DNA of 64,000 nucleotides from Candidatus Acidiferrales bacterium (lineage in GTDB: Bacteria > Acidobacteriota > Terriglobia > Acidiferrales > UBA7541): the NCBI GenBank assembly GCA_035934015.1, contig DASYYH010000023.1, forward strand, positions 124,001-188,000, given 5' to 3'. Shown here piece by piece: positions 1 to 64,000 of this stretch. The notes beneath the pieces were generated by a model, which was given only the letters and a program-made list of their open reading frames with translations, was not told the DNA's origin and made no database searches. Each line of letters begins with the position of its first letter. Within the stretch, counting starts at the first letter, position 1. The position numbers and the translations under genes are program-made.

Positions 1-850
1 TCACGATAGCGAGAATGTTTTCCTCTTCGGCTTTCAATGCGATTTCGACCGAATTGTCGTCGATGTGCGAGCGAAGCGGGGCGAGGCGCGCGACATCCGC
101 CGCGATGGTTTCCGGCAACTTGTCGAACGTGAGCGAGATTTCATACACGCCCGCGGAGAGCAATTTGAGCGCGTTCAAATCGCCGCGTGCCACCTGCTTG
201 CCGCGATTCATGATGAGAATGTCGTCGCACAGCTCTTCGGCTTCGCTGAGAATCTGGGTGGTGAGTACAATCGTGCGCCCTTTTGCTGCTTCTTCGCGTA
301 GATAGCCCATCACGGCGCGCTTGAGAATCGGGTCCATGCCGGTGGAAAATTCGTCAAGGAAAACCACCGGCGTTTCGATCATGAAAACCTTGGAAACCTG
401 GACGCGCCGGCGCGAGCCTCCGCTCAAGTCCTGAACCTTTTGCTCGGCATAAGAAGTGATCTGAAATTTTTCCATCACCGTGTCCGCACGGCGGCGCGCC
501 TCATGGGAGTCGAGGCCGTGAAATCGCGCGAAGGTCAGGAGATTGTCGCGGACGCTGAGGAATAATTCCGCGGCCGTCTCCTGCAGCACCATCGAGATGC
601 GTTTGCGCACTTCGAGAGGCCGCGCCACGACGTCAAATCCCTCGATGTGCGCCGCGCCGGAGGTTGGGCGCAGCAGCGTCGTCAGGACTTTCAGCAAAGT
701 GGTCTTGCCTGCACCATTAGGGCCGAGCAGGCCGAAAATTTCGCCGCGCGGAACGGAAAAAGAAATTCCGTCCACCGCGCGCACCGGCGCCTGGCCGCGG
801 CGCTGATAGAGTTTGGCCAAATTTTCAACTTCGAGAGCAAAGTTGCTCAT
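1..850 (-). CDS. ABC transporter ATP-binding protein (3' end cut by window edge)
   Basis: Reading the minus strand from the ATG at 848-850 gives about 283 residues of an ABC-2-type ATPase that runs off the left edge without a stop. Visible motifs are Walker A GPNGAGKTT (near residue 43), a slightly unusual signature LSGGSRRRVQVSK, and Walker B/D-loop VVFLDEFSTGMDP. The H-loop position carries Q (TTQILSEAEELCDD) where many relatives have H. The overall layout matches CcmA/DrrA-type exporter ATPases, which energise an ABC-2 permease; that permease would be expected just beyond the left edge. A Shine-Dalgarno-like GGAGAAG precedes the start. The substrate cannot be read from this subunit. Confidence 0.9.
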   Translation of the reverse strand, partial: MSNFALEVENLAKLYQRRGQAPVRAVDGISFSVPRGEIFGLLGPNGAGKTTLLKVLTTLLRPTSGAAHIEGFDVVARPLEVRKRISMVLQETAAELFLSVRDNLLTFARFHGLDSHEARRRADTVMEKFQITSYAEQKVQDLSGGSRRRVQVSKVFMIETPVVFLDEFSTGMDPILKRAVMGYLREEAAKGRTIVLTTQILSEAEELCDDILIMNRGKQVARGDLNALKLLSAGVYEISLTFDKLPETIAADVARLAPLRSHIDDNSVEIALKAEEENILAIV

Positions 851-872
851 GATCTGCTTCTCCATGCTCTGT

Positions 873-886
873 GCTGTGCGCACAGC
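873..886. promoter_or_regulatory. Perfect 14-bp palindrome upstream of the ABC ATPase (operator candidate)
   Basis: GCTGTGCGCACAGC is a perfect palindrome centred about 30 bp upstream of the ABC ATPase start codon. Its position and symmetry fit a dimeric repressor site, but no regulator is encoded nearby and the motif was not noticed elsewhere. The rest of the 851-1160 gap holds no recognisable gene; it carries the divergent promoters of the ABC ATPase and the hydrolase at 1161. Confidence 0.35.
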
Positions 887-1105
887 GATAAACGGTGAAA
901 AATAGGAAATGGAAAAAACGGAAAATGCCACCAGCGCAAGAATGCTTCGCGCGCGGCCGGAACTTAGAGGAGAGACTTAAAGGTACGCATAGGCAAACTA
1001 CCTGCCTTTCGTTTAACAAAGAGACTCTACGCAGGGTCAGTCTGAATGTCAATCGGATTGAGCGGGATACCGAAACGAAAGATGTCCCAGAAAGAGGAGA
1101 ACCGC

Positions 1106-1111
1106 TATAAT
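1106..1111 (+). promoter_or_regulatory. -10 element for the hydrolase gene at 1161
   Basis: A perfect TATAAT lies 49 bp upstream of the start codon at 1161, and the leader contains AAAGGAAAAAAA shortly before the ATG. No good -35 hexamer is visible 16-18 bp upstream, so promoter strength is uncertain. Confidence 0.4.
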
Positions 1112-1160
1112 CACGCGATGTGAAATTCCGGTCCGTGAGCTAAAGGAAAAAAATCTGGCC

Positions 1161-2678
1161 ATGACAAGAGCGGGGAATATGAGACGAGTCGCTGTTGTGG
1201 CGTTCATGGCATCTGTGGCTGTGTGCATGACGTCGCTGACTACGTTTGCTGCGCCGTCCTCGGGACAGATGGGACTCCATTTGGCCAACTGCACGGTTGG
1301 GTCGAAGAAAGTTCCGGCCCGTTGCGGAACATTCACAGTGTATGAGGATCGCGCGGCGAAGTCGGGGCGGACTGTGGCGATCCCTCTGGTCGTGATACCG
1401 GCGGAGCATCCCATGCACCGGGCGATCTTCTGGAATCCTGGGGGGCCTGGTGAAGGTGCAGTAGACTCCGCGGGTGACATTGCCGATGGCTCGGAAGAAA
1501 AGGAATTAATGAAGCTGCACGAGCATTACGACATCGTGCTCGCGAACAACCGCGGAGTCGGCGGACCACATGCACAGCATTGTGACCTTTATCCCCCGGC
1601 TCATCCTGAATACTACTTTTTGCAGAACTGGCCTGACGTATCACTCAAAGCGTGCCGCGACCGGCTTGCCGTAAACGCGAATCTCAGCCTCTATACCTCA
1701 AGCATCAGCGCCGACGATCTCGACGACATCCGCGCGGCGCTCGGATATCCAAAAATTGTGCTTGATGGCGGTTCCTATGGCTCATATTTCTTTTTCGTCT
1801 ATATGCGTCAATATCCCGAGCACGTGGAAAGCGCAGTTTTTCAGGGGGTGGCTCCGCCAGCGTTTTTGAAGATTCCGCTGGAGGACGCTGCTGGCGTCCA
1901 ACTCGCCATGGACCAGCTGATTGCGGCCTGCCAGCAGGACGCTCCATGTGAAGCGCACTTCCCCAAGTTCAAAGAACACTTCGCCGCGGTTGCACATCGA
2001 TTCGATGCCGGTCCTGTAAAGGTGCGCATAGAGAACGCAGCAACGAAGCAGCCGGAAGACGTTATGCTTGCAAAGGAAGTCTTTGCCGACCGCCTCCGGC
2101 AGGCTCTCTATACTGCAGGACCGGCTGCGTACGTTCCTTTCATAATAGAGCGAGCGTATGTTGGAGATTACATGCCGCTCGGCCATTTGATCGAAGTAGT
2201 GACGCAAGGATTGGGGGACGCGCTTGACCTGGGACTAAACTTATCGGTGACCTGCGCCGAAGATATGCCATTTATTACGGAGGATGCCATACACCGTACG
2301 AGTGCAGGCTCGTTCGAGGGGGATGCTCGCGTTCGTGCGCAGCAGCGCGCGTGTAAAATCTGGAATGTCCAGCCGGTTCCTGCCAGCTTCAATCAGCCTG
2401 TGCGCAGCAATGCGCCTGTTTTGATGATATCGGGCACCGACGATCCGGCGACGCCATCGGATTACGCGACGCGCGAACTACGGTATCTTCCAAACGCGAA
2501 GCAGGTCTTGTTGCAAGGCGCCTCCCATGGAGACAGCACTGCCTGCACAGATCACTTGCTAGTTGAGTTCGTTCTGGCTGGCAGCGCACAACACCTGAAT
2601 ACAACCTCCTGCAAAGCTTCCTTTCGCCGGCCGCCGTTTGTAACATCCATGGCCGACTTCTCGAAGGCTTTTCAATAG
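1161..2678 (+). CDS. Secreted alpha/beta hydrolase with TAP-like C-terminal domain
   Basis: 505 residues with an N-terminal signal sequence (hydrophobic stretch about residues 9-30, ending near AA). The alpha/beta hydrolase core shows the oxyanion-region motif NPGGPG (residues 92-97) and the nucleophile elbow GGSYGS with Ser205. The acid is likely in SGTDDP and the base His in GASHGDS near the C-terminus. The arrangement matches the tripeptidyl aminopeptidase (SlpD/E, TAP-like) group of serine hydrolases, which act on peptides or small esters outside the cytoplasm. An internal ATG at 1179 is an equally reasonable start. It is followed 52 bp later by another secreted peptidase on the same strand, so the two may be co-transcribed. 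The substrate is not predictable. Confidence 0.85.
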   Translation: MTRAGNMRRVAVVAFMASVAVCMTSLTTFAAPSSGQMGLHLANCTVGSKKVPARCGTFTVYEDRAAKSGRTVAIPLVVIPAEHPMHRAIFWNPGGPGEGAVDSAGDIADGSEEKELMKLHEHYDIVLANNRGVGGPHAQHCDLYPPAHPEYYFLQNWPDVSLKACRDRLAVNANLSLYTSSISADDLDDIRAALGYPKIVLDGGSYGSYFFFVYMRQYPEHVESAVFQGVAPPAFLKIPLEDAAGVQLAMDQLIAACQQDAPCEAHFPKFKEHFAAVAHRFDAGPVKVRIENAATKQPEDVMLAKEVFADRLRQALYTAGPAAYVPFIIERAYVGDYMPLGHLIEVVTQGLGDALDLGLNLSVTCAEDMPFITEDAIHRTSAGSFEGDARVRAQQRACKIWNVQPVPASFNQPVRSNAPVLMISGTDDPATPSDYATRELRYLPNAKQVLLQGASHGDSTACTDHLLVEFVLAGSAQHLNTTSCKASFRRPPFVTSMADFSKAFQ

Positions 2679-2730
2679 TCGACCGCGGAAGAGAGAGCAA
2701 AACCGCAACATACGGGAGAGAGCCAACAAA

Positions 2731-4293
2731 ATGAATCGTGTCACAAAGCTTCTGGCGATTTGGGCAGCGCTGCTTTGGGTTGTGGTGGCACAAGCGCAAA
2801 CCCCACAGCAGAACTACAGTGCAAGAAACCTGGTGGCGGCGGTGCGCGCATATCGCATTGCGCACGAGCCGCAAATCATTGGTGAGTTTGTGAAGTTGCT
2901 CTCGATTCCAAACGTTGCCTCCGACGCAACGAATATCGGGCGCAATGCGACACTGATTCAATCCATGCTTGAGGCGCGAGGGTTCCACGTGGAACTATTG
3001 CCCACGGCCGAAGGACGCGGGCCGGTCGTCTTCGGGGAACTGGACGCTCCGGGCGCAAAACACACGATCCTTTTTTACGCGCACTACGACGGCCAGCCTG
3101 TGGATCCCTCGAAATGGATTGATACCAAACCATTTATCCCTGCGCTGCGGACGGATTCCATCGACAAGGGCGGCAAGCTGATTCCGTTTCCAGACGGTCC
3201 AGGCAGCTATAACGACGATTGGCGGATTTATGCGCGCGCCAGCGGCGACGACAAAGCGCCGATCATTGGCATTATGACCGCAGTCGATGCGCTGCGAGCA
3301 AACAACATTCCGATGGCTGTCAATCTAAAAGTGGTCTTCGAGGGCGAAGAAGAGGATAGCTCGCCGCACCTCGAAGCGACGGTCGACGCCCACAAGAGTC
3401 TTTTTGCCGGCGACGCGCTGATCACTGCCGACGGTCCGATTGACCAAAGTGGGCGGCCGTTGGTTTTCTTTGGCAATCGCGGCGTGATTTCCGTGCGAAT
3501 TACGGTGTTTGGGCCGCTGCACCCGCTGCATAGCGGACATTACGGGAATTGGGCGCCGAATCCGGCGATGCGGCTGGCGCAGTTGCTGGCGAGCATGAAG
3601 GATGCGGACGGAAACGTAACGATCGCCGGTTTTTACGACAACGTGGTGCCACTGGGGCTGGCGGAACGCAAAGCCATCGCCGAAGCTCCCAACAATGACA
3701 CGCTGCTGCTGCGAACGTTTGGCTTGGCGGCGCCGGACGGTGGCGGGAAAATTTTGCTGGAGCTGCTGAACGAGCCTTCGCTGAATATTGATGGCATGGA
3801 GAGCGGCTGGACGGACGCGCAGGCGAAAACGATTATTCCTGACCAGGCAACCGCCTCGCTCGACATGCGTTTGGTGAAAAATGTAGGACCCGAACAGGAA
3901 TTCGACCGCCTGGTGGCGCACGTTCGCAAGGAGGGATATTACGTCATCGACCGCGAACCGACGATGGCGGAGCGCCTGAAGTATCCGCGCATCGCCGAAG
4001 TGACGCACGACCACGGGTATCCGTCGACGCGAACAGCGATGGATTTGCCGGTGTCGCAGGCGCTGATGCGCGCCGTGGATGAAGGCGCGGGCGAGCCGGC
4101 GGTGAAGTTGCCGCTGCTCGGCGGCAGCGTGCCCATGTACATCTTTGCGGATTTGGGTTTGCCTGTGATTGGCGTACCGATTGCGAATTTCGACGACAAT
4201 CAGCACAGTCCGAACGAGAATTTGCGCGTGGGGAACTTGTGGAAAGGGATGGAGATTTACGCGAACATCTTGGCGGGGCTGAATTGGAAGTGA
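2731..4293 (+). CDS. Secreted M20 family metallopeptidase (dipeptidase-like)
   Basis: 520 residues with a signal peptide (about residues 1-22). M20 zinc-peptidase landmarks are in order: FYAHYDGQPVD with metal ligand His118 and Asp120, the SGDDKAP motif with the bridging Asp (173/174), the catalytic Glu region FEGEEE (206-208), ADGP, and a C-terminal ligand His492 in DDNQHSPNEN. A long dimerisation domain lies between. The family hydrolyses dipeptides or acylated amino acids; the secreted acidobacterial forms are usually annotated only as M20 dipeptidases. A weak Shine-Dalgarno (GGGAGAG) precedes the ATG. It lies downstream of another secreted hydrolase on the same strand, which suggests a peptide-scavenging pair. 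Confidence 0.9.
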   Translation: MNRVTKLLAIWAALLWVVVAQAQTPQQNYSARNLVAAVRAYRIAHEPQIIGEFVKLLSIPNVASDATNIGRNATLIQSMLEARGFHVELLPTAEGRGPVVFGELDAPGAKHTILFYAHYDGQPVDPSKWIDTKPFIPALRTDSIDKGGKLIPFPDGPGSYNDDWRIYARASGDDKAPIIGIMTAVDALRANNIPMAVNLKVVFEGEEEDSSPHLEATVDAHKSLFAGDALITADGPIDQSGRPLVFFGNRGVISVRITVFGPLHPLHSGHYGNWAPNPAMRLAQLLASMKDADGNVTIAGFYDNVVPLGLAERKAIAEAPNNDTLLLRTFGLAAPDGGGKILLELLNEPSLNIDGMESGWTDAQAKTIIPDQATASLDMRLVKNVGPEQEFDRLVAHVRKEGYYVIDREPTMAERLKYPRIAEVTHDHGYPSTRTAMDLPVSQALMRAVDEGAGEPAVKLPLLGGSVPMYIFADLGLPVIGVPIANFDDNQHSPNENLRVGNLWKGMEIYANILAGLNWK

Positions 4294-4331
4294 AAAACCT
4301 CCTTCCCACGATGAAGAATGCTGTGCGCGGC

Positions 4332-4982
4332 CTAAGAAGGAAGATTCTCGGTTTCTCTTCGTCGGCGGGCAACTTCCCTAATCACCTCCTTTGTTGACCG
4401 GCCTAAAATCGGCCACAACGATTTAAGTTCGCCGCTTTTGCTATGAACAAGCCACTCGAAAACCTCAATCCACAGAACGTTTATGGCCTCACTGTCTTTG
4501 GAACTGCAAACCTGCTCGAAAAACGAACAGGATCGGCGCAAAAAATCCGCAGATCCATTTGGGATCTGCGCGGCCATAGCGGGCTTCAAGATCAGACCAA
4601 AAACGCAATGGTCGCCCGGTAGGCCGGCGGGAGACTTCGCCTCTTCGAGATATGACCCTTCCAATTCTGGCAGCGCTATTAGCAGCTTACCAACCAGCGT
4701 TCCTGCTGTTATTGCGGTTGATCTTGCTTGCTCTTTGACGAAGTCCAGCATCCACAGTGCTGCCTCGTCCTTGCTTAACGGAGCCGCCACACCTAGCTCG
4801 CGAAAAACACCATCGACAAGGCCCTGCACATCCCGTTTTGTAGGTTCCACGAGCCCCGCCAGTTGCGCAAGGTTCTTTCCGTCCGCTCCGTTGGCAAGCG
4901 CTTCCTGAGCGAACTCTGGCATTCTTGCCGAGTCCAGGCATCCCAAATACCACTTGGCTACAGTCAAACGCAGGTCAGACAT
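4332..4982 (-). CDS. Hypothetical protein, helical, two possible domains
   Basis: 216 residues without a signal peptide or membrane segment. I do not recognise it with certainty. The N-terminal half (about 1-60) contains a short helical region starting LTVAKWYLGCLDSA. The C-terminal half (about 120-200) resembles small immunity-like or DUF7674-type helical domains by general look only (FFEQVCSSKDSEAINVLWIEVFEWL). The coding frame is clean from an ATG at 4980-4982, although no strong ribosome binding site is visible. It is convergent with the M20 peptidase gene and lies 97 bp downstream of trpG on the same strand, so read-through from the trp genes is possible. No function is proposed. Confidence 0.55.
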   Translation of the reverse strand: MSDLRLTVAKWYLGCLDSARMPEFAQEALANGADGKNLAQLAGLVEPTKRDVQGLVDGVFRELGVAAPLSKDEAALWMLDFVKEQARSTAITAGTLVGKLLIALPELEGSYLEEAKSPAGLPGDHCVFGLILKPAMAAQIPNGSADFLRRSCSFFEQVCSSKDSEAINVLWIEVFEWLVHSKSGELKSLWPILGRSTKEVIREVARRRRETENLPS

Positions 4983-5079
4983 TAGGAATTATCCCAGCGT
5001 GAGCCAAACTTGGCCATAAACCGTGCCTTCGAAAGTATATCTCAATCTAACAGCCACCTTCCCCAACCATGAGCCCACT

Positions 5080-5649
<570 letters not shown>

Positions 5650-5671
5650 TTTTAAATTCTAGTATCGCATT

Positions 5672-7156
5672 TCATTTCACGCGCTGCTTGCCGGTGTGGG
5701 CGATTTCGGCGGCGAGGATCACCGCGCGAGCCTTGTTCACCGTCTCCTGATATTCCTTCTCTGGCACGGAATCGGCGACGACGCCGCCACCGGCCTGGAT
5801 ATGGATTTTGCCATTCTTGGCGACGAGCGTGCGCAAGCCGATGCACGAATCGAGATTGCCGGAAAAATCGAGATAGAGAATCGCGCCGGCGTAGATGCCG
5901 CGGCGCGTGGGTTCTAGTTCGTCGATGATTTCCATGGCGCGAATTTTTGGCGCGCCGCTGAGCGTTCCTGCTGGAAAGCAGGACATGAGCGCATCGAGGC
6001 AATCAACGCCTTTGCGCAGCGTGCCACGCAGACTGGAGACGAGATGCATGACGTGCGAATAGCGCTCGACAAACATCAATTTTTCGACTTTTACGGAGCC
6101 GTATTCGCACACACGGCCGAGGTCGTTGCGGCCGAGATCGACGAGCATGATGTGTTCGGCGCGTTCCTTGGGATCGGCGAGGAGTTTTTTCTCCAGCGCA
6201 TGATCCTCTTTCTCATCGCGGCCGCGAGGCAACGTGCCGGCAATCGGCCGGTAAAATGCGTCGCGTCCCTGCACCTTGACAAGCATCTCCGGCGAACTGC
6301 CGACGACAGCGACGTCGCCGAGCCGCAGAAAGTAAAGGTACGGCGAAGGATTCACGACGCGCAGAGCGCGGTAGATTTCGAAGGGATCCGCGGAAGTTCG
6401 CGCGGAAAATCGCTGGCTCGGCACGACTTGAAAAATGTCGCCAGCGCGGATGTATTCCTTGGCCCGCCGCACTGCGGCCATATAGCGGGATTTCGTAAAG
6501 TTCGAAGTCATTTGCAACGCGCCGCGATCTTTCGCTTTTGGCAAGCGAGGCAATGGCCGCTCGAGCTTGCGGCGGGTGCCCTGAATTTCACGGACGGCGG
6601 CATCGTACTTTGCGCGCAAGCTTCCCGGCCCTTCGGTAAAAACATTGCGAACGATCCAGATGCGATGCTGCACGTGATCGAATGCCACCAAACCGTGAAA
6701 AAACATCAGCACGGCGTCGTCCAGTTTCGACTCGTCGTCGCTGGTCGAGGGGATTCGCTCGATGAGCCGCACCATGTCGTAGGCGAAATAGCCGATGGCT
6801 CCGCCGACGAGCGGGGGCAAGCCCGGAATGCGCACAGGCCGGTAGCGATTCATGCGACGGCGAAGAAGCGCGATGGGATTCGCGTCGTATTTTTCTATGG
6901 CACTGCCGCTTTGAATCGTGCAGCTACGCCCGCGTGAACGAAAAACCTCCGCCGGATCGAAGCCAAGAAACGTATAGCGCGCGATGTTTTCGCCGCCTTC
7001 GACACTTTCGAGCAGACACGAATATTTCCCGCCGCGCGCAAGCTTCAGATACGTCGCGACAGGCGTCAGCAGGTCCGCGTTGATCGTCTCGCAGACAGGA
7101 ATGAAATTTCCGCGGCGTGCCAGTCTGCGAAATGCGCTGTAATCGGGTTGAATCAC
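5672..7156 (-). CDS. trpE: Anthranilate synthase component I
   Basis: 494 residues of a chorismate-binding enzyme that converts chorismate plus ammonia to anthranilate, the first committed step of tryptophan synthesis. The N-terminal domain retains CLLESVEGGENIARYTFLG; the LLES element is the tryptophan feedback-binding site typical of TrpE and argues against PabB. The C-terminal catalytic domain shows GDIFQVVPSQRF, SPEMLVK, RPIAGTLPRG, DLGRNDLGRV, SGAPKIRAMEIID and GGGVVADS. Its start codon overlaps the end of aroDE by 4 bp (ATGA), so translation is probably coupled. trpG follows 22 bp downstream. The other trp genes (trpD, C, F, B, A) are not in the window. Confidence 0.97.
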   Translation of the reverse strand: MIQPDYSAFRRLARRGNFIPVCETINADLLTPVATYLKLARGGKYSCLLESVEGGENIARYTFLGFDPAEVFRSRGRSCTIQSGSAIEKYDANPIALLRRRMNRYRPVRIPGLPPLVGGAIGYFAYDMVRLIERIPSTSDDESKLDDAVLMFFHGLVAFDHVQHRIWIVRNVFTEGPGSLRAKYDAAVREIQGTRRKLERPLPRLPKAKDRGALQMTSNFTKSRYMAAVRRAKEYIRAGDIFQVVPSQRFSARTSADPFEIYRALRVVNPSPYLYFLRLGDVAVVGSSPEMLVKVQGRDAFYRPIAGTLPRGRDEKEDHALEKKLLADPKERAEHIMLVDLGRNDLGRVCEYGSVKVEKLMFVERYSHVMHLVSSLRGTLRKGVDCLDALMSCFPAGTLSGAPKIRAMEIIDELEPTRRGIYAGAILYLDFSGNLDSCIGLRTLVAKNGKIHIQAGGGVVADSVPEKEYQETVNKARAVILAAEIAHTGKQRVK

Positions 7157-8700
7157 GATTTGCCGTGCTCTCGTTCTTCCGCTGCAAGCGTATTCAAGAC
7201 TGCTCGTTGCATGGCCGCCTCAGGAGCGCGCGTTCCTGTCCAGATTTCCCATTGCGCAATGCCCTGCGCCAAGAACATTTCGATTCCTGAAACTGTTTCA
7301 ATCCCTCTCTGGGCTGCAAGATACAGTAGCCTCGTTCGCTGCGGCCGGTAAATTGTGTCGAAGACAAGCCGGCAATTCAATTCGTGCATGTTGAGCGGAG
7401 ATTGATCTGTTTTGGGATGCATCCCCACGGGCGTTGTATTCACGATGGCGTCAAAGAATTCACGCTGCAACGATGCGCGAGGAATCGGCTGTCCTTGAAC
7501 CTCACGCGCCAGTTTTTTTGCCTGTTCGGGTCTGCGAGCGCAGATGGAAACGGACGCTCCGCCTCTGGCCAATGCAAAGGCGACCGCACGCGCTGCGCCC
7601 CCCGCACCAAAAATCAGGACGCGACTGCCAGCGAGAGGCATTCGCCTCTCCAGCGCGCGAAGCACGCCGACGTAATCCGTATTGTAGCCGAAAAGTTTTC
7701 CGCTGCCGCGCACGACAACCGTATTCACAGCGCCGACGGATGCAGCCAGAGGGTCACAATCATCCAAGTGGCGGAGAATCGCTTCTTTGTATGGAAGCGT
7801 TACGCTGAAGCCCTCGATACCAAGCGGTTCGATGGCGCCGAGAAAATCACGGAGGTCATTCACAAGAAACGGAAGATAGACAGCATTTATCTTTCGCTCG
7901 GCGAAACCGGTGTTGTGCAAGACTGGAGAAAGAGAATGCGCAACCGGCTGGCCAATAACTCCGTAGATGCTTGTCTGGCGGTTTATATGATCGCTGCGAT
8001 AGAGCTGCCTCATTTCATCCAGCGAAACTTGCCCGGGCGCCGTGCCAGTCTGGATAGGCGCATACGCGAGAGCGCTGCCTTCTCGCAGCGCGAGAATGCG
8101 GAGTGGCGAAACGACGTCGCCCATGGGCACCGCGATCACATCGGTCTTACCGCGGGCCAATTTCAACACCTGTAAACCATCATGAATCGAATCGCATTCG
8201 ATCGCGATCTTTATCGCATCGAATCCATTCCTCTTGCACAGGACATCCAGCCTTTTCGCCAATCCTAAGAGGTTCTGTCTCGCAGCAACTGCGCGGAAAT
8301 TGTGATACGAGAGAATCCGCCGGGCTCCTGTCGTATGTAAATCCAGCACGAACCTGGAAGCAACGCTGAGGCTTTCGATTTCGAGGTCTACCCAGTCACA
8401 ACCGGCACGGAGAGCTTCGCGCAGCCGTGAAAGTTGCGCAGCAACGCTGCCAGCGAATCTCCCTCCCGCTTCCTTCCGCCGGCAGGTCGCAATTAGACAG
8501 ATTCTAGGTCCGCGTTTCCGCTTGCGAAGGATAGAAATGAAGCGAAGGAACTCTGCGTCGTCTTTCAGCCAGTCCAATCGGAGCTCGACGGTGCGCGTTT
8601 GGCGCGACGCACGGGCAAATTGCCGCCAAGCCTCGCGCGCTGTCGCAGCCGCAACCACGCCGCAAACACGTCCTCCGGCAAACAAAAAACCCTTCGCCAT
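7153..8700 (-). CDS. aroDE: Bifunctional 3-dehydroquinate dehydratase / shikimate dehydrogenase
   Basis: 515 residues fusing two consecutive shikimate-pathway enzymes. Residues about 10-230 are a type I dehydroquinase with catalytic His133 (SYHNF) and Schiff-base Lys164 (DAIKIA). Residues about 245-505 are an NADP-dependent shikimate dehydrogenase, with GVIGQPVAHSLSP for substrate binding, the TLPYKEA lysine, GAVNT, GYNTDYVG, and the Rossmann motif IFGAGGAARAVAFAL. The fusion order matches plant-type DHQ-SDH enzymes and several acidobacterial and chlamydial homologues. GGAAGGACAGT precedes the ATG. The 4-bp overlap with trpE links supply of the shikimate/chorismate precursor to its first consumer in one transcript. 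Confidence 0.95.
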   Translation of the reverse strand: MAKGFLFAGGRVCGVVAAATAREAWRQFARASRQTRTVELRLDWLKDDAEFLRFISILRKRKRGPRICLIATCRRKEAGGRFAGSVAAQLSRLREALRAGCDWVDLEIESLSVASRFVLDLHTTGARRILSYHNFRAVAARQNLLGLAKRLDVLCKRNGFDAIKIAIECDSIHDGLQVLKLARGKTDVIAVPMGDVVSPLRILALREGSALAYAPIQTGTAPGQVSLDEMRQLYRSDHINRQTSIYGVIGQPVAHSLSPVLHNTGFAERKINAVYLPFLVNDLRDFLGAIEPLGIEGFSVTLPYKEAILRHLDDCDPLAASVGAVNTVVVRGSGKLFGYNTDYVGVLRALERRMPLAGSRVLIFGAGGAARAVAFALARGGASVSICARRPEQAKKLAREVQGQPIPRASLQREFFDAIVNTTPVGMHPKTDQSPLNMHELNCRLVFDTIYRPQRTRLLYLAAQRGIETVSGIEMFLAQGIAQWEIWTGTRAPEAAMQRAVLNTLAAEEREHGKS

Positions 8701-8773
8701 ACTGTCCTTCCGTACAGGGATGGAACTGTCTAGGATGCGTTACTCAGAATGTAAAACGCAATGGGACATTGCC

Positions 8774-8837
8774 TTGACGCTCCCAAAGGCCTTTGTTACG
8801 GTCAATTCATTGGGCCTCCCGCCGAAGAATCGGCGGG
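8774..8837 (+). promoter_or_regulatory. Promoter-like sequence and 5'-leader hairpin for the gene at 8857
   Basis: A TTGACG hexamer at 8774-8779 is followed after about 18 bp by TACGGT (weak -10). Downstream, CCCGCCG (8818-8824) and CGGCGGG (8831-8837) form a perfect 7-bp stem with a six-base loop, ending seven bases before the AGGAG Shine-Dalgarno at 8844-8848. The hairpin sits in the untranslated leader and could tune ribosome access. This placement is one reason for rejecting the earlier in-frame ATG at 8761. Confidence 0.35.
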
Positions 8838-8856
8838 CATGCAAGGAGTGAGAGAG

Positions 8857-9723
8857 ATGCGCAGGACTATCTTAATGGTGGGTTTGTCGGTGGCATTCCT
8901 ATCTTCTGCAGCGTTCGCACAAGACCAGAACGCATTGCAGCCCAAGACGACTCAGGCTGATGTCTACTGCTCTGGAATGTTCACGAAACAGCATGTATCC
9001 AGCTCATTTCAAGTGATCTCTGGAGACGAATCCAGCACTCGGCTGACCTTTAGTGATGGCGATTACGTCTACCTAAACCGCGGCGCCAGCAAAGGAGTCA
9101 AAGTAGGCGACGTATTTCTGGTGATGCGCCAAATTCACGACGTCAATCAGGTCGAGTGGTTCGCAGGGCAGGACCGAATCATGGGTTCGATGGGCCAATG
9201 GTGGGAGGATGAAGGGCGGATCACTGTTGCGGACGTGCAGCGGAACACTTCCGTGGCGCGAATCACGGGCGCCTGTACGGCCTTGTATCGTGGCGACATT
9301 GTTCTTCCTTTCGTCGAAAGGCCTGCGCCCGAGCTTAAGTCCGAATCGAATTTTAACCGCTTTGCACCGCCGAGTGGGAAGAAGACGGGCATGATCGTGG
9401 CAAGCAAGAATTTCCAAATTCAAGTTGGCCAGAATCAAATTGCCTACGTCAACCTCGGCAGCAACCAAGGCCTCAAGGTCGGCGATTATTTGCGCATATT
9501 CCGTTACGAAGGGAACAACGGCCAGTTCATCTATCAGACTGGGGATACGGTCACGTCGATGCCGGGTTATGGCTCGGCGTCAGGACACTATGCAGACAAG
9601 AATCTGCCGCGTGAAGTCCTGGGTGAAGCGGTTGTCCTTCGCGCGACGCCGAATGCTTCCACGGTCCTGATCACATACAGTATTCGGGAGCTATACGTCG
9701 GAGATCACTGCGAAATCGAATAG
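8857..9723 (+). CDS. Secreted protein with two FlgT-C-like repeats
   Basis: 288 residues from the ATG at 8857, chosen because it has a good AGGAGTGAGAG ribosome site and begins a clean signal peptide (MRRTILMVGL to AFAQ, about residues 1-22). Two similar segments, about residues 69-91 (YVYLNRGASKGVKVGD) and 196-216 (IAYVNLGSNQGLKVGD), resemble the C-terminal domain of the flagellar assembly protein FlgT, a small beta domain also found in non-flagellar periplasmic proteins. No other flagellar gene is present, so a flagellar role is unlikely. It is probably a periplasmic or outer-membrane-associated protein of unknown job. It is divergent from aroDE and convergent with the AMMECR1 gene. Confidence 0.7.
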   Translation: MRRTILMVGLSVAFLSSAAFAQDQNALQPKTTQADVYCSGMFTKQHVSSSFQVISGDESSTRLTFSDGDYVYLNRGASKGVKVGDVFLVMRQIHDVNQVEWFAGQDRIMGSMGQWWEDEGRITVADVQRNTSVARITGACTALYRGDIVLPFVERPAPELKSESNFNRFAPPSGKKTGMIVASKNFQIQVGQNQIAYVNLGSNQGLKVGDYLRIFRYEGNNGQFIYQTGDTVTSMPGYGSASGHYADKNLPREVLGEAVVLRATPNASTVLITYSIRELYVGDHCEIE

Positions 9724-9736
9724 TGGCTCTCAGGTC

Positions 9737-10324
9737 TCATTCCGAAGAAATCGGCGGATTGCAAACTGCGATACGGAAGTCTGAGTCGGAAAAGACTTCC
9801 GCTGTAAAAGTCTCGATTTGAATACCCCGCTCCTGCCAGGCATTCAGCGGCAGGCCTGCCTTGCGGCAAGTTTCCTGCAGAAACCGCTCACGCGTTAACT
9901 GGTGTTGTACGGCGACCTGCGGGAGCAACACTCCTCGCTGTCCCTTTCCGGAAATAATCAAGCCATGCTTGCCAGGCTCTACTTGTTCCGGACTCACTAC
10001 TTGTGCTTCTGACAACAGAGAGATTTCGATATCGATCTCGGCCATATCATCCACTCGCATCCGGGAGAATCGGGGATCCTCTGTGGCTGCCGCGCCTGCA
10101 CACTCGGAAACGACTACCGCCAGAGGTTCGCAAGCTGCAATGCGTCCGATGCAGCCTTGCAGCCGGCCTGCCTTTCTGAGGGTTACAAACGCACCTCCAG
10201 GAGCAGCAAGTGCGCCAGCGAGCGAAGAAATTTCCAAACGCCGTTTATCCGTGAGAGCGAGAAAAATCGCCTTCCGCGCAATTTCAAGAAGCGCCTGTTT
10301 TTCTGACTTATCGAGTGGGGACAT
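9737..10324 (-). CDS. amrA: AMMECR1-domain protein (AmmeMemoRadiSam protein A type)
   Basis: 195 residues from the ATG at 10322-10324; an upstream in-frame start at 10387 would add an arginine-rich tail overlapping pgsA and is unlikely. The hallmark AMMECR1 motif LQGCIGRI is present near residue 53, followed by the conserved EDPRFSRM region and LLPQVAVQHQ near residue 130. In many prokaryotes this domain occurs beside a Memo-like protein and a radical SAM protein (the AmmeMemoRadiSam set), but neither is adjacent here. The 17-bp overlap with pgsA suggests co-transcription. The biochemical role of the family is not established. Confidence 0.85.
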   Translation of the reverse strand: MSPLDKSEKQALLEIARKAIFLALTDKRRLEISSLAGALAAPGGAFVTLRKAGRLQGCIGRIAACEPLAVVVSECAGAAATEDPRFSRMRVDDMAEIDIEISLLSEAQVVSPEQVEPGKHGLIISGKGQRGVLLPQVAVQHQLTRERFLQETCRKAGLPLNAWQERGIQIETFTAEVFSDSDFRIAVCNPPISSE

Positions 10325-10937
10325 CTTGCGGGTTCTTCTTCTGCGCCAAAACGACCTCGGAGTCACGCCGCTGCTTGATGCGACCATCCACCTGGCTCCA
10401 GAACATCAGAAAATAGTGGACCGCCGATGCCACGGCACTGATTACAACTAGCCACAGCAACACCAGGGCAAGCGTCTTTATTCCCGGGTGCGTCGCGGAG
10501 AAAATCACAATGCAGCCAGCGAGTACTTGCAACACCATTTTCGTCTTTCCGAGCGGCGATGCCGGAATTACCAGACCTTCCACGGATGCGATACTGCGCA
10601 GGCCATCGACGACGAATTCGCGCCCGACGATCACCACCACCATCCATGCATGAACCAGCCCCATTGCTGTCAGCGAGATGAACGCGGCGCAAATCAAAAG
10701 CTTATCGGCGATGGGGTCGAGGAGAATTCCCAGGGTTGTAATTTCGCTGCGCTTGCGCGCGATGTACCCATCTGCGGCATCTGTGGTGGCTGCAGCGAGC
10801 AGAATCAACACACCCCAAACTTCAAAATGCACGGACATACCCCAGAAGTCCCAGTTCGGCTCGCGGGTTAGCAATACGACGACGAGCAGCGGCACGAAGA
10901 AGATTCGAAGAATCGTCAGGCTGTTCGGGAGATTCAT
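10308..10937 (-). CDS. pgsA: CDP-diacylglycerol-glycerol-3-phosphate 3-phosphatidyltransferase
   Basis: 209 residues from the ATG at 10935-10937, which begins MNLPNSLTILR as in typical PgsA proteins; a longer start at 10973 is less likely. The CDP-alcohol phosphatidyltransferase signature is complete: D-A-A-D-G-x2-A-R-x8-G-x3-D-x3-D in DAADGYIARKRSEITTLG followed by ILLDPIAD. Several hydrophobic segments indicate an inner-membrane enzyme. It makes phosphatidylglycerol phosphate, the committed step to phosphatidylglycerol and cardiolipin. CLS-type enzymes share the family, but the compact N-terminus fits PgsA. It overlaps the AMMECR1 gene downstream. Confidence 0.92.
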   Translation of the reverse strand: MNLPNSLTILRIFFVPLLVVVLLTREPNWDFWGMSVHFEVWGVLILLAAATTDAADGYIARKRSEITTLGILLDPIADKLLICAAFISLTAMGLVHAWMVVVIVGREFVVDGLRSIASVEGLVIPASPLGKTKMVLQVLAGCIVIFSATHPGIKTLALVLLWLVVISAVASAVHYFLMFWSQVDGRIKQRRDSEVVLAQKKNPQDVPTR

Positions 10938-11417
10938 CTCGGCCTCGGCCCGTGCAGCCCCGCAGCCGCTCACATTCGGCTGCAGGAGAAGAGGCCACTA
11001 TAGTGCGCCGGAGTGGTGGAGTCAACGCAACGAAGTGCGAGGTTCTGCCAAGATGGCTTCCAGATGGATGCCACGCTTTCCGTTTAACGCAGATTAGAGA
11101 ACGCTTATTTACCCTTTCGTTGCTTTAGGTGCGTAGCTTGTGAAAATTGGATACACAATCTGTTCACACGATCCAAGCCTCTTTGTTCTGAGGTAAAACG
11201 GACTTAATCACAGTAAGTCATTTTTATACAATTACTTAGATGGAGGTGCAGCCCAAACCGCAAAATCTCAATAAATTGCAGGAATACTGCATCGCCATTC
11301 CGCTAAGGGTAATTTCCACAATGATTTCCACAGATTAGGGGCCTAGAAGCCCTACTCCATTCTTTTCAATCAAGTCCGCCAGAGAGTAGTTGATGTCGAA
11401 TGACGTGGACAAAACTG
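10938..11417. other. 480-bp AT-richer intergenic region, no gene recognised
   Basis: This gap separates pgsA from the 3' end of hflX. Near pgsA a hairpin (GCAGCCG 10962-10968 with CGGCTGC 10977-10983) lies in the leader. The stretch 11100-11340 is markedly more AT-rich than its surroundings and contains two copies of ATTTCCACA (in the 11311-11333 area) and TTGTG/CACAA arms (11138-11142 and 11154-11158). A short GGGC/GCCC hairpin lies at about 11340-11356. I see no convincing ORF, tRNA or known small RNA. An unrecognised small RNA is possible. Confidence 0.4.
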
Positions 11418-12758
11418 CTACGCACTTGCCTGATCTGCTTTCGCGTGCACAGTGAAGGCTTCGAGGCGTATCGCGAGCGACTCCGGAAGTTCTGCGTCCA
11501 ATTGCATATGGTCGTCATGCAACTCGGAACGCAGGACACGGCCACACGCATACACCATCGCCAGTTCACGGCCATTCGAGAGCGGCACGCTCAATCGTCT
11601 GGAGACAAGGGGGTCTATCGGCATCGCCAGCTCGATTTGTTGCCTTAAATCTTCAAAACCTTCGTGCGTTAGCGCGGAGACGAGAACTTTTGGATGAACC
11701 GCCTCATCGCGCTCCTTTCCCAAAGATTCTCGCAGGGCCGACAAATCCTGCACCGAGAGACGATCGATTTTGTTGAAGACCTTCAGCCGAGGACGGTCGG
11801 TAACGCCCAAGGCGCTCAATACTTTCTCGACTTCGGCGTCCTGTTCCGCATGCGCAGGATTTGAAATATCCGTTACCTGGACGATCAAAGCCGCTTCCTG
11901 AACTTCTTCCAGAGTTGCGCGAAACGCAGCAATCAAATCCGAGGGGAGATCGCGGATAAAGCCGACCGTATCGGAAATCAGCACGCGGCGCCGCGGACCC
12001 AAGCGCAAAGACCGAATTGTCGGATCCAATGTCGCAAACATCTTTGGCGAAGTCAGCACATCGGCTTTTGTCAGGGCATTGAACAGCGTCGATTTACCCG
12101 CATTCGTGTATCCCACGAGAGCCACTGTGCCGAGCGGGACCGCTTGCCGCGCACGCCTGCGCAGGGCGCGTTGCCGTCTCACGGTTTCGATCGATTGACC
12201 GATTTTTCGCACGCGGTCGCGAATCCGCCGGCGGTCCGTCTCTAGTTTTTGCTCGCCGGGTCCGCGCGTGCCGATTCCACCACCAAGCCTGGATAATTCG
12301 CGCTTGCTGCCCGCAAGCCTGGGCAACAGATAGTTCAATTGCGCCAGCTCAACTTGCAGTTGGCCTTCGCGGCTGTGCGCATGACGCGCAAAAATATCGA
12401 GAATCAGTTGCGTGCGGTCGATCACCGGAAGATCGATTTCGCGCTCCAGGTTGCGATGCTGAGTGGGCGAGAGATTGCGGTCCACTATGACCAAGTCGGC
12501 TCCCAGGCGCTCCGATTCTTTCTTTAGATCCGCAAGCATGCCTCGCCCAACCAAAGTCGCCGAATCGAGCGAATCACGCATCTGCAGGCGGCTGCCCATA
12601 ACGCGCGCCCCAGCGCTCTGCGCCAATTCCCGCAGTTCGACGAGCGACTCTCGCGCTGCGGCGCCATGGGGAATTTCACCCCCACGCGCTGCGCGCTTCA
12701 CACCCACGCCAATAAGAAATACTCGCTCGGAGTGATCTAAACGGGAGGCCGTTTTCAT
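11418..12758 (-). CDS. hflX: Ribosome-associated GTPase HflX
   Basis: 446 residues. The N-terminal HflX domain contains the glycine-rich linker GGGIGTRGPGE, followed by a coiled-coil segment and a GTPase domain with G1 GYTNAGKST, the G2 region FATLDPT, G3 DTVGFI and G4 FNKID. HflX binds the 50S subunit and splits stalled or heat-damaged ribosomes. It is last in a minus-strand run with miaA and tetR. In many proteobacteria hfq lies between miaA and hflX; here a TetR-type gene occupies that place. Confidence 0.95.
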   Translation of the reverse strand: MKTASRLDHSERVFLIGVGVKRAARGGEIPHGAAARESLVELRELAQSAGARVMGSRLQMRDSLDSATLVGRGMLADLKKESERLGADLVIVDRNLSPTQHRNLEREIDLPVIDRTQLILDIFARHAHSREGQLQVELAQLNYLLPRLAGSKRELSRLGGGIGTRGPGEQKLETDRRRIRDRVRKIGQSIETVRRQRALRRRARQAVPLGTVALVGYTNAGKSTLFNALTKADVLTSPKMFATLDPTIRSLRLGPRRRVLISDTVGFIRDLPSDLIAAFRATLEEVQEAALIVQVTDISNPAHAEQDAEVEKVLSALGVTDRPRLKVFNKIDRLSVQDLSALRESLGKERDEAVHPKVLVSALTHEGFEDLRQQIELAMPIDPLVSRRLSVPLSNGRELAMVYACGRVLRSELHDDHMQLDAELPESLAIRLEAFTVHAKADQASA

Positions 12759-12834
12759 TCTACGTTGGAGACAAGGATTGCGAGCTCGTTAGCAACATTT
12801 CGCACGCTGTGCTCATTATACTCGTTGGGGACAT

Positions 12835-13434
12835 CTATTGTTGCAGGGCTTCTTGACTTGCAAGTGCGGAAGCAGCGAGAACCAATCGGGATAATGTCTC
12901 GGCAAGCGAAATTCCTGATTCGCCGAAAGCCGCATCCCGCGTGGCACAGTCCACCCAACCCACATACAAGAGCATCGCGGCATGCGACCATTCTCGCGCC
13001 TGCGAGGCGTTAAAGCCGATTTCTCGGAAGACTCGCGCGAGATAGGCAATGCGCTTCTTCTCGACTTCTTCCACACGCCGTGCAACTCGCTGATCCTCAC
13101 GCGCCCAGGAAAACATGGCGACATCAAGCCGTCCGTAGGCCGAGCGGGACAAAAGCTCAACGAGCTTGGCCCATCGTTCAGCAGGACTTCGGTCCCGCTC
13201 GCTCTGGTCAATATTCCAGTCCGCTTGGTCGGCTTCCCACGCTTCCAGAATCGCTTGCAGCAGATCGTCGCGGTCGCGGAAGTGCCAGTAAAAGCTGCCC
13301 TTGCTAATGTGCAATTTTCTGGCAAGCTCTTCAACCCGAACAGCGTCTAATCCTTGCGCCGCTAAAATTTCCGTTCCCGTGCGGACCCAGTCCGAGCGTT
13401 CCAGCCGGACAAGACTTGCTCGGTGAATGGCCAT
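12835..13434 (-). CDS. TetR family transcriptional regulator
   Basis: 199 residues from the ATG at 13432-13434; a TTG start at 13455 would add seven residues and run into the operator. The N-terminal helix-turn-helix is typical (ILAAQGLDAVRVEELARKL then ISKGSFYWHFRDRDDLL, about residues 22-60). The C-terminal ligand domain is Trp/Arg-rich and not assignable to a known effector. Two ATAC-N6-GTAT palindromes lie in the 93-bp gap between this gene and miaA, which suggests autoregulation and perhaps promoter activity separate from the upstream operon. hflX follows 76 bp downstream and is probably co-transcribed. Confidence 0.9.
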   Translation of the reverse strand: MAIHRASLVRLERSDWVRTGTEILAAQGLDAVRVEELARKLHISKGSFYWHFRDRDDLLQAILEAWEADQADWNIDQSERDRSPAERWAKLVELLSRSAYGRLDVAMFSWAREDQRVARRVEEVEKKRIAYLARVFREIGFNASQAREWSHAAMLLYVGWVDCATRDAAFGESGISLAETLSRLVLAASALASQEALQQ

Positions 13435-13457
13435 TCTCAGGGCACCTCGCGGCAATA

Positions 13458-13473
13458 CATACGGACCAGTATG
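13458..13473. promoter_or_regulatory. TetR-type operator, proximal copy (CATAC-N6-GTATG)
   Basis: CATACGGACCAGTATG is a perfect 5-bp-arm inverted repeat with a 6-bp spacer, 24 bp upstream of the tetR start codon. Its form is typical of operators bound by TetR-family dimers, so autorepression is the simplest reading. A second copy lies 50 bp away. Confidence 0.55.
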
Positions 13474-13508
13474 GGAGAGAATTTAGCAGACTAGATGGTT
13501 ATAAGTCA

Positions 13509-13522
13509 ATACGGTTGCGTAT
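13509..13522. promoter_or_regulatory. TetR-type operator, distal copy (ATACG-N4-CGTAT)
   Basis: ATACGGTTGCGTAT is a perfect inverted repeat centred 50 bp from the proximal operator. It fits the same ATAC-N6-GTAT rule. It lies between the miaA stop codon and tetR. Confidence 0.5.
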
Positions 13523-13527
13523 GGAGG

Positions 13528-14466
13528 TTATTCCTGCGGACGCCTCACCAATTCCAGAGCGGTTTCGAGAACTCCTCCATCATCTCCAAACGTCTTGAGC
13601 CAGTGTACATTGGCTTCCCGCCGAAACCACGTAATCTGACGCTTTGCGTACTGCCGCGTGGCCTGCTGTGTTTCACGCACGGCTTGCTCAAGGGTTTTCG
13701 CGCCTTGGGTGTGCTCGCGTAGCTGCGAATAACCAAGGAAAGTGAATGGTTTCGCCGCCGCGGGAATGCCCATCTTCATCAGGTCTCTGACTTCATTGAC
13801 CCACCCAGATTCAATCATATTCGTGACGCGCTGATCTATCCGCGCATAAAGGGCCGCGCGCTGCGGCGCCAGACCAATCTTAAGCACTGCGTATCCTTCG
13901 AGGCCGGCGCGTCCGTCCCGATGCACTTCGCTGACTGGTTTCCCGGAGAGAAGGCAGATCTCGATGGCGCGGATGAGTTTTTGTTTGTCGCCGGGCGAAA
14001 TGCTTGAAGCAGCCCTACGATCCAGACGCCGGAGAATGCGGTGAAGGTACCCCGGCCCTTTCAGCGTCTCGTCCTGGCGCAATCTTTCGCGGAGCGTCTC
14101 TGAGCGTGCTGGCGCGTTGCCCAACCCCTCCAGCAGTGCTCGCAAGTACAGTCCCGTTCCTGCTGTTAGTATCGGAAGTTTCCCCCTTACCGTGATCTCA
14201 GTGAGTGTTTCCACCGCGCGTCGGCGATACTCTCCGGCAGTGAAGATTTCGCCGGGATCAACGAGGTCGGTCAAGTGGTGTGGAATTCCCCGTTGTTGTT
14301 CAGGGGGAATCTTGCCTGTGCCAATATTGAAATCACGATAGACCTGCGTGGAATCGCAGCAAACGATTTCCCCGCAGAGCTTTTCGGCGAGAGCGATGGC
14401 GAGGGCCGATTTTCCTGAGGCCGTCGGACCCAGAATCACGATGAGCCGCCGTCCCGCTGCATTCAT
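13528..14466 (-). CDS. miaA: tRNA dimethylallyltransferase
   Basis: 312 residues. MiaA transfers a dimethylallyl group to A37 of tRNAs that read UNN codons. Landmarks are the P-loop LGPTASGKSALAIALAE, CCDSTQVYRDFNIGTGK with PPEQQRGIPHHLTDLV, the GTGLYLRALLEG motif, and the C-terminal RQYAKRQITWFRRE tRNA-binding region. Its ATG overlaps by 4 bp (ATGA) the stop of a 31-codon ORF, which in turn overlaps tonB, so miaA translation appears coupled to the envelope genes upstream. Confidence 0.96.
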   Translation of the reverse strand: MNAAGRRLIVILGPTASGKSALAIALAEKLCGEIVCCDSTQVYRDFNIGTGKIPPEQQRGIPHHLTDLVDPGEIFTAGEYRRRAVETLTEITVRGKLPILTAGTGLYLRALLEGLGNAPARSETLRERLRQDETLKGPGYLHRILRRLDRRAASSISPGDKQKLIRAIEICLLSGKPVSEVHRDGRAGLEGYAVLKIGLAPQRAALYARIDQRVTNMIESGWVNEVRDLMKMGIPAAAKPFTFLGYSQLREHTQGAKTLEQAVRETQQATRQYAKRQITWFRREANVHWLKTFGDDGGVLETALELVRRPQE

Positions 14467-14558
14467 CTGGGAAAAACCTCAAAGCGAAGCATGAGGTAAA
14501 TCAATACAGCTAGCGCCAGCAAGAGCGCTCCGAAGGCCTGGTTGCGGCTCGGTTTCAC
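14463..14558 (-). CDS. 31-aa single-pass membrane micro-ORF between tonB and miaA
   Basis: A GTG start at 14556-14558 overlaps the tonB stop (GTGA), and the TGA at 14463-14465 overlaps the miaA start (ATGA). The 31 codons encode a basic N-terminus (MKPSRNQ), a hydrophobic stretch of about 17 residues (about positions 8-24, mostly Ala/Leu/Val/Ile) and a short charged tail ending FEVFPR. This is a plausible single transmembrane helix with a cytoplasmic N-terminus by the positive-inside rule. The double 4-bp overlap is exactly the junction style used by the neighbouring genes, which supports it as real. It could instead be a mere coupling device. Function unknown. Confidence 0.55.
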   Translation of the reverse strand: MKPSRNQAFGALLLALAVLIYLMLRFEVFPR

Positions 14559-15928
14559 TGATTGTAGTTGTAATCCATGGGGAGGTTATAAAGGAAGATG
14601 ATTCGGAGTTCGATATATGGCCCAGTAAACGCCGATGGCAAAGGCTCAAAAGGATTCGACTCAGTGAGCGCGGCGGCGGCGGCACGATCGAGCGGTTCCT
14701 TCCCGGAAGTGCGCTCGAGAAAAGGTTCCGTGTTGGGCATATCGCCATTCCGCATGATGTGGAAGTGCATCACGACAACGCCCTTGTCGCCCATGCGCGC
14801 CGAAATGGGCATCACGGAGTCCCAATTCTGCTGCACCCGGGCGATCAATCGCGCCAAATAATTCGAGAAATCGACACCCTGCGTGGGAGTCAGTATCTGC
14901 ACGCCGCTTCCCAATTGTCCCTCGCCATTTGCCCCACTCGGGGGCGGCGCACCTGGCGCCTGTGGCAGTGGCTCGGTGATCGACGCTGAGGTCGAGCTAT
15001 TCCGGTTCTGAAGTGCTTCCTGAGCGGATTTTTCGATTTCTTGACCCGGCGAAAGGTGAGGAATATCCAGGTTCAACTTGTGAGTTGGCGGAGGCGGTTG
15101 GACTTCCGTTAGTGGCTTGAACGCTGGCTCCGTCTTGGGCCGTTCCGTCGGCGGCGGTTGCGGCGGAGTTGTCTTTGACACTTCAGGTTGTGGAGGCGCA
15201 GTGTTCTTCGGGCCGGCAAGAGGAGCTGGCTGTGGAGGTTGCGGTGGCGTGAGCTGCTTCAGAATGCGCGGGTCAAGGCGGATTCGCGCGCTCGGCTGCT
15301 CGGCTCGGGGGCGTTCCTTGGGAATTTCTCTGACAGAGGGCGGCAGAAAAACGCGTGCCAATTGTTCGCGCGCGAGCTGGACCTCCTGCGTCGGCTCGCT
15401 CGTATTGAACAGCTTTGGCAAGAACAGTATGAGCAGGATCACCCCAACGTGAACAATCAGAGAAAAAGACCGCGCGAGCCATTGCCAATCCTTGACCTGT
15501 GGCTTCTCCGGACTCGCTAGCAGGTTGATTTCTCCGGTCGTAAACAAGTCCGGTTCGAGAATGTCTTGGAAAATTTGCGCTGGCAACGGCGCCTGAGGTG
15601 TGATCTTTGTGGATTGATCGAGCTTCGCCTCCTGCGGCACAACGATGCGGGTCTCCAGCACAGCGATTGGAACGTGGGCGGGGATGGTTGAGGCAGAAGA
15701 CTCCAGCGGCTTCACGGGCATATCGCGAGGAATCAGCATTCGGCTCGCGAGTACATCCAGCGGCAAATAGGAAGGAATCGAGCTGTGCGTTTCTAGCGGA
15801 CGATCTGAGGGCCCGGTAGGCACAACAATGCGCGAATCGAGCGCCGACGTGCGCCGCTGCCCATTTTCCGGCGGGGCATTCGGGTCGACGCGGGAAATTT
15901 TCAGCGGAACCAGGATCCTTGGAATCAT
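14555..15928 (-). CDS. TonB family energy transducer with repeat-containing N-terminus
   Basis: 457 residues. The C-terminal domain (about 365-450) resembles TonB/TolA C-terminal domains (VQQNWDSVMPISARMGDKG, VVMHFHIMRNGDM). A proline-rich spacer (about 200-320) would span the periplasm, and one transmembrane segment lies at about 152-174. Unusually, about 150 cytoplasmic residues precede the membrane segment and contain four spaced copies of an [PST]R-[IM]-[VL]-[VI]-P motif: PRILVP (3-8), SRIVVP (32-37), SRMLIP (62-67) and TRIVVP (93-98). It probably energises outer-membrane receptors such as the large TonB-dependent receptor at the right end of the window. Both ends overlap their neighbours by 4 bp. 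Confidence 0.85.
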   Translation of the reverse strand: MIPRILVPLKISRVDPNAPPENGQRRTSALDSRIVVPTGPSDRPLETHSSIPSYLPLDVLASRMLIPRDMPVKPLESSASTIPAHVPIAVLETRIVVPQEAKLDQSTKITPQAPLPAQIFQDILEPDLFTTGEINLLASPEKPQVKDWQWLARSFSLIVHVGVILLILFLPKLFNTSEPTQEVQLAREQLARVFLPPSVREIPKERPRAEQPSARIRLDPRILKQLTPPQPPQPAPLAGPKNTAPPQPEVSKTTPPQPPPTERPKTEPAFKPLTEVQPPPPTHKLNLDIPHLSPGQEIEKSAQEALQNRNSSTSASITEPLPQAPGAPPPSGANGEGQLGSGVQILTPTQGVDFSNYLARLIARVQQNWDSVMPISARMGDKGVVVMHFHIMRNGDMPNTEPFLERTSGKEPLDRAAAAALTESNPFEPLPSAFTGPYIELRIIFLYNLPMDYNYNQ

Positions 15929-16905
15929 CTTGCGTCGGGAACGGCGGCTAGCTCCGGTTTGACACGATGGGCATGTTCTATAATACCCGCCATGACGCGT
16001 TCGGCTAGACCCAGAGCGCGGCGCCCCGCTTCACCATCAATCAATGGTGCGCCTCTGTCACGCACCGCGTTTAAGAATGAGCGAAGTTCCGCCTTAAGCG
16101 GTTCCTCGGGCTGCGTTGGCAGCTTTTCAAAATCGATGGCGGGTTGCGAGCCCTCGCCGGCCACGCGCACCCGCATGACGTCCTGGCGCGTGTAGTCCAC
16201 CGAAACATACTCGCGCGTTTGGAAAAAGCGCAGCTTCCGGACGCGCTCCGTGGAAACGCGGCTCGCCGTCACGTTTGCGACGGCGCCCGATTCGAATTCA
16301 ATGCGCGCATGGGCGATATCGACCTTGCCGGTTAGAACTGGAATGCCTACCGATTGGATATCCCGCGGGGGCGAATTCAGCAGAGCGAGCAAGATATCCA
16401 GGTCATGAATCATGACGTCGAAAACGACGTCCACGTCGAGGCTGCGCGGCGAAAATACGCCCAGTCGGTGGACTTCGAAAAACAGCGGGCGTGTCACAAT
16501 TTGCTGAACAGCTACAACGGCCGGATTGAAGCGCTCGAGATGCCCCACTTGAAGGATTTTGCCCCTACGTTTTGCAGTGGCGATCAGTCCATCGGCCTCG
16601 GCCATGGAAACGGCTATCGGTTTTTCGACAAGAACATCCACTCCGGATTCAAGGAGCTGTATGCCGATCTGAGCGTGAAGTTTTGTGGGTACGGCCACGC
16701 TTGCAGCGTCAATCTGTTCAGCGAGCTGCGCAACGTCGGAGAATGCTTGCGTGTCGAACTCTGCGGCGATCTGTCTCGCGCGTTCGGGATCGGCGTCATG
16801 GATGCCGATCAGTTCCGCGTCGGGCAATTCGTGATAAACGCGCACATGGTTGCGCCCAAAATCGCCGACACCAATCACTCCGACGCGAATCTTCTTTCCC
16901 GTCAC
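15925..16905 (-). CDS. Gfo/Idh/MocA family NAD(P)-dependent oxidoreductase
   Basis: 326 residues. The N-terminal Rossmann fold begins with GVIGVGDFGRNH; the family signature EKPIAVS lies near residue 95 and the substrate-domain motif DVMIHDLDILL near residue 165. The gene sits inside a lipid A operon directly after lpxI, with 4-bp overlaps on both sides, so a sugar-nucleotide substrate such as UDP-GlcNAc is plausible. GnnA, which oxidises UDP-GlcNAc at C3 for 3-amino lipid A, belongs to this family and is often near lpxA; its aminotransferase partner GnnB is not seen in the window. The exact reaction is therefore an inference. Confidence 0.85.
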   Translation of the reverse strand: MTGKKIRVGVIGVGDFGRNHVRVYHELPDAELIGIHDADPERARQIAAEFDTQAFSDVAQLAEQIDAASVAVPTKLHAQIGIQLLESGVDVLVEKPIAVSMAEADGLIATAKRRGKILQVGHLERFNPAVVAVQQIVTRPLFFEVHRLGVFSPRSLDVDVVFDVMIHDLDILLALLNSPPRDIQSVGIPVLTGKVDIAHARIEFESGAVANVTASRVSTERVRKLRFFQTREYVSVDYTRQDVMRVRVAGEGSQPAIDFEKLPTQPEEPLKAELRSFLNAVRDRGAPLIDGEAGRRALGLAERVMAGIIEHAHRVKPELAAVPDAR

Positions 16906-17789
16906 TGTCTGCCCCGCTTTTGCATAGTCTTGTCGGATGCACCTTCCGTGCCGAGGGGTGCAAAGGCCTCGATAGCAATTCCAGCCGCATCGGCGGCCGC
17001 AACCAGCTTCTCTCGGTCGAAGAGTAGGGTACGCCCCGCATCAACCGCCAGCGATGTGGCATGGCAACGCTGCATCACTTCGATCGTTCGCAAGCCGACG
17101 ACTGGCACGTCGAAGCGCATATCCTGATCCGGCTTGCTCACTTTTACGACGGCTAGACGCTTCCCCTGCGTAAGACGTGCGGCCCGCTCGATGGTTTCGT
17201 CGGTGCCTTCCATGGCCTCGACCGCGACGCAGGCGCGCTCCCGTATCACAACAGTCTGCCCAAGGTCCAGCCCAGCGAGGCGGTGCGCCACTTCGCGGCC
17301 ATAGACAATGTCGGCTGCTTCTTCCTCATCCAGCGCGCGGCGTGTCAGCACGCCCTTTTCGGGCAGCAGCGAAGCAAGAAAGACAGTCGAGTCAACGAGA
17401 CGAATTCCCTCGTCCTCGAGCAGTCCGGCCACAGCGCCAATCAGCGAATCCGTGTTCTTCTTCGGCAGTGACAACAGCAACTTGGCCAACTTCCAGTCCG
17501 GCCGTATGGAACTGAAAATCTTATTGTGTTTCACCTGCCCTGCCATTACGGCCTGCTTCACGCCCTCGCTGTGAAGCAGTTCAATGGTGCGGCTCAGCTC
17601 GCCGAGGCTGACCCAGTGCAGACGCGCAGCTACTTGTTCAAGCTGTGGTGAAGCCTCCTCGCGGATGGCGATCACGGCCATGTCGATGCCGCGGCTGCGC
17701 GCTCCTTCAAGGACAAGAAATGGAAATTTCCCGTTCCCGGCGATCAAACCCCAACCGGTCGTCGAAGAAGCTTCCGTGTGCGATGGCAT
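16902..17789 (-). CDS. lpxI: UDP-2,3-diacylglucosamine diphosphatase LpxI
   Basis: 295 residues, near the family length of 270-290. LpxI hydrolyses UDP-2,3-diacylglucosamine to lipid X, replacing LpxH in many Gram-negative lineages. Recognisable elements are WGLIAGNGKFPFLVLEGA at the N-terminus, AGQVKHNKIF, the kinked-domain KKNTDSLIGAVAGLLE, LGQTVVIRERACVAVEAMEGTDE split across the centre, and the C-terminal DMRFDVPVVGLRT and LAVDAGRT. It starts 7 bp after lpxA ends and overlaps the downstream oxidoreductase by 4 bp. Confidence 0.94.
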   Translation of the reverse strand: MPSHTEASSTTGWGLIAGNGKFPFLVLEGARSRGIDMAVIAIREEASPQLEQVAARLHWVSLGELSRTIELLHSEGVKQAVMAGQVKHNKIFSSIRPDWKLAKLLLSLPKKNTDSLIGAVAGLLEDEGIRLVDSTVFLASLLPEKGVLTRRALDEEEAADIVYGREVAHRLAGLDLGQTVVIRERACVAVEAMEGTDETIERAARLTQGKRLAVVKVSKPDQDMRFDVPVVGLRTIEVMQRCHATSLAVDAGRTLLFDREKLVAAADAAGIAIEAFAPLGTEGASDKTMQKRGRQ

Positions 17790-17796
17790 CGGTTCT

Positions 17797-18576
17797 CTAC
17801 TTAATGAGGCCGCGCTCGGCCGTCTCGATGAAATGAATCAGCTCGGACACATCCTCTGAACCGTTCAACGTCGCTCTCATCCGTTCCAGTGCCTGAGTCG
17901 TGTTCAGTTTTGAGCGCAAGAGGATGCGGAAAGCGCGTTCAATTGTTTTGATGCGCTCCGGACTGAAGCCGTGCCGCTGGAGACCGATCGAATTCACAGC
18001 GAAACAGCGAACATCGCGCGACTGCACGACCTTGGAAAACGGCGGCACGTCTTGCGTGATGGCCGTCAGCGCGGCGACGTAGGCATGGCGGCCGACGCGG
18101 CAAAATTGATGCACGGTGCAGAATGCGCCTATGGTGGCATTGTCTTCCACGGTCACGTGGCCGGCGAGCGTGGCGCCATTCACGAAAATCGTGTGGTTCC
18201 CAACGCGGCAATCGTGCGCCACATGCGAATAGGCCATGAACATGTTGTTGCTGCCGATGCGCGTGGCGCCTCCGCCCTTCTTGGTCCCGCGCGATACGGT
18301 CACAAATTCGTAGAATTCGTTCCCATCTTCGATTTCAAGCGAGACCCGTTCTCCGGCGAAACTGATGTCCTGGGGATCGCAGCCGATTGCAGCGAAAGAG
18401 CGGACGTGATTCTTCTTGCCTATGCGCGCCGGACCATGGACCACAGCATGAGGTTCAATCACGCAGCCCTCGCCCAGTTCCACCTCGTCGCCAATCACGG
18501 AAAATGCCCCGATGCATGCATCTTTGCCAATTCGGGCGCTCCGGGAAACGCTCGCTCGGGCGTCAATTATGCTCAT
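17797..18576 (-). CDS. lpxA: UDP-N-acetylglucosamine O-acyltransferase
   Basis: 259 residues from the ATG at 18574-18576, which overlaps the fabZ stop (ATGA); an upstream in-frame codon at 18600 lies inside fabZ. It is a left-handed beta-helix hexapeptide-repeat protein. Typical LpxA segments are ARIGKDACIGAFSVIGDEVELG, EFVTVSRGTKKGGGATRIG, the catalytic His in MAYSHVAHDCRVG, and FCTVHQFCRVGRHA. It starts lipid A synthesis by transferring an acyl chain from acyl-ACP to UDP-GlcNAc (or UDP-GlcNAc3N in some lineages). Linkage to fabZ is the usual arrangement. Confidence 0.95.
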   Translation of the reverse strand: MSIIDARASVSRSARIGKDACIGAFSVIGDEVELGEGCVIEPHAVVHGPARIGKKNHVRSFAAIGCDPQDISFAGERVSLEIEDGNEFYEFVTVSRGTKKGGGATRIGSNNMFMAYSHVAHDCRVGNHTIFVNGATLAGHVTVEDNATIGAFCTVHQFCRVGRHAYVAALTAITQDVPPFSKVVQSRDVRCFAVNSIGLQRHGFSPERIKTIERAFRILLRSKLNTTQALERMRATLNGSEDVSELIHFIETAERGLIK

Positions 18577-19013
18577 GCTCTGCGGTCCACCGTCTTGCAC
18601 ATCAGAGTCGCTTCCGCTGCGAGCTCGTTGCCAACCAGCGCTTTTCCAGCCAGTTTGCAGAACGTCGTGCGCCAGGAGACCACATCCACTTCGATGCGCA
18701 ATTGATCTCCGGGAACCACCGGCCGCCGGAAACGTGCATCGTCGATGGCGACAAAATAAAGCAGTTTGCTCTCTCGCTCCGGAATTTCCTGCAGCAACAG
18801 GAAGCCTCCCGTTTGCGCCATGGCCTCCACAATCAACACGCCCGGCATGACCGGCTGCCCGGGGAAATGACCGGCAAAGAAATTTTCATTGATGGTGACG
18901 TTCTTGATTCCCACAATCCGCTTAAGGCGCTCCATTTCGATAATCGCATCCACCATGAGAAACGGATAGCGGTGCGGCAGAATCTTCTGTATATCGTTCG
19001 TGTCCAAGATCAT
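18573..19013 (-). CDS. fabZ: 3-hydroxyacyl-ACP dehydratase FabZ
   Basis: 146 residues from the ATG at 19011-19013, which begins MILDTNDIQKILPHRYPFL as FabZ proteins do; a longer reading frame from 19226 would add unrelated residues. The hot-dog-fold catalytic His and Glu occur in GHFPGQPVMPGVLIVEAMAQ, with KNVTINENFFAGHFPG preceding. FabZ dehydrates 3-hydroxyacyl-ACP for fatty acid elongation and competes with LpxA for hydroxymyristoyl-type substrates, hence the conserved linkage. It is the first gene of the lipid A-tonB-miaA transcript. Confidence 0.95.
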   Translation of the reverse strand: MILDTNDIQKILPHRYPFLMVDAIIEMERLKRIVGIKNVTINENFFAGHFPGQPVMPGVLIVEAMAQTGGFLLLQEIPERESKLLYFVAIDDARFRRPVVPGDQLRIEVDVVSWRTTFCKLAGKALVGNELAAEATLMCKTVDRRA

Positions 19014-19243
19014 CAATTGCCTCGTCAAGCCGGACGGGTTGAAAAAACCGCGCGGCGCGCAATCCAAGCATTTTATATGAAAGAGCTTAGCGGTGGAATC
19101 ACGCTGCTGCGGATGTTCACGCGTTGAAACTCTGGAGTCCGCACACGCGTCCCATCTGCCGGGTTCAAAGCCGGGGGCTTGTTTTACTCGAGTTCTGCGC
19201 TGAGAATACGCTCGCGCGAAAAGCAAATCACACTGGAGGATTT

Positions 19244-21343
19244 ATGCGTGCGATGATTAGGCTAGCAGTTGTTGCGTCGTTGTCTCTCGTACCGGGTTTC
19301 CTTAGGGCTCAGACCGGCGCGTATTGCCGCGCTGGTTTCTTCTCTGAGGCCACGGCGTCCGGCCAGAGCGCGGAGACGCAACAACAGACGCACGGGCTGA
19401 ACCCTGCCGATCTGGACACCACGGCGAACGCCTGCGTGAATTTCTTTCAGTTTGCTGATGGCGGGTGGAACAAGTCCCATCCGATCCCGCCGCAGAATGC
19501 TAGCTGGGGCACGTTCAACTGGCTTCTTGACAAGAATCAGCAAGTCCTCCACCAAATCCTCGAAAAGGCGGCAGCCGACCGCGGCGCGACGCAGAGTTCG
19601 ACCAAGCAGAAGATCGGCGACTATTACGCAAGCTGCATGGATGAGGACGCCATCGAGAAGGCCGGCATCCACCCCCTCGAATCGGAGCTGGCCCGCATCC
19701 GCGAGATTTCCGACCTTCGGCAGCTTGAAAAGGAAGTCGCGCGCCTGCAGAGCATGGGCGTGCCTGTGCTTTTCCGTTTCAGTTCTGGGCAGGATTATAA
19801 GAACAGCACGCTGGAAATTGCGAATGCGTTTCAGGGAGGACTGGCACTGCCTGACCGTGACTACTACATCAAAGACGACGTACACGAGCAAAAGATTCGC
19901 GGCGCTTATATCACGCACCTGACCAACATTTTCAAACTTATGGGCGACGACCCCGCGACTGCCGCTCAAGAAGCGCACACCGTCATGACCATTGAAACGA
20001 ACCTGGCCAAAATTTCCATAGATCGCGTGGCCATGCGAAACCCGGAATCGCGCTACCACAAGATGGACATTGCTGAATTCCAGTCGATGACGCCAAACTT
20101 TTCGTGGAACGCCTATCTTGAAGATATCGGCTACCCGGGAGTCAGAGACGTCAACGTCGGCCAGCCGGATTTCTTCAAAAACCTCAATGGCGAGCTGACC
20201 TCGACACCCATTTCGGATTGGAAGGTTTATCTGCGTTGGCATCTCGTCAATGCGGCAGCGCCGGCGCTCTCCTCCGAGTTCGTCAATGAGAATTTTGATT
20301 TCTTCGGCAAGACCTTGACCGGCGCCAAGGAATTGCAACCGCGCTGGAAACGCTGCGTGCAAATGACCGATCGGCAGCTCGGCGAAGCCCTTGGGCAGGA
20401 ATACGTCGAGGTCGCTTTTCCCCCAGAAGCAAAGGCTGCCGCACTGAAGATGGTTCATAACCTTGTAAACGCATTGCACGCTGACATCGAGACCTTGCCG
20501 TGGATGAGCCCGGCAACGAAGCAGCAAGCCATCGCCAAGTTGAGCCATCTCATGCTCAAAGTCGGCTATCCTGATAAATGGCGTGATTATTCGGCTTATC
20601 GTGTGACTCGCGAATCTTTCTACGGCAACCTTATCCGTGGGCGCGAATTTCAGTTCCATTACGAAATGGCAAAAATCGGCAAGCCTGTGGATCGCACCGA
20701 ATGGACTATGACCCCGCCAACGGTCAACGCCTACTACAACTCTTCCATGAATGAGATTGTTTTCCCCGCGGGCATTCTGCAGTGGCCATTCTTCGACGCC
20801 AATGCGGACGACGCGCTGAATTACGGCGGCATCGGCGCCGTCATCGGCCATGAGATGACGCACGGCTTCGACGATCAGGGCCGAAAATTCGATGCCGACG
20901 GGAATCTACGCGATTGGTGGACGCCGGAAGATGCCAAGAATTTCCAGGCGCGCGCCGATTGCGTCGAGCATCAATTCGATAGCTACGTCGTCCAGGGTGA
21001 AGTACACGAAAACGGGAAACTCGTGCTTGGCGAAAGCATCGCCGATCTCGGTGGCCTGACGATTGCCTACAAGGCGTTCCTCAAAACGCCCGAAGGGCAA
21101 TCCGGCGAAAAAATCGATGGCTTTACGCCAGTTCAGCATTTCTTCCTGGCAGGGGCGCGCACATGGGAAGGAGCGGACCGTCCGGAAATGGATCTGATGC
21201 TGGCCAAGACCAATCCACATCCGCTGGACAAGTATCGCGCCATCGCTGCGCCATCCAACATGGCTGCTTTCGCCAGTGCTTTCGATTGCAAGCCCGGGGA
21301 CCCGATGGTGCGCCCGCCGGATCAGATCTGCCGGATTTGGTAG
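19244..21343 (+). CDS. M13 family zinc metallopeptidase (neprilysin/PepO-like)
   Basis: 699 residues from the ATG at 19244, which has a CTGGAGGA ribosome site and a signal peptide ending near LRAQ. The N-terminal M13 domain starts ACVNFFQFADGGW. The C-terminal catalytic domain has NAYYNSSMNEIVFPAGILQ, the zinc site HEMTH (His536, Glu537, His540) followed by GFDDQGRKFD, the third ligand in GESIADLGG, and the ending DPMVRPPDQICRIW (family consensus MNP..CRVW). It is a secreted or periplasmic endopeptidase for short peptides. It is divergent from fabZ and convergent with the DUF2127 gene. Confidence 0.95.
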   Translation: MRAMIRLAVVASLSLVPGFLRAQTGAYCRAGFFSEATASGQSAETQQQTHGLNPADLDTTANACVNFFQFADGGWNKSHPIPPQNASWGTFNWLLDKNQQVLHQILEKAAADRGATQSSTKQKIGDYYASCMDEDAIEKAGIHPLESELARIREISDLRQLEKEVARLQSMGVPVLFRFSSGQDYKNSTLEIANAFQGGLALPDRDYYIKDDVHEQKIRGAYITHLTNIFKLMGDDPATAAQEAHTVMTIETNLAKISIDRVAMRNPESRYHKMDIAEFQSMTPNFSWNAYLEDIGYPGVRDVNVGQPDFFKNLNGELTSTPISDWKVYLRWHLVNAAAPALSSEFVNENFDFFGKTLTGAKELQPRWKRCVQMTDRQLGEALGQEYVEVAFPPEAKAAALKMVHNLVNALHADIETLPWMSPATKQQAIAKLSHLMLKVGYPDKWRDYSAYRVTRESFYGNLIRGREFQFHYEMAKIGKPVDRTEWTMTPPTVNAYYNSSMNEIVFPAGILQWPFFDANADDALNYGGIGAVIGHEMTHGFDDQGRKFDADGNLRDWWTPEDAKNFQARADCVEHQFDSYVVQGEVHENGKLVLGESIADLGGLTIAYKAFLKTPEGQSGEKIDGFTPVQHFFLAGARTWEGADRPEMDLMLAKTNPHPLDKYRAIAAPSNMAAFASAFDCKPGDPMVRPPDQICRIW

Positions 21344-21384
21344 GTGCTATTCGCCAGACTTGCGCTTGAGCAGCACGAGATGAA

Positions 21385-21888
21385 TCATCTCTCGTTCACT
21401 TCGCCGCTCGAGTGGCTTGCTCGCTGCTTCTTATATTCCGCATACGTGAGAAGGATCACGATCGCATCGAAAACGGTGAGCCAGATGAGCCACCACGACA
21501 TCGCAAACGTCATCCGATACAGCTGATAGAATATGAAAACCACGAGCATGATGATCATCCCGGGATACGCCCACATCCGGTTGAGCCACAACTCGACAAC
21601 GAGGATCACTTTCACCAGCCCATGCGAAACGAGGTAAAAAGAGATAAAATAGTGCGCATGGCCGCTGATTGTGCTCGACGCGTGAAGAAGGTGTGAAGCA
21701 ATAAAAGCATTCGGATTTCGCGTCACGGCGTGATGCGTGATCGTGTCCAGGAATGTGTCCATGCGATTCGGGCTTACGAACAGCACAAGGAGACCCCCCA
21801 GTGTCTCCAGTAAGCCGTCAATGCCCTTCAGCGTGATACTGGTCTGAAAGCTTCGATCGAGGAGCGTATTTCCTTTTAGCACTTGCAT
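21385..21888 (-). CDS. DUF2127-type integral membrane protein
   Basis: 167 residues with four hydrophobic segments, roughly residues 22-42, 80-100, 108-128 and 130-150. The first segment begins SITLKGIDGLLETLGGLLVLF, and the motif SHGLVKVILVVELW is characteristic of the DUF2127 family of predicted membrane proteins, whose function is unknown. It ends in a charged cytoplasmic tail (EYKKQRASHSSGEVNER). The gene stands alone between an M13 peptidase gene and a divergent glycosyltransferase gene. Confidence 0.75.
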   Translation of the reverse strand: MQVLKGNTLLDRSFQTSITLKGIDGLLETLGGLLVLFVSPNRMDTFLDTITHHAVTRNPNAFIASHLLHASSTISGHAHYFISFYLVSHGLVKVILVVELWLNRMWAYPGMIIMLVVFIFYQLYRMTFAMSWWLIWLTVFDAIVILLTYAEYKKQRASHSSGEVNER

Positions 21889-22088
21889 GAGATGAATCTG
21901 AGACTAACACACCGCTTCGCAACCAGCGCGGCGGCTTTCCAGGAAACGTTCTCATGAGAAATCCAGTCGCGTTAGTGCAACCAAGAGGTCTCCGAGAAGA
22001 AACGAAGAGGCGAAGATCGGCGGCCAATTCGCCATGGATTGCGATGCGGAAGCCGGTCGCTTAAAATTTCCACTGAGCTTTTTCGCCG

Positions 22089-23546
22089 ATGCCATCGGGT
22101 GAAACTGTAGAGATGGAGAGCGGATTGCCAATGAAGCTTGCCGCGGACGCTGAAATCGAGCGTGAGCCGGTTACCGTTGCAGAGATGGACCCCCTCTCGC
22201 TCGCGCAGGCCGAAGCATTTTCCAAAGAAATTGCACGGGAGGAAAGGCGCGATCGTTGGGATTGGTTCTTGACCGCGCTCATTGTCGCAGGGTTTATCTT
22301 CCTGGCTTATGAAGTGTATCGCAGCGCGGCTTTCGATCCCTTATGGCTCGCCGCGGAAGAGCACCAGTGGTCGCGCTTCATTGTGCATCCCGCGCTCCTC
22401 TGGGCCATTATGGGTACAATCTTGCTCGGTTTTCGCACCATCTTTTGGATTCGCTATCGCCCGTTTCCCTCGGCCAATTTTGAAAATGCACCGAGCCTCA
22501 CGGTAATCATCCCCGCCTATAACGAAGGCGCGATGGTGTTGAAATCCATTGAGTCTGCTGTTCTCGCAGTCTATCCGAAGGATCGCCTGGAAATTCTGGT
22601 GATTGATGACGGAAGCGCCGACGACACTTGGGAATATATCAAGCGCGCCACTGAAAAATTTCCTGACCGCCTGACGCCCATCCGTTTCTCGAAAAACCGT
22701 GGCAAACGAGATGCCCTCGCCGAAGGCTTTTCCCGGGCCAAGGGCGAGATCGTCGTCACAGTTGATTCCGACAGCGTCATTGACCCGCGCGCTTTGCTCG
22801 CAATCGCTGGCCCATTTCGAAATCCACAAATCGGTGCCGTCGCCGGCCGCGTCGCGGTTTATAACCGGCGACATGGTTTGATTCCGCGCATGCTGCATGT
22901 GCGCTATATCTTGTCGTTCGATCTTCTGCGCGCGGTCGAGTCGTCTTACCAGACCGTTTACTGCTGCCCGGGCGCCCTCACCGCATACCGCACGTCGGTC
23001 GTCAGAGAAGTTCTCGAACGGTGGTCTACGCAAACGTTTTGGGGCGTGCCGTGCACCTATGGCGAGGACCGCGCGCTGACCAACTATATTCTCGAGGCTG
23101 GATTTCACACCGTTTATCAGCGCACAGCCACGGTTCATACGGTTGCTCCTGAAACGTATGGCAAGCTGTGCAAGATGTTTTTGCGGTGGGACCGCAGCTA
23201 CATTCGCGAGGAGATTCGCTTTCAATCCATCGTCTGGAAGCGTCCGCTCACCTCTCGGTGCATTGCGCTGTGCGACAGGTTGATTACCAATTTGCGTTAC
23301 CCCGTTAACTACGCAATTCTTTTCCTTATGATTTTTCTGGTTTTCGGTAAACCTTTGCTCATGCTTCGCCTGTTTTCGGCCATCGGCATCTTTGCCTTTT
23401 TTAATATGCTTTATTTTTTGCGGAGCGAGCGCTCCGCCGATTTTCTCTACGGCATCCTTTACGCGTATTTCGGCTTTTTTACTCTATTCTGGATTTTTCC
23501 CTACGCCTTACTGACCCTCCGCGCCCGCTCGTGGCTGACTCGTTGA
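22089..23546 (+). CDS. Membrane-bound family 2 processive glycosyltransferase
   Basis: 485 residues. Two transmembrane segments near the N-terminus (about 60-78 and 95-115) precede a GT-A catalytic domain and three or more C-terminal transmembrane segments. Catalytic landmarks are TVIIPAYNEG, the UDP-binding VIDDGSADDTW, the metal-binding VDSDS, YGEDRALTNY, and the product-binding FLRWDRSYIRE that corresponds to the QxxRW motif. This layout matches NodC, hyaluronan and chitin synthase-type enzymes, which polymerise and extrude beta-linked polysaccharide. The polymer cannot be predicted. In-frame ATGs at 22113 and 22131 are alternative starts. No polysaccharide-modifying genes are adjacent. 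Confidence 0.88.
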   Translation: MPSGETVEMESGLPMKLAADAEIEREPVTVAEMDPLSLAQAEAFSKEIAREERRDRWDWFLTALIVAGFIFLAYEVYRSAAFDPLWLAAEEHQWSRFIVHPALLWAIMGTILLGFRTIFWIRYRPFPSANFENAPSLTVIIPAYNEGAMVLKSIESAVLAVYPKDRLEILVIDDGSADDTWEYIKRATEKFPDRLTPIRFSKNRGKRDALAEGFSRAKGEIVVTVDSDSVIDPRALLAIAGPFRNPQIGAVAGRVAVYNRRHGLIPRMLHVRYILSFDLLRAVESSYQTVYCCPGALTAYRTSVVREVLERWSTQTFWGVPCTYGEDRALTNYILEAGFHTVYQRTATVHTVAPETYGKLCKMFLRWDRSYIREEIRFQSIVWKRPLTSRCIALCDRLITNLRYPVNYAILFLMIFLVFGKPLLMLRLFSAIGIFAFFNMLYFLRSERSADFLYGILYAYFGFFTLFWIFPYALLTLRARSWLTR

Positions 23547-23599
23547 CGCCGCTATCGGACTTGTTTTGTCCGTGAATTGGATTGCTCAGGTCTTTAATC

Positions 23600-25483
23600 T
23601 TAGACGGGAGTCGGTGAGGTTTTTGAAGCGACGCCTTTGTTTTCCGCGCCCTCTATTTTTGTTCCGTGCAGAATATCGAGCGCTGCGCGGTATAGGCGCG
23701 AACGCAGCTCATGGCGTTCGTTCGCGCGCGTGATGTAGCGGATCGTAAGAGTCGTGCCGTCGGATTTTGGCTGCAGATTCAAAGTCGGCTTGGCGGTGAA
23801 CATTTTCGAACCGTGCGCCAGCGTGACGCGCTCCCATTCCTTCTCCGCCGTTCGTGTGTTCTCTTGCGTCGCATCCGTGACGATTTTCAGAATTGCGTCT
23901 CCGATCGGATAGGGATTCTCCCCGGGAGGAACCGTGAGCTGCAGCTCGTCCCACATCCACTGTCCCGAGGTAGAAAAATTGAAATATTGCCCCTCAATCG
24001 CATAGCTGTTGACGAAGGTCACTTTCCTCCCGGTTGGGTGCCCGGAGTCCGACCAATTTCCAACTTCCAGCAGCACGGTATGCAATAACCCTACTTCAAA
24101 CACTTCGCCGGCGACGCCATTGATTTCCACCCAGTCACCCGGGCGAATGCCATTGCGTCCCATAAGCACAAACCAGCCAAGAAATCCGACGATGAAGTCC
24201 TTGAGCGCAACCGTGAGACCAGCGCCAGCCAGCGCAAGTACCGTTGCAAATTGGCTGGGCATCCCAAAAATCAAAATCAGAATGGCCACAGCACCGATCA
24301 CGCGAATCGCCACGACAAAGATAGACCGCAGCGTCAGCAGCCGTTTGCGATCCGGGCCCAGCTTCATTAGAAAATGTCGAATCAGGCCGTCTGACAGGAA
24401 GACGGCGAACGCAATCAGCACAATCCAAAAAGTGGATATCAGCAGACCATGAAGGAAGTTCCTCTGAAGGCCGGCCACAAGCGCACTCCATGCCGCGTAC
24501 GTCTGGGCGAGGGACTGCTCCATTTCAATTCGGTGGTCGAACTCCGCCAGTGTCCTTTGTTCTTGCGTTTGCGTCTGGACTGCGGCGAGCTCCTGAGCGA
24601 TATCATCGCTTCCATCGCTTTGCGGAGCAGAAACGGGAGCAGTGGTGCTGGCCGAGCTTTTCGCCGCGCCGCCACTGGCAGAATGCTTCTGCGACTGCTG
24701 CTGCGTGAGCAGTTCCTCGAGTTGTGAATGCGACCGTGCCAAACTTGCGGCGCGCGCCAACGCTGCGTTCCGCGCCGCTTCAAGGACTTCCCTCTTGGCG
24801 TCCAGGGATGTCCAGGCCCGCCATTGGGCAATGATGTCGCGCGCCGTCATGGTTTCAACGACTGCCTCTTTGCTGTTCGCAGCGGCACCTACTTGTTCGT
24901 CTCCTTTGTGCACTTCAGATTGCTCATGTTCCTCGAGCATTTGCTGAATCGCGCTGCGAGGGTCGTCGCCGGCCCTGCTCAGATCTTCATGCGCGTCGGC
25001 GAGCGCATCTTGGTCGAGAGAGAGAAGCGCCTGCGCCAATTGCAATCTTTGCTGCAATTCGACTTTTCTCGCCCCGGTCGCTTTGGACAAGAGTGCCGTT
25101 AACGTCGTTACTTCTGCCTGTTGCGCGTCGGTTCGCGTCTGTCTTTTTTCAATGCGCGCCTCCAGGGCCTTTCCTTCGGCATTCAGGACTGGAGGGTGTT
25201 CTGCGACATTGCGCAATGCAAAAGCGAATGTCATATCCACTTCGTGATCGCCGTCGCTCAGCGCTTCGGTGGCAAACTGTCTCTCGCTCGCAGTGACAGC
25301 CATTGCCGCAAGCTTCTGCGCCGTCTGCAGTGGCTCTTCATCCACCAGATTTGCTTGTGAGGGCCGCGCCGCAGTCTGCTGCGGCACTGTCCTCACTTGC
25401 GAGCGCGTCAGCACGATTCCCGCAGCAGCCGCCACGAGCAAGGCCAGCAAAAGAAAAAGGATCCCTTTTTGAGCAATTTTCAT
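23600..25483 (-). CDS. Mechanosensitive channel MscS family protein with long N-terminal extension
   Basis: 627 residues from the ATG at 25481-25483; a TTG 39 bp upstream is possible but less likely. After a membrane anchor or signal segment (about 6-26) comes roughly 300 residues of Gln/Ala/Glu-rich helical, probably coiled-coil sequence. Then follow transmembrane helices (about 330-420) and the MscS pore and beta domains: LALAGAGLTVALKDFIVGF, GIRPGDWVEINGVAGEVFEVG, and a C-terminal domain with a GTTLTIRYITRANERHE strand. It is likely a tension-gated release valve with a periplasmic sensor arm, resembling MscK/YbdG-type large channels. It is convergent with the glycosyltransferase gene. Confidence 0.9.
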   Translation of the reverse strand: MKIAQKGILFLLLALLVAAAAGIVLTRSQVRTVPQQTAARPSQANLVDEEPLQTAQKLAAMAVTASERQFATEALSDGDHEVDMTFAFALRNVAEHPPVLNAEGKALEARIEKRQTRTDAQQAEVTTLTALLSKATGARKVELQQRLQLAQALLSLDQDALADAHEDLSRAGDDPRSAIQQMLEEHEQSEVHKGDEQVGAAANSKEAVVETMTARDIIAQWRAWTSLDAKREVLEAARNAALARAASLARSHSQLEELLTQQQSQKHSASGGAAKSSASTTAPVSAPQSDGSDDIAQELAAVQTQTQEQRTLAEFDHRIEMEQSLAQTYAAWSALVAGLQRNFLHGLLISTFWIVLIAFAVFLSDGLIRHFLMKLGPDRKRLLTLRSIFVVAIRVIGAVAILILIFGMPSQFATVLALAGAGLTVALKDFIVGFLGWFVLMGRNGIRPGDWVEINGVAGEVFEVGLLHTVLLEVGNWSDSGHPTGRKVTFVNSYAIEGQYFNFSTSGQWMWDELQLTVPPGENPYPIGDAILKIVTDATQENTRTAEKEWERVTLAHGSKMFTAKPTLNLQPKSDGTTLTIRYITRANERHELRSRLYRAALDILHGTKIEGAENKGVASKTSPTPV

Positions 25484-25539
25484 GGACGTATAAAGTGAAT
25501 ACCGTGAAAGCCGGGTTTGCAAGCTTTATTCGAAGAACC

Positions 25540-26556
25540 TCAGCGGGCGGCGCGCCGGCGAGTTCTTGTCCGCGCCGGAACAGATTTCGCCAGGGACAAG
25601 CACAACGCTGCTCCGCCTGCGATGCCCGAGTCTTCTCCATAGCGCGCGCGCAACAGCGGAATTTCACTCGCGCGGGAGTTAATCGTCCAGTGTGCCAGCT
25701 CCTTGCGAATAAAAGGAAACCACTCCGACATCAATTCGCCCATGCCTCCGCCAAAAATAATTACGTCAGGCTCAAGTAAATCAACAATAGTGCCGAGCCA
25801 GATCGCCAGAAATGTCGCAGTTTCTTCCAGGATCAAAGCCGAGAATTTATCTCCGCCGCGCCACGCCGCTCCTACCATTTCCGCCGTCACAGCGTGGGGC
25901 TCTCCTCCCCCAAGGGCGAGAAGCTTTTCTCGTCCCGAGCCTCCCGCGAGCAGCCGCTCGCGCGCGCGCTTGGCCACCGCCGGCCCTGCGGCGAGAGCTT
26001 CAATGCATCCAAGTTTGCCACATGCACACTTCGGGCCGCGGAAATCAATGGAAACGTGGCCGCCTTCGATCGCCGCCCCTGTCCTCCCGTGATAAACCTT
26101 CCCTCCGAGTACAAGTCCTGCGCCAATTCCCGTTCCCAGCGTCGCATAAAAGACCGACTCGTATCCCTTGCCCGCGCCCCAAATCGCTTCGGCAAGCGCC
26201 GCGGCATTCGCATCATTGTCTAGTTTCGTCGGCAAGTGAAAAATCTTGTGAATTTTTTCCGTGATCGCAAAATTGTGCCAGCAGGGAAGGTTTGGCGGAT
26301 TGATTACCACACCCTTTTGCGGATCGAGCGGGCCCGGGCTGCTGACTCCAATCGCAGCCACGCGTCGCTTCGAATTTACCTTTAGTGCCGCTTCGATGGC
26401 GCCTTTCACCGCGGCCAGTCCATCGGCTTCGCTGCCGTGGCTATTCATCGGCGCGCGAACCTTGGAAAGAATTTTCCCACCTGCCGTAACCGTTCCCGCG
26501 GCGACCTTCGTTCCGCCAATGTCCACGCCAAGATATACCAGCTCCATTGCGCCCAT
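25540..26556 (-). CDS. ROK family sugar kinase (glucokinase-like)
   Basis: 338 residues from the ATG at 26554-26556, with GGAGG about a dozen bases upstream; ATG 26547 is an alternative, and the longer frame to 26649 is arginine-rich leader. ATP-binding motif GVDIGGTKVAAG, catalytic Asp in KLDNDANAAALAE, GTGIGAGLVLGG, and the ROK zinc motif CACGKLGCIEALAAG are all present. ROK kinases phosphorylate glucose, fructose, N-acetylhexosamines or related sugars. It lies back to back with a RhaT-like sugar transporter gene (117 bp apart), suggesting shared control of sugar uptake and phosphorylation. Confidence 0.9.
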   Translation of the reverse strand: MGAMELVYLGVDIGGTKVAAGTVTAGGKILSKVRAPMNSHGSEADGLAAVKGAIEAALKVNSKRRVAAIGVSSPGPLDPQKGVVINPPNLPCWHNFAITEKIHKIFHLPTKLDNDANAAALAEAIWGAGKGYESVFYATLGTGIGAGLVLGGKVYHGRTGAAIEGGHVSIDFRGPKCACGKLGCIEALAAGPAVAKRARERLLAGGSGREKLLALGGGEPHAVTAEMVGAAWRGGDKFSALILEETATFLAIWLGTIVDLLEPDVIIFGGGMGELMSEWFPFIRKELAHWTINSRASEIPLLRARYGEDSGIAGGAALCLSLAKSVPARTRTRRRAAR

Positions 26557-26672
26557 GTTTGCCTTTGCCCTCCGGCGTCGCCAATCATACGTGAGCGCGC
26601 GCAAACGTGTATACTTCCGCCGCTCGCGGGCTTTGCACCCGCGCCCCAAATCTATCGCCGGAGAAAAACTCG

Positions 26673-27674
26673 ATGGACAGCGCCATTGTCGGAATCGTTC
26701 TGCTCGTCGTCGCCGGAATCATGAACGGTAGCTTCACGCTGCCGATGAAATTCACGCGCCAGTGGGCGTGGGAAAACACATGGTTCGTGTGGACCGGCTG
26801 GGCTCTTGTGATTTTTCCTCCGGCGATGGCCTGCCTGACTGTTCCCCGCCTACATTCTGTGTACTCTTCTGTGCCGGCCGCATTGGTCCTTACGGTGGCT
26901 GCCTGTGGAGCTGGCTGGGGAATTTCGCAGGTTTTTTTTGGTTTGGCCGTCGAGTCCGTGGGCATCGCGCTCGCATTTTCCGTGATTCTGGGAATTTCCG
27001 CGGCTGTCGGCGCGCTGGTTCCGTTGTTCCAATCCCATGCACACGCCGCCTTCGCGCAACGGGATGTCTTTGTCCTTGCTGGCGTCGCGCTGATTGTGCT
27101 CGGCGTTGGAATTTGCGCCGCTGCGGGCCGTCGGCGTGAAGCGGCGCTTGGCCAGTCGGTTGATCCCAATAGGGCTTCCGTGATGCGCGGCTTGCTTTAC
27201 TGCGCGATCAGCGGCGCCGGCTCGGCTTTGGTAGGCATTGGCTTGTGGCTTGGAGGTCCAATCGGTGCCGCCGCCGAGAAACTCGGCGCAAGTGCGATCT
27301 GGTCTCCGAACGCGATTTGGCTGCCCCTGATGATGGCCGGCGGCATCCCGAACCTCGTCTATACCCTTTACCTGATAAGGAAGAATCACGCAGGCAGCCG
27401 CTTCTCCCGGCCCGGAACAGCTGGCTACTTCATTCTAGCGGGAATTATGGGCGTCTTTTGGTTTGGGAGCACCTTGATGTACGGCATTGCCGTCCGTCCT
27501 CTGGGCACGGCCGTAGCCTGGCCCATCTTCATGTCTCTCATCGTGATTGTCGCCAGCATTTTGGGTGTGCTGACGGGCGAGTGGAAAAATGCCGGCAAAC
27601 GTCCGCTGCAAATCATGTACGCGGGAGTTGCCGTCCTGATTCTGGCGATTGTCGTGCTTTCCAGGGCCAGCTAG
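26673..27674 (+). CDS. RhaT-type L-rhamnose/H+ symporter family transporter
   Basis: 333 residues from the ATG at 26673, with GGAGA just upstream; the longer frame from 26607 is not supported. About ten hydrophobic segments and the family-typical stretches GIMNGSFTLPMKFTRQWAWEN near the N-terminus, QVFFGLAVESVGIALAFSV, and WPIFMSLIVIVASILGVLTGEW place it in the L-rhamnose-proton symporter (RhaT) family of the DMT superfamily. Acidobacterial members may carry other sugars. The divergent ROK kinase gene suggests a linked catabolic role. Confidence 0.88.
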   Translation: MDSAIVGIVLLVVAGIMNGSFTLPMKFTRQWAWENTWFVWTGWALVIFPPAMACLTVPRLHSVYSSVPAALVLTVAACGAGWGISQVFFGLAVESVGIALAFSVILGISAAVGALVPLFQSHAHAAFAQRDVFVLAGVALIVLGVGICAAAGRRREAALGQSVDPNRASVMRGLLYCAISGAGSALVGIGLWLGGPIGAAAEKLGASAIWSPNAIWLPLMMAGGIPNLVYTLYLIRKNHAGSRFSRPGTAGYFILAGIMGVFWFGSTLMYGIAVRPLGTAVAWPIFMSLIVIVASILGVLTGEWKNAGKRPLQIMYAGVAVLILAIVVLSRAS

Positions 27675-27757
27675 CGCAAAAACGCGATTTTGCAAAATTT
27701 AAGGCAGGCCTCGCGAATTATCTCGCCTTCGCAAAACCTGCCCCAGGATTCTAATCC

Positions 27758-27788
27758 CGAGGAGAGACGGCTTTACCGCATCTCCTCG
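27758..27788. terminator. Bidirectional terminator-like hairpin between convergent genes
   Basis: CGAGGAGA (27758-27765) pairs with TCTCCTCG (27781-27788); the 15-base loop can form an inner CGG/CCG pair. On the plus strand it is followed by CCGCTTTTGC. It lies between the convergent ends of the RhaT-like gene and the propeller-protein gene. A smaller GCAAAA/TTTTGC hairpin lies at 27676-27693, just after the transporter stop. Confidence 0.5.
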
Positions 27789-27806
27789 CCGCTTTTGCTG
27801 CCGTCT

Positions 27807-30800
27807 TTACTTCACCGGCTCGACGCTAATCGCACTGCCTCCGAACAGCGTCGGTGCCCCCGCTGCCTCAGCGGCGCGGTCATACTCCGCGATGTCCGTT
27901 TTCAGCGCATCATTGTATTTCTTGAGGACATCTGCTTCCTTCGCGTAGAGGTCCGCCATCTGTGCGCGCATGAGTGCATTGGGCGCTTCCCCGTACGCGC
28001 CGCCCGCCTCAAACACCAGACGGTTGATCTGTGGCTGCAGCCGCGCCACCGCATGGATATCGTCCTCCGGCACATCGTGCTGAATGTCCGGATCGTAGAC
28101 GGAATCACGGATCGCGTTGAGCGTCTTCGCGAGATTTCGTCCGCGTTCGATGATACTCCGATACTTCGCCTGCTGCTGTTGATCGCCGCTCTGCACGGAG
28201 GAGCGGAAATCATTGAGCGTCTTATCGATGGCGTCGATGCGGTTGATCATGTCGTTTAACGCACTCGCTTCATTTCGCGCTTCCAAACCGGCCTGTGCTT
28301 GCTGGCGGAATACGGCCGGATCGATATGCAGGTTCGGGTCAGGTTCAATCGTGACGCTTTGCGATTGCGTCTGCCCGTTCACCGTCACCGACACTTTGTA
28401 CGTGCCCGGTGCAACGCGTGGACCGCGGTTCGGATTGAAGAACGCATTTGGCGGCGGAGTCCGTTCCGTCTTGATCCTAACAGGACCCTCCGCCGACATA
28501 CTCCAGATGAACCGATTGACTCCCGCCTGCGCCGGTCCGTAGTCCGTGGTCACAACGTTTCCTTTTTCGTCCGTGATCACGATCTTTACCGGCCCCTGGC
28601 GTTGCATCCTCGCCTCCGGTGAAGGCTTGATTTCGGATTTCAGGTAGTAATCAATCATCGCTCCATTGGGCGCGTTCGGTGCCGAGTATCCGGCTGGCGC
28701 TCCCTCGCCGGTTCTCCACGTGTGGAGCATCATCGCGGGTCCCGCGGCGAAGAGGTGGAAATCGCTCGCCTCAATATCCGGCGTCATTTCCTCAAGCGGC
28801 CGGATGTTGTCCAGCACAAGAATCCCGCGCCCGTGCGTGGCTACAACAAGATCGTGCCTATTCTTGACGAACTGCACGTCCATCACAGCAGCCGTCGGGA
28901 AATTCGATTTCAATGGCCGCCAATGATCGCCGCTGTCCGTGGAGTAATAAAGTCCCGAGTCCGTGCCCAAAACGAGGAAGCCCTTTTGATTCGGATCTTC
29001 GCGCACCACATGGGCGGACGAATTCGGCAAACCGTTCGATATCGCCTGCCACGTTGCACCGTAGTCTCGCGTGCGGTAGACGTATACGCCCCGGTTGTCG
29101 AGTTCGTGCGCGTCATAGGTCACGTACGCGGTTCCAGCGTCAAAGGGCGATACGCCAACTTGGTACACACGCGCCCATTCCGGCGCGCCGGAAATATTCT
29201 TGGAAACTTCCGTCCACGTCTTCCCGCCATCGCGTGTCACTTGCACCAGCCCGTCGTCCGTGCCCACCCAGATGACCTTCGGATCGGTTGGAGCCAGCGT
29301 AATTGTCAGGATCGTGTCGTACGTTTCCGCGCCGCTGATGTCGTGCTGGATTGGACCACCAGCGATTTCCTGCTTGCTCTTGTCGTTGCGCGTTAGATCG
29401 CCGCTGATCGCCGTCCATGTCTTCCCACCGTCTGTGGACTTAAACACCGCGTTCGCTCCGATATAAACTTCATTTGCGTCCGTCGGTGAAACAGCAATAG
29501 GCGACGTCCAATTGAAGCGGTATTTCAGATCTGCCGGCTTGGTTTCTTCCACGCCGGGGAGATAGGGCCGAATGTAGTGGCTCACGTGCGTTTTCAGATC
29601 CAGCCGCTCGACCGAGCCATTCTGCGCGTCGCTATAGACGACGTCTGGATCGCTCGGCGCCCACACCGAATATTCGCCATCGCCGCCGACAACTGTGTAC
29701 CACGCCGTGCCCGCGACGCGTCCGTTGCTCACATCTGACGACGGTCCGCACCAGGCGCTGTTGTCCTGCAATCCGCCGCACACCGAGTAAGGCACGCGGC
29801 TGTTCGTAGAGACCATGTAGAACTGCTCGATCGGCAGCCCATCGAGAAAGTTCCACGTCTTCGCGCCATCAGTCGAAAGGAACACGCCTCCGTCATTTCC
29901 CTGGATAATCCGGTTCGGATTCTTCGGATCGATCCACATGGTGTGATGGTCGGAGTGCACGCCGCGATCCGCGACAAATGTCGTCTTCCCGCCGTCGATC
30001 GACTCCATCATGTTGAACGAGAGGAAATAGACTCGGTTCTCGTTTTCCGGCGAGACGACCAGCTTCGAAAAATAGAAGGCCCGGACATCCAAATTGTGGC
30101 TGTCATTCACGGAAGTCCATGAATCTCCCATGTCCGTCGATTGCCAGAGCATTCCGTGCTTCGCTGCAATCAACGCATAGAGATGGTCGGGATTTGATGG
30201 CGCGATGGCGATCGAGCTGCGTCCCCACGGCCCTTCCGGCAATCCCTTCGTCAACTTCTGCCAGGTGTCGCCGCCGTCCGTCGAGCGGTAGATCGCGCTG
30301 CCCGGCCCGCCATCCATCAGCGTCCACGGATACCGCCGGAATTCCCACATGCACGCAAAAAGAACCTGCGGATTCCCCGGCGACATTTCCAGATCCCCGA
30401 CGCCCGTCGTATCGTTCACGAAAAGCACTTTCTTCCACGTCTTTCCGCCGTCCGTCGTCTTGAAAACGCCGCGCTCGGCATTCGGTCCCCACGCGTGGCC
30501 CAGCGCTCCGACAAACACCGTATTCGGGTCACTCGGGTCGATCACGATGTCCGTGATCTGCTGCGTATCCGCAAGGCCCATAAACTTCCATGAGTTTCCA
30601 GCGTCCGACGAAAAATAAACGCCTCCGCCATCTAACAAGTCGTTGCGAATATTTCCTTCGCCCGTCCCCACCCAGACATAGCTCGAATTCGACGGGGCAA
30701 TGGCAATCGCGCCAATCGAAGCTGTGTCCGCATGCTCGAAAATCGGCTTCCAGTTCAGCCCGCCGTCGACGGTCTTAAAAACTCCGCCTCCTCCCGCGCC

Positions 30801-31019
30801 AACATAGTAAACGTTGGGGTTGCCGGGAATTCCGGCCACGGCGGCAACGCGTCCGCCAGCCGATCCCGGCCCGAGATCACGGAATTTCAAATTTGCAAAT
30901 ATGTCTTTTTGTTGATCCGCGGTCGCCGCGTCTTGCGCGCTGGCAACTGGAATCACAGCAAAAAACGAAAGAAGCAGCGCCGCGAGACCGGCGCAGATAA
31001 TGCGGGATTTTGCCATCAT
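27807..31019 (-). CDS. Large secreted BNR/VPS10-type beta-propeller protein
   Basis: 1070 residues with a signal peptide (residues 1-28, cleavage near ASAQ). From about residue 45 to 740 the sequence is built of propeller blades carrying Asp-box (BNR) motifs of the S/T-x-D-x-G-x-T/S-W type, for example KTVDGGLNW, KTTDGGKTW, RSTDGGDTW and KSTDGGKTW. The fold matches sortilin/VPS10 and sialidase-like propellers. The C-terminal part (about 760-1060) holds a beta domain (VKIVITDEKGNVV) and a helical region. Such proteins are abundant in Acidobacteriota and usually annotated as glycosyl hydrolase or VPS10 proteins without demonstrated activity. Classical sialidase catalytic residues are not evident. 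AAAAGGAGATAG precedes the ATG. Confidence 0.88.
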   Translation of the reverse strand: MMAKSRIICAGLAALLLSFFAVIPVASAQDAATADQQKDIFANLKFRDLGPGSAGGRVAAVAGIPGNPNVYYVGAGGGGVFKTVDGGLNWKPIFEHADTASIGAIAIAPSNSSYVWVGTGEGNIRNDLLDGGGVYFSSDAGNSWKFMGLADTQQITDIVIDPSDPNTVFVGALGHAWGPNAERGVFKTTDGGKTWKKVLFVNDTTGVGDLEMSPGNPQVLFACMWEFRRYPWTLMDGGPGSAIYRSTDGGDTWQKLTKGLPEGPWGRSSIAIAPSNPDHLYALIAAKHGMLWQSTDMGDSWTSVNDSHNLDVRAFYFSKLVVSPENENRVYFLSFNMMESIDGGKTTFVADRGVHSDHHTMWIDPKNPNRIIQGNDGGVFLSTDGAKTWNFLDGLPIEQFYMVSTNSRVPYSVCGGLQDNSAWCGPSSDVSNGRVAGTAWYTVVGGDGEYSVWAPSDPDVVYSDAQNGSVERLDLKTHVSHYIRPYLPGVEETKPADLKYRFNWTSPIAVSPTDANEVYIGANAVFKSTDGGKTWTAISGDLTRNDKSKQEIAGGPIQHDISGAETYDTILTITLAPTDPKVIWVGTDDGLVQVTRDGGKTWTEVSKNISGAPEWARVYQVGVSPFDAGTAYVTYDAHELDNRGVYVYRTRDYGATWQAISNGLPNSSAHVVREDPNQKGFLVLGTDSGLYYSTDSGDHWRPLKSNFPTAAVMDVQFVKNRHDLVVATHGRGILVLDNIRPLEEMTPDIEASDFHLFAAGPAMMLHTWRTGEGAPAGYSAPNAPNGAMIDYYLKSEIKPSPEARMQRQGPVKIVITDEKGNVVTTDYGPAQAGVNRFIWSMSAEGPVRIKTERTPPPNAFFNPNRGPRVAPGTYKVSVTVNGQTQSQSVTIEPDPNLHIDPAVFRQQAQAGLEARNEASALNDMINRIDAIDKTLNDFRSSVQSGDQQQQAKYRSIIERGRNLAKTLNAIRDSVYDPDIQHDVPEDDIHAVARLQPQINRLVFEAGGAYGEAPNALMRAQMADLYAKEADVLKKYNDALKTDIAEYDRAAEAAGAPTLFGGSAISVEPVK

Positions 31020-31399
31020 CTATCTCCTTTTGAAAATGCTCGGCTTTTCGCTGCCGGAAGGAAGTTATGTTGTCGCGAAAAATCGCTTACAAGAATCATG
31101 ACTCGGAAACTGCGACTCGTCATACGTCAGGTATGGTGCATCCGCCGAACGTACCTGCCCCGAAAACCTACGATTGCGCATAGTACCAGACGCATGCGGC
31201 CTTCGATTGGTTCCGATTTCTTTTGCCAAATCTCGGACCATGCCGTCCGACCTCGCTTTTCGGTAGCGCGTCAGTTTGAATTTTTTTTGATCGTGACACA
31301 AAGAGTCAAAATTCAAAGTGGCCCATTACCTGTTCCTCTTTCCCCTTGACTATTGACAGGAGAGCTGTAGACTTCCTGTCAGTAACTAGGGGGAGCCGC
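31020..31399. other. 380-bp divergent intergenic region, no gene recognised
   Basis: The gap separates the propeller-protein gene (minus) from padR (plus) and presumably holds both promoters. An 83-codon minus-strand frame at 31065-31316 has no recognisable similarity or ribosome site and is not called. The padR-proximal end carries a clear promoter/operator arrangement, listed separately. Confidence 0.4.
31346..31380 (+). promoter_or_regulatory. padR promoter with inverted-repeat operator
   Basis: TTGACT (31346-31351) and TAGACT (31368-31373) form a -35/-10 pair with 16-bp spacing. A perfect 7-bp inverted repeat, GACAGGA (31355-31361) and TCCTGTC (31374-31380), brackets the -10 region. The position fits a PadR dimer repressing its own promoter. 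The padR gene starts 20 bp downstream with an AGGGGGA ribosome site. Confidence 0.55.
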
Positions 31400-31735
31400 G
31401 TGAGCAAACCGACTGACCTTGTGCAAGGCACGCTCGATCTTTTGATTTTGAAAACTGTGGCGCTCGAACCCATGCACGGCTGGGGCATCGCGCAGCGCAT
31501 CCAGTTCATTTCCAAAAACGCCCTGCAAGTCCGCCAGGGCGCGCTCTATCCCGCACTTCACCGCCTCGAACAGCAAGGCTGGATTCACGCCGAATGGGGC
31601 GACTCGGAGAATAATCGCCGCGCGAAATATTATTCGCTCACGCGCGCCGGCCGGAAGTATCTCGAAAAGGAGCAGGCCCAGTGGGAGCGATTATCATCGG
31701 CAATCGGCCTGGTTTTGAATTCGACCCAGAGCTAG
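31400..31735 (+). CDS. PadR family transcriptional regulator
   Basis: 111 residues from the GTG at 31400-31402, preceded by AGGGGGA; the in-frame ATG at 31346 would run through the promoter. It has the standard PadR winged helix: LVQGTLDLLILKTVAL, PMHGWGIAQRIQ, RQGALYPALHRLEQQGWI and the wing WGDSENNRRAKYYSLTRAGRKYL. PadR proteins are usually repressors of transporter or stress genes. The ADOP permease gene follows 11 bp downstream, a pairing seen repeatedly in Acidobacteriota. An inverted repeat over its own -10 suggests autoregulation. Confidence 0.93.
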   Translation: MSKPTDLVQGTLDLLILKTVALEPMHGWGIAQRIQFISKNALQVRQGALYPALHRLEQQGWIHAEWGDSENNRRAKYYSLTRAGRKYLEKEQAQWERLSSAIGLVLNSTQS

Positions 31736-31746
31736 GAGATCTCAGC

Positions 31747-34446
31747 ATGCGCTACCTGATCAAACTTCGCCTTCGTCTCCATTCTCTTTTCCATCGCGAT
31801 GCCGCTGACACCGAATTGGACGAAGAGGTGCGGTTCCACGTGGAACATCAGATCGCCGCGAACATCGCCGCGGGAATGTCCCCAGAGGAAGCCCGCCGTG
31901 CTGCCCTGCGGGATTTCGGAGGAGTGGAATCCACGAAAGAAGATTGCCGAGACATGCGCAACACAAATTACCTGCACGATCTCGCGCAAGATCTGCGCTA
32001 CGGCCTGCGCATGCTGCGCAAATCTCCTGGCTTCACCGCCATCGCCGTTCTCACTCTGGCGCTCGGCATCGGCGCCAATACGGCAATCTTCAGCATGGTT
32101 GACTCGCTCCTGTTGCGCCCGCTTCCGGTAAGAGATCCCGGTCAGCTTGCTGTTCTCGCCTTCCGCCAGGGGCAGGGGCAACTGAACGACCAGTTTTCTT
32201 TGCCAGACCTTCGCGATATCCGCGATCAGAGCAAGGAGACTCTCTCTGACGTTCTGGGCTATATGCCGATTGGTATCGACGGCCTAAGCCATAACGGTGA
32301 GGCTGAACCTATATCGACGACTTACGTCACTAGCAATTATTTTTCGATGCTCGGCATTCAACCGTATCTGGGCCGGTTCATCCTTCCTTCCGAAGGCCAG
32401 ACGTCCGGTGCAGATTCAATTCTGGTCCTTTCGTATTCCTATTGGAAAATTCACTTTGGAGCGGACCGGAGCATTGTCGGCAAGAGCGTCCTACTGAATG
32501 ACCATCCCATCACTGTGATCGGAGTCGCGCCTCCGGGATTTTATGGCGTGCAGCCGTTGGCGAGCGCGCAGGCCTATCTGCCTTTCGACATGGTCACGAC
32601 TTACGAGTTCGGATGGCCGAAAGACCTCATGGTCAATCGCATCCTGCAAAATCTCCATACCCTGGCGCGGTTGAGGCCCGGCGTCAGCTTGTCGAACGCA
32701 GCCGCGGCGCTCAGCGTCGTCGCCCGCCGTCTTTCCGCGCAATATCCGGAAACCGATAGAGGCCTGGCGCTCAGCATTTACGCTGAGCAATTCGCACGTC
32801 CGGACGTGGCGTCATCCAGCACGTTGATCAAAGCAGCGGCATTGTTTCTTATGCTCGTCGGTCTCGTTCTCTTGCTGGCTTGCGTGAACGTCGCCAATAT
32901 TCTCTTGGTTCGCGCGACAACTCGCGACCGTGAAATGGCACTTCGCGCCGCGCTCGGCGCCGGGCGTGGACGTTTGATCCGCCAATTGCTTACCGAATCC
33001 ATTCTCCTGGCATTCTTTGGAGGCATCGCGGGAATTTCTCTGGGGTTGCTGGGCGCTCGCGCAATCGCTTCGATCCAGTTGCACAGATTCACTCCGATTC
33101 ATCTGGATTTTGGATTGGACTGGCGGATCTTCGCTTACGGTTTCTCGGCGGCGCTTCTCACGGGGATTATAGTCGGCATCTTCCCTGCATTGCGCGCCTG
33201 CCGCGGAGAGCTCAATGACGTCCTGCACAAATCGAGTCGTAGCGTGACCGGAGAAAAGAACCGTCTGCGCAGCAGCCTCGTCATAATCCAGGTGGCTGGC
33301 TCGCTGATGTTGCTCGTCGTTGCTGCTTTGTTCGCCGAAAGCCTTGCCAATGTCCAGCGCACGCATCTTGGTTTCGATCCGCATAACGTAGTCAATTTCG
33401 CCATGGACCCCTCGGAAGCCGGTTACGGCGAAACGCAGGGCCTCGCATTCTACAAATCGCTGCTTGATCGTGTAAGAGCCCTCCCCGGCGTGCAATCAAC
33501 TGGCCTTACTTCCAGCACTCCGATGAGTGATTATTTCAATAGCGACTACGTGAAGGTCTCCGATTATCAGAATCCGCCGGGGAATGGTTTGCCACTTGTA
33601 TCCTACAGCGTAGTTTCACCGGGCTTTTTCGACACCTTGCGCATTCCCATCGTCCGCGGTCGTGGCTTCACTGATGCGGACATCAAAGGTGGTCCCTATG
33701 TTGCCATTGTCAGCGAAGCTTTCGCTGCGCGCTTCTGGCCGGGCCGGAATCCCATCGGCGAACACTTCGTGAAGGTGAGCGGATTTTCGAATCCCGTTTA
33801 TCAAGTTGTTGGCGTCGCCAAGGATAGCCGCTTTGCCAGCCTGACGGGCCCCATTGATCCGTACTTTTATGTTCCCCTTGCTCAAGACTATTTTTTGAGT
33901 CCCTTGGAGGTCTTGCAAGTTCGCAGTTCCTTGCCACCTGATACCATGATTCGCGAAGTCCAAGGCACCGTTCACGATCTGGCACCGCAGATCCCCCTGT
34001 TCAACATTCGGACCATGACGGAAAGCCTGGACACCCTTTCCGCGTTTCTGCTCTTTCAACTTGCCGCAGCGGTCGCTGCTTCGCTGGGACTTCTCGGATT
34101 GACTCTGGCTGTTGTCGGTGTCTACGGCGTCATTTCTTATTCGGCCAGCCAGCGGACGCATGAAATCGGCATTCGCATGGCCCTCGGCGCGCAGCGCGCG
34201 GCCATCCTCAAAATGATCTTGCGCCAGGGACTCGTGATCGTCGCCGCCGGATTGCTGCTTGGCTGCGCGGCCGCGTTTGTCGCGGCGCGCTTGATTGCCA
34301 ATCTGCTTGTTGGCGTCAGCCCGGGCGACCCGCTGACGTACTCCGCAGTTATCTTGGTTCTCACTCTTGCCGCTCTCGCCGCCTGCTACATCCCCGCCCG
34401 CCGCGCCATGAAAACCGACCCCATGGTCGCCCTGCGTTACGAGTAA
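31747..34446 (+). CDS. ADOP-type duplicated ABC permease (MacB/FtsX-like)
   Basis: 899 residues from the ATG at 31747, with AGGAG at 31733-31737. A short N-terminal cytoplasmic helical domain (about 1-75, ELDEEVRFHVEHQIAANIAAGM) precedes two FtsX/MacB units. Each has a periplasmic MacB-type domain (about 115-310 and 515-730) and transmembrane segments. The duplicated segment around DLRYGLRMLRKSPGFTAIAVL and the C-terminal RTHEIGIRMALGAQRAAIL are typical. The 'acidobacterial duplicated orphan permease' name reflects the missing partner ATPase, and none is adjacent here. The substrate is unknown; MacB-like mechanotransmission of lipids or peptides is an inference. It is co-transcribed with padR. 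Confidence 0.93.
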   Translation: MRYLIKLRLRLHSLFHRDAADTELDEEVRFHVEHQIAANIAAGMSPEEARRAALRDFGGVESTKEDCRDMRNTNYLHDLAQDLRYGLRMLRKSPGFTAIAVLTLALGIGANTAIFSMVDSLLLRPLPVRDPGQLAVLAFRQGQGQLNDQFSLPDLRDIRDQSKETLSDVLGYMPIGIDGLSHNGEAEPISTTYVTSNYFSMLGIQPYLGRFILPSEGQTSGADSILVLSYSYWKIHFGADRSIVGKSVLLNDHPITVIGVAPPGFYGVQPLASAQAYLPFDMVTTYEFGWPKDLMVNRILQNLHTLARLRPGVSLSNAAAALSVVARRLSAQYPETDRGLALSIYAEQFARPDVASSSTLIKAAALFLMLVGLVLLLACVNVANILLVRATTRDREMALRAALGAGRGRLIRQLLTESILLAFFGGIAGISLGLLGARAIASIQLHRFTPIHLDFGLDWRIFAYGFSAALLTGIIVGIFPALRACRGELNDVLHKSSRSVTGEKNRLRSSLVIIQVAGSLMLLVVAALFAESLANVQRTHLGFDPHNVVNFAMDPSEAGYGETQGLAFYKSLLDRVRALPGVQSTGLTSSTPMSDYFNSDYVKVSDYQNPPGNGLPLVSYSVVSPGFFDTLRIPIVRGRGFTDADIKGGPYVAIVSEAFAARFWPGRNPIGEHFVKVSGFSNPVYQVVGVAKDSRFASLTGPIDPYFYVPLAQDYFLSPLEVLQVRSSLPPDTMIREVQGTVHDLAPQIPLFNIRTMTESLDTLSAFLLFQLAAAVAASLGLLGLTLAVVGVYGVISYSASQRTHEIGIRMALGAQRAAILKMILRQGLVIVAAGLLLGCAAAFVAARLIANLLVGVSPGDPLTYSAVILVLTLAALAACYIPARRAMKTDPMVALRYE

Positions 34447-34530
34447 ACAGCATTTTCGGCTTCGATTCTGCGCCGCCGCGCGCCTGTTGTCCCGAACCGT
34501 GCTAAATTCAGCAGGGAAAGTCTGCTCCCG

Positions 34531-35835
34531 ATGCAGCGGCAGGAAGAAAAATTCGGCTGGATCGACATCGTCTGGCTCGCATTCCTGATCGGCCTCGCCG
34601 TCCTGCCGCCGATCCGGGAAATTCACAAGCAACTCACTTTAGCCGCCATCGGTCTTTTCCAGATCTTCGAAGGACGGTTGATTGCTTGGATTCCCCGCCG
34701 CGGCCGCTCCTACGCCATCCTCATCAAAATTCTTCTCGCCACGCTTCTCCTTGGTCACACCGGCGAACTCGGCATCAACAGCAGCTACTGGCCGATTTAT
34801 TTCCTGCCCGCGGTCACCGCGGCAATCTATTTTGGCCCTGTTGGCACGCTCGCGTGGACTGCTCTTGCTTCTCTGGCCTACGGCTCTTACGTGCTTCCCG
34901 CGCTGTATATCGAACTCTATGAAATCCCCGCTTCCGGATACGGCATCCTCGGAATTCGCATTTTGTTCTTCTTCCTCTCGGCCATTCTCGTCAATCGCTT
35001 CGTGATGGAAAATCGCCGCCAGGTCGCGCTCTATCAGAGCCTTTCCGAGAGTCTCGCCGAATCAAATCGCCAATTGCAACAGGCCCAATCCGATGTTCGC
35101 CGCGCCGAACGTTTGGCCGCTCTCGGACAGCTCACCGCGGGCCTCGCTCACGAAATTCGCAACCCTCTGGGCATCATCAAAGGCTCCGCGGAAATGCTCG
35201 CCCAGAAGCTGCAAGCTTCGCAGCCCGTCGCCGGTGAACTCGCCGGCTATATTTCCGCCGAAGTGAATCGTCTCAACGCCCTTGTCACTCGTTTTTTGGA
35301 TTTCGCGCGCCCGTCGCATCTCGAGCTGCATTCCATCGATCTTCCGCCGCTCGTGGACCGCGCTCTCGAAGTCGCTCAGGCTCGCTATCCTCACGCCTCT
35401 GTTACTGTCGCGCGCCGTTTCGCTCGCGACATCCCGAAGGTTCTCGCCGATGAGCAGCTCTGCGAACAAGTCTTCATCAATCTGGTTTTGAACGCCTATG
35501 AAGCCATGGGCGCGCAGAGGAACGAGGAACACGGAGGTTCCACCCAGTCGTCAGCTTCTCCCATCGGCGCGCTTTCTGTCTCCATCCAGCCGGATGTCCG
35601 GGACGGCCGTTCGGGTGTCTCCGTCGAAGTTCAGGACACCGGCCCCGGGGTTTCCAGCGAGCTTCGCGAGCAAATTTTTAATCCCTTCGTCACTTCGAAG
35701 AAGGCGGGCGTCGGCCTTGGTCTTTCGATTGTCGCCAAAATCGTGGATGATCATGGAGGCGCGATTCAATTGGTATCCGAGGCCGGACAGGGCGCTTGTT
35801 TCCGCGTTTTTCTTCCCGCTGCGCCTGCGGTATGA
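34531..35835 (+). CDS. Membrane sensor histidine kinase (NtrB-like)
   Basis: 434 residues. The N-terminal region (about 10-160) has five or six hydrophobic segments with very short loops, so the sensor is likely membrane-embedded. A coiled linker (about 162-195) leads to the HisKA motif LAHEIRNPLG (His near residue 207) and the ATPase domain with N-box NLVLNAYEAM, G1 VQDTGPGVS and G2 GVGLGLSIV. The kinase is expected to phosphorylate the NtrC-type regulator encoded 23 bp downstream. The signal is unknown. An insert rich in Gln/Ser (about residues 325-350) splits the ATPase domain. Confidence 0.92.
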   Translation: MQRQEEKFGWIDIVWLAFLIGLAVLPPIREIHKQLTLAAIGLFQIFEGRLIAWIPRRGRSYAILIKILLATLLLGHTGELGINSSYWPIYFLPAVTAAIYFGPVGTLAWTALASLAYGSYVLPALYIELYEIPASGYGILGIRILFFFLSAILVNRFVMENRRQVALYQSLSESLAESNRQLQQAQSDVRRAERLAALGQLTAGLAHEIRNPLGIIKGSAEMLAQKLQASQPVAGELAGYISAEVNRLNALVTRFLDFARPSHLELHSIDLPPLVDRALEVAQARYPHASVTVARRFARDIPKVLADEQLCEQVFINLVLNAYEAMGAQRNEEHGGSTQSSASPIGALSVSIQPDVRDGRSGVSVEVQDTGPGVSSELREQIFNPFVTSKKAGVGLGLSIVAKIVDDHGGAIQLVSEAGQGACFRVFLPAAPAV

Positions 35836-35858
35836 GATAACTTTCGGGGCAGCGAAGA

Positions 35859-37223
35859 ATGCCATCGATCCTCATCGTCGAAGACGAGCCGAAGATGCGG
35901 CGCTTGCTTGAATTGAATTTGGGCGAGGAAGGTTTTACCACGCACGCCGCCGCCGATGCCGAATCCGGCCTGAAAATTCTCAGTCACGAAAAAATCGATC
36001 TGATTGTCAGCGATTTGAAGCTCCCCGGCATGAGTGGTCTCGACTTCCTGCAAGCTGTCAAGCGCGCCGACCCTGCGCTTCCTGTCGTTATCATGACCGC
36101 TCACGGCTCCGTCGAAACCGCCGTCGAAGCCATGAAAATGGGCGCCAGCGACTATGTTCTGAAGCCTTTTTCCCTCGCGGAAATGGTTGTCGTTGTTCGC
36201 AAGGAACTCGATGCCCGAAATCTCCGCGAAGAAAATCGCTCCCTCCGCGAGGCCCTCGGCCAGCGCTATGAATACGCCAACGTCATCGCGAAAAGCGCCA
36301 AAATGCAGGAAGTCCTCGGTCTCGTCGAACGTGTCGCGCCCTCAAACTCAACCGTTTTGCTCGGCGGCGAAAGCGGCGTCGGCAAGGATTTGATTGCCCG
36401 CGCCATTCACGAACACTCTAATCGCGCGAAAGGCCCGTTCATCAAAATCAATAGCACCGCAATTCCCGAAAATCTCCTCGAAAGCGAGCTTTTCGGCTAC
36501 GAAAAAGGTGCCTTTTCCGGCGCCGCTGCGCCCAAACCGGGGAAATTCGAGCTAGCCGACCAAGGCACGCTTTTTCTCGACGAAATCGGCGACGTGCCGC
36601 CCGCGATTCAAGTGAAGCTCCTTCGCGTTCTTCAGGAGCGCGAATTCGAGCGCCTTGGTGGCACGAAGACTCTGAAAGTTGACGTCCGTCTTATCGCTGC
36701 CACCAATCGCGACCTTCGTGCCGCTCTCGAAGAGGGCACTTTCCGCGAAGACCTCTATTACCGCCTCAATGTCGTCGCCATCGACATTCCACCTCTGCGC
36801 GAGCGCAAGGAAGATATTCCCACTCTGGTCAATTTCTTTCTGCGGCGTTTCGCCAGCACCTCCGGCAAGCCGCAGCAGATTACCCCCGCCGCCCTTGATC
36901 TCCTGATGGGCTTCCACTGGCCAGGCAACGTCCGCGAACTCGAAAACACCATCGAACGCGCCGTCACTCTCTCCAGTGGCTCCACGATCGACGCCGCAGA
37001 CGTTCGCCTGGATCAGCGCTCCTCCTCCTCTCAGATTCCGCCCATCCTCCCCGACGGCATGACCCTTGAAAAATGGGAGCAGGAAATCATTCGCGAAGCC
37101 CTGCGCCGCGCCAATGGCAATAAGAGCCAGGCTGCCCGCGCCCTTGGTCTTTCTCGCAACGCTCTCCGCTATCGCCTCTCGCAAATGGGCGTCTCCGATC
37201 CCGCTGATACTACTGAAACCTAA
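35859..37223 (+). CDS. NtrC family sigma-54-dependent response regulator
   Basis: 454 residues with a receiver domain (Asp52 in VSDLKLPG, Lys in VLKPFS), AAA+ domain (Walker A GGESGVGKD near residue 170, sigma-54 contact loop as GAFSGA, Walker B GTLFLDEIGD, R-finger region PLRERKEDIP), and a C-terminal Fis-type helix-turn-helix (NKSQAARALGLSRNALRYRL). The contact loop has Ser in place of the usual Thr of GAFTGA, a known tolerated variant. It forms a two-component pair with the kinase upstream. Target promoters should be -24/-12 elements; I found no convincing one in the following intergenic region. Confidence 0.95.
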   Translation: MPSILIVEDEPKMRRLLELNLGEEGFTTHAAADAESGLKILSHEKIDLIVSDLKLPGMSGLDFLQAVKRADPALPVVIMTAHGSVETAVEAMKMGASDYVLKPFSLAEMVVVVRKELDARNLREENRSLREALGQRYEYANVIAKSAKMQEVLGLVERVAPSNSTVLLGGESGVGKDLIARAIHEHSNRAKGPFIKINSTAIPENLLESELFGYEKGAFSGAAAPKPGKFELADQGTLFLDEIGDVPPAIQVKLLRVLQEREFERLGGTKTLKVDVRLIAATNRDLRAALEEGTFREDLYYRLNVVAIDIPPLRERKEDIPTLVNFFLRRFASTSGKPQQITPAALDLLMGFHWPGNVRELENTIERAVTLSSGSTIDAADVRLDQRSSSSQIPPILPDGMTLEKWEQEIIREALRRANGNKSQAARALGLSRNALRYRLSQMGVSDPADTTET

Positions 37224-37274
37224 CCATACGATAGCGTATGGAAGTAGGTCGCCTCTTTCCATACCCGCCCGTAT
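37224..37274. promoter_or_regulatory. Two ATAC-N6-GTAT palindromes upstream of the FecR/DUF6600 gene
   Basis: CCATACGATAGCGTATGG (37224-37241) has perfect 7-bp arms around a 4-bp spacer. ATACCCGCCCGTAT (37261-37274) has the same ATAC-N6-GTAT core 35 bp away. Both match the pair upstream of the tetR gene at 13458-13522. The first copy starts immediately after the response-regulator stop codon, so it could also act as a hairpin in that transcript. The remainder of the gap to 37511 is AT-rich near 37386-37411 and holds a weak TTGCCG/AATAAA promoter candidate. Confidence 0.5.
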
Positions 37275-37511
37275 CTCCAAACTCTTTTGGACCTCCGGTT
37301 TAAGTGGTTGAAATGCACCACCTTCGCGTGAAATCAACCGTTTTCGCTCGCCTCAATCGGAATGCGCCGTTTCCGTTGCCGCCCTTAAATAACATAAAAA
37401 TAAACAGATAGCTGTATTCTGCGGGAGACATCCAGTTTGGCTAATGCCATGCTCTCATATGAGTGGCAGCAGAGAAGTTCCGTCCGGGAGATCCCGGCGC
37501 GAGGTGCGCTC

Positions 37512-39866
37512 ATGATCATCGAGAAAATGCGGGACGCAACGAAAAACGGGATTCTTGTGATAGCAGTTGCCGCCCTGTTCGCGTTTGCCGGCGGCGTTAC
37601 AGTAGTTTTGGCGCAAGACCAGAGCAATCCTCCGGCGCAGGACAGCATGCAGCAGAATCCGCCGGACCAGTCCGCTGCCGGTGCGGACCAGAATTCTTCG
37701 CAAACGCCGCCCGCGGTCGGCCACATCAGCATGGTTCAAGGCAGCGCCTCGATTCAGCGCGGCGACTCTGGCGACTGGATCGCTGCCGCAGTCAACACCC
37801 CGATCGAAGCCGGTGATCGCGTTTCCACAGGTGACGGCTCCCGCGTGGAAGTTCAGTTGGACTACGCCGACGTTATCCGCCTCGACGAAAACTCCACGAT
37901 AAAGATCACGAATCTAACCAATTCCCAGATTCAGGTTCAAGTCGGTCAGGGTCTCGCCAGCTACGATGTCTTCGGCAACGGTCAGGCCGACTCGGAAATC
38001 GATACGCCCAACGCCGCACTGCATCCGCTTCGCCAGGGCGAATATCGCATCGAGGTCAATAGCGATTCTGAATCGCAGATGACCGTCCGTGATGGCCAGG
38101 CCGAAATTTCTGAGCCGCAGGGCAGCACACGTGTCGATGCCGGCCAACTCATCACCATTCAAGGCACGGACAGTCCGCAGTATCAGGTCGTCGACGCTCC
38201 CGCTGCCGATAGCTTCGACAAGTGGAACCTCGACCGCGATCAGCAGATTCAGAACGCCAGCAGTTGGCAGCATAGCGACCGCTATTACGCTGGCGCGCAG
38301 GATCTCGACCAGTATGGTCATTGGGAAGACGTTCCCGACTACGGTCAGGTCTGGGTCCCTGCTGAAAATTCAGACTGGGCGCCTTACCGCGACGGAACCT
38401 GGCAATGGGAACCTTACTACGGTTGGACTTGGGTTTCTTATGAGCCGTGGGGTTGGGCTCCTTATCACTATGGCCGCTGGTTCGTCTATGGCGGTGATTG
38501 GGTTTGGTGGCCGGGGCCAATCGGAGCCTATGGTGGCTGGGGCTACGATCCTGTTTGGGCGCCGGCCTATGTTTCCTTCTTTGGCTGGGGCGGTGGTTTT
38601 GGCTTCGGCGTCGGCTTCGGCAGTTATGGCTGGCTCCCCTGCGGTCCGGGTGATTTCTACCGTCCGTGGTGGGGCTATGGCGGCACTCGTTTCGGCTATG
38701 TCGGTTTCCGTGACAACGGCTGGGGCCGCGGCGTAGGGGATCGTGACTACGGTCGTGGCTGGGGTCCTCTGTATCATGGCCGAAACGGATTCTCGAACAT
38801 CGGACGCTTCAACAACGATGCGCGCGTTCGCTCCGGCTTCTCATCCATGTCGAGAGATCAGTTTGGGCGTGGCCGCGTGTCAATGAATCAGCATGGCATC
38901 AGCGCCGCGCAGTTTCATCGCGCCAGCATGATGACGGGCCGTCTGCCGGTCGCGCCTTCGCGGCAGAGCTTTGGTCGCGCGGAAAGCCACGTCTCTCCGT
39001 CAATCGCACGGACCGCGAACTTCAACAATCAGCATTTCTTCTCGCGGCGCTCGTCCAATTCGCAAGCCGGCCAAGCGCAGCGCACCATCTCGAATTCTCG
39101 CGGACAGATTGGCGCAGCGAACAGTTCCCGCTTTTCCCCGCCCGCTCGCCAGCAGTCGTTGGGCGATTTGGGCAATTCACGCTCGTCCTCGAACAGTGGG
39201 TCGCGCTCTGGCTGGCAAAGCTTCAGCCATAACGGAACATCCTCACCGCAGAACCGCGGCTCATTCCAAGGGCAGCCTCCGGCGCGGCAGAATGGTTTTT
39301 CGCAGTCCGGTCGCTCATCGAACTCGCAGCCTGATGCTTGGCACCGCTTCACTCCGCCGAGCAACGCGAATCGCCAGCCGGCAGCGAATGGTCGTGGTAC
39401 GCAAGGCCAGTTTCGCGGTTCGCAAGGGCAGCCTCAGCCGCGCCAGAACAACAATGGCTGGCACCAGTTCACGCAGCCGTCGTCTCGGCCATCCCCGCGG
39501 CCCAGCGGCCCATCGGGCCGTCCCGCCCCTAGCTATGGCTACCGCAATTTTTCGCGCTCCTCCGGCGGGAACAACTCCTATCGTCCGCGCCTGGATATGA
39601 CCCAGCCCATTGCGCGCCGCCCGTCGGGTAACAGCTCCTATGGCCGTCCAAATGGGGGTTATTACGGCAGGCCGAGCAATAATAACTACCGGCAGAGCGC
39701 TCCTCGATCCTATAGCCAGCCGAGGGGCGGCTTTTCCTCGCGTTCTTTCGGCGGCGGTTCCTTCAGCAGGCCGAGCGGAGGGAGCGGCTACCACGGGGGC
39801 GGAGGAGGAGGCCATGCCAGCGCGCCCCGTGGCGGTGGCTCGCGTGGCGGCGGTCGTCCTCGCTAG
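37512..39866 (+). CDS. Secreted FecR-domain/DUF6600 protein with low-complexity tail
   Basis: 784 residues from the ATG at 37512 (GAGGTG upstream). A signal or anchor segment (about 12-33) is followed by a FecR-like domain (about 65-225, IEAGDRVSTGDGSRVEVQLD, SEIDTPNAALHPLRQGEYRI). Then comes a Trp/Tyr/Gly-rich domain (about 255-400) with WVPAENSDWAPYRDG, WQWEPYYGWTWVSYEP and WGWAPYHYGRW, typical of DUF6600. The last about 370 residues are Ser/Gly/Arg/Asn/Gln-rich and probably disordered, ending in Gly-Gly-His-Arg repeats. The role is unknown; FecR-like domains elsewhere bind peptidoglycan or act in signal transfer. Its upstream palindromes match those of the TetR gene at 12835. Confidence 0.85.
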   Translation: MIIEKMRDATKNGILVIAVAALFAFAGGVTVVLAQDQSNPPAQDSMQQNPPDQSAAGADQNSSQTPPAVGHISMVQGSASIQRGDSGDWIAAAVNTPIEAGDRVSTGDGSRVEVQLDYADVIRLDENSTIKITNLTNSQIQVQVGQGLASYDVFGNGQADSEIDTPNAALHPLRQGEYRIEVNSDSESQMTVRDGQAEISEPQGSTRVDAGQLITIQGTDSPQYQVVDAPAADSFDKWNLDRDQQIQNASSWQHSDRYYAGAQDLDQYGHWEDVPDYGQVWVPAENSDWAPYRDGTWQWEPYYGWTWVSYEPWGWAPYHYGRWFVYGGDWVWWPGPIGAYGGWGYDPVWAPAYVSFFGWGGGFGFGVGFGSYGWLPCGPGDFYRPWWGYGGTRFGYVGFRDNGWGRGVGDRDYGRGWGPLYHGRNGFSNIGRFNNDARVRSGFSSMSRDQFGRGRVSMNQHGISAAQFHRASMMTGRLPVAPSRQSFGRAESHVSPSIARTANFNNQHFFSRRSSNSQAGQAQRTISNSRGQIGAANSSRFSPPARQQSLGDLGNSRSSSNSGSRSGWQSFSHNGTSSPQNRGSFQGQPPARQNGFSQSGRSSNSQPDAWHRFTPPSNANRQPAANGRGTQGQFRGSQGQPQPRQNNNGWHQFTQPSSRPSPRPSGPSGRPAPSYGYRNFSRSSGGNNSYRPRLDMTQPIARRPSGNSSYGRPNGGYYGRPSNNNYRQSAPRSYSQPRGGFSSRSFGGGSFSRPSGGSGYHGGGGGGHASAPRGGGSRGGGRPR

Positions 39867-39890
39867 TTTTCACTGGCCTTCGGAATAAGT

Positions 39891-39933
39891 CTCTTTTCGA
39901 TTCCTCGGCTCCATCGCGGGGAATCGAAAAGAG
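39891..39933. terminator. 14-bp perfect stem-loop between convergent genes
   Basis: CTCTTTTCGATTCC (39891-39904) pairs perfectly with GGAATCGAAAAGAG (39920-39933) across a 15-base loop. It lies between the convergent ends of the FecR/DUF6600 gene and murJ, so a bidirectional terminator is likely. No long T-tract follows on either strand. Confidence 0.55.
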
Positions 39934-40017
39934 TCTCGGCGTCAAATGGGAGAAGGGTCTGTATTCAAGACCCTCGTTTTCCAGGTAACTAGCTATTGTT
40001 CGATAGGTAGGAGAGCG

Positions 40018-41595
40018 CTAGGGGAGTCTCCCCGCAGACCTGAATTTTAGCCACCCTAGATACGCATCCACTTCTCGGATTCGAAACAGCTTCAGAAGCG
40101 GGATCAAAATAACCACCCCTGCCGCCGTCGCAACAATCAGGATCTCAAACGACCCCAGCATCCTCTGCCACGCAATCACGTGCCTCAGCCATTTCGCCAG
40201 CTCATAAATCGCTCCAGCGGTCACCGCGGACGCCACGGTCACTTTGCCCAAAAATAGCATCAGGTCTCCCACTTCGTGGTCCCTTGTCCGCCGGATGAGC
40301 AACACAAAGAGAAGAATTGTCAGCAGCGAAATTCCGATGGAACTCGCCAGCGCCAGGCCCAGATGCTGCGCCCGCCGCACCAGCCACCAGTAGATGGGCA
40401 AATCGAGAAAAGTCATCGCCGTTCCCACAATCGCCGGAGTCCATGTGTCGCGCGTCGCATAAAATCCTCGCGCCAGCAGGTTCTGTGCACCCCACGCGAA
40501 CATTCCCAGCGAGAAGAGAGCCAGTGTCGAAGCCGTAGCCTGCAGATCAAACGCCTTCAGCCTTGTGTGCGAGAAAACTACGTGTACCACGTACGGGCTC
40601 TGCGCAACCGTGAGCGCCGAAATCGGAATCAGCAGCAGTATCAATCCCTTTAGAGTGTCGTTCAGCACGCGATTCAGCTCCGCAAATTTTCCTTCCGAGT
40701 ACAACTGCGCCAGCACAGGAAACGATGCCACGCCGATTGCCTGTCCCACCACGCCCAGCGGCACGCGCATCAGTGTCTTCGCGTAGGTCAGCCAGGTGAT
40801 CGATGCGGGCACGAGATACGACCCGAACCAGCGGATGATCCAGTCATCCGTGAAGGAGAGTGAAAGCGCCAGCATGATCGGCACGGCCAGCTTGATGAAT
40901 AGTCTGAAGCCGGGATGCCGCAAATCGAGCGCAAACGAAAATTTCGCTCCCACCTGATGCGCGCCATAAATTTGCAGCAGAAAATTCCCCAGCAGCGCTC
41001 CCGCCAGCACGCCAACAGAAAACCCCCTGATTCCGATCCTCGAAGCAAGAAACACACCGCCGAGAATAATCATCAGGTTGTAGACCAGCGGCGCAAGCGA
41101 AGGCACAACGAATCGCCCCTTCGCGTATTGCACCGCGCTCAAGATTCCGCCCTGATAAAAGCAGAACTGCGCCGGCAACATCAGCCGCGTCAAATAAATC
41201 ACGCGCTGCTTTTCCACCGGCCCGAATCCTGGCGCGATCACGGCCACCAGTTGCGGGGCGAAGACCTCCGCCACGCACACGAGCGCGATCACCAGGAGTC
41301 CCATGAACGTCATCACCGTGGAAAATACCCGCCAGCCTTCTTCTTCCTGTCCCTCCGCAACGAATTTCGCGAATACGGGAATGAACGTGATGCTCAGCGA
41401 GCCCGCCGCGACCAGATAATTCAGAAAGTCCGGCAGCGTGAATGCCGCGTAATATGAATCTGTGATTGCGTTCGAACCGATTTGGTGCGCCACCGTCCAT
41501 TCGCGCACAAATCCGAGCAAGCGGCTCAGCAGCACGCTCGCCATCACGATGCCCGTGGATTGGATGATCTTGCGGTTCAGGCCCGGAGTCGTCAC
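40018..41595 (-). CDS. murJ: Lipid II flippase MurJ
   Basis: 525 residues with about 14 hydrophobic segments, the expected topology for the MOP-superfamily flippase that moves lipid II across the inner membrane for peptidoglycan synthesis. Recognisable stretches are SRLLGFVREWTVAHQIG, AFTLPDFLNYLVAAGSLSITFIPVF split over helices 1-2, LPAQFCFYQGGILSAVQYAKGRF, and RVPLGVVGQAIGVASFPVLAQ. Its orientation is opposite to the genes on both sides, so it is a single-gene transcript. Confidence 0.94.
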   Translation of the reverse strand: MTTPGLNRKIIQSTGIVMASVLLSRLLGFVREWTVAHQIGSNAITDSYYAAFTLPDFLNYLVAAGSLSITFIPVFAKFVAEGQEEEGWRVFSTVMTFMGLLVIALVCVAEVFAPQLVAVIAPGFGPVEKQRVIYLTRLMLPAQFCFYQGGILSAVQYAKGRFVVPSLAPLVYNLMIILGGVFLASRIGIRGFSVGVLAGALLGNFLLQIYGAHQVGAKFSFALDLRHPGFRLFIKLAVPIMLALSLSFTDDWIIRWFGSYLVPASITWLTYAKTLMRVPLGVVGQAIGVASFPVLAQLYSEGKFAELNRVLNDTLKGLILLLIPISALTVAQSPYVVHVVFSHTRLKAFDLQATASTLALFSLGMFAWGAQNLLARGFYATRDTWTPAIVGTAMTFLDLPIYWWLVRRAQHLGLALASSIGISLLTILLFVLLIRRTRDHEVGDLMLFLGKVTVASAVTAGAIYELAKWLRHVIAWQRMLGSFEILIVATAAGVVILIPLLKLFRIREVDAYLGWLKFRSAGRLP

Positions 41596-42160
41596 GCAAG
41601 AAATAGTACACGGGTTGCACGTTCCAGCCTCGCGTCGCTTTCCGGTCGCTTGCTGCTTTTCTTACTAGCCCATTTCGCGTCGCGCAATGCGTGCCTCGGC
41701 CGATCCTCGCGATTCAAAATCCACAACCACTACACCTTGCATTTGGCCTGGCGGCCGCGCATCATTTTTCTGTGCGCGCCGCGCTTTTTTGCGGGCCGTG
41801 CAGCGATGTCCGCGGACGTCGCAACGAAGCTTAGGGGGCAATTTTGCAGGGAGCGATGCGAAACAGGAGCCGTGGTTCGCAGTCGATGACTTCACAGCGG
41901 ACGCCAGAGCGAGGAAGCGGTCTTTCCGCTGCTTCAAAATCGTGCTTAGTCGGTGGCGAGCCTCAAGGAACAGCCGGCACAGTGCCTTGCATCTCCTCTA
42001 GGTCCCTCCGTTCTAATCGCCACACCGCGGAATTAGAAATGTCCGTAACTTACACAAAACAAAGGCTCGCCAATTTTCTAATCGCCACATTTTGCGGCTT
42101 TTTACGGATTGCCGACTTTCTCCTTTTCAGTCAATTTCCAGCTGTGGGAGTTGCAATTTC
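41596..42160. other. 565-bp intergenic region, no gene recognised
   Basis: The gap separates the divergent murJ and the cytochrome c/copper protein gene. Overlapping frames of 60-135 codons on both strands lack ribosome sites and recognisable motifs. The last 150 bp are AT-richer and carry a repeated TTCTAATCGCCACA element, listed separately, and should contain the promoter of the gene at 42161. Confidence 0.4.
42011..42089. repeat. 14-bp direct repeat with an inverted partner in a gene leader
   Basis: TTCTAATCGCCACA occurs at 42011-42024 and again at 42076-42089, 65 bp apart. The first copy also forms an inverted repeat, TTCTAAT (42011-42017) with ATTAGAA (42032-42038). Both lie 70-150 bp upstream of the start codon of the cytochrome c/copper protein gene, a suitable place for activator sites. 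Confidence 0.4.
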
Positions 42161-43513
42161 ATGAACGGCATTCCCCCACCCCCGTTTCACCGCCTCTCGC
42201 GCCTCACCGTCGCGTCCGTCGCGGCGATTTCTTTCTTTGGATTTTTCTGTGCCGCAATTCCGCGCCAGAAAAATCCCCTTCCCTCCACCTCGCCCACTTT
42301 TTATCGCGACGTCCTCCCCATCCTCCAGCAGCACTGCCAGGTCTGCCATCGTCCCGAAGAAATCGCACCGATGGCACTTGAGACCTATGAGCAAACCAAG
42401 CGCTACGCGCGGCAAATCAAAGCGAAGGTCACGCGTCGCGTCATGCCGCCGTGGTTTGCCGACCCATGCTGCGGGCATTTCTCAGACGATCCGTCGCTTT
42501 CTCCGCAGCAAATTGCGACGCTCGCTGCGTGGGTCGATCGCGGCGCACCTGTCGGAGATCCTCGCGACGCGCCTCCGCCGCGAAAGTGGGCGAGCGGCTG
42601 GGTCATTCCTCAGCCCGACAATGTCGTGAAAATGCCCGCGCCCATCTCCATCCCTGCGAGCGGCGACGTCGAATACACATACGAAATCGTGCCCACTCAT
42701 TTCACGCGTGACGAATGGGTGCAGATGTCTGAAATTCGCCCGTCATCACGCGCGAATGTTCACCACGCGGTCGTCTATGTCCGTCCGCCAGGCTCGAAAT
42801 GGCTGCGGTACGCGCCCATCGGTGTTCCGTTCACCGCGTCTACATTAAAAGACGCGCAGGATCGCCGCGATGCCGAATGGACCGACAGCGATATTCTTCT
42901 CGTCTACGCGCCCGGAAGTTCCCCCGACGAATGGCCCGCGGGCATGGCGAAATTCGTCCCCGCCGGATCCGATCTCGTTTTTCAAATGCATTACATCACC
43001 AAGGGCCATCGCGTCGAAGATCAAACCAGCATTGGCTTGATTTTTGCCAAACAGCCGCCTAAGCAGCGCGTGCTGACTCTGCAGCTCACCAACGACAGCT
43101 TCGTCATTCCGCCGGGCGTTCCCGACTTTCGCGTCGAAGTTCACGGCACTCTGCCGAATGACTGCACGCTTCTCAGTTTTTTCCCGCACATGCACCTGCG
43201 CGGCAAAAAATTCGAATACAACATCATTCGCTCCGACGGCTCCATCGAGCCGCTCCTGCGCGTGAACTACAATTTTTACTGGCAATTGAGCTATCGGCTG
43301 GCGCAGCCGTTGTTTCTCAAGGCGGGAACGGAACTTCAGGCTGTCGGCTGGTACGATAATTCCAAGCAAAATCCGCACAATCCTGATCCAACCGTCGCCG
43401 TGCGCTGGGGCGACCAGACCTACGATGAAATGATGGTGGGGTTTTTCGACGTCGCTGTGCCGGCGAACATCGACAAATGGCAATTTTTCATTCGCCACAG
43501 CGGGCGCAAGTGA
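42161..43513 (+). CDS. Cytochrome c / PHM-type copper monooxygenase fusion protein
   Basis: 450 residues from the ATG at 42161 (GGGAG upstream; the longer frame from 42092 is not supported). A signal anchor lies at about 14-33. A short cytochrome c domain has heme motif CQVCH (59-63) and a probable axial Met in MPPW (95-98). Residues about 165-445 resemble the copper type II ascorbate-dependent monooxygenase fold (PHM/DBH). All six expected copper ligands can be placed: His201-His202 and His277 (QMHY) for one site, and His343, His345 (HMH) and Met424 or Met425 (DEMM) for the other. A periplasmic redox enzyme hydroxylating an unknown substrate is inferred; it could also be a copper-binding remnant. 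Confidence 0.8.
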   Translation: MNGIPPPPFHRLSRLTVASVAAISFFGFFCAAIPRQKNPLPSTSPTFYRDVLPILQQHCQVCHRPEEIAPMALETYEQTKRYARQIKAKVTRRVMPPWFADPCCGHFSDDPSLSPQQIATLAAWVDRGAPVGDPRDAPPPRKWASGWVIPQPDNVVKMPAPISIPASGDVEYTYEIVPTHFTRDEWVQMSEIRPSSRANVHHAVVYVRPPGSKWLRYAPIGVPFTASTLKDAQDRRDAEWTDSDILLVYAPGSSPDEWPAGMAKFVPAGSDLVFQMHYITKGHRVEDQTSIGLIFAKQPPKQRVLTLQLTNDSFVIPPGVPDFRVEVHGTLPNDCTLLSFFPHMHLRGKKFEYNIIRSDGSIEPLLRVNYNFYWQLSYRLAQPLFLKAGTELQAVGWYDNSKQNPHNPDPTVAVRWGDQTYDEMMVGFFDVAVPANIDKWQFFIRHSGRK

Positions 43514-43557
43514 AAATCCGACGGCTCCGATTCAGTCCGCGCGGCGCAAGCGCAACG

Positions 43558-43992
43558 CTAAGCCCGCAGGTAATCTGCCTTCCACGTCTTGATCATCTTC
43601 TTGATGGATTTCCGGTCTTTCACTTTTTCGTCGAGCACCCGCCGTGCAAGGTCCGGCAGTTCCGCATCGCTGGCGAACCGCAGGCCGATCAACTGTTCGA
43701 CAGTGAACTCCGGAACGCGCGGTTTCAGATCCGCCGGAAGGATCTTTTCCATCCGCAGGCGCACCTCCAAACGGATCACGCGATCCTGCACCGTCAGCGC
43801 AAACAGCCTGGCATAGAGCGCCACGAGGATAAGTGCGATTGCGAGAAGCACTCCCACAACCGCCCCGAACGAAAACCATGTATGAACCAGCTCATAGATC
43901 GACCAGCCCAGGTTCAAAAGAAGAATCGGCAATGCAACCAAGTGAAACGCCGGAACAACTCGCGCGTGATTCGCAAAATTCTGCTCGCTCAT
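43558..43992 (-). CDS. DUF6526 family membrane protein
   Basis: 144 residues with two hydrophobic segments (about residues 15-36 and 42-64) and a basic, soluble C-terminal half (VIRLEVRLRMEKILP, LIGLRFASDAELPDLARRVL, DRKSIKKMIKTWKADYLRA). This matches the small DUF6526 family, common in Acidobacteriota and Bacteroidota and of unknown function. It is convergent with the copper protein gene and stands alone on the minus strand, 169 bp from the esterase gene upstream; that gap holds nothing I recognise. Confidence 0.75.
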   Translation of the reverse strand: MSEQNFANHARVVPAFHLVALPILLLNLGWSIYELVHTWFSFGAVVGVLLAIALILVALYARLFALTVQDRVIRLEVRLRMEKILPADLKPRVPEFTVEQLIGLRFASDAELPDLARRVLDEKVKDRKSIKKMIKTWKADYLRA

Positions 43993-44161
43993 TATATGAC
44001 CTCAATTGATAAGATTTGGCCCGCTCGTTCTTTGGACGTCCGAATTCGCTTTCCGTCTCGTGCCTCTCTGCAGTTTCTGTGTTTCGAAATGTTTTGCTTG
44101 TCCCCAGACTGTTGGATGTCGGCTCGTCCTTTGCGATGCAGGCGGCAGCCAGCGCCATCTC

Positions 44162-45055
44162 TCATTTCGAAGGTCCCAAGCCGAACGCACGCGAGTCGAA
44201 TTGCAGTGCCGCCGGCAAATGCGCGGCAAAATACTGCCAGTCGTGGCCGCCGGGATACAAGTGAAATTCATGCGGGACGCCGCGCGATTTCAGGATTTCA
44301 TCAAGAGCTCGCGCGCCGGCTTCGAATCCGTAATCGTCTTCCGTGCCGCAATCGAAATAGATTTTCAGGCCGGCAAGGTTGGCCGTCCGCGCCAATTGCA
44401 AGGGATTATTGCGCCGCCAGTAGGCGGGGTCGAATGGCGTTCCGAAGGGCGAAAGCGCGCGCAAAAATGCCGGCGGACTTTGCGCCGAAAATTTCACATC
44501 GGGCAATTTTTCGAGAAGCGCCGCGCTATTGGTGCTCACCGACGCAAACCATTCCGGATGCGCAAACGCAAGATGCAGCGCGCCATATCCGCCCATGGAA
44601 ATTCCGTCGATGCCGCGAGATCGCCGGCCGCGCCGGATCCGGTAGGTGCGTTCGATGAATGGGAGAAACTCATGCAAGAAAAAATCCTCGTAGCGAACGC
44701 GGCCGTCGCGCGAGTTGATGTAAAAGCTCGTGTCACCCGCAGGCGCGACGATGAGAAATTCGCCGAGTTGATGCCCTTCCCACAGATCTTCAATCAGATT
44801 CCACGCCCCGGAGCTGACGAGCATTTGCTCGTTTTCGCCGAGGCCGTGGAGAAAATAGAGAACAGCGAATCGCCGCGTTTTTTCGGTGTCGTAGCTCGGC
44901 GGGAGAATCGCGCAATAGCGCACGCTGCGGCGCAGAGTCGCGCTGCGCATGGAATTGCATTCGATGCGGCCGAGGGCGGCGCGGGCCGGACGAGCCGCCA
45001 TGAAAAATAGAACGAAGATGGACGCAAGAATCGAAAGTCGCAGCCGGTTATTCAT
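44162..45055 (-). CDS. Secreted esterase D/antigen 85-like alpha/beta hydrolase
   Basis: 297 residues from the ATG at 45053-45055, which overlaps the end of the upstream permease gene by 8 bp; a start at 45091 would overlap more. The signal peptide spans about 1-27. The PF00756 esterase fold is indicated by LYFLHGLGENE, nucleophile Ser in GISMGGYGALH, the acid in DCGTEDDYGFE and the base His in YPGGHDW. Family members include S-formylglutathione hydrolase, ferulic acid esterase and mycolyltransferase, so the substrate is open. Overlap with a MacB-type ABC pair suggests that transport and hydrolysis are linked. Confidence 0.88.
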   Translation of the reverse strand: MNNRLRLSILASIFVLFFMAARPARAALGRIECNSMRSATLRRSVRYCAILPPSYDTEKTRRFAVLYFLHGLGENEQMLVSSGAWNLIEDLWEGHQLGEFLIVAPAGDTSFYINSRDGRVRYEDFFLHEFLPFIERTYRIRRGRRSRGIDGISMGGYGALHLAFAHPEWFASVSTNSAALLEKLPDVKFSAQSPPAFLRALSPFGTPFDPAYWRRNNPLQLARTANLAGLKIYFDCGTEDDYGFEAGARALDEILKSRGVPHEFHLYPGGHDWQYFAAHLPAALQFDSRAFGLGPSK

Positions 45056-46412
45056 ACCGCAGAGCCTCAACCGGATTGAGGCGCGCGGCACGCGATGCCG
45101 GATAGAGGCCGGCGATCAGGCTGACGATCACAGCGAACGCAATGGCTCCGAGAGCGAGCCAAACCGGCACGGCGGAGATGTCGACTGCGGGAAGACTTTG
45201 GCGCGCCAAATAGACGTTGGTGCCAAAGGTCAGCGCGCGGCCGATGAGCCATCCGAGAAACACGCCGAACACTCCGCCGACGAGTCCCATCACCCCAGCT
45301 TCGGCAAAAAAAAGCTGCTTCACGTCGCGGTCGTCCGCGCCGAGAGCCTTGAAAACTCCGATCTCGCGCCGCCGCTCCAGAATCGCCATCACGAGCGTAT
45401 TTACAATCCCCAGCGTGGCCACGGCGAGCGCGAGACTGCCAAAGATTCCGAGGAGAAGATCAAACACGGTGAAAAACAGGCGCAGGTTGCGCGTCGTATC
45501 CAGCAGAGAAAACGTCGCGAAGCCCATGGCTTTGATCGTAGCTTCCACAGCTTCCACCTGTTTGGGACTCTTCACGCGCACGGTGAGGCTGGCGTAATTG
45601 CGATTCGCTCTCGAACCATTCAACACGGTGCGAAGGTCATTCACTTCCGTGGCGCTGAGTGTTTGCGCCACCTGCAGCGGGATGAAGACGCGGCTGCGGC
45701 CAAAGCCGCCGAAACCTCCCCCCGGCTCCGTCGCGACGATTCCCACGATTTTCAATTGTTGCTCATGCGGCACAACGGAGAATCCGCCGCTCGGAGAGTC
45801 CGCCGTATTGGCATGCGCAGAGCCGGATGCATTTGAATTCGCCAGCGCTTGCCGTTCCGCATAACGAAGCACGAGGTTCTTGCCGATGAGCGACGACGGG
45901 TCATTCGAAAGCTCTTTGGCGAATTCAATTTGCAGGATGGCCTCGTCCGCAGCGGGGCCCGAGAAAAACGCACCCTGCATGCCATCAAAGGCGCCATCAA
46001 TGCGCGCCGATTCGGGCACGCCAGCGACCATCGTCGGATACGGATTATTCGCGTAGCGGATTTCGGTCAGAAAGCGGATTTCCGGATAGACCTCGGTGAC
46101 GTTGGGCAACCGCGCGATTTCCTGCCGCGCGGCTTCATCGAGCGGCGCAACCGGTTGCGCGGCATTTTCCGTCGCGTTCCGGCGCGACCGATTAAAATCT
46201 CCCATTTCGCTTCGCGACGCGACAAACACTGCATTGAAAAGCCCGGTGCTCGAAAGCCTCTTGCTCGCAAATTGCTGCAGGCCGACGCCGAGGGAAAGCA
46301 TGGCGACGAGCGAAGCGACACCAACAGCGACGCCCAGCGTGGTGAGCGAGTTCCGCAGGATGGCTTCGCGAAGGTTGCGGACAGCAAGTTCGCTGATGTC
46401 GCCGAACTTCAT
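45048..46412 (-). CDS. MacB/FtsX-type ABC transporter permease
   Basis: 454 residues. One N-terminal transmembrane helix (about 20-45, LTTLGVAVGVASLVAMLSLGVG), a large periplasmic MacB-PCD domain (about 50-320) and three C-terminal helices with ERRREIGVFKALGADDRDV and NPVEALRYE at the end. This is the four-helix FtsX architecture of mechanotransmitting transporters (MacB, LolC/E). It overlaps the ATPase gene by 4 bp upstream and the esterase gene by 8 bp downstream. No MacA-type adaptor is present, so export of a lipoprotein or small molecule is only an inference. Confidence 0.92.
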   Translation of the reverse strand: MKFGDISELAVRNLREAILRNSLTTLGVAVGVASLVAMLSLGVGLQQFASKRLSSTGLFNAVFVASRSEMGDFNRSRRNATENAAQPVAPLDEAARQEIARLPNVTEVYPEIRFLTEIRYANNPYPTMVAGVPESARIDGAFDGMQGAFFSGPAADEAILQIEFAKELSNDPSSLIGKNLVLRYAERQALANSNASGSAHANTADSPSGGFSVVPHEQQLKIVGIVATEPGGGFGGFGRSRVFIPLQVAQTLSATEVNDLRTVLNGSRANRNYASLTVRVKSPKQVEAVEATIKAMGFATFSLLDTTRNLRLFFTVFDLLLGIFGSLALAVATLGIVNTLVMAILERRREIGVFKALGADDRDVKQLFFAEAGVMGLVGGVFGVFLGWLIGRALTFGTNVYLARQSLPAVDISAVPVWLALGAIAFAVIVSLIAGLYPASRAARLNPVEALRYE

Positions 46413-47146
46413 TGCCCCGCGCCTCCGTTCGCGTTTCTTTCACTGACCAGCTTGCCATCAGCGAGCGTGACGATGCGATGGGCGAAGCGCTCAGCCAGCG
46501 GGCGTTCGTGCGTGACCATGACGATCGTCATACGCAGCGTCTCATTCAATTCCTTCAGCAGAAGCATGATCTCTTCGCCTGTGGCGCTATCGAGGTTCCC
46601 GGTCGGTTCATCGGCCAGCAAAATCGATGGCCGGTTGACCAGTGCACGGGCCAATGCAGCGCGCTGCTGCTCGCCGCCGGAAAGTTCGGTTGGCCGGTGC
46701 GCGAGGCGCTTATCGAGGCGCACACGTTCGAGAGCTTCGCGCACGCGTTCAGCGCGTTCGGCGCGATCCACTTCCGCAAGACGCAGGGGCAGCTCGACAT
46801 TCTCTTCCAGTGTCATGCGCGGAAGGAGATTGAACGCCTGAAAAACCATGCCGACGACGTGGCCGCGATAGCGCGCCAATTCATGCGTGTCCATTTCAGC
46901 GAGATTGCGACTCTGAACCACGATGGCGCCAGACGTGGGACGGTCGAGTCCGGCGAGCAGATTCAGGAGCGTGGATTTTCCCGAGCCGGAGCTGCCCAGC
47001 AGGGCGACGAATTCTCCCGTGAGGACGGAAAGCGTGACGTCATTGATAGCAGGAATGACAGCCGAGCCCATTTGATAGCGCCGCGAAACATTTTCCGCGC
47101 GTATGGCCATTCCATTGGTTTCGCCGTTCATATTCGAGCCCATCAT
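46409..47146 (-). CDS. MacB/LolD-type ABC transporter ATP-binding protein
   Basis: 245 residues from the ATG at 47144-47146; starts at 47131 and 47110 are also possible because no clear ribosome site decides. Motifs: Walker A GSSGSGKST, Q-loop VFQAFNLLPRMTLEENVELP, signature ELSGGEQQRAALARAL, Walker B ILLADEPTGNLDS and H-loop VTHE, all typical of the LolD/MacB subfamily. It pairs with the permease whose start overlaps its stop by 4 bp. It lies 108 bp downstream of phoU on the same strand, so some read-through from the phosphate operon is possible. Confidence 0.93.
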   Translation of the reverse strand: MMGSNMNGETNGMAIRAENVSRRYQMGSAVIPAINDVTLSVLTGEFVALLGSSGSGKSTLLNLLAGLDRPTSGAIVVQSRNLAEMDTHELARYRGHVVGMVFQAFNLLPRMTLEENVELPLRLAEVDRAERAERVREALERVRLDKRLAHRPTELSGGEQQRAALARALVNRPSILLADEPTGNLDSATGEEIMLLLKELNETLRMTIVMVTHERPLAERFAHRIVTLADGKLVSERNANGGAGQ

Positions 47147-47254
47147 GTTACTACGCACGGCGGAGGCGGCAAGTTTCGTTGCTGGCGCGGAAGAATCGCA
47201 AAGACAGGCGACGGCACAAAGCGAAAGCCAGGAAAAAGCCAATCGCCGCGAGCG

Positions 47255-47920
47255 TCAGCGGCGGTCGGCGGCAAGATGGCGAACGTCGCGGCCGGCGACC
47301 ATATAGATGACGTCTTCCGCGATGTTGGTAGCGTGATCGCCGATGCGTTCGAGATTTTTGGTGATCAAGACCAATTCAAACGCGGGAAAAACGACGGCGG
47401 AATTTTCCATCATATAGGTGAGAAGCTCGCGAAAGATTTGGTCGCGAAGATGATCAACTTCGTCATCGCGAACGAGAACGGACCTGGCGAGGTCCGCATC
47501 GCGGCGAACCAGAGCATTGATGCTGTCGCGAACCATACCCTCCGCCAGTTCGCTCATCCGCGGCAAATCCACGTAAGGCTTGACCTGCGGGTGGCGAAGG
47601 ATGCGCAAGGCCGACTGCGCGATATTAACGGCCTGGTCGCCGATGCGCTCGAGATCGTTATTGATGCGAGAGGCAGAAAGGATGAAGCGGAGGTCGACGG
47701 CCATCGGCGATTGCGTAGCAAGCAATTGCATCACGCGGTCGTCGATTTCCAGCTGAAGGTCATTGATATTTTTTTCTTCTTCCAGCACGCGCGACGCGAG
47801 TTTTTCGTCTTTTTCGAAAACTGCCTGCACGGCCTGGTGGACGGCGTTTTCCGAGAGGCTGGCCATCCAGAGCAACCGTTCCTTCAATTCATCGATTTCG
47901 TGTTCGAAATGCCGTTCCAT
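47255..47920 (-). CDS. phoU: Phosphate signalling regulator PhoU
   Basis: 221 residues, the full family length, made of two three-helix PhoU repeats. Each carries the acidic metal-binding motif: DLERIGDQAVNIAQ in the first and NLERIGDHATNIAED in the second. PhoU links the PstSCAB transporter to PhoR and keeps the kinase in its off state when phosphate is abundant. The gene follows pstB by 57 bp, the standard pst operon position. A second, truncated phoU-like gene lies at 53863. Confidence 0.95.
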   Translation of the reverse strand: MERHFEHEIDELKERLLWMASLSENAVHQAVQAVFEKDEKLASRVLEEEKNINDLQLEIDDRVMQLLATQSPMAVDLRFILSASRINNDLERIGDQAVNIAQSALRILRHPQVKPYVDLPRMSELAEGMVRDSINALVRRDADLARSVLVRDDEVDHLRDQIFRELLTYMMENSAVVFPAFELVLITKNLERIGDHATNIAEDVIYMVAGRDVRHLAADRR

Positions 47921-47977
47921 GAATTCTCCTGAAAAATCCTTCTTGCGAGCCTACACTGCCAGAAGACAGGCCAGCTG

Positions 47978-48826
47978 CTACCCGAAGCGCCCGGTGATGT
48001 ACGCTTCCGTCCGTGAATCCGAGGGCGTGGTGAAAAGCTTTGACGTGACAGAGTATTCGATCAGTATGCCTTCCAACAAAAACGCCGTGAAATCGCTGGC
48101 GCGCGCCGCTTGCTGCATATTATGAGTCACAATGACGACTGTCCAATTTTTCTTCAACTCGAAGAGCAGCTCTTCGATTTTTGCCGTAGAAATCGGGTCG
48201 AGAGCCGAGCAAGGCTCATCGAGCAGGAGGACTTCCGGATTCACGGCAAGCGCACGAGCGATGCATAAGCGTTGCTGCTGGCCGCCGGAGAGGCCGAGCC
48301 CGGATTGATGCAACTTGGTTTTGACCTCATCCCAGAGACCAGCTTTGGTCAAGGTATCTTGCACGCGACCGTCCATCTCCGATCGCGGGAGCCTTTCGTA
48401 CAACCGAATACCAAATGCAATGTTCTCGTATATCGACATGGGGAAAGGCGTCGGCTTCTGGAAGACCATGCCGACCTTTGCGCGAAGCAGGCCGATATTC
48501 TTGAGAGTCAAAATATTTTCGCCGTCGAGGATTACCTCGCCTTCGACACGCTGGCCAGGATAAAGGTCGTACATGCGGTTGAAAATTCTCAAGAGAGTCG
48601 ATTTGCCGCATCCGGACGGCCCAATGAAGGCCGTAACTCTATTTTGGCTGATTTCCAAGCTGACATCTTTGATTGCGTGAAATTTGCCGTAATAGAAATT
48701 CAGATTGCGGGCCGAGATTTTGACTTGCGGCGGAGCAGCGGTGTGCGACTCTGCAGAATCTTGATGAGATTCGACCGGCACGACAACGTTCGTCAAAGGA
48801 TAGCTTTGCGAGCGATCGGTGGTCAT
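47978..48826 (-). CDS. pstB: Phosphate ABC transporter ATPase
   Basis: 282 residues, about 25 longer than Escherichia coli PstB because of an N-terminal extension. Walker [30 protein letters not shown] in the Q-loop region, signature [16 protein letters not shown], Walker [14 protein letters not shown] and H-loop [13 protein letters not shown] define PstB. It energises high-affinity phosphate import through PstA and PstC. Start and stop spacing: its ATG overlaps the pstA stop by 4 bp. Confidence 0.97.
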
Positions 48827-49671
48827 TTGGGCACCTGGACCTTACCAAGGAACCAACGAGCGACGAGGCTCAGCACCAGAACGAAGAGGACCGTAATGAA
48901 TGCCGCAGCCCAGGCCATCTGCTGCCAATTCGAATAGGGGCTCAAGGCAAACTGATAAATCACGACAGGGATATTGGCGATGGGATGGAGGATGTCCTTG
49001 GAAAAAAATTGGTTATTCAGTGCGGTGAATAACAGTGGAGCTGTCTCTCCGGTGATACGCGCCAAGCCGATGAGTATTCCGGTAAGTATGCCGGCGCGCG
49101 CGGCTTTCCACGTCACCTTTGTGATTACGACCCAGTTGGGCGCTCCCAAGGCAACCGCTGCCTCGCGCATGTCACTGCCGACCAAGCTGAGCATTTCGTC
49201 CGTTGTGCGCACGATGATAGGAATCATCAAGACTGCCAAAGCCACGCTGCCGGACAAGGCGGAAAAGTGTCCCATCGGATCGACCATGACCGCATAAACA
49301 AAGAGGCCAATTTCGATGGATGGCGCGCTAAGCATGATGTCGTTGATGAAGCGGACGGCATTGGCGGTGCGGCTTCGGAAGCCATATTCGGCCAGCCATG
49401 TGCCGCCCATCATGCCTACAGGCACGCCAATCAGCAATGAAATCGAAAGCAAAAGGAGGCTTCCGACAAAGGCATTGCGCAAGCCAAATGAATTCGTACC
49501 TGGCGGCGGGGTGTCCTTGATGAACAGATCCCAGTGTATTCCCGCGACGCCAAATTTGAGTGTCGTCCATAGGATCCAGAAAAGGAAGAAGACGCCGATG
49601 GCGGTAGCGGCACCCATCAGGATCTTGCTGGTCACATCCACAGAGCGACGCCTCGCGTAGATGCTGATCAC
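48823..49671 (-). CDS. pstA: Phosphate ABC transporter permease PstA
   Basis: 282 residues with six hydrophobic segments. The binding-protein-dependent permease signature ([20 protein letters not shown]) faces PstB. The N-terminal segment and [23 protein letters not shown] match PstA rather than PstC. It overlaps pstC upstream and pstB downstream by 4 bp each, giving strict translational coupling. Confidence 0.95.
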
Positions 49672-50672
49672 GCCGCAGCCCCCTCGCGCCGACCGAGACG
49701 GCGAATGAGCAGCACAGCAAGAAAGCGAACAATCAGCGTGACAGCAATCAGGATCAAGCCCAAATAAATCAGCGACGACACATAGAGCTTGGTCGTGGCT
49801 TCGGTGAATTCATTGGCAAGGACGGATGGGATAGTTGCTCCCGGCATCAGAAAACTGGATGAAAGCGTGTTGCTATTGCCGATCACAAAGGTGACGGCCA
49901 TGGTTTCACCCAACGCACGTCCCAGGCCCAAAAAGATGCCGCCGATGACTGCGGTTCGCGTATAAGGCAAGATAATATTCCAAGCGACTTCCCACGTAGT
50001 GGCTCCCATTGCGTAGGCAGATTCGCGCAGCGATGAAGGAACCACCAAAAACACGTCACGCATGATCGAGGACATGTACGGCAGAACCATAATCGCCAAG
50101 ACGATTCCGGCAGTCAACATGCCAATCCCCATTGGCGGCCCTTGAAACAAAAGTCCAATCCCCGGGATTGCTCCCAGTTTATCGTTGATCCAGGGCTCGG
50201 CCCTGGCGAATACCGGTGCGAAGATCAAAAGTCCCCACAGACCATAGACGATACTCGGAATGGCAGCCAACAGCTCGATTGCTGCGGCTACGGGCCTCTT
50301 GATCCAGACGGGAGCAATCTCTGCAATGAAGACCGCGACCCCGAAACTGATGGGCACGCCGAGGACCATTGCGATTGCAGAGCTGACCAGAGTGCCGATG
50401 ATGAATGGAAAGGCCCCAAAAGTTTGAGTGACGGGATTCCACTCGCTCGACTTTAGAAATTTCCAAATGCCAAATGCATGGATTGACGTACGGCTGTCAA
50501 AAGCGATGGCAATGATGGTAGCGAAGAGGACGCCCGCAACGAGGAAAGCCGCAAACACAGCCGCTTTGTGGAAGAAAAAATCTGCCGGCAGGTGCCACGA
50601 CCTGCCGACAGATTTTGGCCGCTCGGACATCGGCCGTATTTCGATTCCCGACACAACGTCCGATTCACTCAT
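49668..50672 (-). CDS. pstC: Phosphate ABC transporter permease PstC
   Basis: 334 residues with about six transmembrane segments and a long cytoplasmic N-terminus (about 35 residues). Typical PstC stretches are FGVAVFIAEIAP, AAIPSIVYGLWGLLIFAP, the EAA-type loop ESAYAMGATTWEVAWNIILP, and GLGRALGETMAVTFVIGN. It pairs with PstA to form the phosphate channel. It begins 42 bp after pstS. Confidence 0.95.
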   Translation of the reverse strand: MSESDVVSGIEIRPMSERPKSVGRSWHLPADFFFHKAAVFAAFLVAGVLFATIIAIAFDSRTSIHAFGIWKFLKSSEWNPVTQTFGAFPFIIGTLVSSAIAMVLGVPISFGVAVFIAEIAPVWIKRPVAAAIELLAAIPSIVYGLWGLLIFAPVFARAEPWINDKLGAIPGIGLLFQGPPMGIGMLTAGIVLAIMVLPYMSSIMRDVFLVVPSSLRESAYAMGATTWEVAWNIILPYTRTAVIGGIFLGLGRALGETMAVTFVIGNSNTLSSSFLMPGATIPSVLANEFTEATTKLYVSSLIYLGLILIAVTLIVRFLAVLLIRRLGRREGAAA

Positions 50673-50714
50673 CTATTTCCCTTGGGCAGAAGTTGAAGGA
50701 ATCAGCGACAGTAC

Positions 50715-51734
50715 TTAGAGACTGTAGCCTAGCTCCTTCTTCCAATACGATTTGATGGCTGCGACCGTATTCTCGGGCAACGGACCGAAGGAAATCGACC
50801 GGGCCATGTCCTGTCCATGCTCGAAACCCCAATCGAAGAACTTCATCACCGCCAGATTCATTTCCTTGGGAGCGTTCTTGCGCAGAATTTGCCAGGTGCA
50901 GCCGGAAATCGGCCACGTGTCCGGTCCCGTGTGGTCTGTGAGGATCACGTAAAAATCCTGCGCTTTCGTAAAGTCCACGTGCGCGGCGGCGTCCTGGAAG
51001 CCCTTGAGGCTGGGGCTCACAATCTTGCCGTCACGGTTGATCATGCGAGCATCGGACAGATGGCTTTCAAGAATGTATGCGTACTCCACATAGCCGATCG
51101 AACCGGGAATGCGCTGAACGTAGGAAGCCACTCCTTCGTTGCCTTTGCCGCCTACGCCAGCAGGCCAAGACACGGAAGTATTTGCTCCGACTTTATCCTT
51201 CCATTCCGGGCTGACCTTGGACAGATAGTCGCAGAATGTGAACGTCGTGCCAGATCCATCTGAGCGGTGGACGACAGTGATGTCCATATCCGGCAGATTC
51301 AAGCCAGAGTTCAGCTTGGCGATTTCCGGGTCGTTCCACTTCTTAACCTTACCCAGATAAATGTCAGCGACGAGCGACCCGCTGAGAACAAGCTGCTCAG
51401 GCTGGATTCCGGGAAGATTATAAACCAAGTCTTCGCCAGCTACGGCAGTGGGGAATTGGATCAGGCCCGCACTGCTCAAATCTTCGGGTTTGAGCGGCAT
51501 GTCACTCGCACCAAACGCCACGGTGCCAGCCTTAATCTGCGCGATTCCGCCACCTGACCCGATGGATTGATAGTTCACCTCTACCCCGTTATTCTGCTGA
51601 TAAGCAGCAGCCCATTTGGCTACCAAGGGGTACACCCAAGTGCTGCCTGCGCCCGTCAACGTGGACTGCGCCGAAGCGGCAAGTCCAACCAAGGAAAGAG
51701 CCAGGAGGATTGCCGTCAGTCTAAGCGATTTCAT
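50715..51734 (-). CDS. pstS: Phosphate-binding periplasmic protein PstS
   Basis: 339 residues with a signal peptide (about 1-22). Phosphate-contacting loops typical of PstS are present: TGAGSTWVYP, QSIGSGGGIAQI, GASDMPLKPEDL and VHRSDGSGTTF. It captures phosphate in the periplasm for PstCA. CCGAGGAGAAG precedes the ATG. A three-unit Pho box lies 42-70 bp upstream of the start, so this is the first gene of a phosphate-starvation-induced pstSCAB-phoU transcript. Confidence 0.96.
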   Translation of the reverse strand: MKSLRLTAILLALSLVGLAASAQSTLTGAGSTWVYPLVAKWAAAYQQNNGVEVNYQSIGSGGGIAQIKAGTVAFGASDMPLKPEDLSSAGLIQFPTAVAGEDLVYNLPGIQPEQLVLSGSLVADIYLGKVKKWNDPEIAKLNSGLNLPDMDITVVHRSDGSGTTFTFCDYLSKVSPEWKDKVGANTSVSWPAGVGGKGNEGVASYVQRIPGSIGYVEYAYILESHLSDARMINRDGKIVSPSLKGFQDAAAHVDFTKAQDFYVILTDHTGPDTWPISGCTWQILRKNAPKEMNLAVMKFFDWGFEHGQDMARSISFGPLPENTVAAIKSYWKKELGYSL

Positions 51735-51775
51735 GATTTGCTTCTCCTCGGAGATTTAAGTTTGGCAGTTCTATT

Positions 51776-51804
51776 GTTACAGTTGTGTTACATTTCGATG
51801 ACTG
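51776..51804 (-). promoter_or_regulatory. Pho box upstream of pstS (three 7-mers, 11-bp period)
   Basis: Read on the minus strand toward pstS, the units CAGTCAT, ATGTAAC and CTGTAAC follow one another with 4-bp spacers (CGAA, ACAA). This is the spacing and polarity of PhoB-binding sites (CTGTCAT repeats with 4-bp AT-rich spacers). The box ends 42 bp before the pstS ATG. Confidence 0.7.
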
Positions 51805-51898
51805 TTGTGAGAAAGCCCTTCCCTAGAGATGCCTCACCTTATATGTCTTACCGTCGTAGCCCTTTTCTACACGTCAGGATGCAAGAGGGTTAAGTTTT

Positions 51899-51935
51899 AA
51901 GACGCTTGGGAACGTCCGTTGTTCCCAAGCGTCTT
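51899..51935 (-). terminator. 15-bp perfect stem-loop after the porin gene
   Basis: AAGACGCTTGGGAAC (51899-51913) pairs perfectly with GTTCCCAAGCGTCTT (51921-51935) across a 7-base loop. It lies 39 bp after the porin stop codon on the minus strand and upstream of the pstS Pho box, so it should insulate the two transcripts. The trailing sequence is TTAAAACTT, not a full T-tract. Confidence 0.65.
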
Positions 51936-51973
51936 GTTACATACAAAACGCGCGACCGCAGGAACGGTGCGGT

Positions 51974-53581
51974 TTACGGCAAGTCGTAGCGCAAGTCGAC
52001 GAAGGCCATGCCCAAGTGGGCACTGGCCGCGTTTGCGGGAGTTCCCGTAATGGACCACGGATTCCGCGACAGATAGGAAACCTGAGTGATCAGCTTCAGG
52101 TCACCGTAGTCACGGTTCTTCCACATGGTCTGGATCAGGCCGATGGTCGGCTCGCTTATGATGCGATTCTGAGAGCTATTGGAGCCGGGATAGCCATACC
52201 CGGTGTAGGTCGTTGTTCCGCCTGTGCCTGTCGTCGCTTGGAAATCGTGGCCGATATAGATACCGCCGTAGTAGGCATAAAGCAGGGTGTTTTTGATGGT
52301 ATCCTCAAAGCCGCCAATCCACGATCCTGCATGGACGGGCGAAGGAACGAAATTGCCGGCGGTGTTGACGTTTACAGTGAAATCGGGTGCCTGCTGGAAG
52401 ATATAACGACCTCCACCGTCGCTCCAGAAAGTGTTGGCGATCAAATGAAAGTTCTTGGCGATTTCGAAGTTGGCGTTGACAGAACCGCCGCCACCGGACT
52501 TGGTGACGTTTCCGAGGCCAGGCGTGTTGAGGCGAAATGCGCGGTAAATACCGGCCACTTCGATGTGGAGGTTGCGGCCTCCGCCATTCGGATGGGTATC
52601 AAATGCAAGCTTTGATTCGATGTCCGGCGCTTTGTTCGGAGTCTTCGGGTTTCCACCACTATCATCAACCTGTGCGGTGTTAAAGCCGGTTGGGAAGGTG
52701 ACGAGCCCGCCGGTATACTGCTCGGGATCCTCAAGAGCAAAACCCCAAGTGATGTTGTCGTTGGCATGATAAACGAGGCGAACACCAGGTGTACGGAGCC
52801 AAACCAAGCCCACCTGGTAGTTCGTATCCATGTCTTGGGAGTAGAAGATATCGCCCGGCATTGGTGAAATGCCGACGCGGTTTGGCGTCATCATGCTCCA
52901 AGACTGCCCCGCGAGGACTTCCCATTTGCCCTTGCGAACATCGACCCAATAGAGGCGCATACGAAGGGTATCCGAATGGCTGCCGATATAGACGTTGTTC
53001 GCGGCGTTGCCGAGGAAGTCCGCCTCGAGGTAGCCGCGGACTTTGAGGTCGCTGCTCGGGTTGGCGTCGATTTTCATTCCAACGCGAGAGTTCTGGGCGC
53101 TAAAACGCAGTTCGGATTCTTCACCGGCCGGAGAAGAGCCATTGAAGGGAATGCTGCCGAAGCTGGTGCCGATGCCGCTGCCCACATCTGTTGAACGAAA
53201 GACAGTCGTGAAGTCCATAAAGCCCAAAGGAGAGAATTCGGCCTTGCCGATCCTGAAGAAAAGCGGCGACTGATCATCCTGATCCGACTGGCTATCGGCT
53301 TTGGAGAAGGTCGCCGCCCCGCTCGCCTCCTCGGTCGAAGTAGCGGAGACTTTTGCGACGGCGGTTTGGTTCGCTGGCGCGGGATCCGTCGAAGAACTTT
53401 CCATTTTCTGCTGTTTCTTGGCAGGTGCTTCCTTCTTCGTGCTATTCGAAGCTGCGGTGCCGGAGGGCGCGCTCGCGCTATTATCCGCCGGTGTTGAGCT
53501 ATTGCTGGCGCCGGCTTGTGCGAACACCGAAGCGCTCGATAACAGCATCATCGCCGCTAAAGCAATCAAAATTCTTCTCAT
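51974..53581 (-). CDS. Outer-membrane porin (DcaP/OprP-like)
   Basis: 535 residues with a signal peptide (about 1-22), then a low-complexity Ala/Ser/Thr/Lys region (about 23-95), then a beta-barrel domain. Barrel features are alternating strands such as ELRFSAQNSRVGMKIDANP, KVRGYLEADFLGN, LRMRLYWVDVRKGKWEVLAGQSW and a final strand AFVDLRYDLP. The look is that of DcaP-like or phosphate-selective OprP-like porins. Its position between phoBR and pstSCAB suggests phosphate or phosphate-ester uptake across the outer membrane. A strong AAGGAGGAG ribosome site is present, but I see no Pho box directly upstream. The last residue is Pro rather than the usual aromatic. Confidence 0.82.
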   Translation of the reverse strand: MRRILIALAAMMLLSSASVFAQAGASNSSTPADNSASAPSGTAASNSTKKEAPAKKQQKMESSSTDPAPANQTAVAKVSATSTEEASGAATFSKADSQSDQDDQSPLFFRIGKAEFSPLGFMDFTTVFRSTDVGSGIGTSFGSIPFNGSSPAGEESELRFSAQNSRVGMKIDANPSSDLKVRGYLEADFLGNAANNVYIGSHSDTLRMRLYWVDVRKGKWEVLAGQSWSMMTPNRVGISPMPGDIFYSQDMDTNYQVGLVWLRTPGVRLVYHANDNITWGFALEDPEQYTGGLVTFPTGFNTAQVDDSGGNPKTPNKAPDIESKLAFDTHPNGGGRNLHIEVAGIYRAFRLNTPGLGNVTKSGGGGSVNANFEIAKNFHLIANTFWSDGGGRYIFQQAPDFTVNVNTAGNFVPSPVHAGSWIGGFEDTIKNTLLYAYYGGIYIGHDFQATTGTGGTTTYTGYGYPGSNSSQNRIISEPTIGLIQTMWKNRDYGDLKLITQVSYLSRNPWSITGTPANAASAHLGMAFVDLRYDLP

Positions 53582-53697
53582 TCACTCCTCCTTAAGAGAG
53601 TGTTCCAGATTTGTCGCTCGACGTCTCACGTCCGCGAGGGAAGGGATTGGCCCTGCTGGAGTCACCGCAAGCCGACGAAAAAGTATGGCCGAACTAG

Positions 53698-53732
53698 AAA
53701 AAGGATGGCTGGCACCGGGGGGGCGCCAGCCA
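53698..53732 (-). terminator. Intrinsic terminator after the phoB-phoR-phoU2 run
   Basis: On the minus strand an 8-bp stem (TGGCTGGC/GCCAGCCA, 53706-53713 and 53725-53732) with an 11-base GC-rich loop is followed by TCC and five T residues (53698-53702). It lies 130 bp after the truncated phoU gene. The rest of the 53582-53862 gap holds only the porin leader. Confidence 0.7.
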
Positions 53733-53862
53733 ATCGGGGCGACGCAGCAGACCTTTTCTCGCTGTGAGTGGTGTGGGGTATGCGTCAAGATCTGCTCCGT
53801 AGATCGCGAAGAAGTGTGGCAGGAGAGTTTGAATATGCGGTGAGAAGAATATGAATATTAGG

Positions 53863-54216
53863 TTACATTTCCTCAGGATAGGCTTCAAAGCTACGCAAAT
53901 TAGAGGAGTTAGCTCGACCGTGACGAATGTCAAGCCCGCGCAACCAGAAGACAATATCTTCGGCGATGTTGGTGGTATGGTCGGCGATGCGCTCCATGTT
54001 GCGCGTGGCCAAGAGGAATTGAATATTGGGAGCAACGAGAGAGGAATCCTGCTTCATGGCCGACAATAGGCGGTCGAAAACCTGATCGCGGAAGTCGTCA
54101 ACGGCTTCCTCGCTTTCGAGAACCTCGTTTGCGAGAGAGACATTTCGGTGGATCAGCGCTCCAAGGCAACGGCCAACCATGGCACGGATCGAGATGCTCA
54201 TGGGTTCGAGTTCCAA
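53863..54216 (-). CDS. Truncated PhoU-like protein (second PhoU repeat only), possible pseudogene
   Basis: 117 residues from a TTG at 54214-54216 (or ATG 54199-54201). It covers only the second PhoU repeat: SIRAMVGRCLGALIHRN, DDFRDQVFDRLLSAM and the metal motif NMERIADHTTNIAEDIVFWL. The first repeat is missing. In another frame just upstream, 54361 down to about 54215, a short frame encodes LENYIISMARAVESAV, which resembles the opening helix of a PhoU first repeat. A deletion with a frameshift would explain both parts. It could alternatively be a functional single-repeat protein. It follows phoR, where a PhoU homologue is often found. Confidence 0.6.
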   Translation of the reverse strand: MELEPMSISIRAMVGRCLGALIHRNVSLANEVLESEEAVDDFRDQVFDRLLSAMKQDSSLVAPNIQFLLATRNMERIADHTTNIAEDIVFWLRGLDIRHGRANSSNLRSFEAYPEEM

Positions 54217-54434
54217 CGGCGCTTTCTACAGCGCGCGCCATAGAGATGATGTAGTTTTCGAGCGCTGTTTCGTAGACGCTTTCTGAACCACTGGCCGGCG
54301 ACGCCATAGATGACCAATCCCTTTCTGCAGGACCTATTTTCGAGCCGCTGACGATACCCATTTCATTCCAAATGTGAGAGTTCCGTGTTGCAGTGGGATG
54401 ACACAGAGATGAATTTGCAGAAACAGATGCGGGT

Positions 54435-56219
54435 TCAGGCGCGCGGGACTGAAAAGCGGAACTTCGAGCCTTCGCCGACAACGCTCTCGACCCAAATCCT
54501 GCCGCCGTGGGCTTCGACGATGTGTTTGGCAATGGCCAGGCCAAGGCCGGTGCCCCCGACTTCTCGGGAGCGGGCAGCATCGACGCGATAGAAACGCTCG
54601 AAAATACGCGATTGTTCATTTTGCGGTATGCCGATTCCCGTGTCCGCGACCGTAATGACAACAAATTCCCCGCTGGCTTCCGCAGTGACTTCGATGCGAC
54701 CGCTCGCGGACGTATATTGAATGGCATTATCGAGAAGATTTCTGAGAACTTCGCCAAGCAAACCAGCGTCGCCGCGCACACGCGGCAAATTCCGAGCCAG
54801 GCGGACCGCTCCGATGGAAATCTGCTTTTGAGAGGCGGCCAGCCGTACGGCTTCGATGCCCACTTCTATTAGGTGGCGCGGATCGATGGGCTGAAAATCG
54901 ATTTCCACTTTGCCGGCTTCGATGCGTGAAAGCCTGAGGAGGTCTTCAGTCAGCCGAGCCAGGCGCGCGGCATGCGAACGGATGATTTCGACAAAGTGGC
55001 GATTGTTTTTCGGGTCGTCGAGAGCTCCAGAAAGAAGCGTTTCGGCGAATCCTTGAACGGCCGTCAGGGGTGTGCGCAACTCATGAGAAACGTTAGCAAC
55101 GAAATCCTTGCGCACTTGTTCGAGCCGGCGCAGCTCGGTGATTTCGTGCAACACGACGACCGCGCCGGGCAGACTGGCGGTGGGAGGCTGTGCCGTCGCA
55201 GCGCCGTCGAGGGATGCAACGGGCGCGACAATGACGGAAAAAATCCTCGGCCGTGCCGCGCCGGAAGAGATTTCGCCGCGGAACACTTGCTGTTCAGCAA
55301 GCACTTTACGGAGCAGCTCGATAATCTCCGGATGCCGGATCACTTCGACCGCGGGACGGCCTTCAAATTCCGCTGAGTTGACCTCCCAGATTTTGCCGAA
55401 GGCCTCGTTGCAGAAGACGAGCCGCTCGCGGAAATCAACAACGGCGATGCCTTCGACCATGCTGCGGAGAATCGCGGCAGAACGATTGCGCTCCTCGGTG
55501 AGAGTGCGAATCATCCGGTTCACCTGAGCCGCCGTTTCATTCAGTGCATCGGCAAGATCAACCAGTTCATCGTTGCCCGGCTCCCGAGGCAACGGACGGA
55601 AATCGCCAGCGGCAACCTGGCGAGAGAAATCCTTCAAGCGCGCGACGCGGCGAGTAAAGCCGCGGGAGAAAAAAGCCGAGACGACGATGCCAAGAATCAA
55701 AGTGAGAAACGAAGCGGTCCAGACCTGAAAGCGGATTTTCGCCAGAGCCGTATTGATTTCGGCGAGCGGCAGGGCAACACGGATGATGACTGGCGACGCG
55801 CCGGCACGATCAGAGCGAATCGCGTAGTAAACCAGATCGCGGTCGAGCGTGTGGCTATGCCGGACCGACTCGCCTTGACCTTTGGCCATAGCCTGAATGA
55901 ATTCCGGGCGATTCGCGTAACTCTCCATTGTGGTGATGTCATGGGCCGAATCCGCGAGGACGCGGCCATCGGCGGCGATCACAGTAATACGTGCGCCGCT
56001 GTGAGCCATCCAGGAAGCCCAAGAGGCGAGCGCAGAGGAATTCTCGAAATCGGGCGGGCGAGATTTCGCGACTTGCGCAAGAGAACTCAGCTGGTCGTCG
56101 GCGGCGCGAATGTAATCTTGCCGCAGGATGCGGGCCACATAAAAATCAAAAGCGGCGAGAACCAGTAGGACGAGAATCAGGTACGTGAGCCCAAGCTTCC
56201 AAAAGAGGCTAGCTCGCAC
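54435..56219 (-). CDS. phoR: Phosphate regulon sensor histidine kinase PhoR
   Basis: 594 residues from a GTG start overlapping phoB by 11 bp. Order of parts: transmembrane helix 1 (about 8-30), periplasmic domain (about 31-165), transmembrane helix 2 (about 170-190), HAMP (about 192-243), PAS (about 255-380), HisKA with VSHELRTPLTAVQGF (His near 387), and ATPase domain with NLLDNAIQYT, VADTGIGIP and GGTGLGLAIAKHIV. The large extracytoplasmic domain is longer than in Escherichia coli PhoR and resembles the Bacillus PhoR type. It phosphorylates PhoB at low phosphate. Confidence 0.93.
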   Translation of the reverse strand: MRASLFWKLGLTYLILVLLVLAAFDFYVARILRQDYIRAADDQLSSLAQVAKSRPPDFENSSALASWASWMAHSGARITVIAADGRVLADSAHDITTMESYANRPEFIQAMAKGQGESVRHSHTLDRDLVYYAIRSDRAGASPVIIRVALPLAEINTALAKIRFQVWTASFLTLILGIVVSAFFSRGFTRRVARLKDFSRQVAAGDFRPLPREPGNDELVDLADALNETAAQVNRMIRTLTEERNRSAAILRSMVEGIAVVDFRERLVFCNEAFGKIWEVNSAEFEGRPAVEVIRHPEIIELLRKVLAEQQVFRGEISSGAARPRIFSVIVAPVASLDGAATAQPPTASLPGAVVVLHEITELRRLEQVRKDFVANVSHELRTPLTAVQGFAETLLSGALDDPKNNRHFVEIIRSHAARLARLTEDLLRLSRIEAGKVEIDFQPIDPRHLIEVGIEAVRLAASQKQISIGAVRLARNLPRVRGDAGLLGEVLRNLLDNAIQYTSASGRIEVTAEASGEFVVITVADTGIGIPQNEQSRIFERFYRVDAARSREVGGTGLGLAIAKHIVEAHGGRIWVESVVGEGSKFRFSVPRA

Positions 56220-56913
56220 GGGTTTCGAAGAGGTAGCCTGCGCCTCTCACGGTCTTCAAATATTCCGGCTTTTCCGGGTTGCGTTCGACTTTTTCACGCA
56301 AGCGCCGCACATACACATCGACGCTGCGCGGCGTGACGAAACGGTCGCTGCCCCACACGGAATCAAGCAGCTGATCGCGCGAAAAGACACGATTGGGCCG
56401 CGAAGCAAGGAAGTAAAGGAGACGAAATTCGAGCGTGCTCAGAGGCAGAGTCTTACCCTCACGCTGAGCGCGGTAAGAAACGGGATCGACGCGCAGAGTT
56501 CCGATTTCGAGCAGCTTGGCTTCCTCGCCGGGCGGCTGGACGCGGCGGAGCAAAGCTTTGATTCGCGCGCCCAATTCGCGGGGGCTGAAAGGCTTGGTGA
56601 CATAGTCGTCGGCGCCAAGTTCAAGGCCCACTACGCGGTCGGCTTCTTCGCCGCGAGCCGTGAGCATCAGGATGGGAAGGCGGTGCAATTTTTCGTCGCG
56701 GCGAATTTCCTTGCAGATTTCAAGACCGGACAATTTGGGAAGCATGAGATCCAGGATGAGCAGGTCCGGCGATGACTTGCGAACTTGTGCCAGACCGGTC
56801 ATGCCGTCGCCGCATGCGATGATCTGGTAGCCGTCTTTTTCCAAGTTGTAGCGGACCAGCTCGACAATATCCTTGTCGTCTTCGATGATCAGGACTTTGA
56901 CTGGAGGGTTCAC
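56209..56913 (-). CDS. phoB: Phosphate regulon response regulator PhoB
   Basis: 234 residues from a GTG at 56911-56913; a TTG at 56922 would add three. Receiver domain: acidic pocket IIEDDKD, phosphoacceptor Asp55 in LILDLMLP, Thr in MLTARG and Lys in VTKPFSPREL. OmpR-type winged helix at about 132-230, with LEFRLLYFLASRPNRVFSRDQLL and RSVDVYVRRLREKVE. It activates pst and related promoters. A three-unit repeat of Pho-box spacing lies about 110 bp upstream of the start, suggesting autoregulation. Confidence 0.94.
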   Translation of the reverse strand: MNPPVKVLIIEDDKDIVELVRYNLEKDGYQIIACGDGMTGLAQVRKSSPDLLILDLMLPKLSGLEICKEIRRDEKLHRLPILMLTARGEEADRVVGLELGADDYVTKPFSPRELGARIKALLRRVQPPGEEAKLLEIGTLRVDPVSYRAQREGKTLPLSTLEFRLLYFLASRPNRVFSRDQLLDSVWGSDRFVTPRSVDVYVRRLREKVERNPEKPEYLKTVRGAGYLFETRAS

Positions 56914-57024
56914 GATAAGCAAAGCATAGCGGAAGCGATTCCGGCGAGCAAGACAGCACGAGAATCATTACTGAATATTCATACTTATTACTTGCCGCGT
57001 TTTGAGCGCGAAATGACCGCGAAT

Positions 57025-57057
57025 GTTAAAGGGACATTAAAGACACGTTAAAGCGGC
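57025..57057 (-). promoter_or_regulatory. Pho-box-like triple 11-bp repeat upstream of phoB
   Basis: Three consecutive 11-bp units start at 57025, 57036 and 57047. On the minus strand each reads CTTTAAC or CTTTAAT separated by four bases, the same polarity and period as the pstS box. The best-matching pstS unit is CTGTAAC, one base different. It sits between phoB (minus) and the type III polyketide synthase gene (plus). Confidence 0.6.
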
Positions 57058-57393
57058 CGGCGACGGTGCCATAGGCCGGAGAATTCCGCGATGGATTTCG
57101 AGGAATTCCGGGTAGAATGCCCAGGGAATCCTAGTTCGGGCCGTTGCCAAGATTATTACTTGCCCCCGCGAAGCTTCAGGATGAGAATCGGGGCCGCGTA
57201 AATGTGCGTTTGGAAGGCCCGCCGGAGAATTTTCGAGAAGCAGGCATTGTGAGACGGGGCCGGCGCGGCAGGAAGTGCATTCGCCGTGAATCAGCAGGAT
57301 GGGCGCAAAGCAACTCTGCGCTGAACATGTGCGTCACAGGCAGATACTCCGCAGCTGCGTGCGCGCCGGAAAAAACGAGAGGATAGGTGAAGG
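57058..57393 (+). other. Leader region of the type III polyketide synthase gene, no gene recognised
   Basis: A TAGAAT hexamer at 57113-57118 could be a -10 element and would give a leader of roughly 270 nt. An imperfect pair of GAATTCC/GGAATTC elements lies just before it. A plus-strand frame at 57144-57386 lacks recognisable features and a ribosome site and is not called. Confidence 0.35.
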
Positions 57394-58443
57394 ATGAGAA
57401 TTGCCAGCGTCGCGGGGGCATTTCCCAAGTATTACTACAGTCAGGACGTTCTCTCCGCTGCTTTGAAGCAATACTGGGGCGACCGATTGAAGAATCCCGA
57501 CGTTCTGGACCGCCTCCACGCCAATGTCAATGTCCGCGGGCGCTATATGTCATTGCCGTTGGAGGGCTATTACAAGCTCATGTCATGGGGCGAGGCGAAC
57601 AACAAGTGGATTGAAACAGGCCTCGACATCGGCGAGCAGGCAATCGCCAGCGCGTTGAAACCAATCGGCCTGGCCGCGCGGGATCTGGATGCAATTTTCG
57701 TGGTATCCGTCACGGGCATCGCCAGCCCTTCGCTCGACGCGCGATTGATTAATCGCATGGGATTGTGCGCGAATATCAAGCGCAACCCGATTTTCGGGCT
57801 GGGTTGCGTGGCGGGAGCAGCGGGAATTTCGCGCGCGGCCGATTACGTTCGTGCTTTTCCGGGCCAGACGGCCGTGCTGCTCGCCGTGGAACTCTGTTCC
57901 CTGACGATTCAGCGCGACGATCTCTCCGTGGCTAATCTTATTTCCGCCGGATTGTTCGGCGATGGCTCAGCGGCGGCGATTGTTACGGGCGATGAAAGAG
58001 ATATTCAGGGGCCGGAGATTCTGGCAACGCGTTCGACATTCTATCCAAACTCCGAACGCACGATGGGTTGGGATATCTCCGAGAAGGGTTTTCAGATTGT
58101 GCTTTCGCCGGGTGTCCCGGATGTAATCAGGGAGCATCTGGGACAAGATGTCGATTTGTTCCTCTCGGACATGGGACTTTCGAAGAAAGACATTGGAAGT
58201 TGGGTGTTTCACACTGGCGGACCCAAAGTGCTGGAGGCGGTTGAGATGGCGTTGCAGCTTCCGGACGATGCGCTGCAAGCGTCGTGGGACTGCCTGGCGA
58301 AGGTGGGAAATATCTCCTCTGTGTCAGTCCTGCTGGTCCTCGAAGATGTGATGGCCAACCGGCGTCCCGAGCCCGGAACGCTGGGCATTCTGGGGGCGAT
58401 GGGACCGGGATTCTGTTCGGAACTGCTTTTGCTGAAGTGGTGA
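57394..58443 (+). CDS. Type III polyketide synthase (chalcone/stilbene synthase family)
   Basis: 349 residues, normal for the family. The catalytic triad is intact: Cys138 in GLGCVAGAAG, His273 in VFHTGGPKVLEA and Asn306 in KVGNISSVSVL. The C-terminal GAMGPGFCSELLLLKW matches the conserved GFGPG-type loop. Such enzymes extend an acyl-CoA starter with malonyl units and cyclise the product to alkylresorcinols or pyrones. Bacterial relatives often sit with a methyltransferase and oxidoreductase; here neither is adjacent, so the product is unknown. A ribosome site (AGGTGAAGG) precedes the ATG. The convergent tRNA gene begins right after the stop. Confidence 0.93.
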   Translation: MRIASVAGAFPKYYYSQDVLSAALKQYWGDRLKNPDVLDRLHANVNVRGRYMSLPLEGYYKLMSWGEANNKWIETGLDIGEQAIASALKPIGLAARDLDAIFVVSVTGIASPSLDARLINRMGLCANIKRNPIFGLGCVAGAAGISRAADYVRAFPGQTAVLLAVELCSLTIQRDDLSVANLISAGLFGDGSAAAIVTGDERDIQGPEILATRSTFYPNSERTMGWDISEKGFQIVLSPGVPDVIREHLGQDVDLFLSDMGLSKKDIGSWVFHTGGPKVLEAVEMALQLPDDALQASWDCLAKVGNISSVSVLLVLEDVMANRRPEPGTLGILGAMGPGFCSELLLLKW

Positions 58444-58458
58444 GTGACAAGCAAAGGC

Positions 58459-58535
58459 TGGTGGGGCTGGCCGGAATTGAACCGGCAACCTAGGCGTTAG
58501 GAGTGCCTCGCTCTATCCATTTGAGCTACAGCCCC
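58459..58535 (-). tRNA. tRNA-Arg (anticodon CCT)
   Basis: On the minus strand the sequence folds as a full cloverleaf: acceptor GGGGCTG with CAGCCCC, D-arm GCTC/GAGC, anticodon loop CTCCTAA with anticodon CCT (58499-58501), T-arm GCCGG/CCGGC with loop TTCAATT. The CCA end is encoded (58459-58461). It reads the arginine codon AGG. A TATTAT -10 candidate lies at 58552-58557, 16 bp upstream. Confidence 0.95.
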
Positions 58536-58673
58536 GTTGGAAGCTCCCCTAATAATAGATTATCACGCACGGCGGCGAGCTGACTGCTGTGTTGCGATCC
58601 CGCCAAAACTTAAGCGCCGCGCCCAAGCTCTGTTGTAGCATAGATATTTAGAGGCTTCTGTGCTGGAGACGAG

Positions 58674-58708
58674 GCTATTTTTTCGCGGCCTTCGTCATCG
58701 AAAATAGC
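58674..58708 (+). other. Leader hairpin upstream of the radical SAM gene
   Basis: GCTATTTT (58674-58681) pairs with AAAATAGC (58701-58708), leaving a 19-base loop. The stem ends just before the GAGGAAAAG ribosome site of the gene at 58724. It may stabilise or regulate the leader. The rest of 58536-58723 holds nothing else I recognise. Confidence 0.35.
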
Positions 58709-58723
58709 GAGGAAAAGCTACGG

Positions 58724-59755
58724 ATGGACACTCGCCGAAGAATTCGACGTAAGCTCCTGGCCACGCATCGCGCGGTGCGAAGCTGGCGGATGATCGCGAA
58801 GGCGCTCGTCTCGACGAAGCACCCGCTCCTGGCGCACATCATCCCGATCCGGCGATGCAATCTCGCCTGCACGTATTGCAACGAATTCGACGACTTCTCG
58901 AAGCCCGTTCCGCTCGACGAGATGTTCCGCCGCATTGACCGGCTGGGTTCCTTCGGGACATCTGTAGTGACAGTCAGCGGCGGCGAACCATTGCTGCACC
59001 CGGAGCTGGATGAAATCATCCGGCGCATCCGGCACAACGGAATGATCGCCGGAATGATCACCAATGGCTACTTACTCGTCGCGGAGCGCATCGAGCGACT
59101 CAACCGGGCCGGACTGGAATTTTTGCAGATCAGCATCGATAACGCACAGCCGGATGACGTGTCGAAAAAGAGTTTGAAAGTGCTGGATCAGAAGCTGAGG
59201 CTGCTCGCGGAGCACGCGGATTTTCACGTCAATATCAATTCGGTGCTAGGCAGCGGGATCAACCGTCCCGAGGACGCGCTGGCTGTGGCACATCGCGCCG
59301 TGGAACTGGGCTTTTCTTCGACTGTCGGAATCATTCACGACGGCAACGGGCAGTTGCGCCCGCTCGGACCACGAGAACAGGAAATTTTCGAGGAGATCAT
59401 GAGACTCGGAAAACACTCATTCTCGCGTGTCAATTCGTTCCAGCACAATATCGCCGCCGGCCGCGCGAATGACTGGCGATGTCGCGCAGGCTCGCGCTAT
59501 TTGTACATTTGCGAGAACGGGCTGGTTCATTATTGCTCGCAGCAACGAGGCTATCCCGGCGTCCCACTCGCGGAATATTCCGCGGAACGGCGCCAGCGCG
59601 AGTATTACACGAAGAAATCGTGCGCGCCGCATTGCACGGTTTCTTGTGTCCACCAAGTGGCCGTCCTCGACAACTGGCGCGGGCCGCAGAAAATCGAGCC
59701 CGGCGCGACGCAAGAGACCCAGCCCTTGGTTCACCTGAGCGGAACCGGCAACTGA
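58724..59755 (+). CDS. Radical SAM protein with SPASM-like cysteine-rich C-terminus
   Basis: 343 residues. The radical SAM cluster motif is Cys45-x3-Cys49-x2-Cys52 ([10 protein letters not shown]), followed by [11 protein letters not shown] (S-adenosylmethionine binding, 85-95) and the barrel strands MITNGYLL and LQISIDNAQ. Six more cysteines (253, 263, 271, 300, 304, 308) in the C-terminal part (CAPHCTVSC) look like an auxiliary iron-sulfur site of the SPASM or twitch type. The reaction is unknown; peptide maturation and lipid or cofactor modification are all possible, and no small precursor peptide gene is visible next to it. GAGGAAAAG precedes the ATG. Confidence 0.88.
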
Positions 59756-59825
59756 GCAAACAAGTCAGATTCCTTCCTGCAATCCTTCCTAAGATTCCTG
59801 TTGCGCGAATGCTGCTATTGCTGTA

Positions 59826-59844
59826 GAAGCCAAACAATGGCTTC
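59826..59844 (+). terminator. Short hairpin after the radical SAM gene
   Basis: GAAGCCA (59826-59832) pairs with TGGCTTC (59838-59844) over a 5-base loop. It is 71 bp after the radical SAM stop and 95 bp before the receptor start. There is no T-tract, so a terminator or leader hairpin are both possible. Confidence 0.35.
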
Positions 59845-59938
59845 CCTGTAACTCAAGGCTATTGTGGGGGAGAGTGCCCTCGACTCAGGCAAGCGGGCGC
59901 CTGTGTTTCGAGAGACTCTTGCCAAAGGGGTGGAAACG

Positions 59939-62900
59939 ATGCGTCTGCTGAGACAAGCGCTCCGTGTCGGTGCGGTTTGCTCCTTCTTCTGTTTTTTGGC
60001 CATTGGCACGTTGGCGCAGATCAACAGCGTGCAGCTTTCGGGAACTGTAGCCGATCCGCAAGGCCTCGGTGTCCCAAACGCGCAGGTTACGATGAAGAAT
60101 TTAGCGACGGGAGCGACGGCAAACGTGGCCAGCGACGCGAACGGCCATTACGAGTTAGTTGGCTTGCCTCCGGGACGCTATTCACTGACTGTAGAGGCCA
60201 AAGGATTCACAACCCTTGTCAACCCGGAAATCACGCTCACTCTCGGAGCGCCTGCGGTCTTCAATCCACACCTCGTGATCCGCACAGGGCAGCAAACGGT
60301 AACCGTCACGGGCCAGCCAGAGTTGGTGCAGACGGAGAAGAGCGACGTTTCGCAGACCATCACACAGACACAAATTGAAAACCTTCCGATTAACGGCAGG
60401 CAATACATTCAATTTGCGCTGCTGGATTCTCAGGCGAGCCGTGACAGCGCACCTTCCATCGGAGCAGCGCCGACGAGCGGACTGAATTTTGGAGGGCAGC
60501 GCGCGCGATCCAATGACGTGTCCGTGGACGGCGCAGACGCCGTGGACGATTCTGTCGGGGGAGTTCGCGCGACCGTTTCGCAGGAAGCCGTTCAGGAATT
60601 TCAGATTCTCACCAGCAACTACATGCCGGAATTCGGCCGAGCCATGGGCGGCGTGATCAACATTGTGACGAAGTCCGGTTCGAATGAGGTGCATGGAGAC
60701 GCATTTGGTTACTTGCGTTTGAGCGCGCTGCAAGCGCGGAATCCTTTTTCATTTCAAGTGAATCCTGCAACGGGAGATATCCAGCCGGTAAAGCAGCCGT
60801 TCACGCGCGTACAGACGGGCATGACCATCGGCGGGCCCATTCAAAAAGACAAAACGTTCTATTTTTTCAGTTATGAGACGACTCGGCGCCAGGAAACGGG
60901 GTTCAGCGACATTGGGCAAGGAGGAGGGGGCTGCCCCACGGGCAGCGCGAATGGCCTTTTTGGATTGTGCTCCGCGACGTATTCATTCTTTCCCGCTCCG
61001 CTAACAATGACCGGGCCACAGACAAGTTTTGTGCAGACACTTCTTGCCAGTGGGAATGGGGCGCTGCAAAGCTTCGCGGCCAATTATGCCGTTCTGGCAG
61101 GCTCGGCTTCGAGCGTGGCCGTGAACGGCGCGGATTACGGCGCCATTGACCAGGCAAAAGGAGTCGCTCCGTGTTCGACCGGCCCTCCGTTTCCGTGTTT
61201 CCCGCTGCCTGTCCTAAACAACAGCGGCACGGCTTTTTCTCCCGCTTTGCCAGCGTCATTCACCCCGCTTGTGTCAGAGATCGGAAACTATCCGGTCAAG
61301 GAAGGGACGAGCCTCTATTCGCTCCGGTTGGATCATATCTGGAATACGAAGAACAGCACATTCGTGCGCGCCAATGTTTCGCCATCACTGATCACGGGCA
61401 TCCAGGTGAACGCACAAAATCAAAATTTTGGAGAAAATGCCGGTTCGCGAACTTCGCTGCAACAATCGCGAGATCTCGACATCGTAGGCCAGCACACGAC
61501 GGCGATTCGCAGCAACTTGTTTAATGAATTTCACTATCAATTCGCGAGACGCGGACTGCACTACGGATATTCGCAATTGCCCGGTGGCGGAAACGTGGCC
61601 GTGAACATCACTGGCTTTGCCTTTTTCGGGCGCGAGCCTTTTTCGACCGTGGACCGCATTGAAAAACGCCATCAGTTCACCGACGACCTTACGTGGATCA
61701 AGGGCAATCACACTTTTAAGTTTGGCGAGGACACGAATTACATTCAGCTCGGTGGATCCCAGGCGGAAATCTTCGAATTGAATTTCGGGGGAGTTTTCGA
61801 CTTTGGCTCCTTGAGCGCCGCGGATTTGAGCCTGCCTTCATCGGTGGGAGGCGTTGCGGTTCCCGGTCTGACGGCTCTGCAGGCATACGGCCTCGGCCTC
61901 CCGGGAGACTTCATCCAAGGGATTGGAAATTCGAATCGGCCTTTCAATGTCCCCTCGCTGGGAGTCTTCGCACAGGATAGCTGGAAGATTGTTCCAAGAC
62001 TTACACTGAATTACGGGCTGCGTTACGACATTCAATGGACGCCGACATTTTCGCCGGGGACTTCGCTCAATGCGGCGGCAGAACCGGCGCTGAACGTAAT
62101 CGAAGGCGTTCCTGTCTCCGCAAAAAACATCGCTCCGCGATTTGGCCTTGCGTGGGATCCGACCGGCAGTGGGAAGACAGCGATCCGCGCGAGTTATGGC
62201 CTCTTCTACGATAACCCTGAGCTGGCGCTCGAGTTTGATTCGACGACGGCCGATGGCGCGTTATCATCGCAGCTCGTCGCCGGCGGCGGTACGCCGACCG
62301 CGTGCGCGATTACGACTGCTGTTTGTCCGGGGACGTCGGAGCCTGGTGTCGTGGGTTTGAATGCAGCCTCAGTTTTTCAAGGTGTTCTCAATACGGGCGG
62401 AATACCGACCTTTGGCTACGAACCGAACCAGCAACGGTTCAATCCATTTCAGTCCGGCTCTATTTTTACGAGCCAGAATTTCATGACTGCAGGAATCCCG
62501 ATTGCGATTCTGCCTTTCACGTTACCGACGGCGAGGAATTTTGTGTTTGCCTACGCGCAACAGGGGAACCTGACCATTGAGCATGAATTCGCGCACGATT
62601 GGAAGGTGGACGTTAGTTACAGCTACACACATGGTGTGCACCTCAACCGTCCGCGCAACATCAACGCATCGAATCCAACCCTCTTGATGCAAAATTTCGC
62701 GAACGCTTTGGCAGGGGGACTTACGCCGGCGAGCCCCTTCACCGTCAGTGCTACTCCTACGGCTTCGAGCGCGAGCACCTGCGGCATTACAGCTGCTCCA
62801 GGTGCGACAGGGATCCTCGGCCTGCTGACGAATTGCCCGACACCTCTTGTTTCGCTGGACGGCCAGCCCGTTGGAACCGCTGCGGCGTTCAACTTCTTCC

Positions 62901-63856
62901 GACCGTCAGGGCCGAATCCATCGTTTGCAACAGCAGCCGCTCCCGGCGCCCCGTGCAGCACCGCGATCAGTGGCTTGCAACTGCTTGCCGGCGGAGTTGG
63001 CTATCCAACGGGCAAAGCCGGACTGTGCGTGCCATGGAGCGACGTTGTTCAGCAAGAGTCCTCCGGCAATTCCATCTATAACGGCCTGACCGTCTCCGTG
63101 ACAAAGCGGCTTTCCAATCACATGCAGGTCTTCTCCAACTGGACGTGGTCGCACGCGATTGACGATTCAACGGATTTGCAAATACTGCTCGAACCGCAGG
63201 ACAACAGTTTGCCGCAGCTCGAGCGCGGCAATTCCGCGTTTGATCAGCGCCATCGCTGGGTTACAAGCGCTGTTTTCGAGAGCCCTTCATCGAGCTCTGG
63301 AAATTGGCTGCAAAAGGCTATGACGAACTTCACATTCGCGCCGATTATGGAACTGTCTTCCGGCCGGCCATACACCGTGCTGACGGGCACCGATTTCAAT
63401 CTCGATTTCAGTTCAGAAACAGACCGGCCATCGGCAGTGCGTGTTCCAGCCGGCGGAATGCTGCCATCCGGCGCCGTGGCGTCGCCGTATATTTCCGGAG
63501 TCGCCTTTTTGCCGCCGACCGCGCAGTGCCCGACACTTTTACCCGCTCAGTCCGCGGTGCTGACCGGCATCGGGCCAGAGGGAAGTTTTCTTGGCTGCAT
63601 CGGCGATCTCGGACGCAACACATTCACGCGCTCAGGATATTTCGACATCGACTTGCAACTGTCCCGCAGAATTGTGCTGAATGACCGATGGAGCGTTGAT
63701 GTTATCGCCGAAGGATTTAACATGCTCAATCGCTTCAACGTTGGGGACGTGAATCCGCTGTGCGATCCGACAGGCTCAGGAGCATGCGACGCCGGCCAGC
63801 CGACGGCAGCGCTCGACCAGCGCCAGTTCCAGTTTGCGTTGAAACTCCACTGGTAG
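59939..63856 (+). CDS. TonB-dependent receptor with carboxypeptidase-regulatory-like N-terminal domain
   Basis: 1305 residues from the ATG at 59939; the longer frame from 59864 is not needed. Order: signal peptide (about 1-27), a carboxypeptidase-regulatory-like Ig domain (about 30-115, LSGTVADPQGLGVPNAQVTM, GHYELVGLPPGRYSLTV), plug domain (about 130-240, IENLPINGRQYIQFALL, EFQILTSNYMPEFGRAMGGVINIVT split over strands), and a very large beta-barrel to the C-terminus. This is the Oar/CarboxypepD_reg type of receptor that dominates acidobacterial genomes, probably for complex oligosaccharides or peptides. The barrel ends QFQFALKLHW, with a terminal aromatic. The window's TonB could energise it. 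Confidence 0.92.
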   Translation: MRLLRQALRVGAVCSFFCFLAIGTLAQINSVQLSGTVADPQGLGVPNAQVTMKNLATGATANVASDANGHYELVGLPPGRYSLTVEAKGFTTLVNPEITLTLGAPAVFNPHLVIRTGQQTVTVTGQPELVQTEKSDVSQTITQTQIENLPINGRQYIQFALLDSQASRDSAPSIGAAPTSGLNFGGQRARSNDVSVDGADAVDDSVGGVRATVSQEAVQEFQILTSNYMPEFGRAMGGVINIVTKSGSNEVHGDAFGYLRLSALQARNPFSFQVNPATGDIQPVKQPFTRVQTGMTIGGPIQKDKTFYFFSYETTRRQETGFSDIGQGGGGCPTGSANGLFGLCSATYSFFPAPLTMTGPQTSFVQTLLASGNGALQSFAANYAVLAGSASSVAVNGADYGAIDQAKGVAPCSTGPPFPCFPLPVLNNSGTAFSPALPASFTPLVSEIGNYPVKEGTSLYSLRLDHIWNTKNSTFVRANVSPSLITGIQVNAQNQNFGENAGSRTSLQQSRDLDIVGQHTTAIRSNLFNEFHYQFARRGLHYGYSQLPGGGNVAVNITGFAFFGREPFSTVDRIEKRHQFTDDLTWIKGNHTFKFGEDTNYIQLGGSQAEIFELNFGGVFDFGSLSAADLSLPSSVGGVAVPGLTALQAYGLGLPGDFIQGIGNSNRPFNVPSLGVFAQDSWKIVPRLTLNYGLRYDIQWTPTFSPGTSLNAAAEPALNVIEGVPVSAKNIAPRFGLAWDPTGSGKTAIRASYGLFYDNPELALEFDSTTADGALSSQLVAGGGTPTACAITTAVCPGTSEPGVVGLNAASVFQGVLNTGGIPTFGYEPNQQRFNPFQSGSIFTSQNFMTAGIPIAILPFTLPTARNFVFAYAQQGNLTIEHEFAHDWKVDVSYSYTHGVHLNRPRNINASNPTLLMQNFANALAGGLTPASPFTVSATPTASSASTCGITAAPGATGILGLLTNCPTPLVSLDGQPVGTAAAFNFFRPSGPNPSFATAAAPGAPCSTAISGLQLLAGGVGYPTGKAGLCVPWSDVVQQESSGNSIYNGLTVSVTKRLSNHMQVFSNWTWSHAIDDSTDLQILLEPQDNSLPQLERGNSAFDQRHRWVTSAVFESPSSSSGNWLQKAMTNFTFAPIMELSSGRPYTVLTGTDFNLDFSSETDRPSAVRVPAGGMLPSGAVASPYISGVAFLPPTAQCPTLLPAQSAVLTGIGPEGSFLGCIGDLGRNTFTRSGYFDIDLQLSRRIVLNDRWSVDVIAEGFNMLNRFNVGDVNPLCDPTGSGACDAGQPTAALDQRQFQFALKLHW

Positions 63857-64000
63857 ACGTTTTTTTCCTCGAGCACGGGAGCGGCGAAAGTTAGCTCCCC
63901 GTCTCGCATCTTTACGCTGCTTTTGTTCCCTTTCATTCTGCGTTAAAGTGAGAGTCTAGGTTCGCCGTTTCTTCGCCATGGGAGCCATCTCCGATGACAC
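63857..64000. other. Right-edge intergenic stretch
   Basis: A GGGAGC/GCTCCC hairpin (63877-63882 and 63894-63899) follows the receptor stop and may terminate its transcript. An ATG at 63979 runs off the edge for only eight codons without a ribosome site, and a minus-strand frame ending at 63956-63958 (tail MAKKRRT) could be the end of a gene beyond the window. Neither is called. Confidence 0.3.

Follow-up and report, generated by a model that had tools for sequence, protein, structure and literature searches.

A heme c motif joined to a predicted PHM-like dicopper core in a large family of acidobacterial proteins

Two-copper oxygenases of the PHM/DBH type are the kind used by animals for hormone making. 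As described for DBH in PMC4846438, each turnover takes two electrons, which come from ascorbate, CuH is the electron-transfer site and the copper ligands are His262/263/333, His412/414 and Met487. Electron entry into PHM and DBH, and the passage of the second electron over the about 11 Å between the coppers, have long been studied in these ascorbate-reliant animal enzymes. Other copper monooxygenases, the LPMOs, have a mononuclear copper held in a histidine brace. Here the feeding of a copper monooxygenase by protein-bound heme has precedent in the cytochrome donors cellobiose dehydrogenase and Cbp2D/CjX183, and the c-type domain CjX183 is described as reducing and activating bacterial LPMOs with less H2O2 than with ascorbate (PMC8981238).

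The protein considered here, of 450 residues, is encoded in the window, by which we mean the whole 64,000-nucleotide stretch analysed, from a Candidatus Acidiferrales bacterium (Table 1). The GC content by codon position (0.61/0.45/0.69) and a dN/dS of about 0.1 against the 87% identical relative L045 (dN 0.071, dS 0.689, Nei-Gojobori) establish that the gene is real and under purifying selection. It is the only copy in its genome, has an alternative in-frame TTG start at 42092, upstream of the ATG, and stands alone between murJ on one side and a DUF6526 gene on the other, both on the opposite strand. An operon reading was rejected, since of 29 loci only L031 and L045 share the genes that lie downstream (DUF6526, esterase, MacB, ABC) and only L045 has the MurJ neighbour. 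Conserved order is thus limited to the closest relatives, and no donor or substrate gene in these loci points to the reaction. There was no Rfam family at 41500-44200, no match in an NCBIfam scan of the protein and no match to the family in the plasmid collection searched. Elsewhere in the window, the product of 37437-39866 begins with a FecR-like part (by eye) and ends in a very long tail rich in Gly, Ser, Asn and Gln; it adjoins a sigma-54-type response regulator (by eye).

Table 1. Features of the heme-PHM gene (positions in the window) and of the copper-poor sister genes (genome:contig:positions)
Feature	Location	Strand	Basis or remark
Whole gene, 450 aa	42161..43513	+	ORF list; stop included; ATG at 42161, TGA ends at 43513
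Hydrophobic N-terminus, residues 1-41, probable Sec signal or anchor	42161..42283	+	By eye; pLDDT <50
Helical c-type heme domain (predicted), residues 42-150	42284..42610	+	AlphaFold2 model; A2 model pLDDT 85.4
CQVCH heme attachment, C59 C62 H63	42335..42349	+	Invariant 42/42
Met95 (MPPW), candidate distal heme ligand	42443..42445	+	Invariant 42/42; axial role inferred
PHM-like two-domain copper core (predicted), residues 150-450	42608..43510	+	VIA Z 24.6 vs 5wja_D
His201-His202, predicted CuH ligands	42761..42766	+	42/42; in register with DBH VHH
His277, predicted third CuH ligand (QMHY)	42989..42991	+	42/42; in register with HY of DBH and PHM
His343-Met-His345, predicted CuM ligands (HMHLRG)	43187..43195	+	H343 and H345 42/42; in register with DBH/PHM HTH
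Met424, predicted CuM thioether ligand (DEM)	43430..43432	+	42/42 in A1; in register with DBH EEM
Copper-poor sister (L174, L180)	G360:C135:28008-29081		Same strand as complete copy just upstream
Copper-poor sister (L176, L181)	G402:C7:130776-131840		Same strand as complete copy just upstream
Copper-poor sister (L173, L179)	G158:C5:261266-262429		Same strand as complete copy just upstream
Copper-poor sister (L178)	G113:C1:5429797-5430093		Same strand as complete copy just upstream
Copper-poor sister (L182)	G379:C2:322876-323973		Same strand as complete copy just upstream
Copper-poor sister (L183)	G391:C11:94578-95654		Same strand as complete copy just upstream

Residues 150-450 are predicted to form a PHM/DBH-type two-domain dicopper core, in a model built without metals. 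A PDB search with the single sequence returned nothing and a profile was needed. The profile was made from A1, an alignment of 42 rows including the protein itself, which was gathered partly with patterns containing the ligands and is therefore biased to intact members. A1 excludes eight of 46 loci, four of them truncated or frame-split (L048, L050, L058, L068) and four for size only (L033, L042, L045, L047); tandem paralogues were added from L052 (two) and L073 (one). With this profile human DBH was matched at E 9e-7 and PHM at E 0.0035, the HH, H, HxH and M elements lying in register with DBH. AlphaFold2 on A1 gave a model with pLDDT 87.2 and pTM 0.83, in which residues 1-41 are the only long stretch below 50. 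When this model was submitted to Foldseek, PHM came top (E 5.9e-16) and ranks 1-31 were all PHM or DBH chains. VIA-align placed model residues 150-450 on PHM residues 54-339 of 5wja_D (rmsd 2.6 Å, 271 aligned, Z as in Table 1); Z was 20.0 to 24.6 across the PHM rows (PHM about 54-341) and 23.7 for DBH, and the next fold, PNGase F-like, followed at about 9. The superposition on PHM that had been suggested as a check thus agrees in both fold and ligand order. In Pfam, PF03712 (Cu2_monoox_C) matches the protein at 23.3 bits, with a cut-off of 23, and 39 of the 42 aligned relatives (E<=0.1), while PF01082 (the N-terminal Cu2_monooxygen) has no match on the protein and matches two of the 42 at E<=0.1.

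The likeness to PHM (PDB 1phm, 5wja, 8dsl) lies in the two-domain copper core, the six equivalent ligands and the QxHY at the third CuH histidine, whose Gln (Q275) is present in 35/42, whereas identity is only about 17%, a heme c is fused here and Arg240, Asn316 and Tyr318 are not conserved. DBH (PDB 4zel) is the best PDB profile match and has the same ligand pattern, but has a DOMON beta-sandwich at its own N-terminus and a dimerisation domain at its C-terminus, in contrast to the helical heme c N-terminus found here. No DOMON beta-sandwich was found in the 450-residue protein, residues 42-126 being modelled as helices.

The six predicted copper ligands are H201, H202 and H277 for CuH and H343, H345 and M424 for CuM. 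The preliminary description had named all of these positions but left the methionine as 424 or 425. Since residue 425 varies (Met in 29/42) and residue 424 is Met in all 42, we assign the CuM methionine to 424; Thr replaces it in one relative outside A1, L184. Together with the heme ligands this makes ten metal ligands identical in 42/42 (C59, C62, H63, M95, H201, H202, H277, H343, H345 and M424), and P96, W124, G132, G252, I316, G348, Y378, G389, N400, N404 and G417 are likewise invariant.

Export of the protein is probable, judging from its hydrophobic N-terminus (by eye) and the low-confidence segment 1-41. The sequence that follows has a CxxCH and a candidate distal axial ligand, the two marks of a c-type cytochrome (C59, C62, H63 and M95; 42/42), and this CxxCH is the only one in the window among open frames of >=150 codons on either strand. 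The joining of a heme motif to a PHM/DBH-like domain, as first noticed, is thus borne out, with the heme ligands invariant and the PHM fold given by the model. The modelled helices of the heme domain span residues 47-58, 76-80, 83-91 and 115-126. The Pfam cytochrome match in the protein is below threshold, and Cytochrome_CBB3 (weak) matches 30/42 relatives and Haem_bd 16/42 at E<=0.1. Searched alone, the heme-domain model, all-helical and built without heme, gave nothing at E<=0.001 in Foldseek and a best Z of 3.5 in VIA, where 5/15 rows were c-type cytochromes; this search excludes no cytochrome family. Three Cytochrom_C_asm (PF01578) matches above cut-off point to cytochrome-c maturation in the organism's own genome.

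The fusion is no oddity of one genome. Matches at E<=1e-10 occur in 84 of 151 genomes and a near-full-length copy with 61-100% identity in 41 of the 151 (own genome included in both counts), with 10-17 matches in some others. Phylum-wide, at least 69 of 297 genomes (own included) have a match, these counts being lower bounds as up to six candidates were scored per genome, and every row among the matches listed begins at profile position 2-10 and hence covers the heme domain. More than ten matches were present in three of the four Acidobacteriota genomes surveyed in full. The fusion-frequency survey suggested at the outset thus shows that a large family of paralogues in Acidobacteriota is normally built as the heme-PHM fusion. 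Among the named records that contain relatives are Candidatus Acidiferrales, Acidobacteriaceae, Bryobacteraceae and Vicinamibacteria, as well as Planctomycetota, Verrucomicrobiota, Rokuibacteriota and one betaproteobacterium. Several paralogues stand in tandem arrays at G158:C5:261266-274783 and G360:C135:22122-29081. Four relatives (L081, L083, L084, L085) have a long C-terminal extension with TPR-like repeats (by eye), and their CuM motif is HAHYLG instead of HMHLRG. No description of a heme c-PHM fusion was found among the titles and abstracts returned from open-licence PMC, which does not show that the fusion is unpublished, and such proteins have probably been annotated automatically. The protein is a poorly described variant of a known superfamily, whose fold and ligands are already known.

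We propose that the protein is an exported PHM/DBH-type dicopper monooxygenase with a covalent heme c in front that feeds electrons to CuH, a reading we regard as reasonably probable. After export, the cytochrome-c maturation system would attach heme to C59 and C62, with H63 and M95 as axial ligands, and copper would load at CuH and CuM. The heme would then be reduced one electron at a time by a respiratory or periplasmic donor and would in turn reduce CuH, while CuM would bind O2 and hydroxylate an organic substrate, with CuH giving the second electron as in PHM and DBH. Since DBH uses ascorbate, which to our knowledge bacteria generally do not make, and since the genome has cytochrome-c assembly genes and CjX183 provides a precedent, delivery from heme to CuH is judged the most likely role of the heme. 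This suggests that bacteria drive PHM-type chemistry from their own cytochromes and not from vitamin C. The preliminary description had offered the heme as a built-in donor replacing ascorbate; this fits the co-occurrence of the two domains, the assembly genes and the CjX183 precedent, which fall short of proof. Unlike the LPMO systems, which have another fold and a donor on a separate protein, the candidate donor and the dicopper core are here in one chain.

Since A1 contains the heme domain itself, further searches were started from Pfam models that lack it. At the PF03712 loci a CxxCH was found in the same open frame in 28/30, and the other two are interrupted genes with the heme motif present (30/30); at the PF01082 loci the heme motif was present in 7/7. 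Two apparent heme-less relatives were rejected, L119 because its frame is broken by an internal TAG (query position 163) and L108 because its heme motif sits in another frame. In L024/L119 (G141:C1:32093-33271) there is a single in-frame TAG just past the heme domain and both halves are otherwise intact, and a pseudogene, an error or a split gene is possible. Four genomes were surveyed in full: all first-look candidates were scored, missing stretches fetched and overlap duplicates removed (72 ORFs reduced to 48). In this census the heme set was kept in 48/48 genes and all ten ligands in 44/48. Of the four exceptions, one is cut down to the heme domain, and in the other three no more than one of the six copper ligands is retained in the alignment; copper ligands without heme occurred in none of the 48. 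In a further profile-selected set 24/35 ORFs were complete. The 11 others were two copper cores that run off the end of their locus, L184 with its Thr for Met424, and eight in which the heme set is kept and the copper set is not, including L182, which still aligns 3/6 copper ligands. In this family, then, the copper set depends on heme, whereas heme can stay where copper has gone, which is what one would predict of a heme that serves the copper site. The retention of heme in 48/48 genes bears on the possibility that the core is reduced by small molecules, ascorbate or others, and that the heme domain is there for docking, sensing or structure. Although PHM and DBH themselves use ascorbate (for DBH, PMC4846438), the strict keeping of CxxCH, H63 and M95 (42/42; 48/48 genes) suggests redox use, and we consider this explanation unlikely.

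In one type of paralogue the heme ligands are retained and most or all copper ligands are gone; in 6/6 cases such a gene directly follows a complete copy on the same strand (Table 1). The four census sisters form one clade (98/95 support, from 109 columns and with the bootstrap not settled), and two further cases, in G379 and G391, came from a search that used three of these as queries. In G360 the stop of the complete copy and the start of the sister are 77 bp apart. A second heme-keeping type without the copper set (L186, L188 and L191, in G399, G293 and G237) was seen in one genus, with no other family member in the fetched stretch; neither type was found in the organism's own genome. Because heme is retained in two groups of relatives whose copper ligands are mostly or wholly gone, the heme domain would be of use without this copper site too, and it is a guess that the downstream sister is a dedicated electron partner or shuttle. 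Such heme-only paralogues would also suit a reverse flow, in which a substrate or Cu+ would be oxidised at the copper core and the electrons would leave through the heme for the respiratory chain, making the protein a copper oxidase or dehydrogenase, and cytochrome c domains on periplasmic enzymes, such as the quinohemoproteins, do often accept electrons. However, PHM-fold dicopper enzymes with such ligands are known only as monooxygenases and both copper sites are fully kept (42/42), so that we find a reverse flow rather improbable. A non-catalytic copper carrier or electron shuttle, for which the lack of a substrate or operon partner at 29 loci and the existence of relatives lacking most copper ligands might speak, is very improbable given that the asymmetric 3His and 2His+Met sets, with Y378, N400, N404 and G417, are kept in 42/42 as expected of an active site.

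If the protein is a heme-fed dicopper monooxygenase, as we favour, its substrate probably differs from that of PHM. In PHM, Arg240, Asn316 and Tyr318 form a clamp for the peptide carboxylate. The Arg240 column (F341), taken from the PHM alignment, holds F17, Q8, M6, L3 and A3 besides W, H, S, N and E among the 42, and never Arg or Lys. The Asn316 column (V426) and the Tyr318 column (F428), both placed by offset from the ligand Met, hold V20, I17, F2, L2 and one gap, and F22, W9, Y8, L2 and one gap, respectively, so that Tyr is found in only eight. Since the clamp residues are not conserved, peptide amidation appears unlikely for this protein, and the peptidyl-glycine earlier proposed as a test substrate is a poor candidate.

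More broadly, and more tentatively, we suggest that the family may comprise self-sufficient, ascorbate-independent monooxygenases of the PHM type, in which electrons would run from the respiratory chain through a heme c to a dicopper site on the same chain, some lineages adding an adjacent heme-keeping sister without the full copper site as an electron partner; for this wider proposal as a whole we would put the chances at somewhat under even. If true, it would provide a natural one-chain heme-Cu-Cu relay in which electron entry could be measured by spectroscopy and electrochemistry, and it would suggest that soil bacteria have an uncharacterised repertoire of oxygenases.
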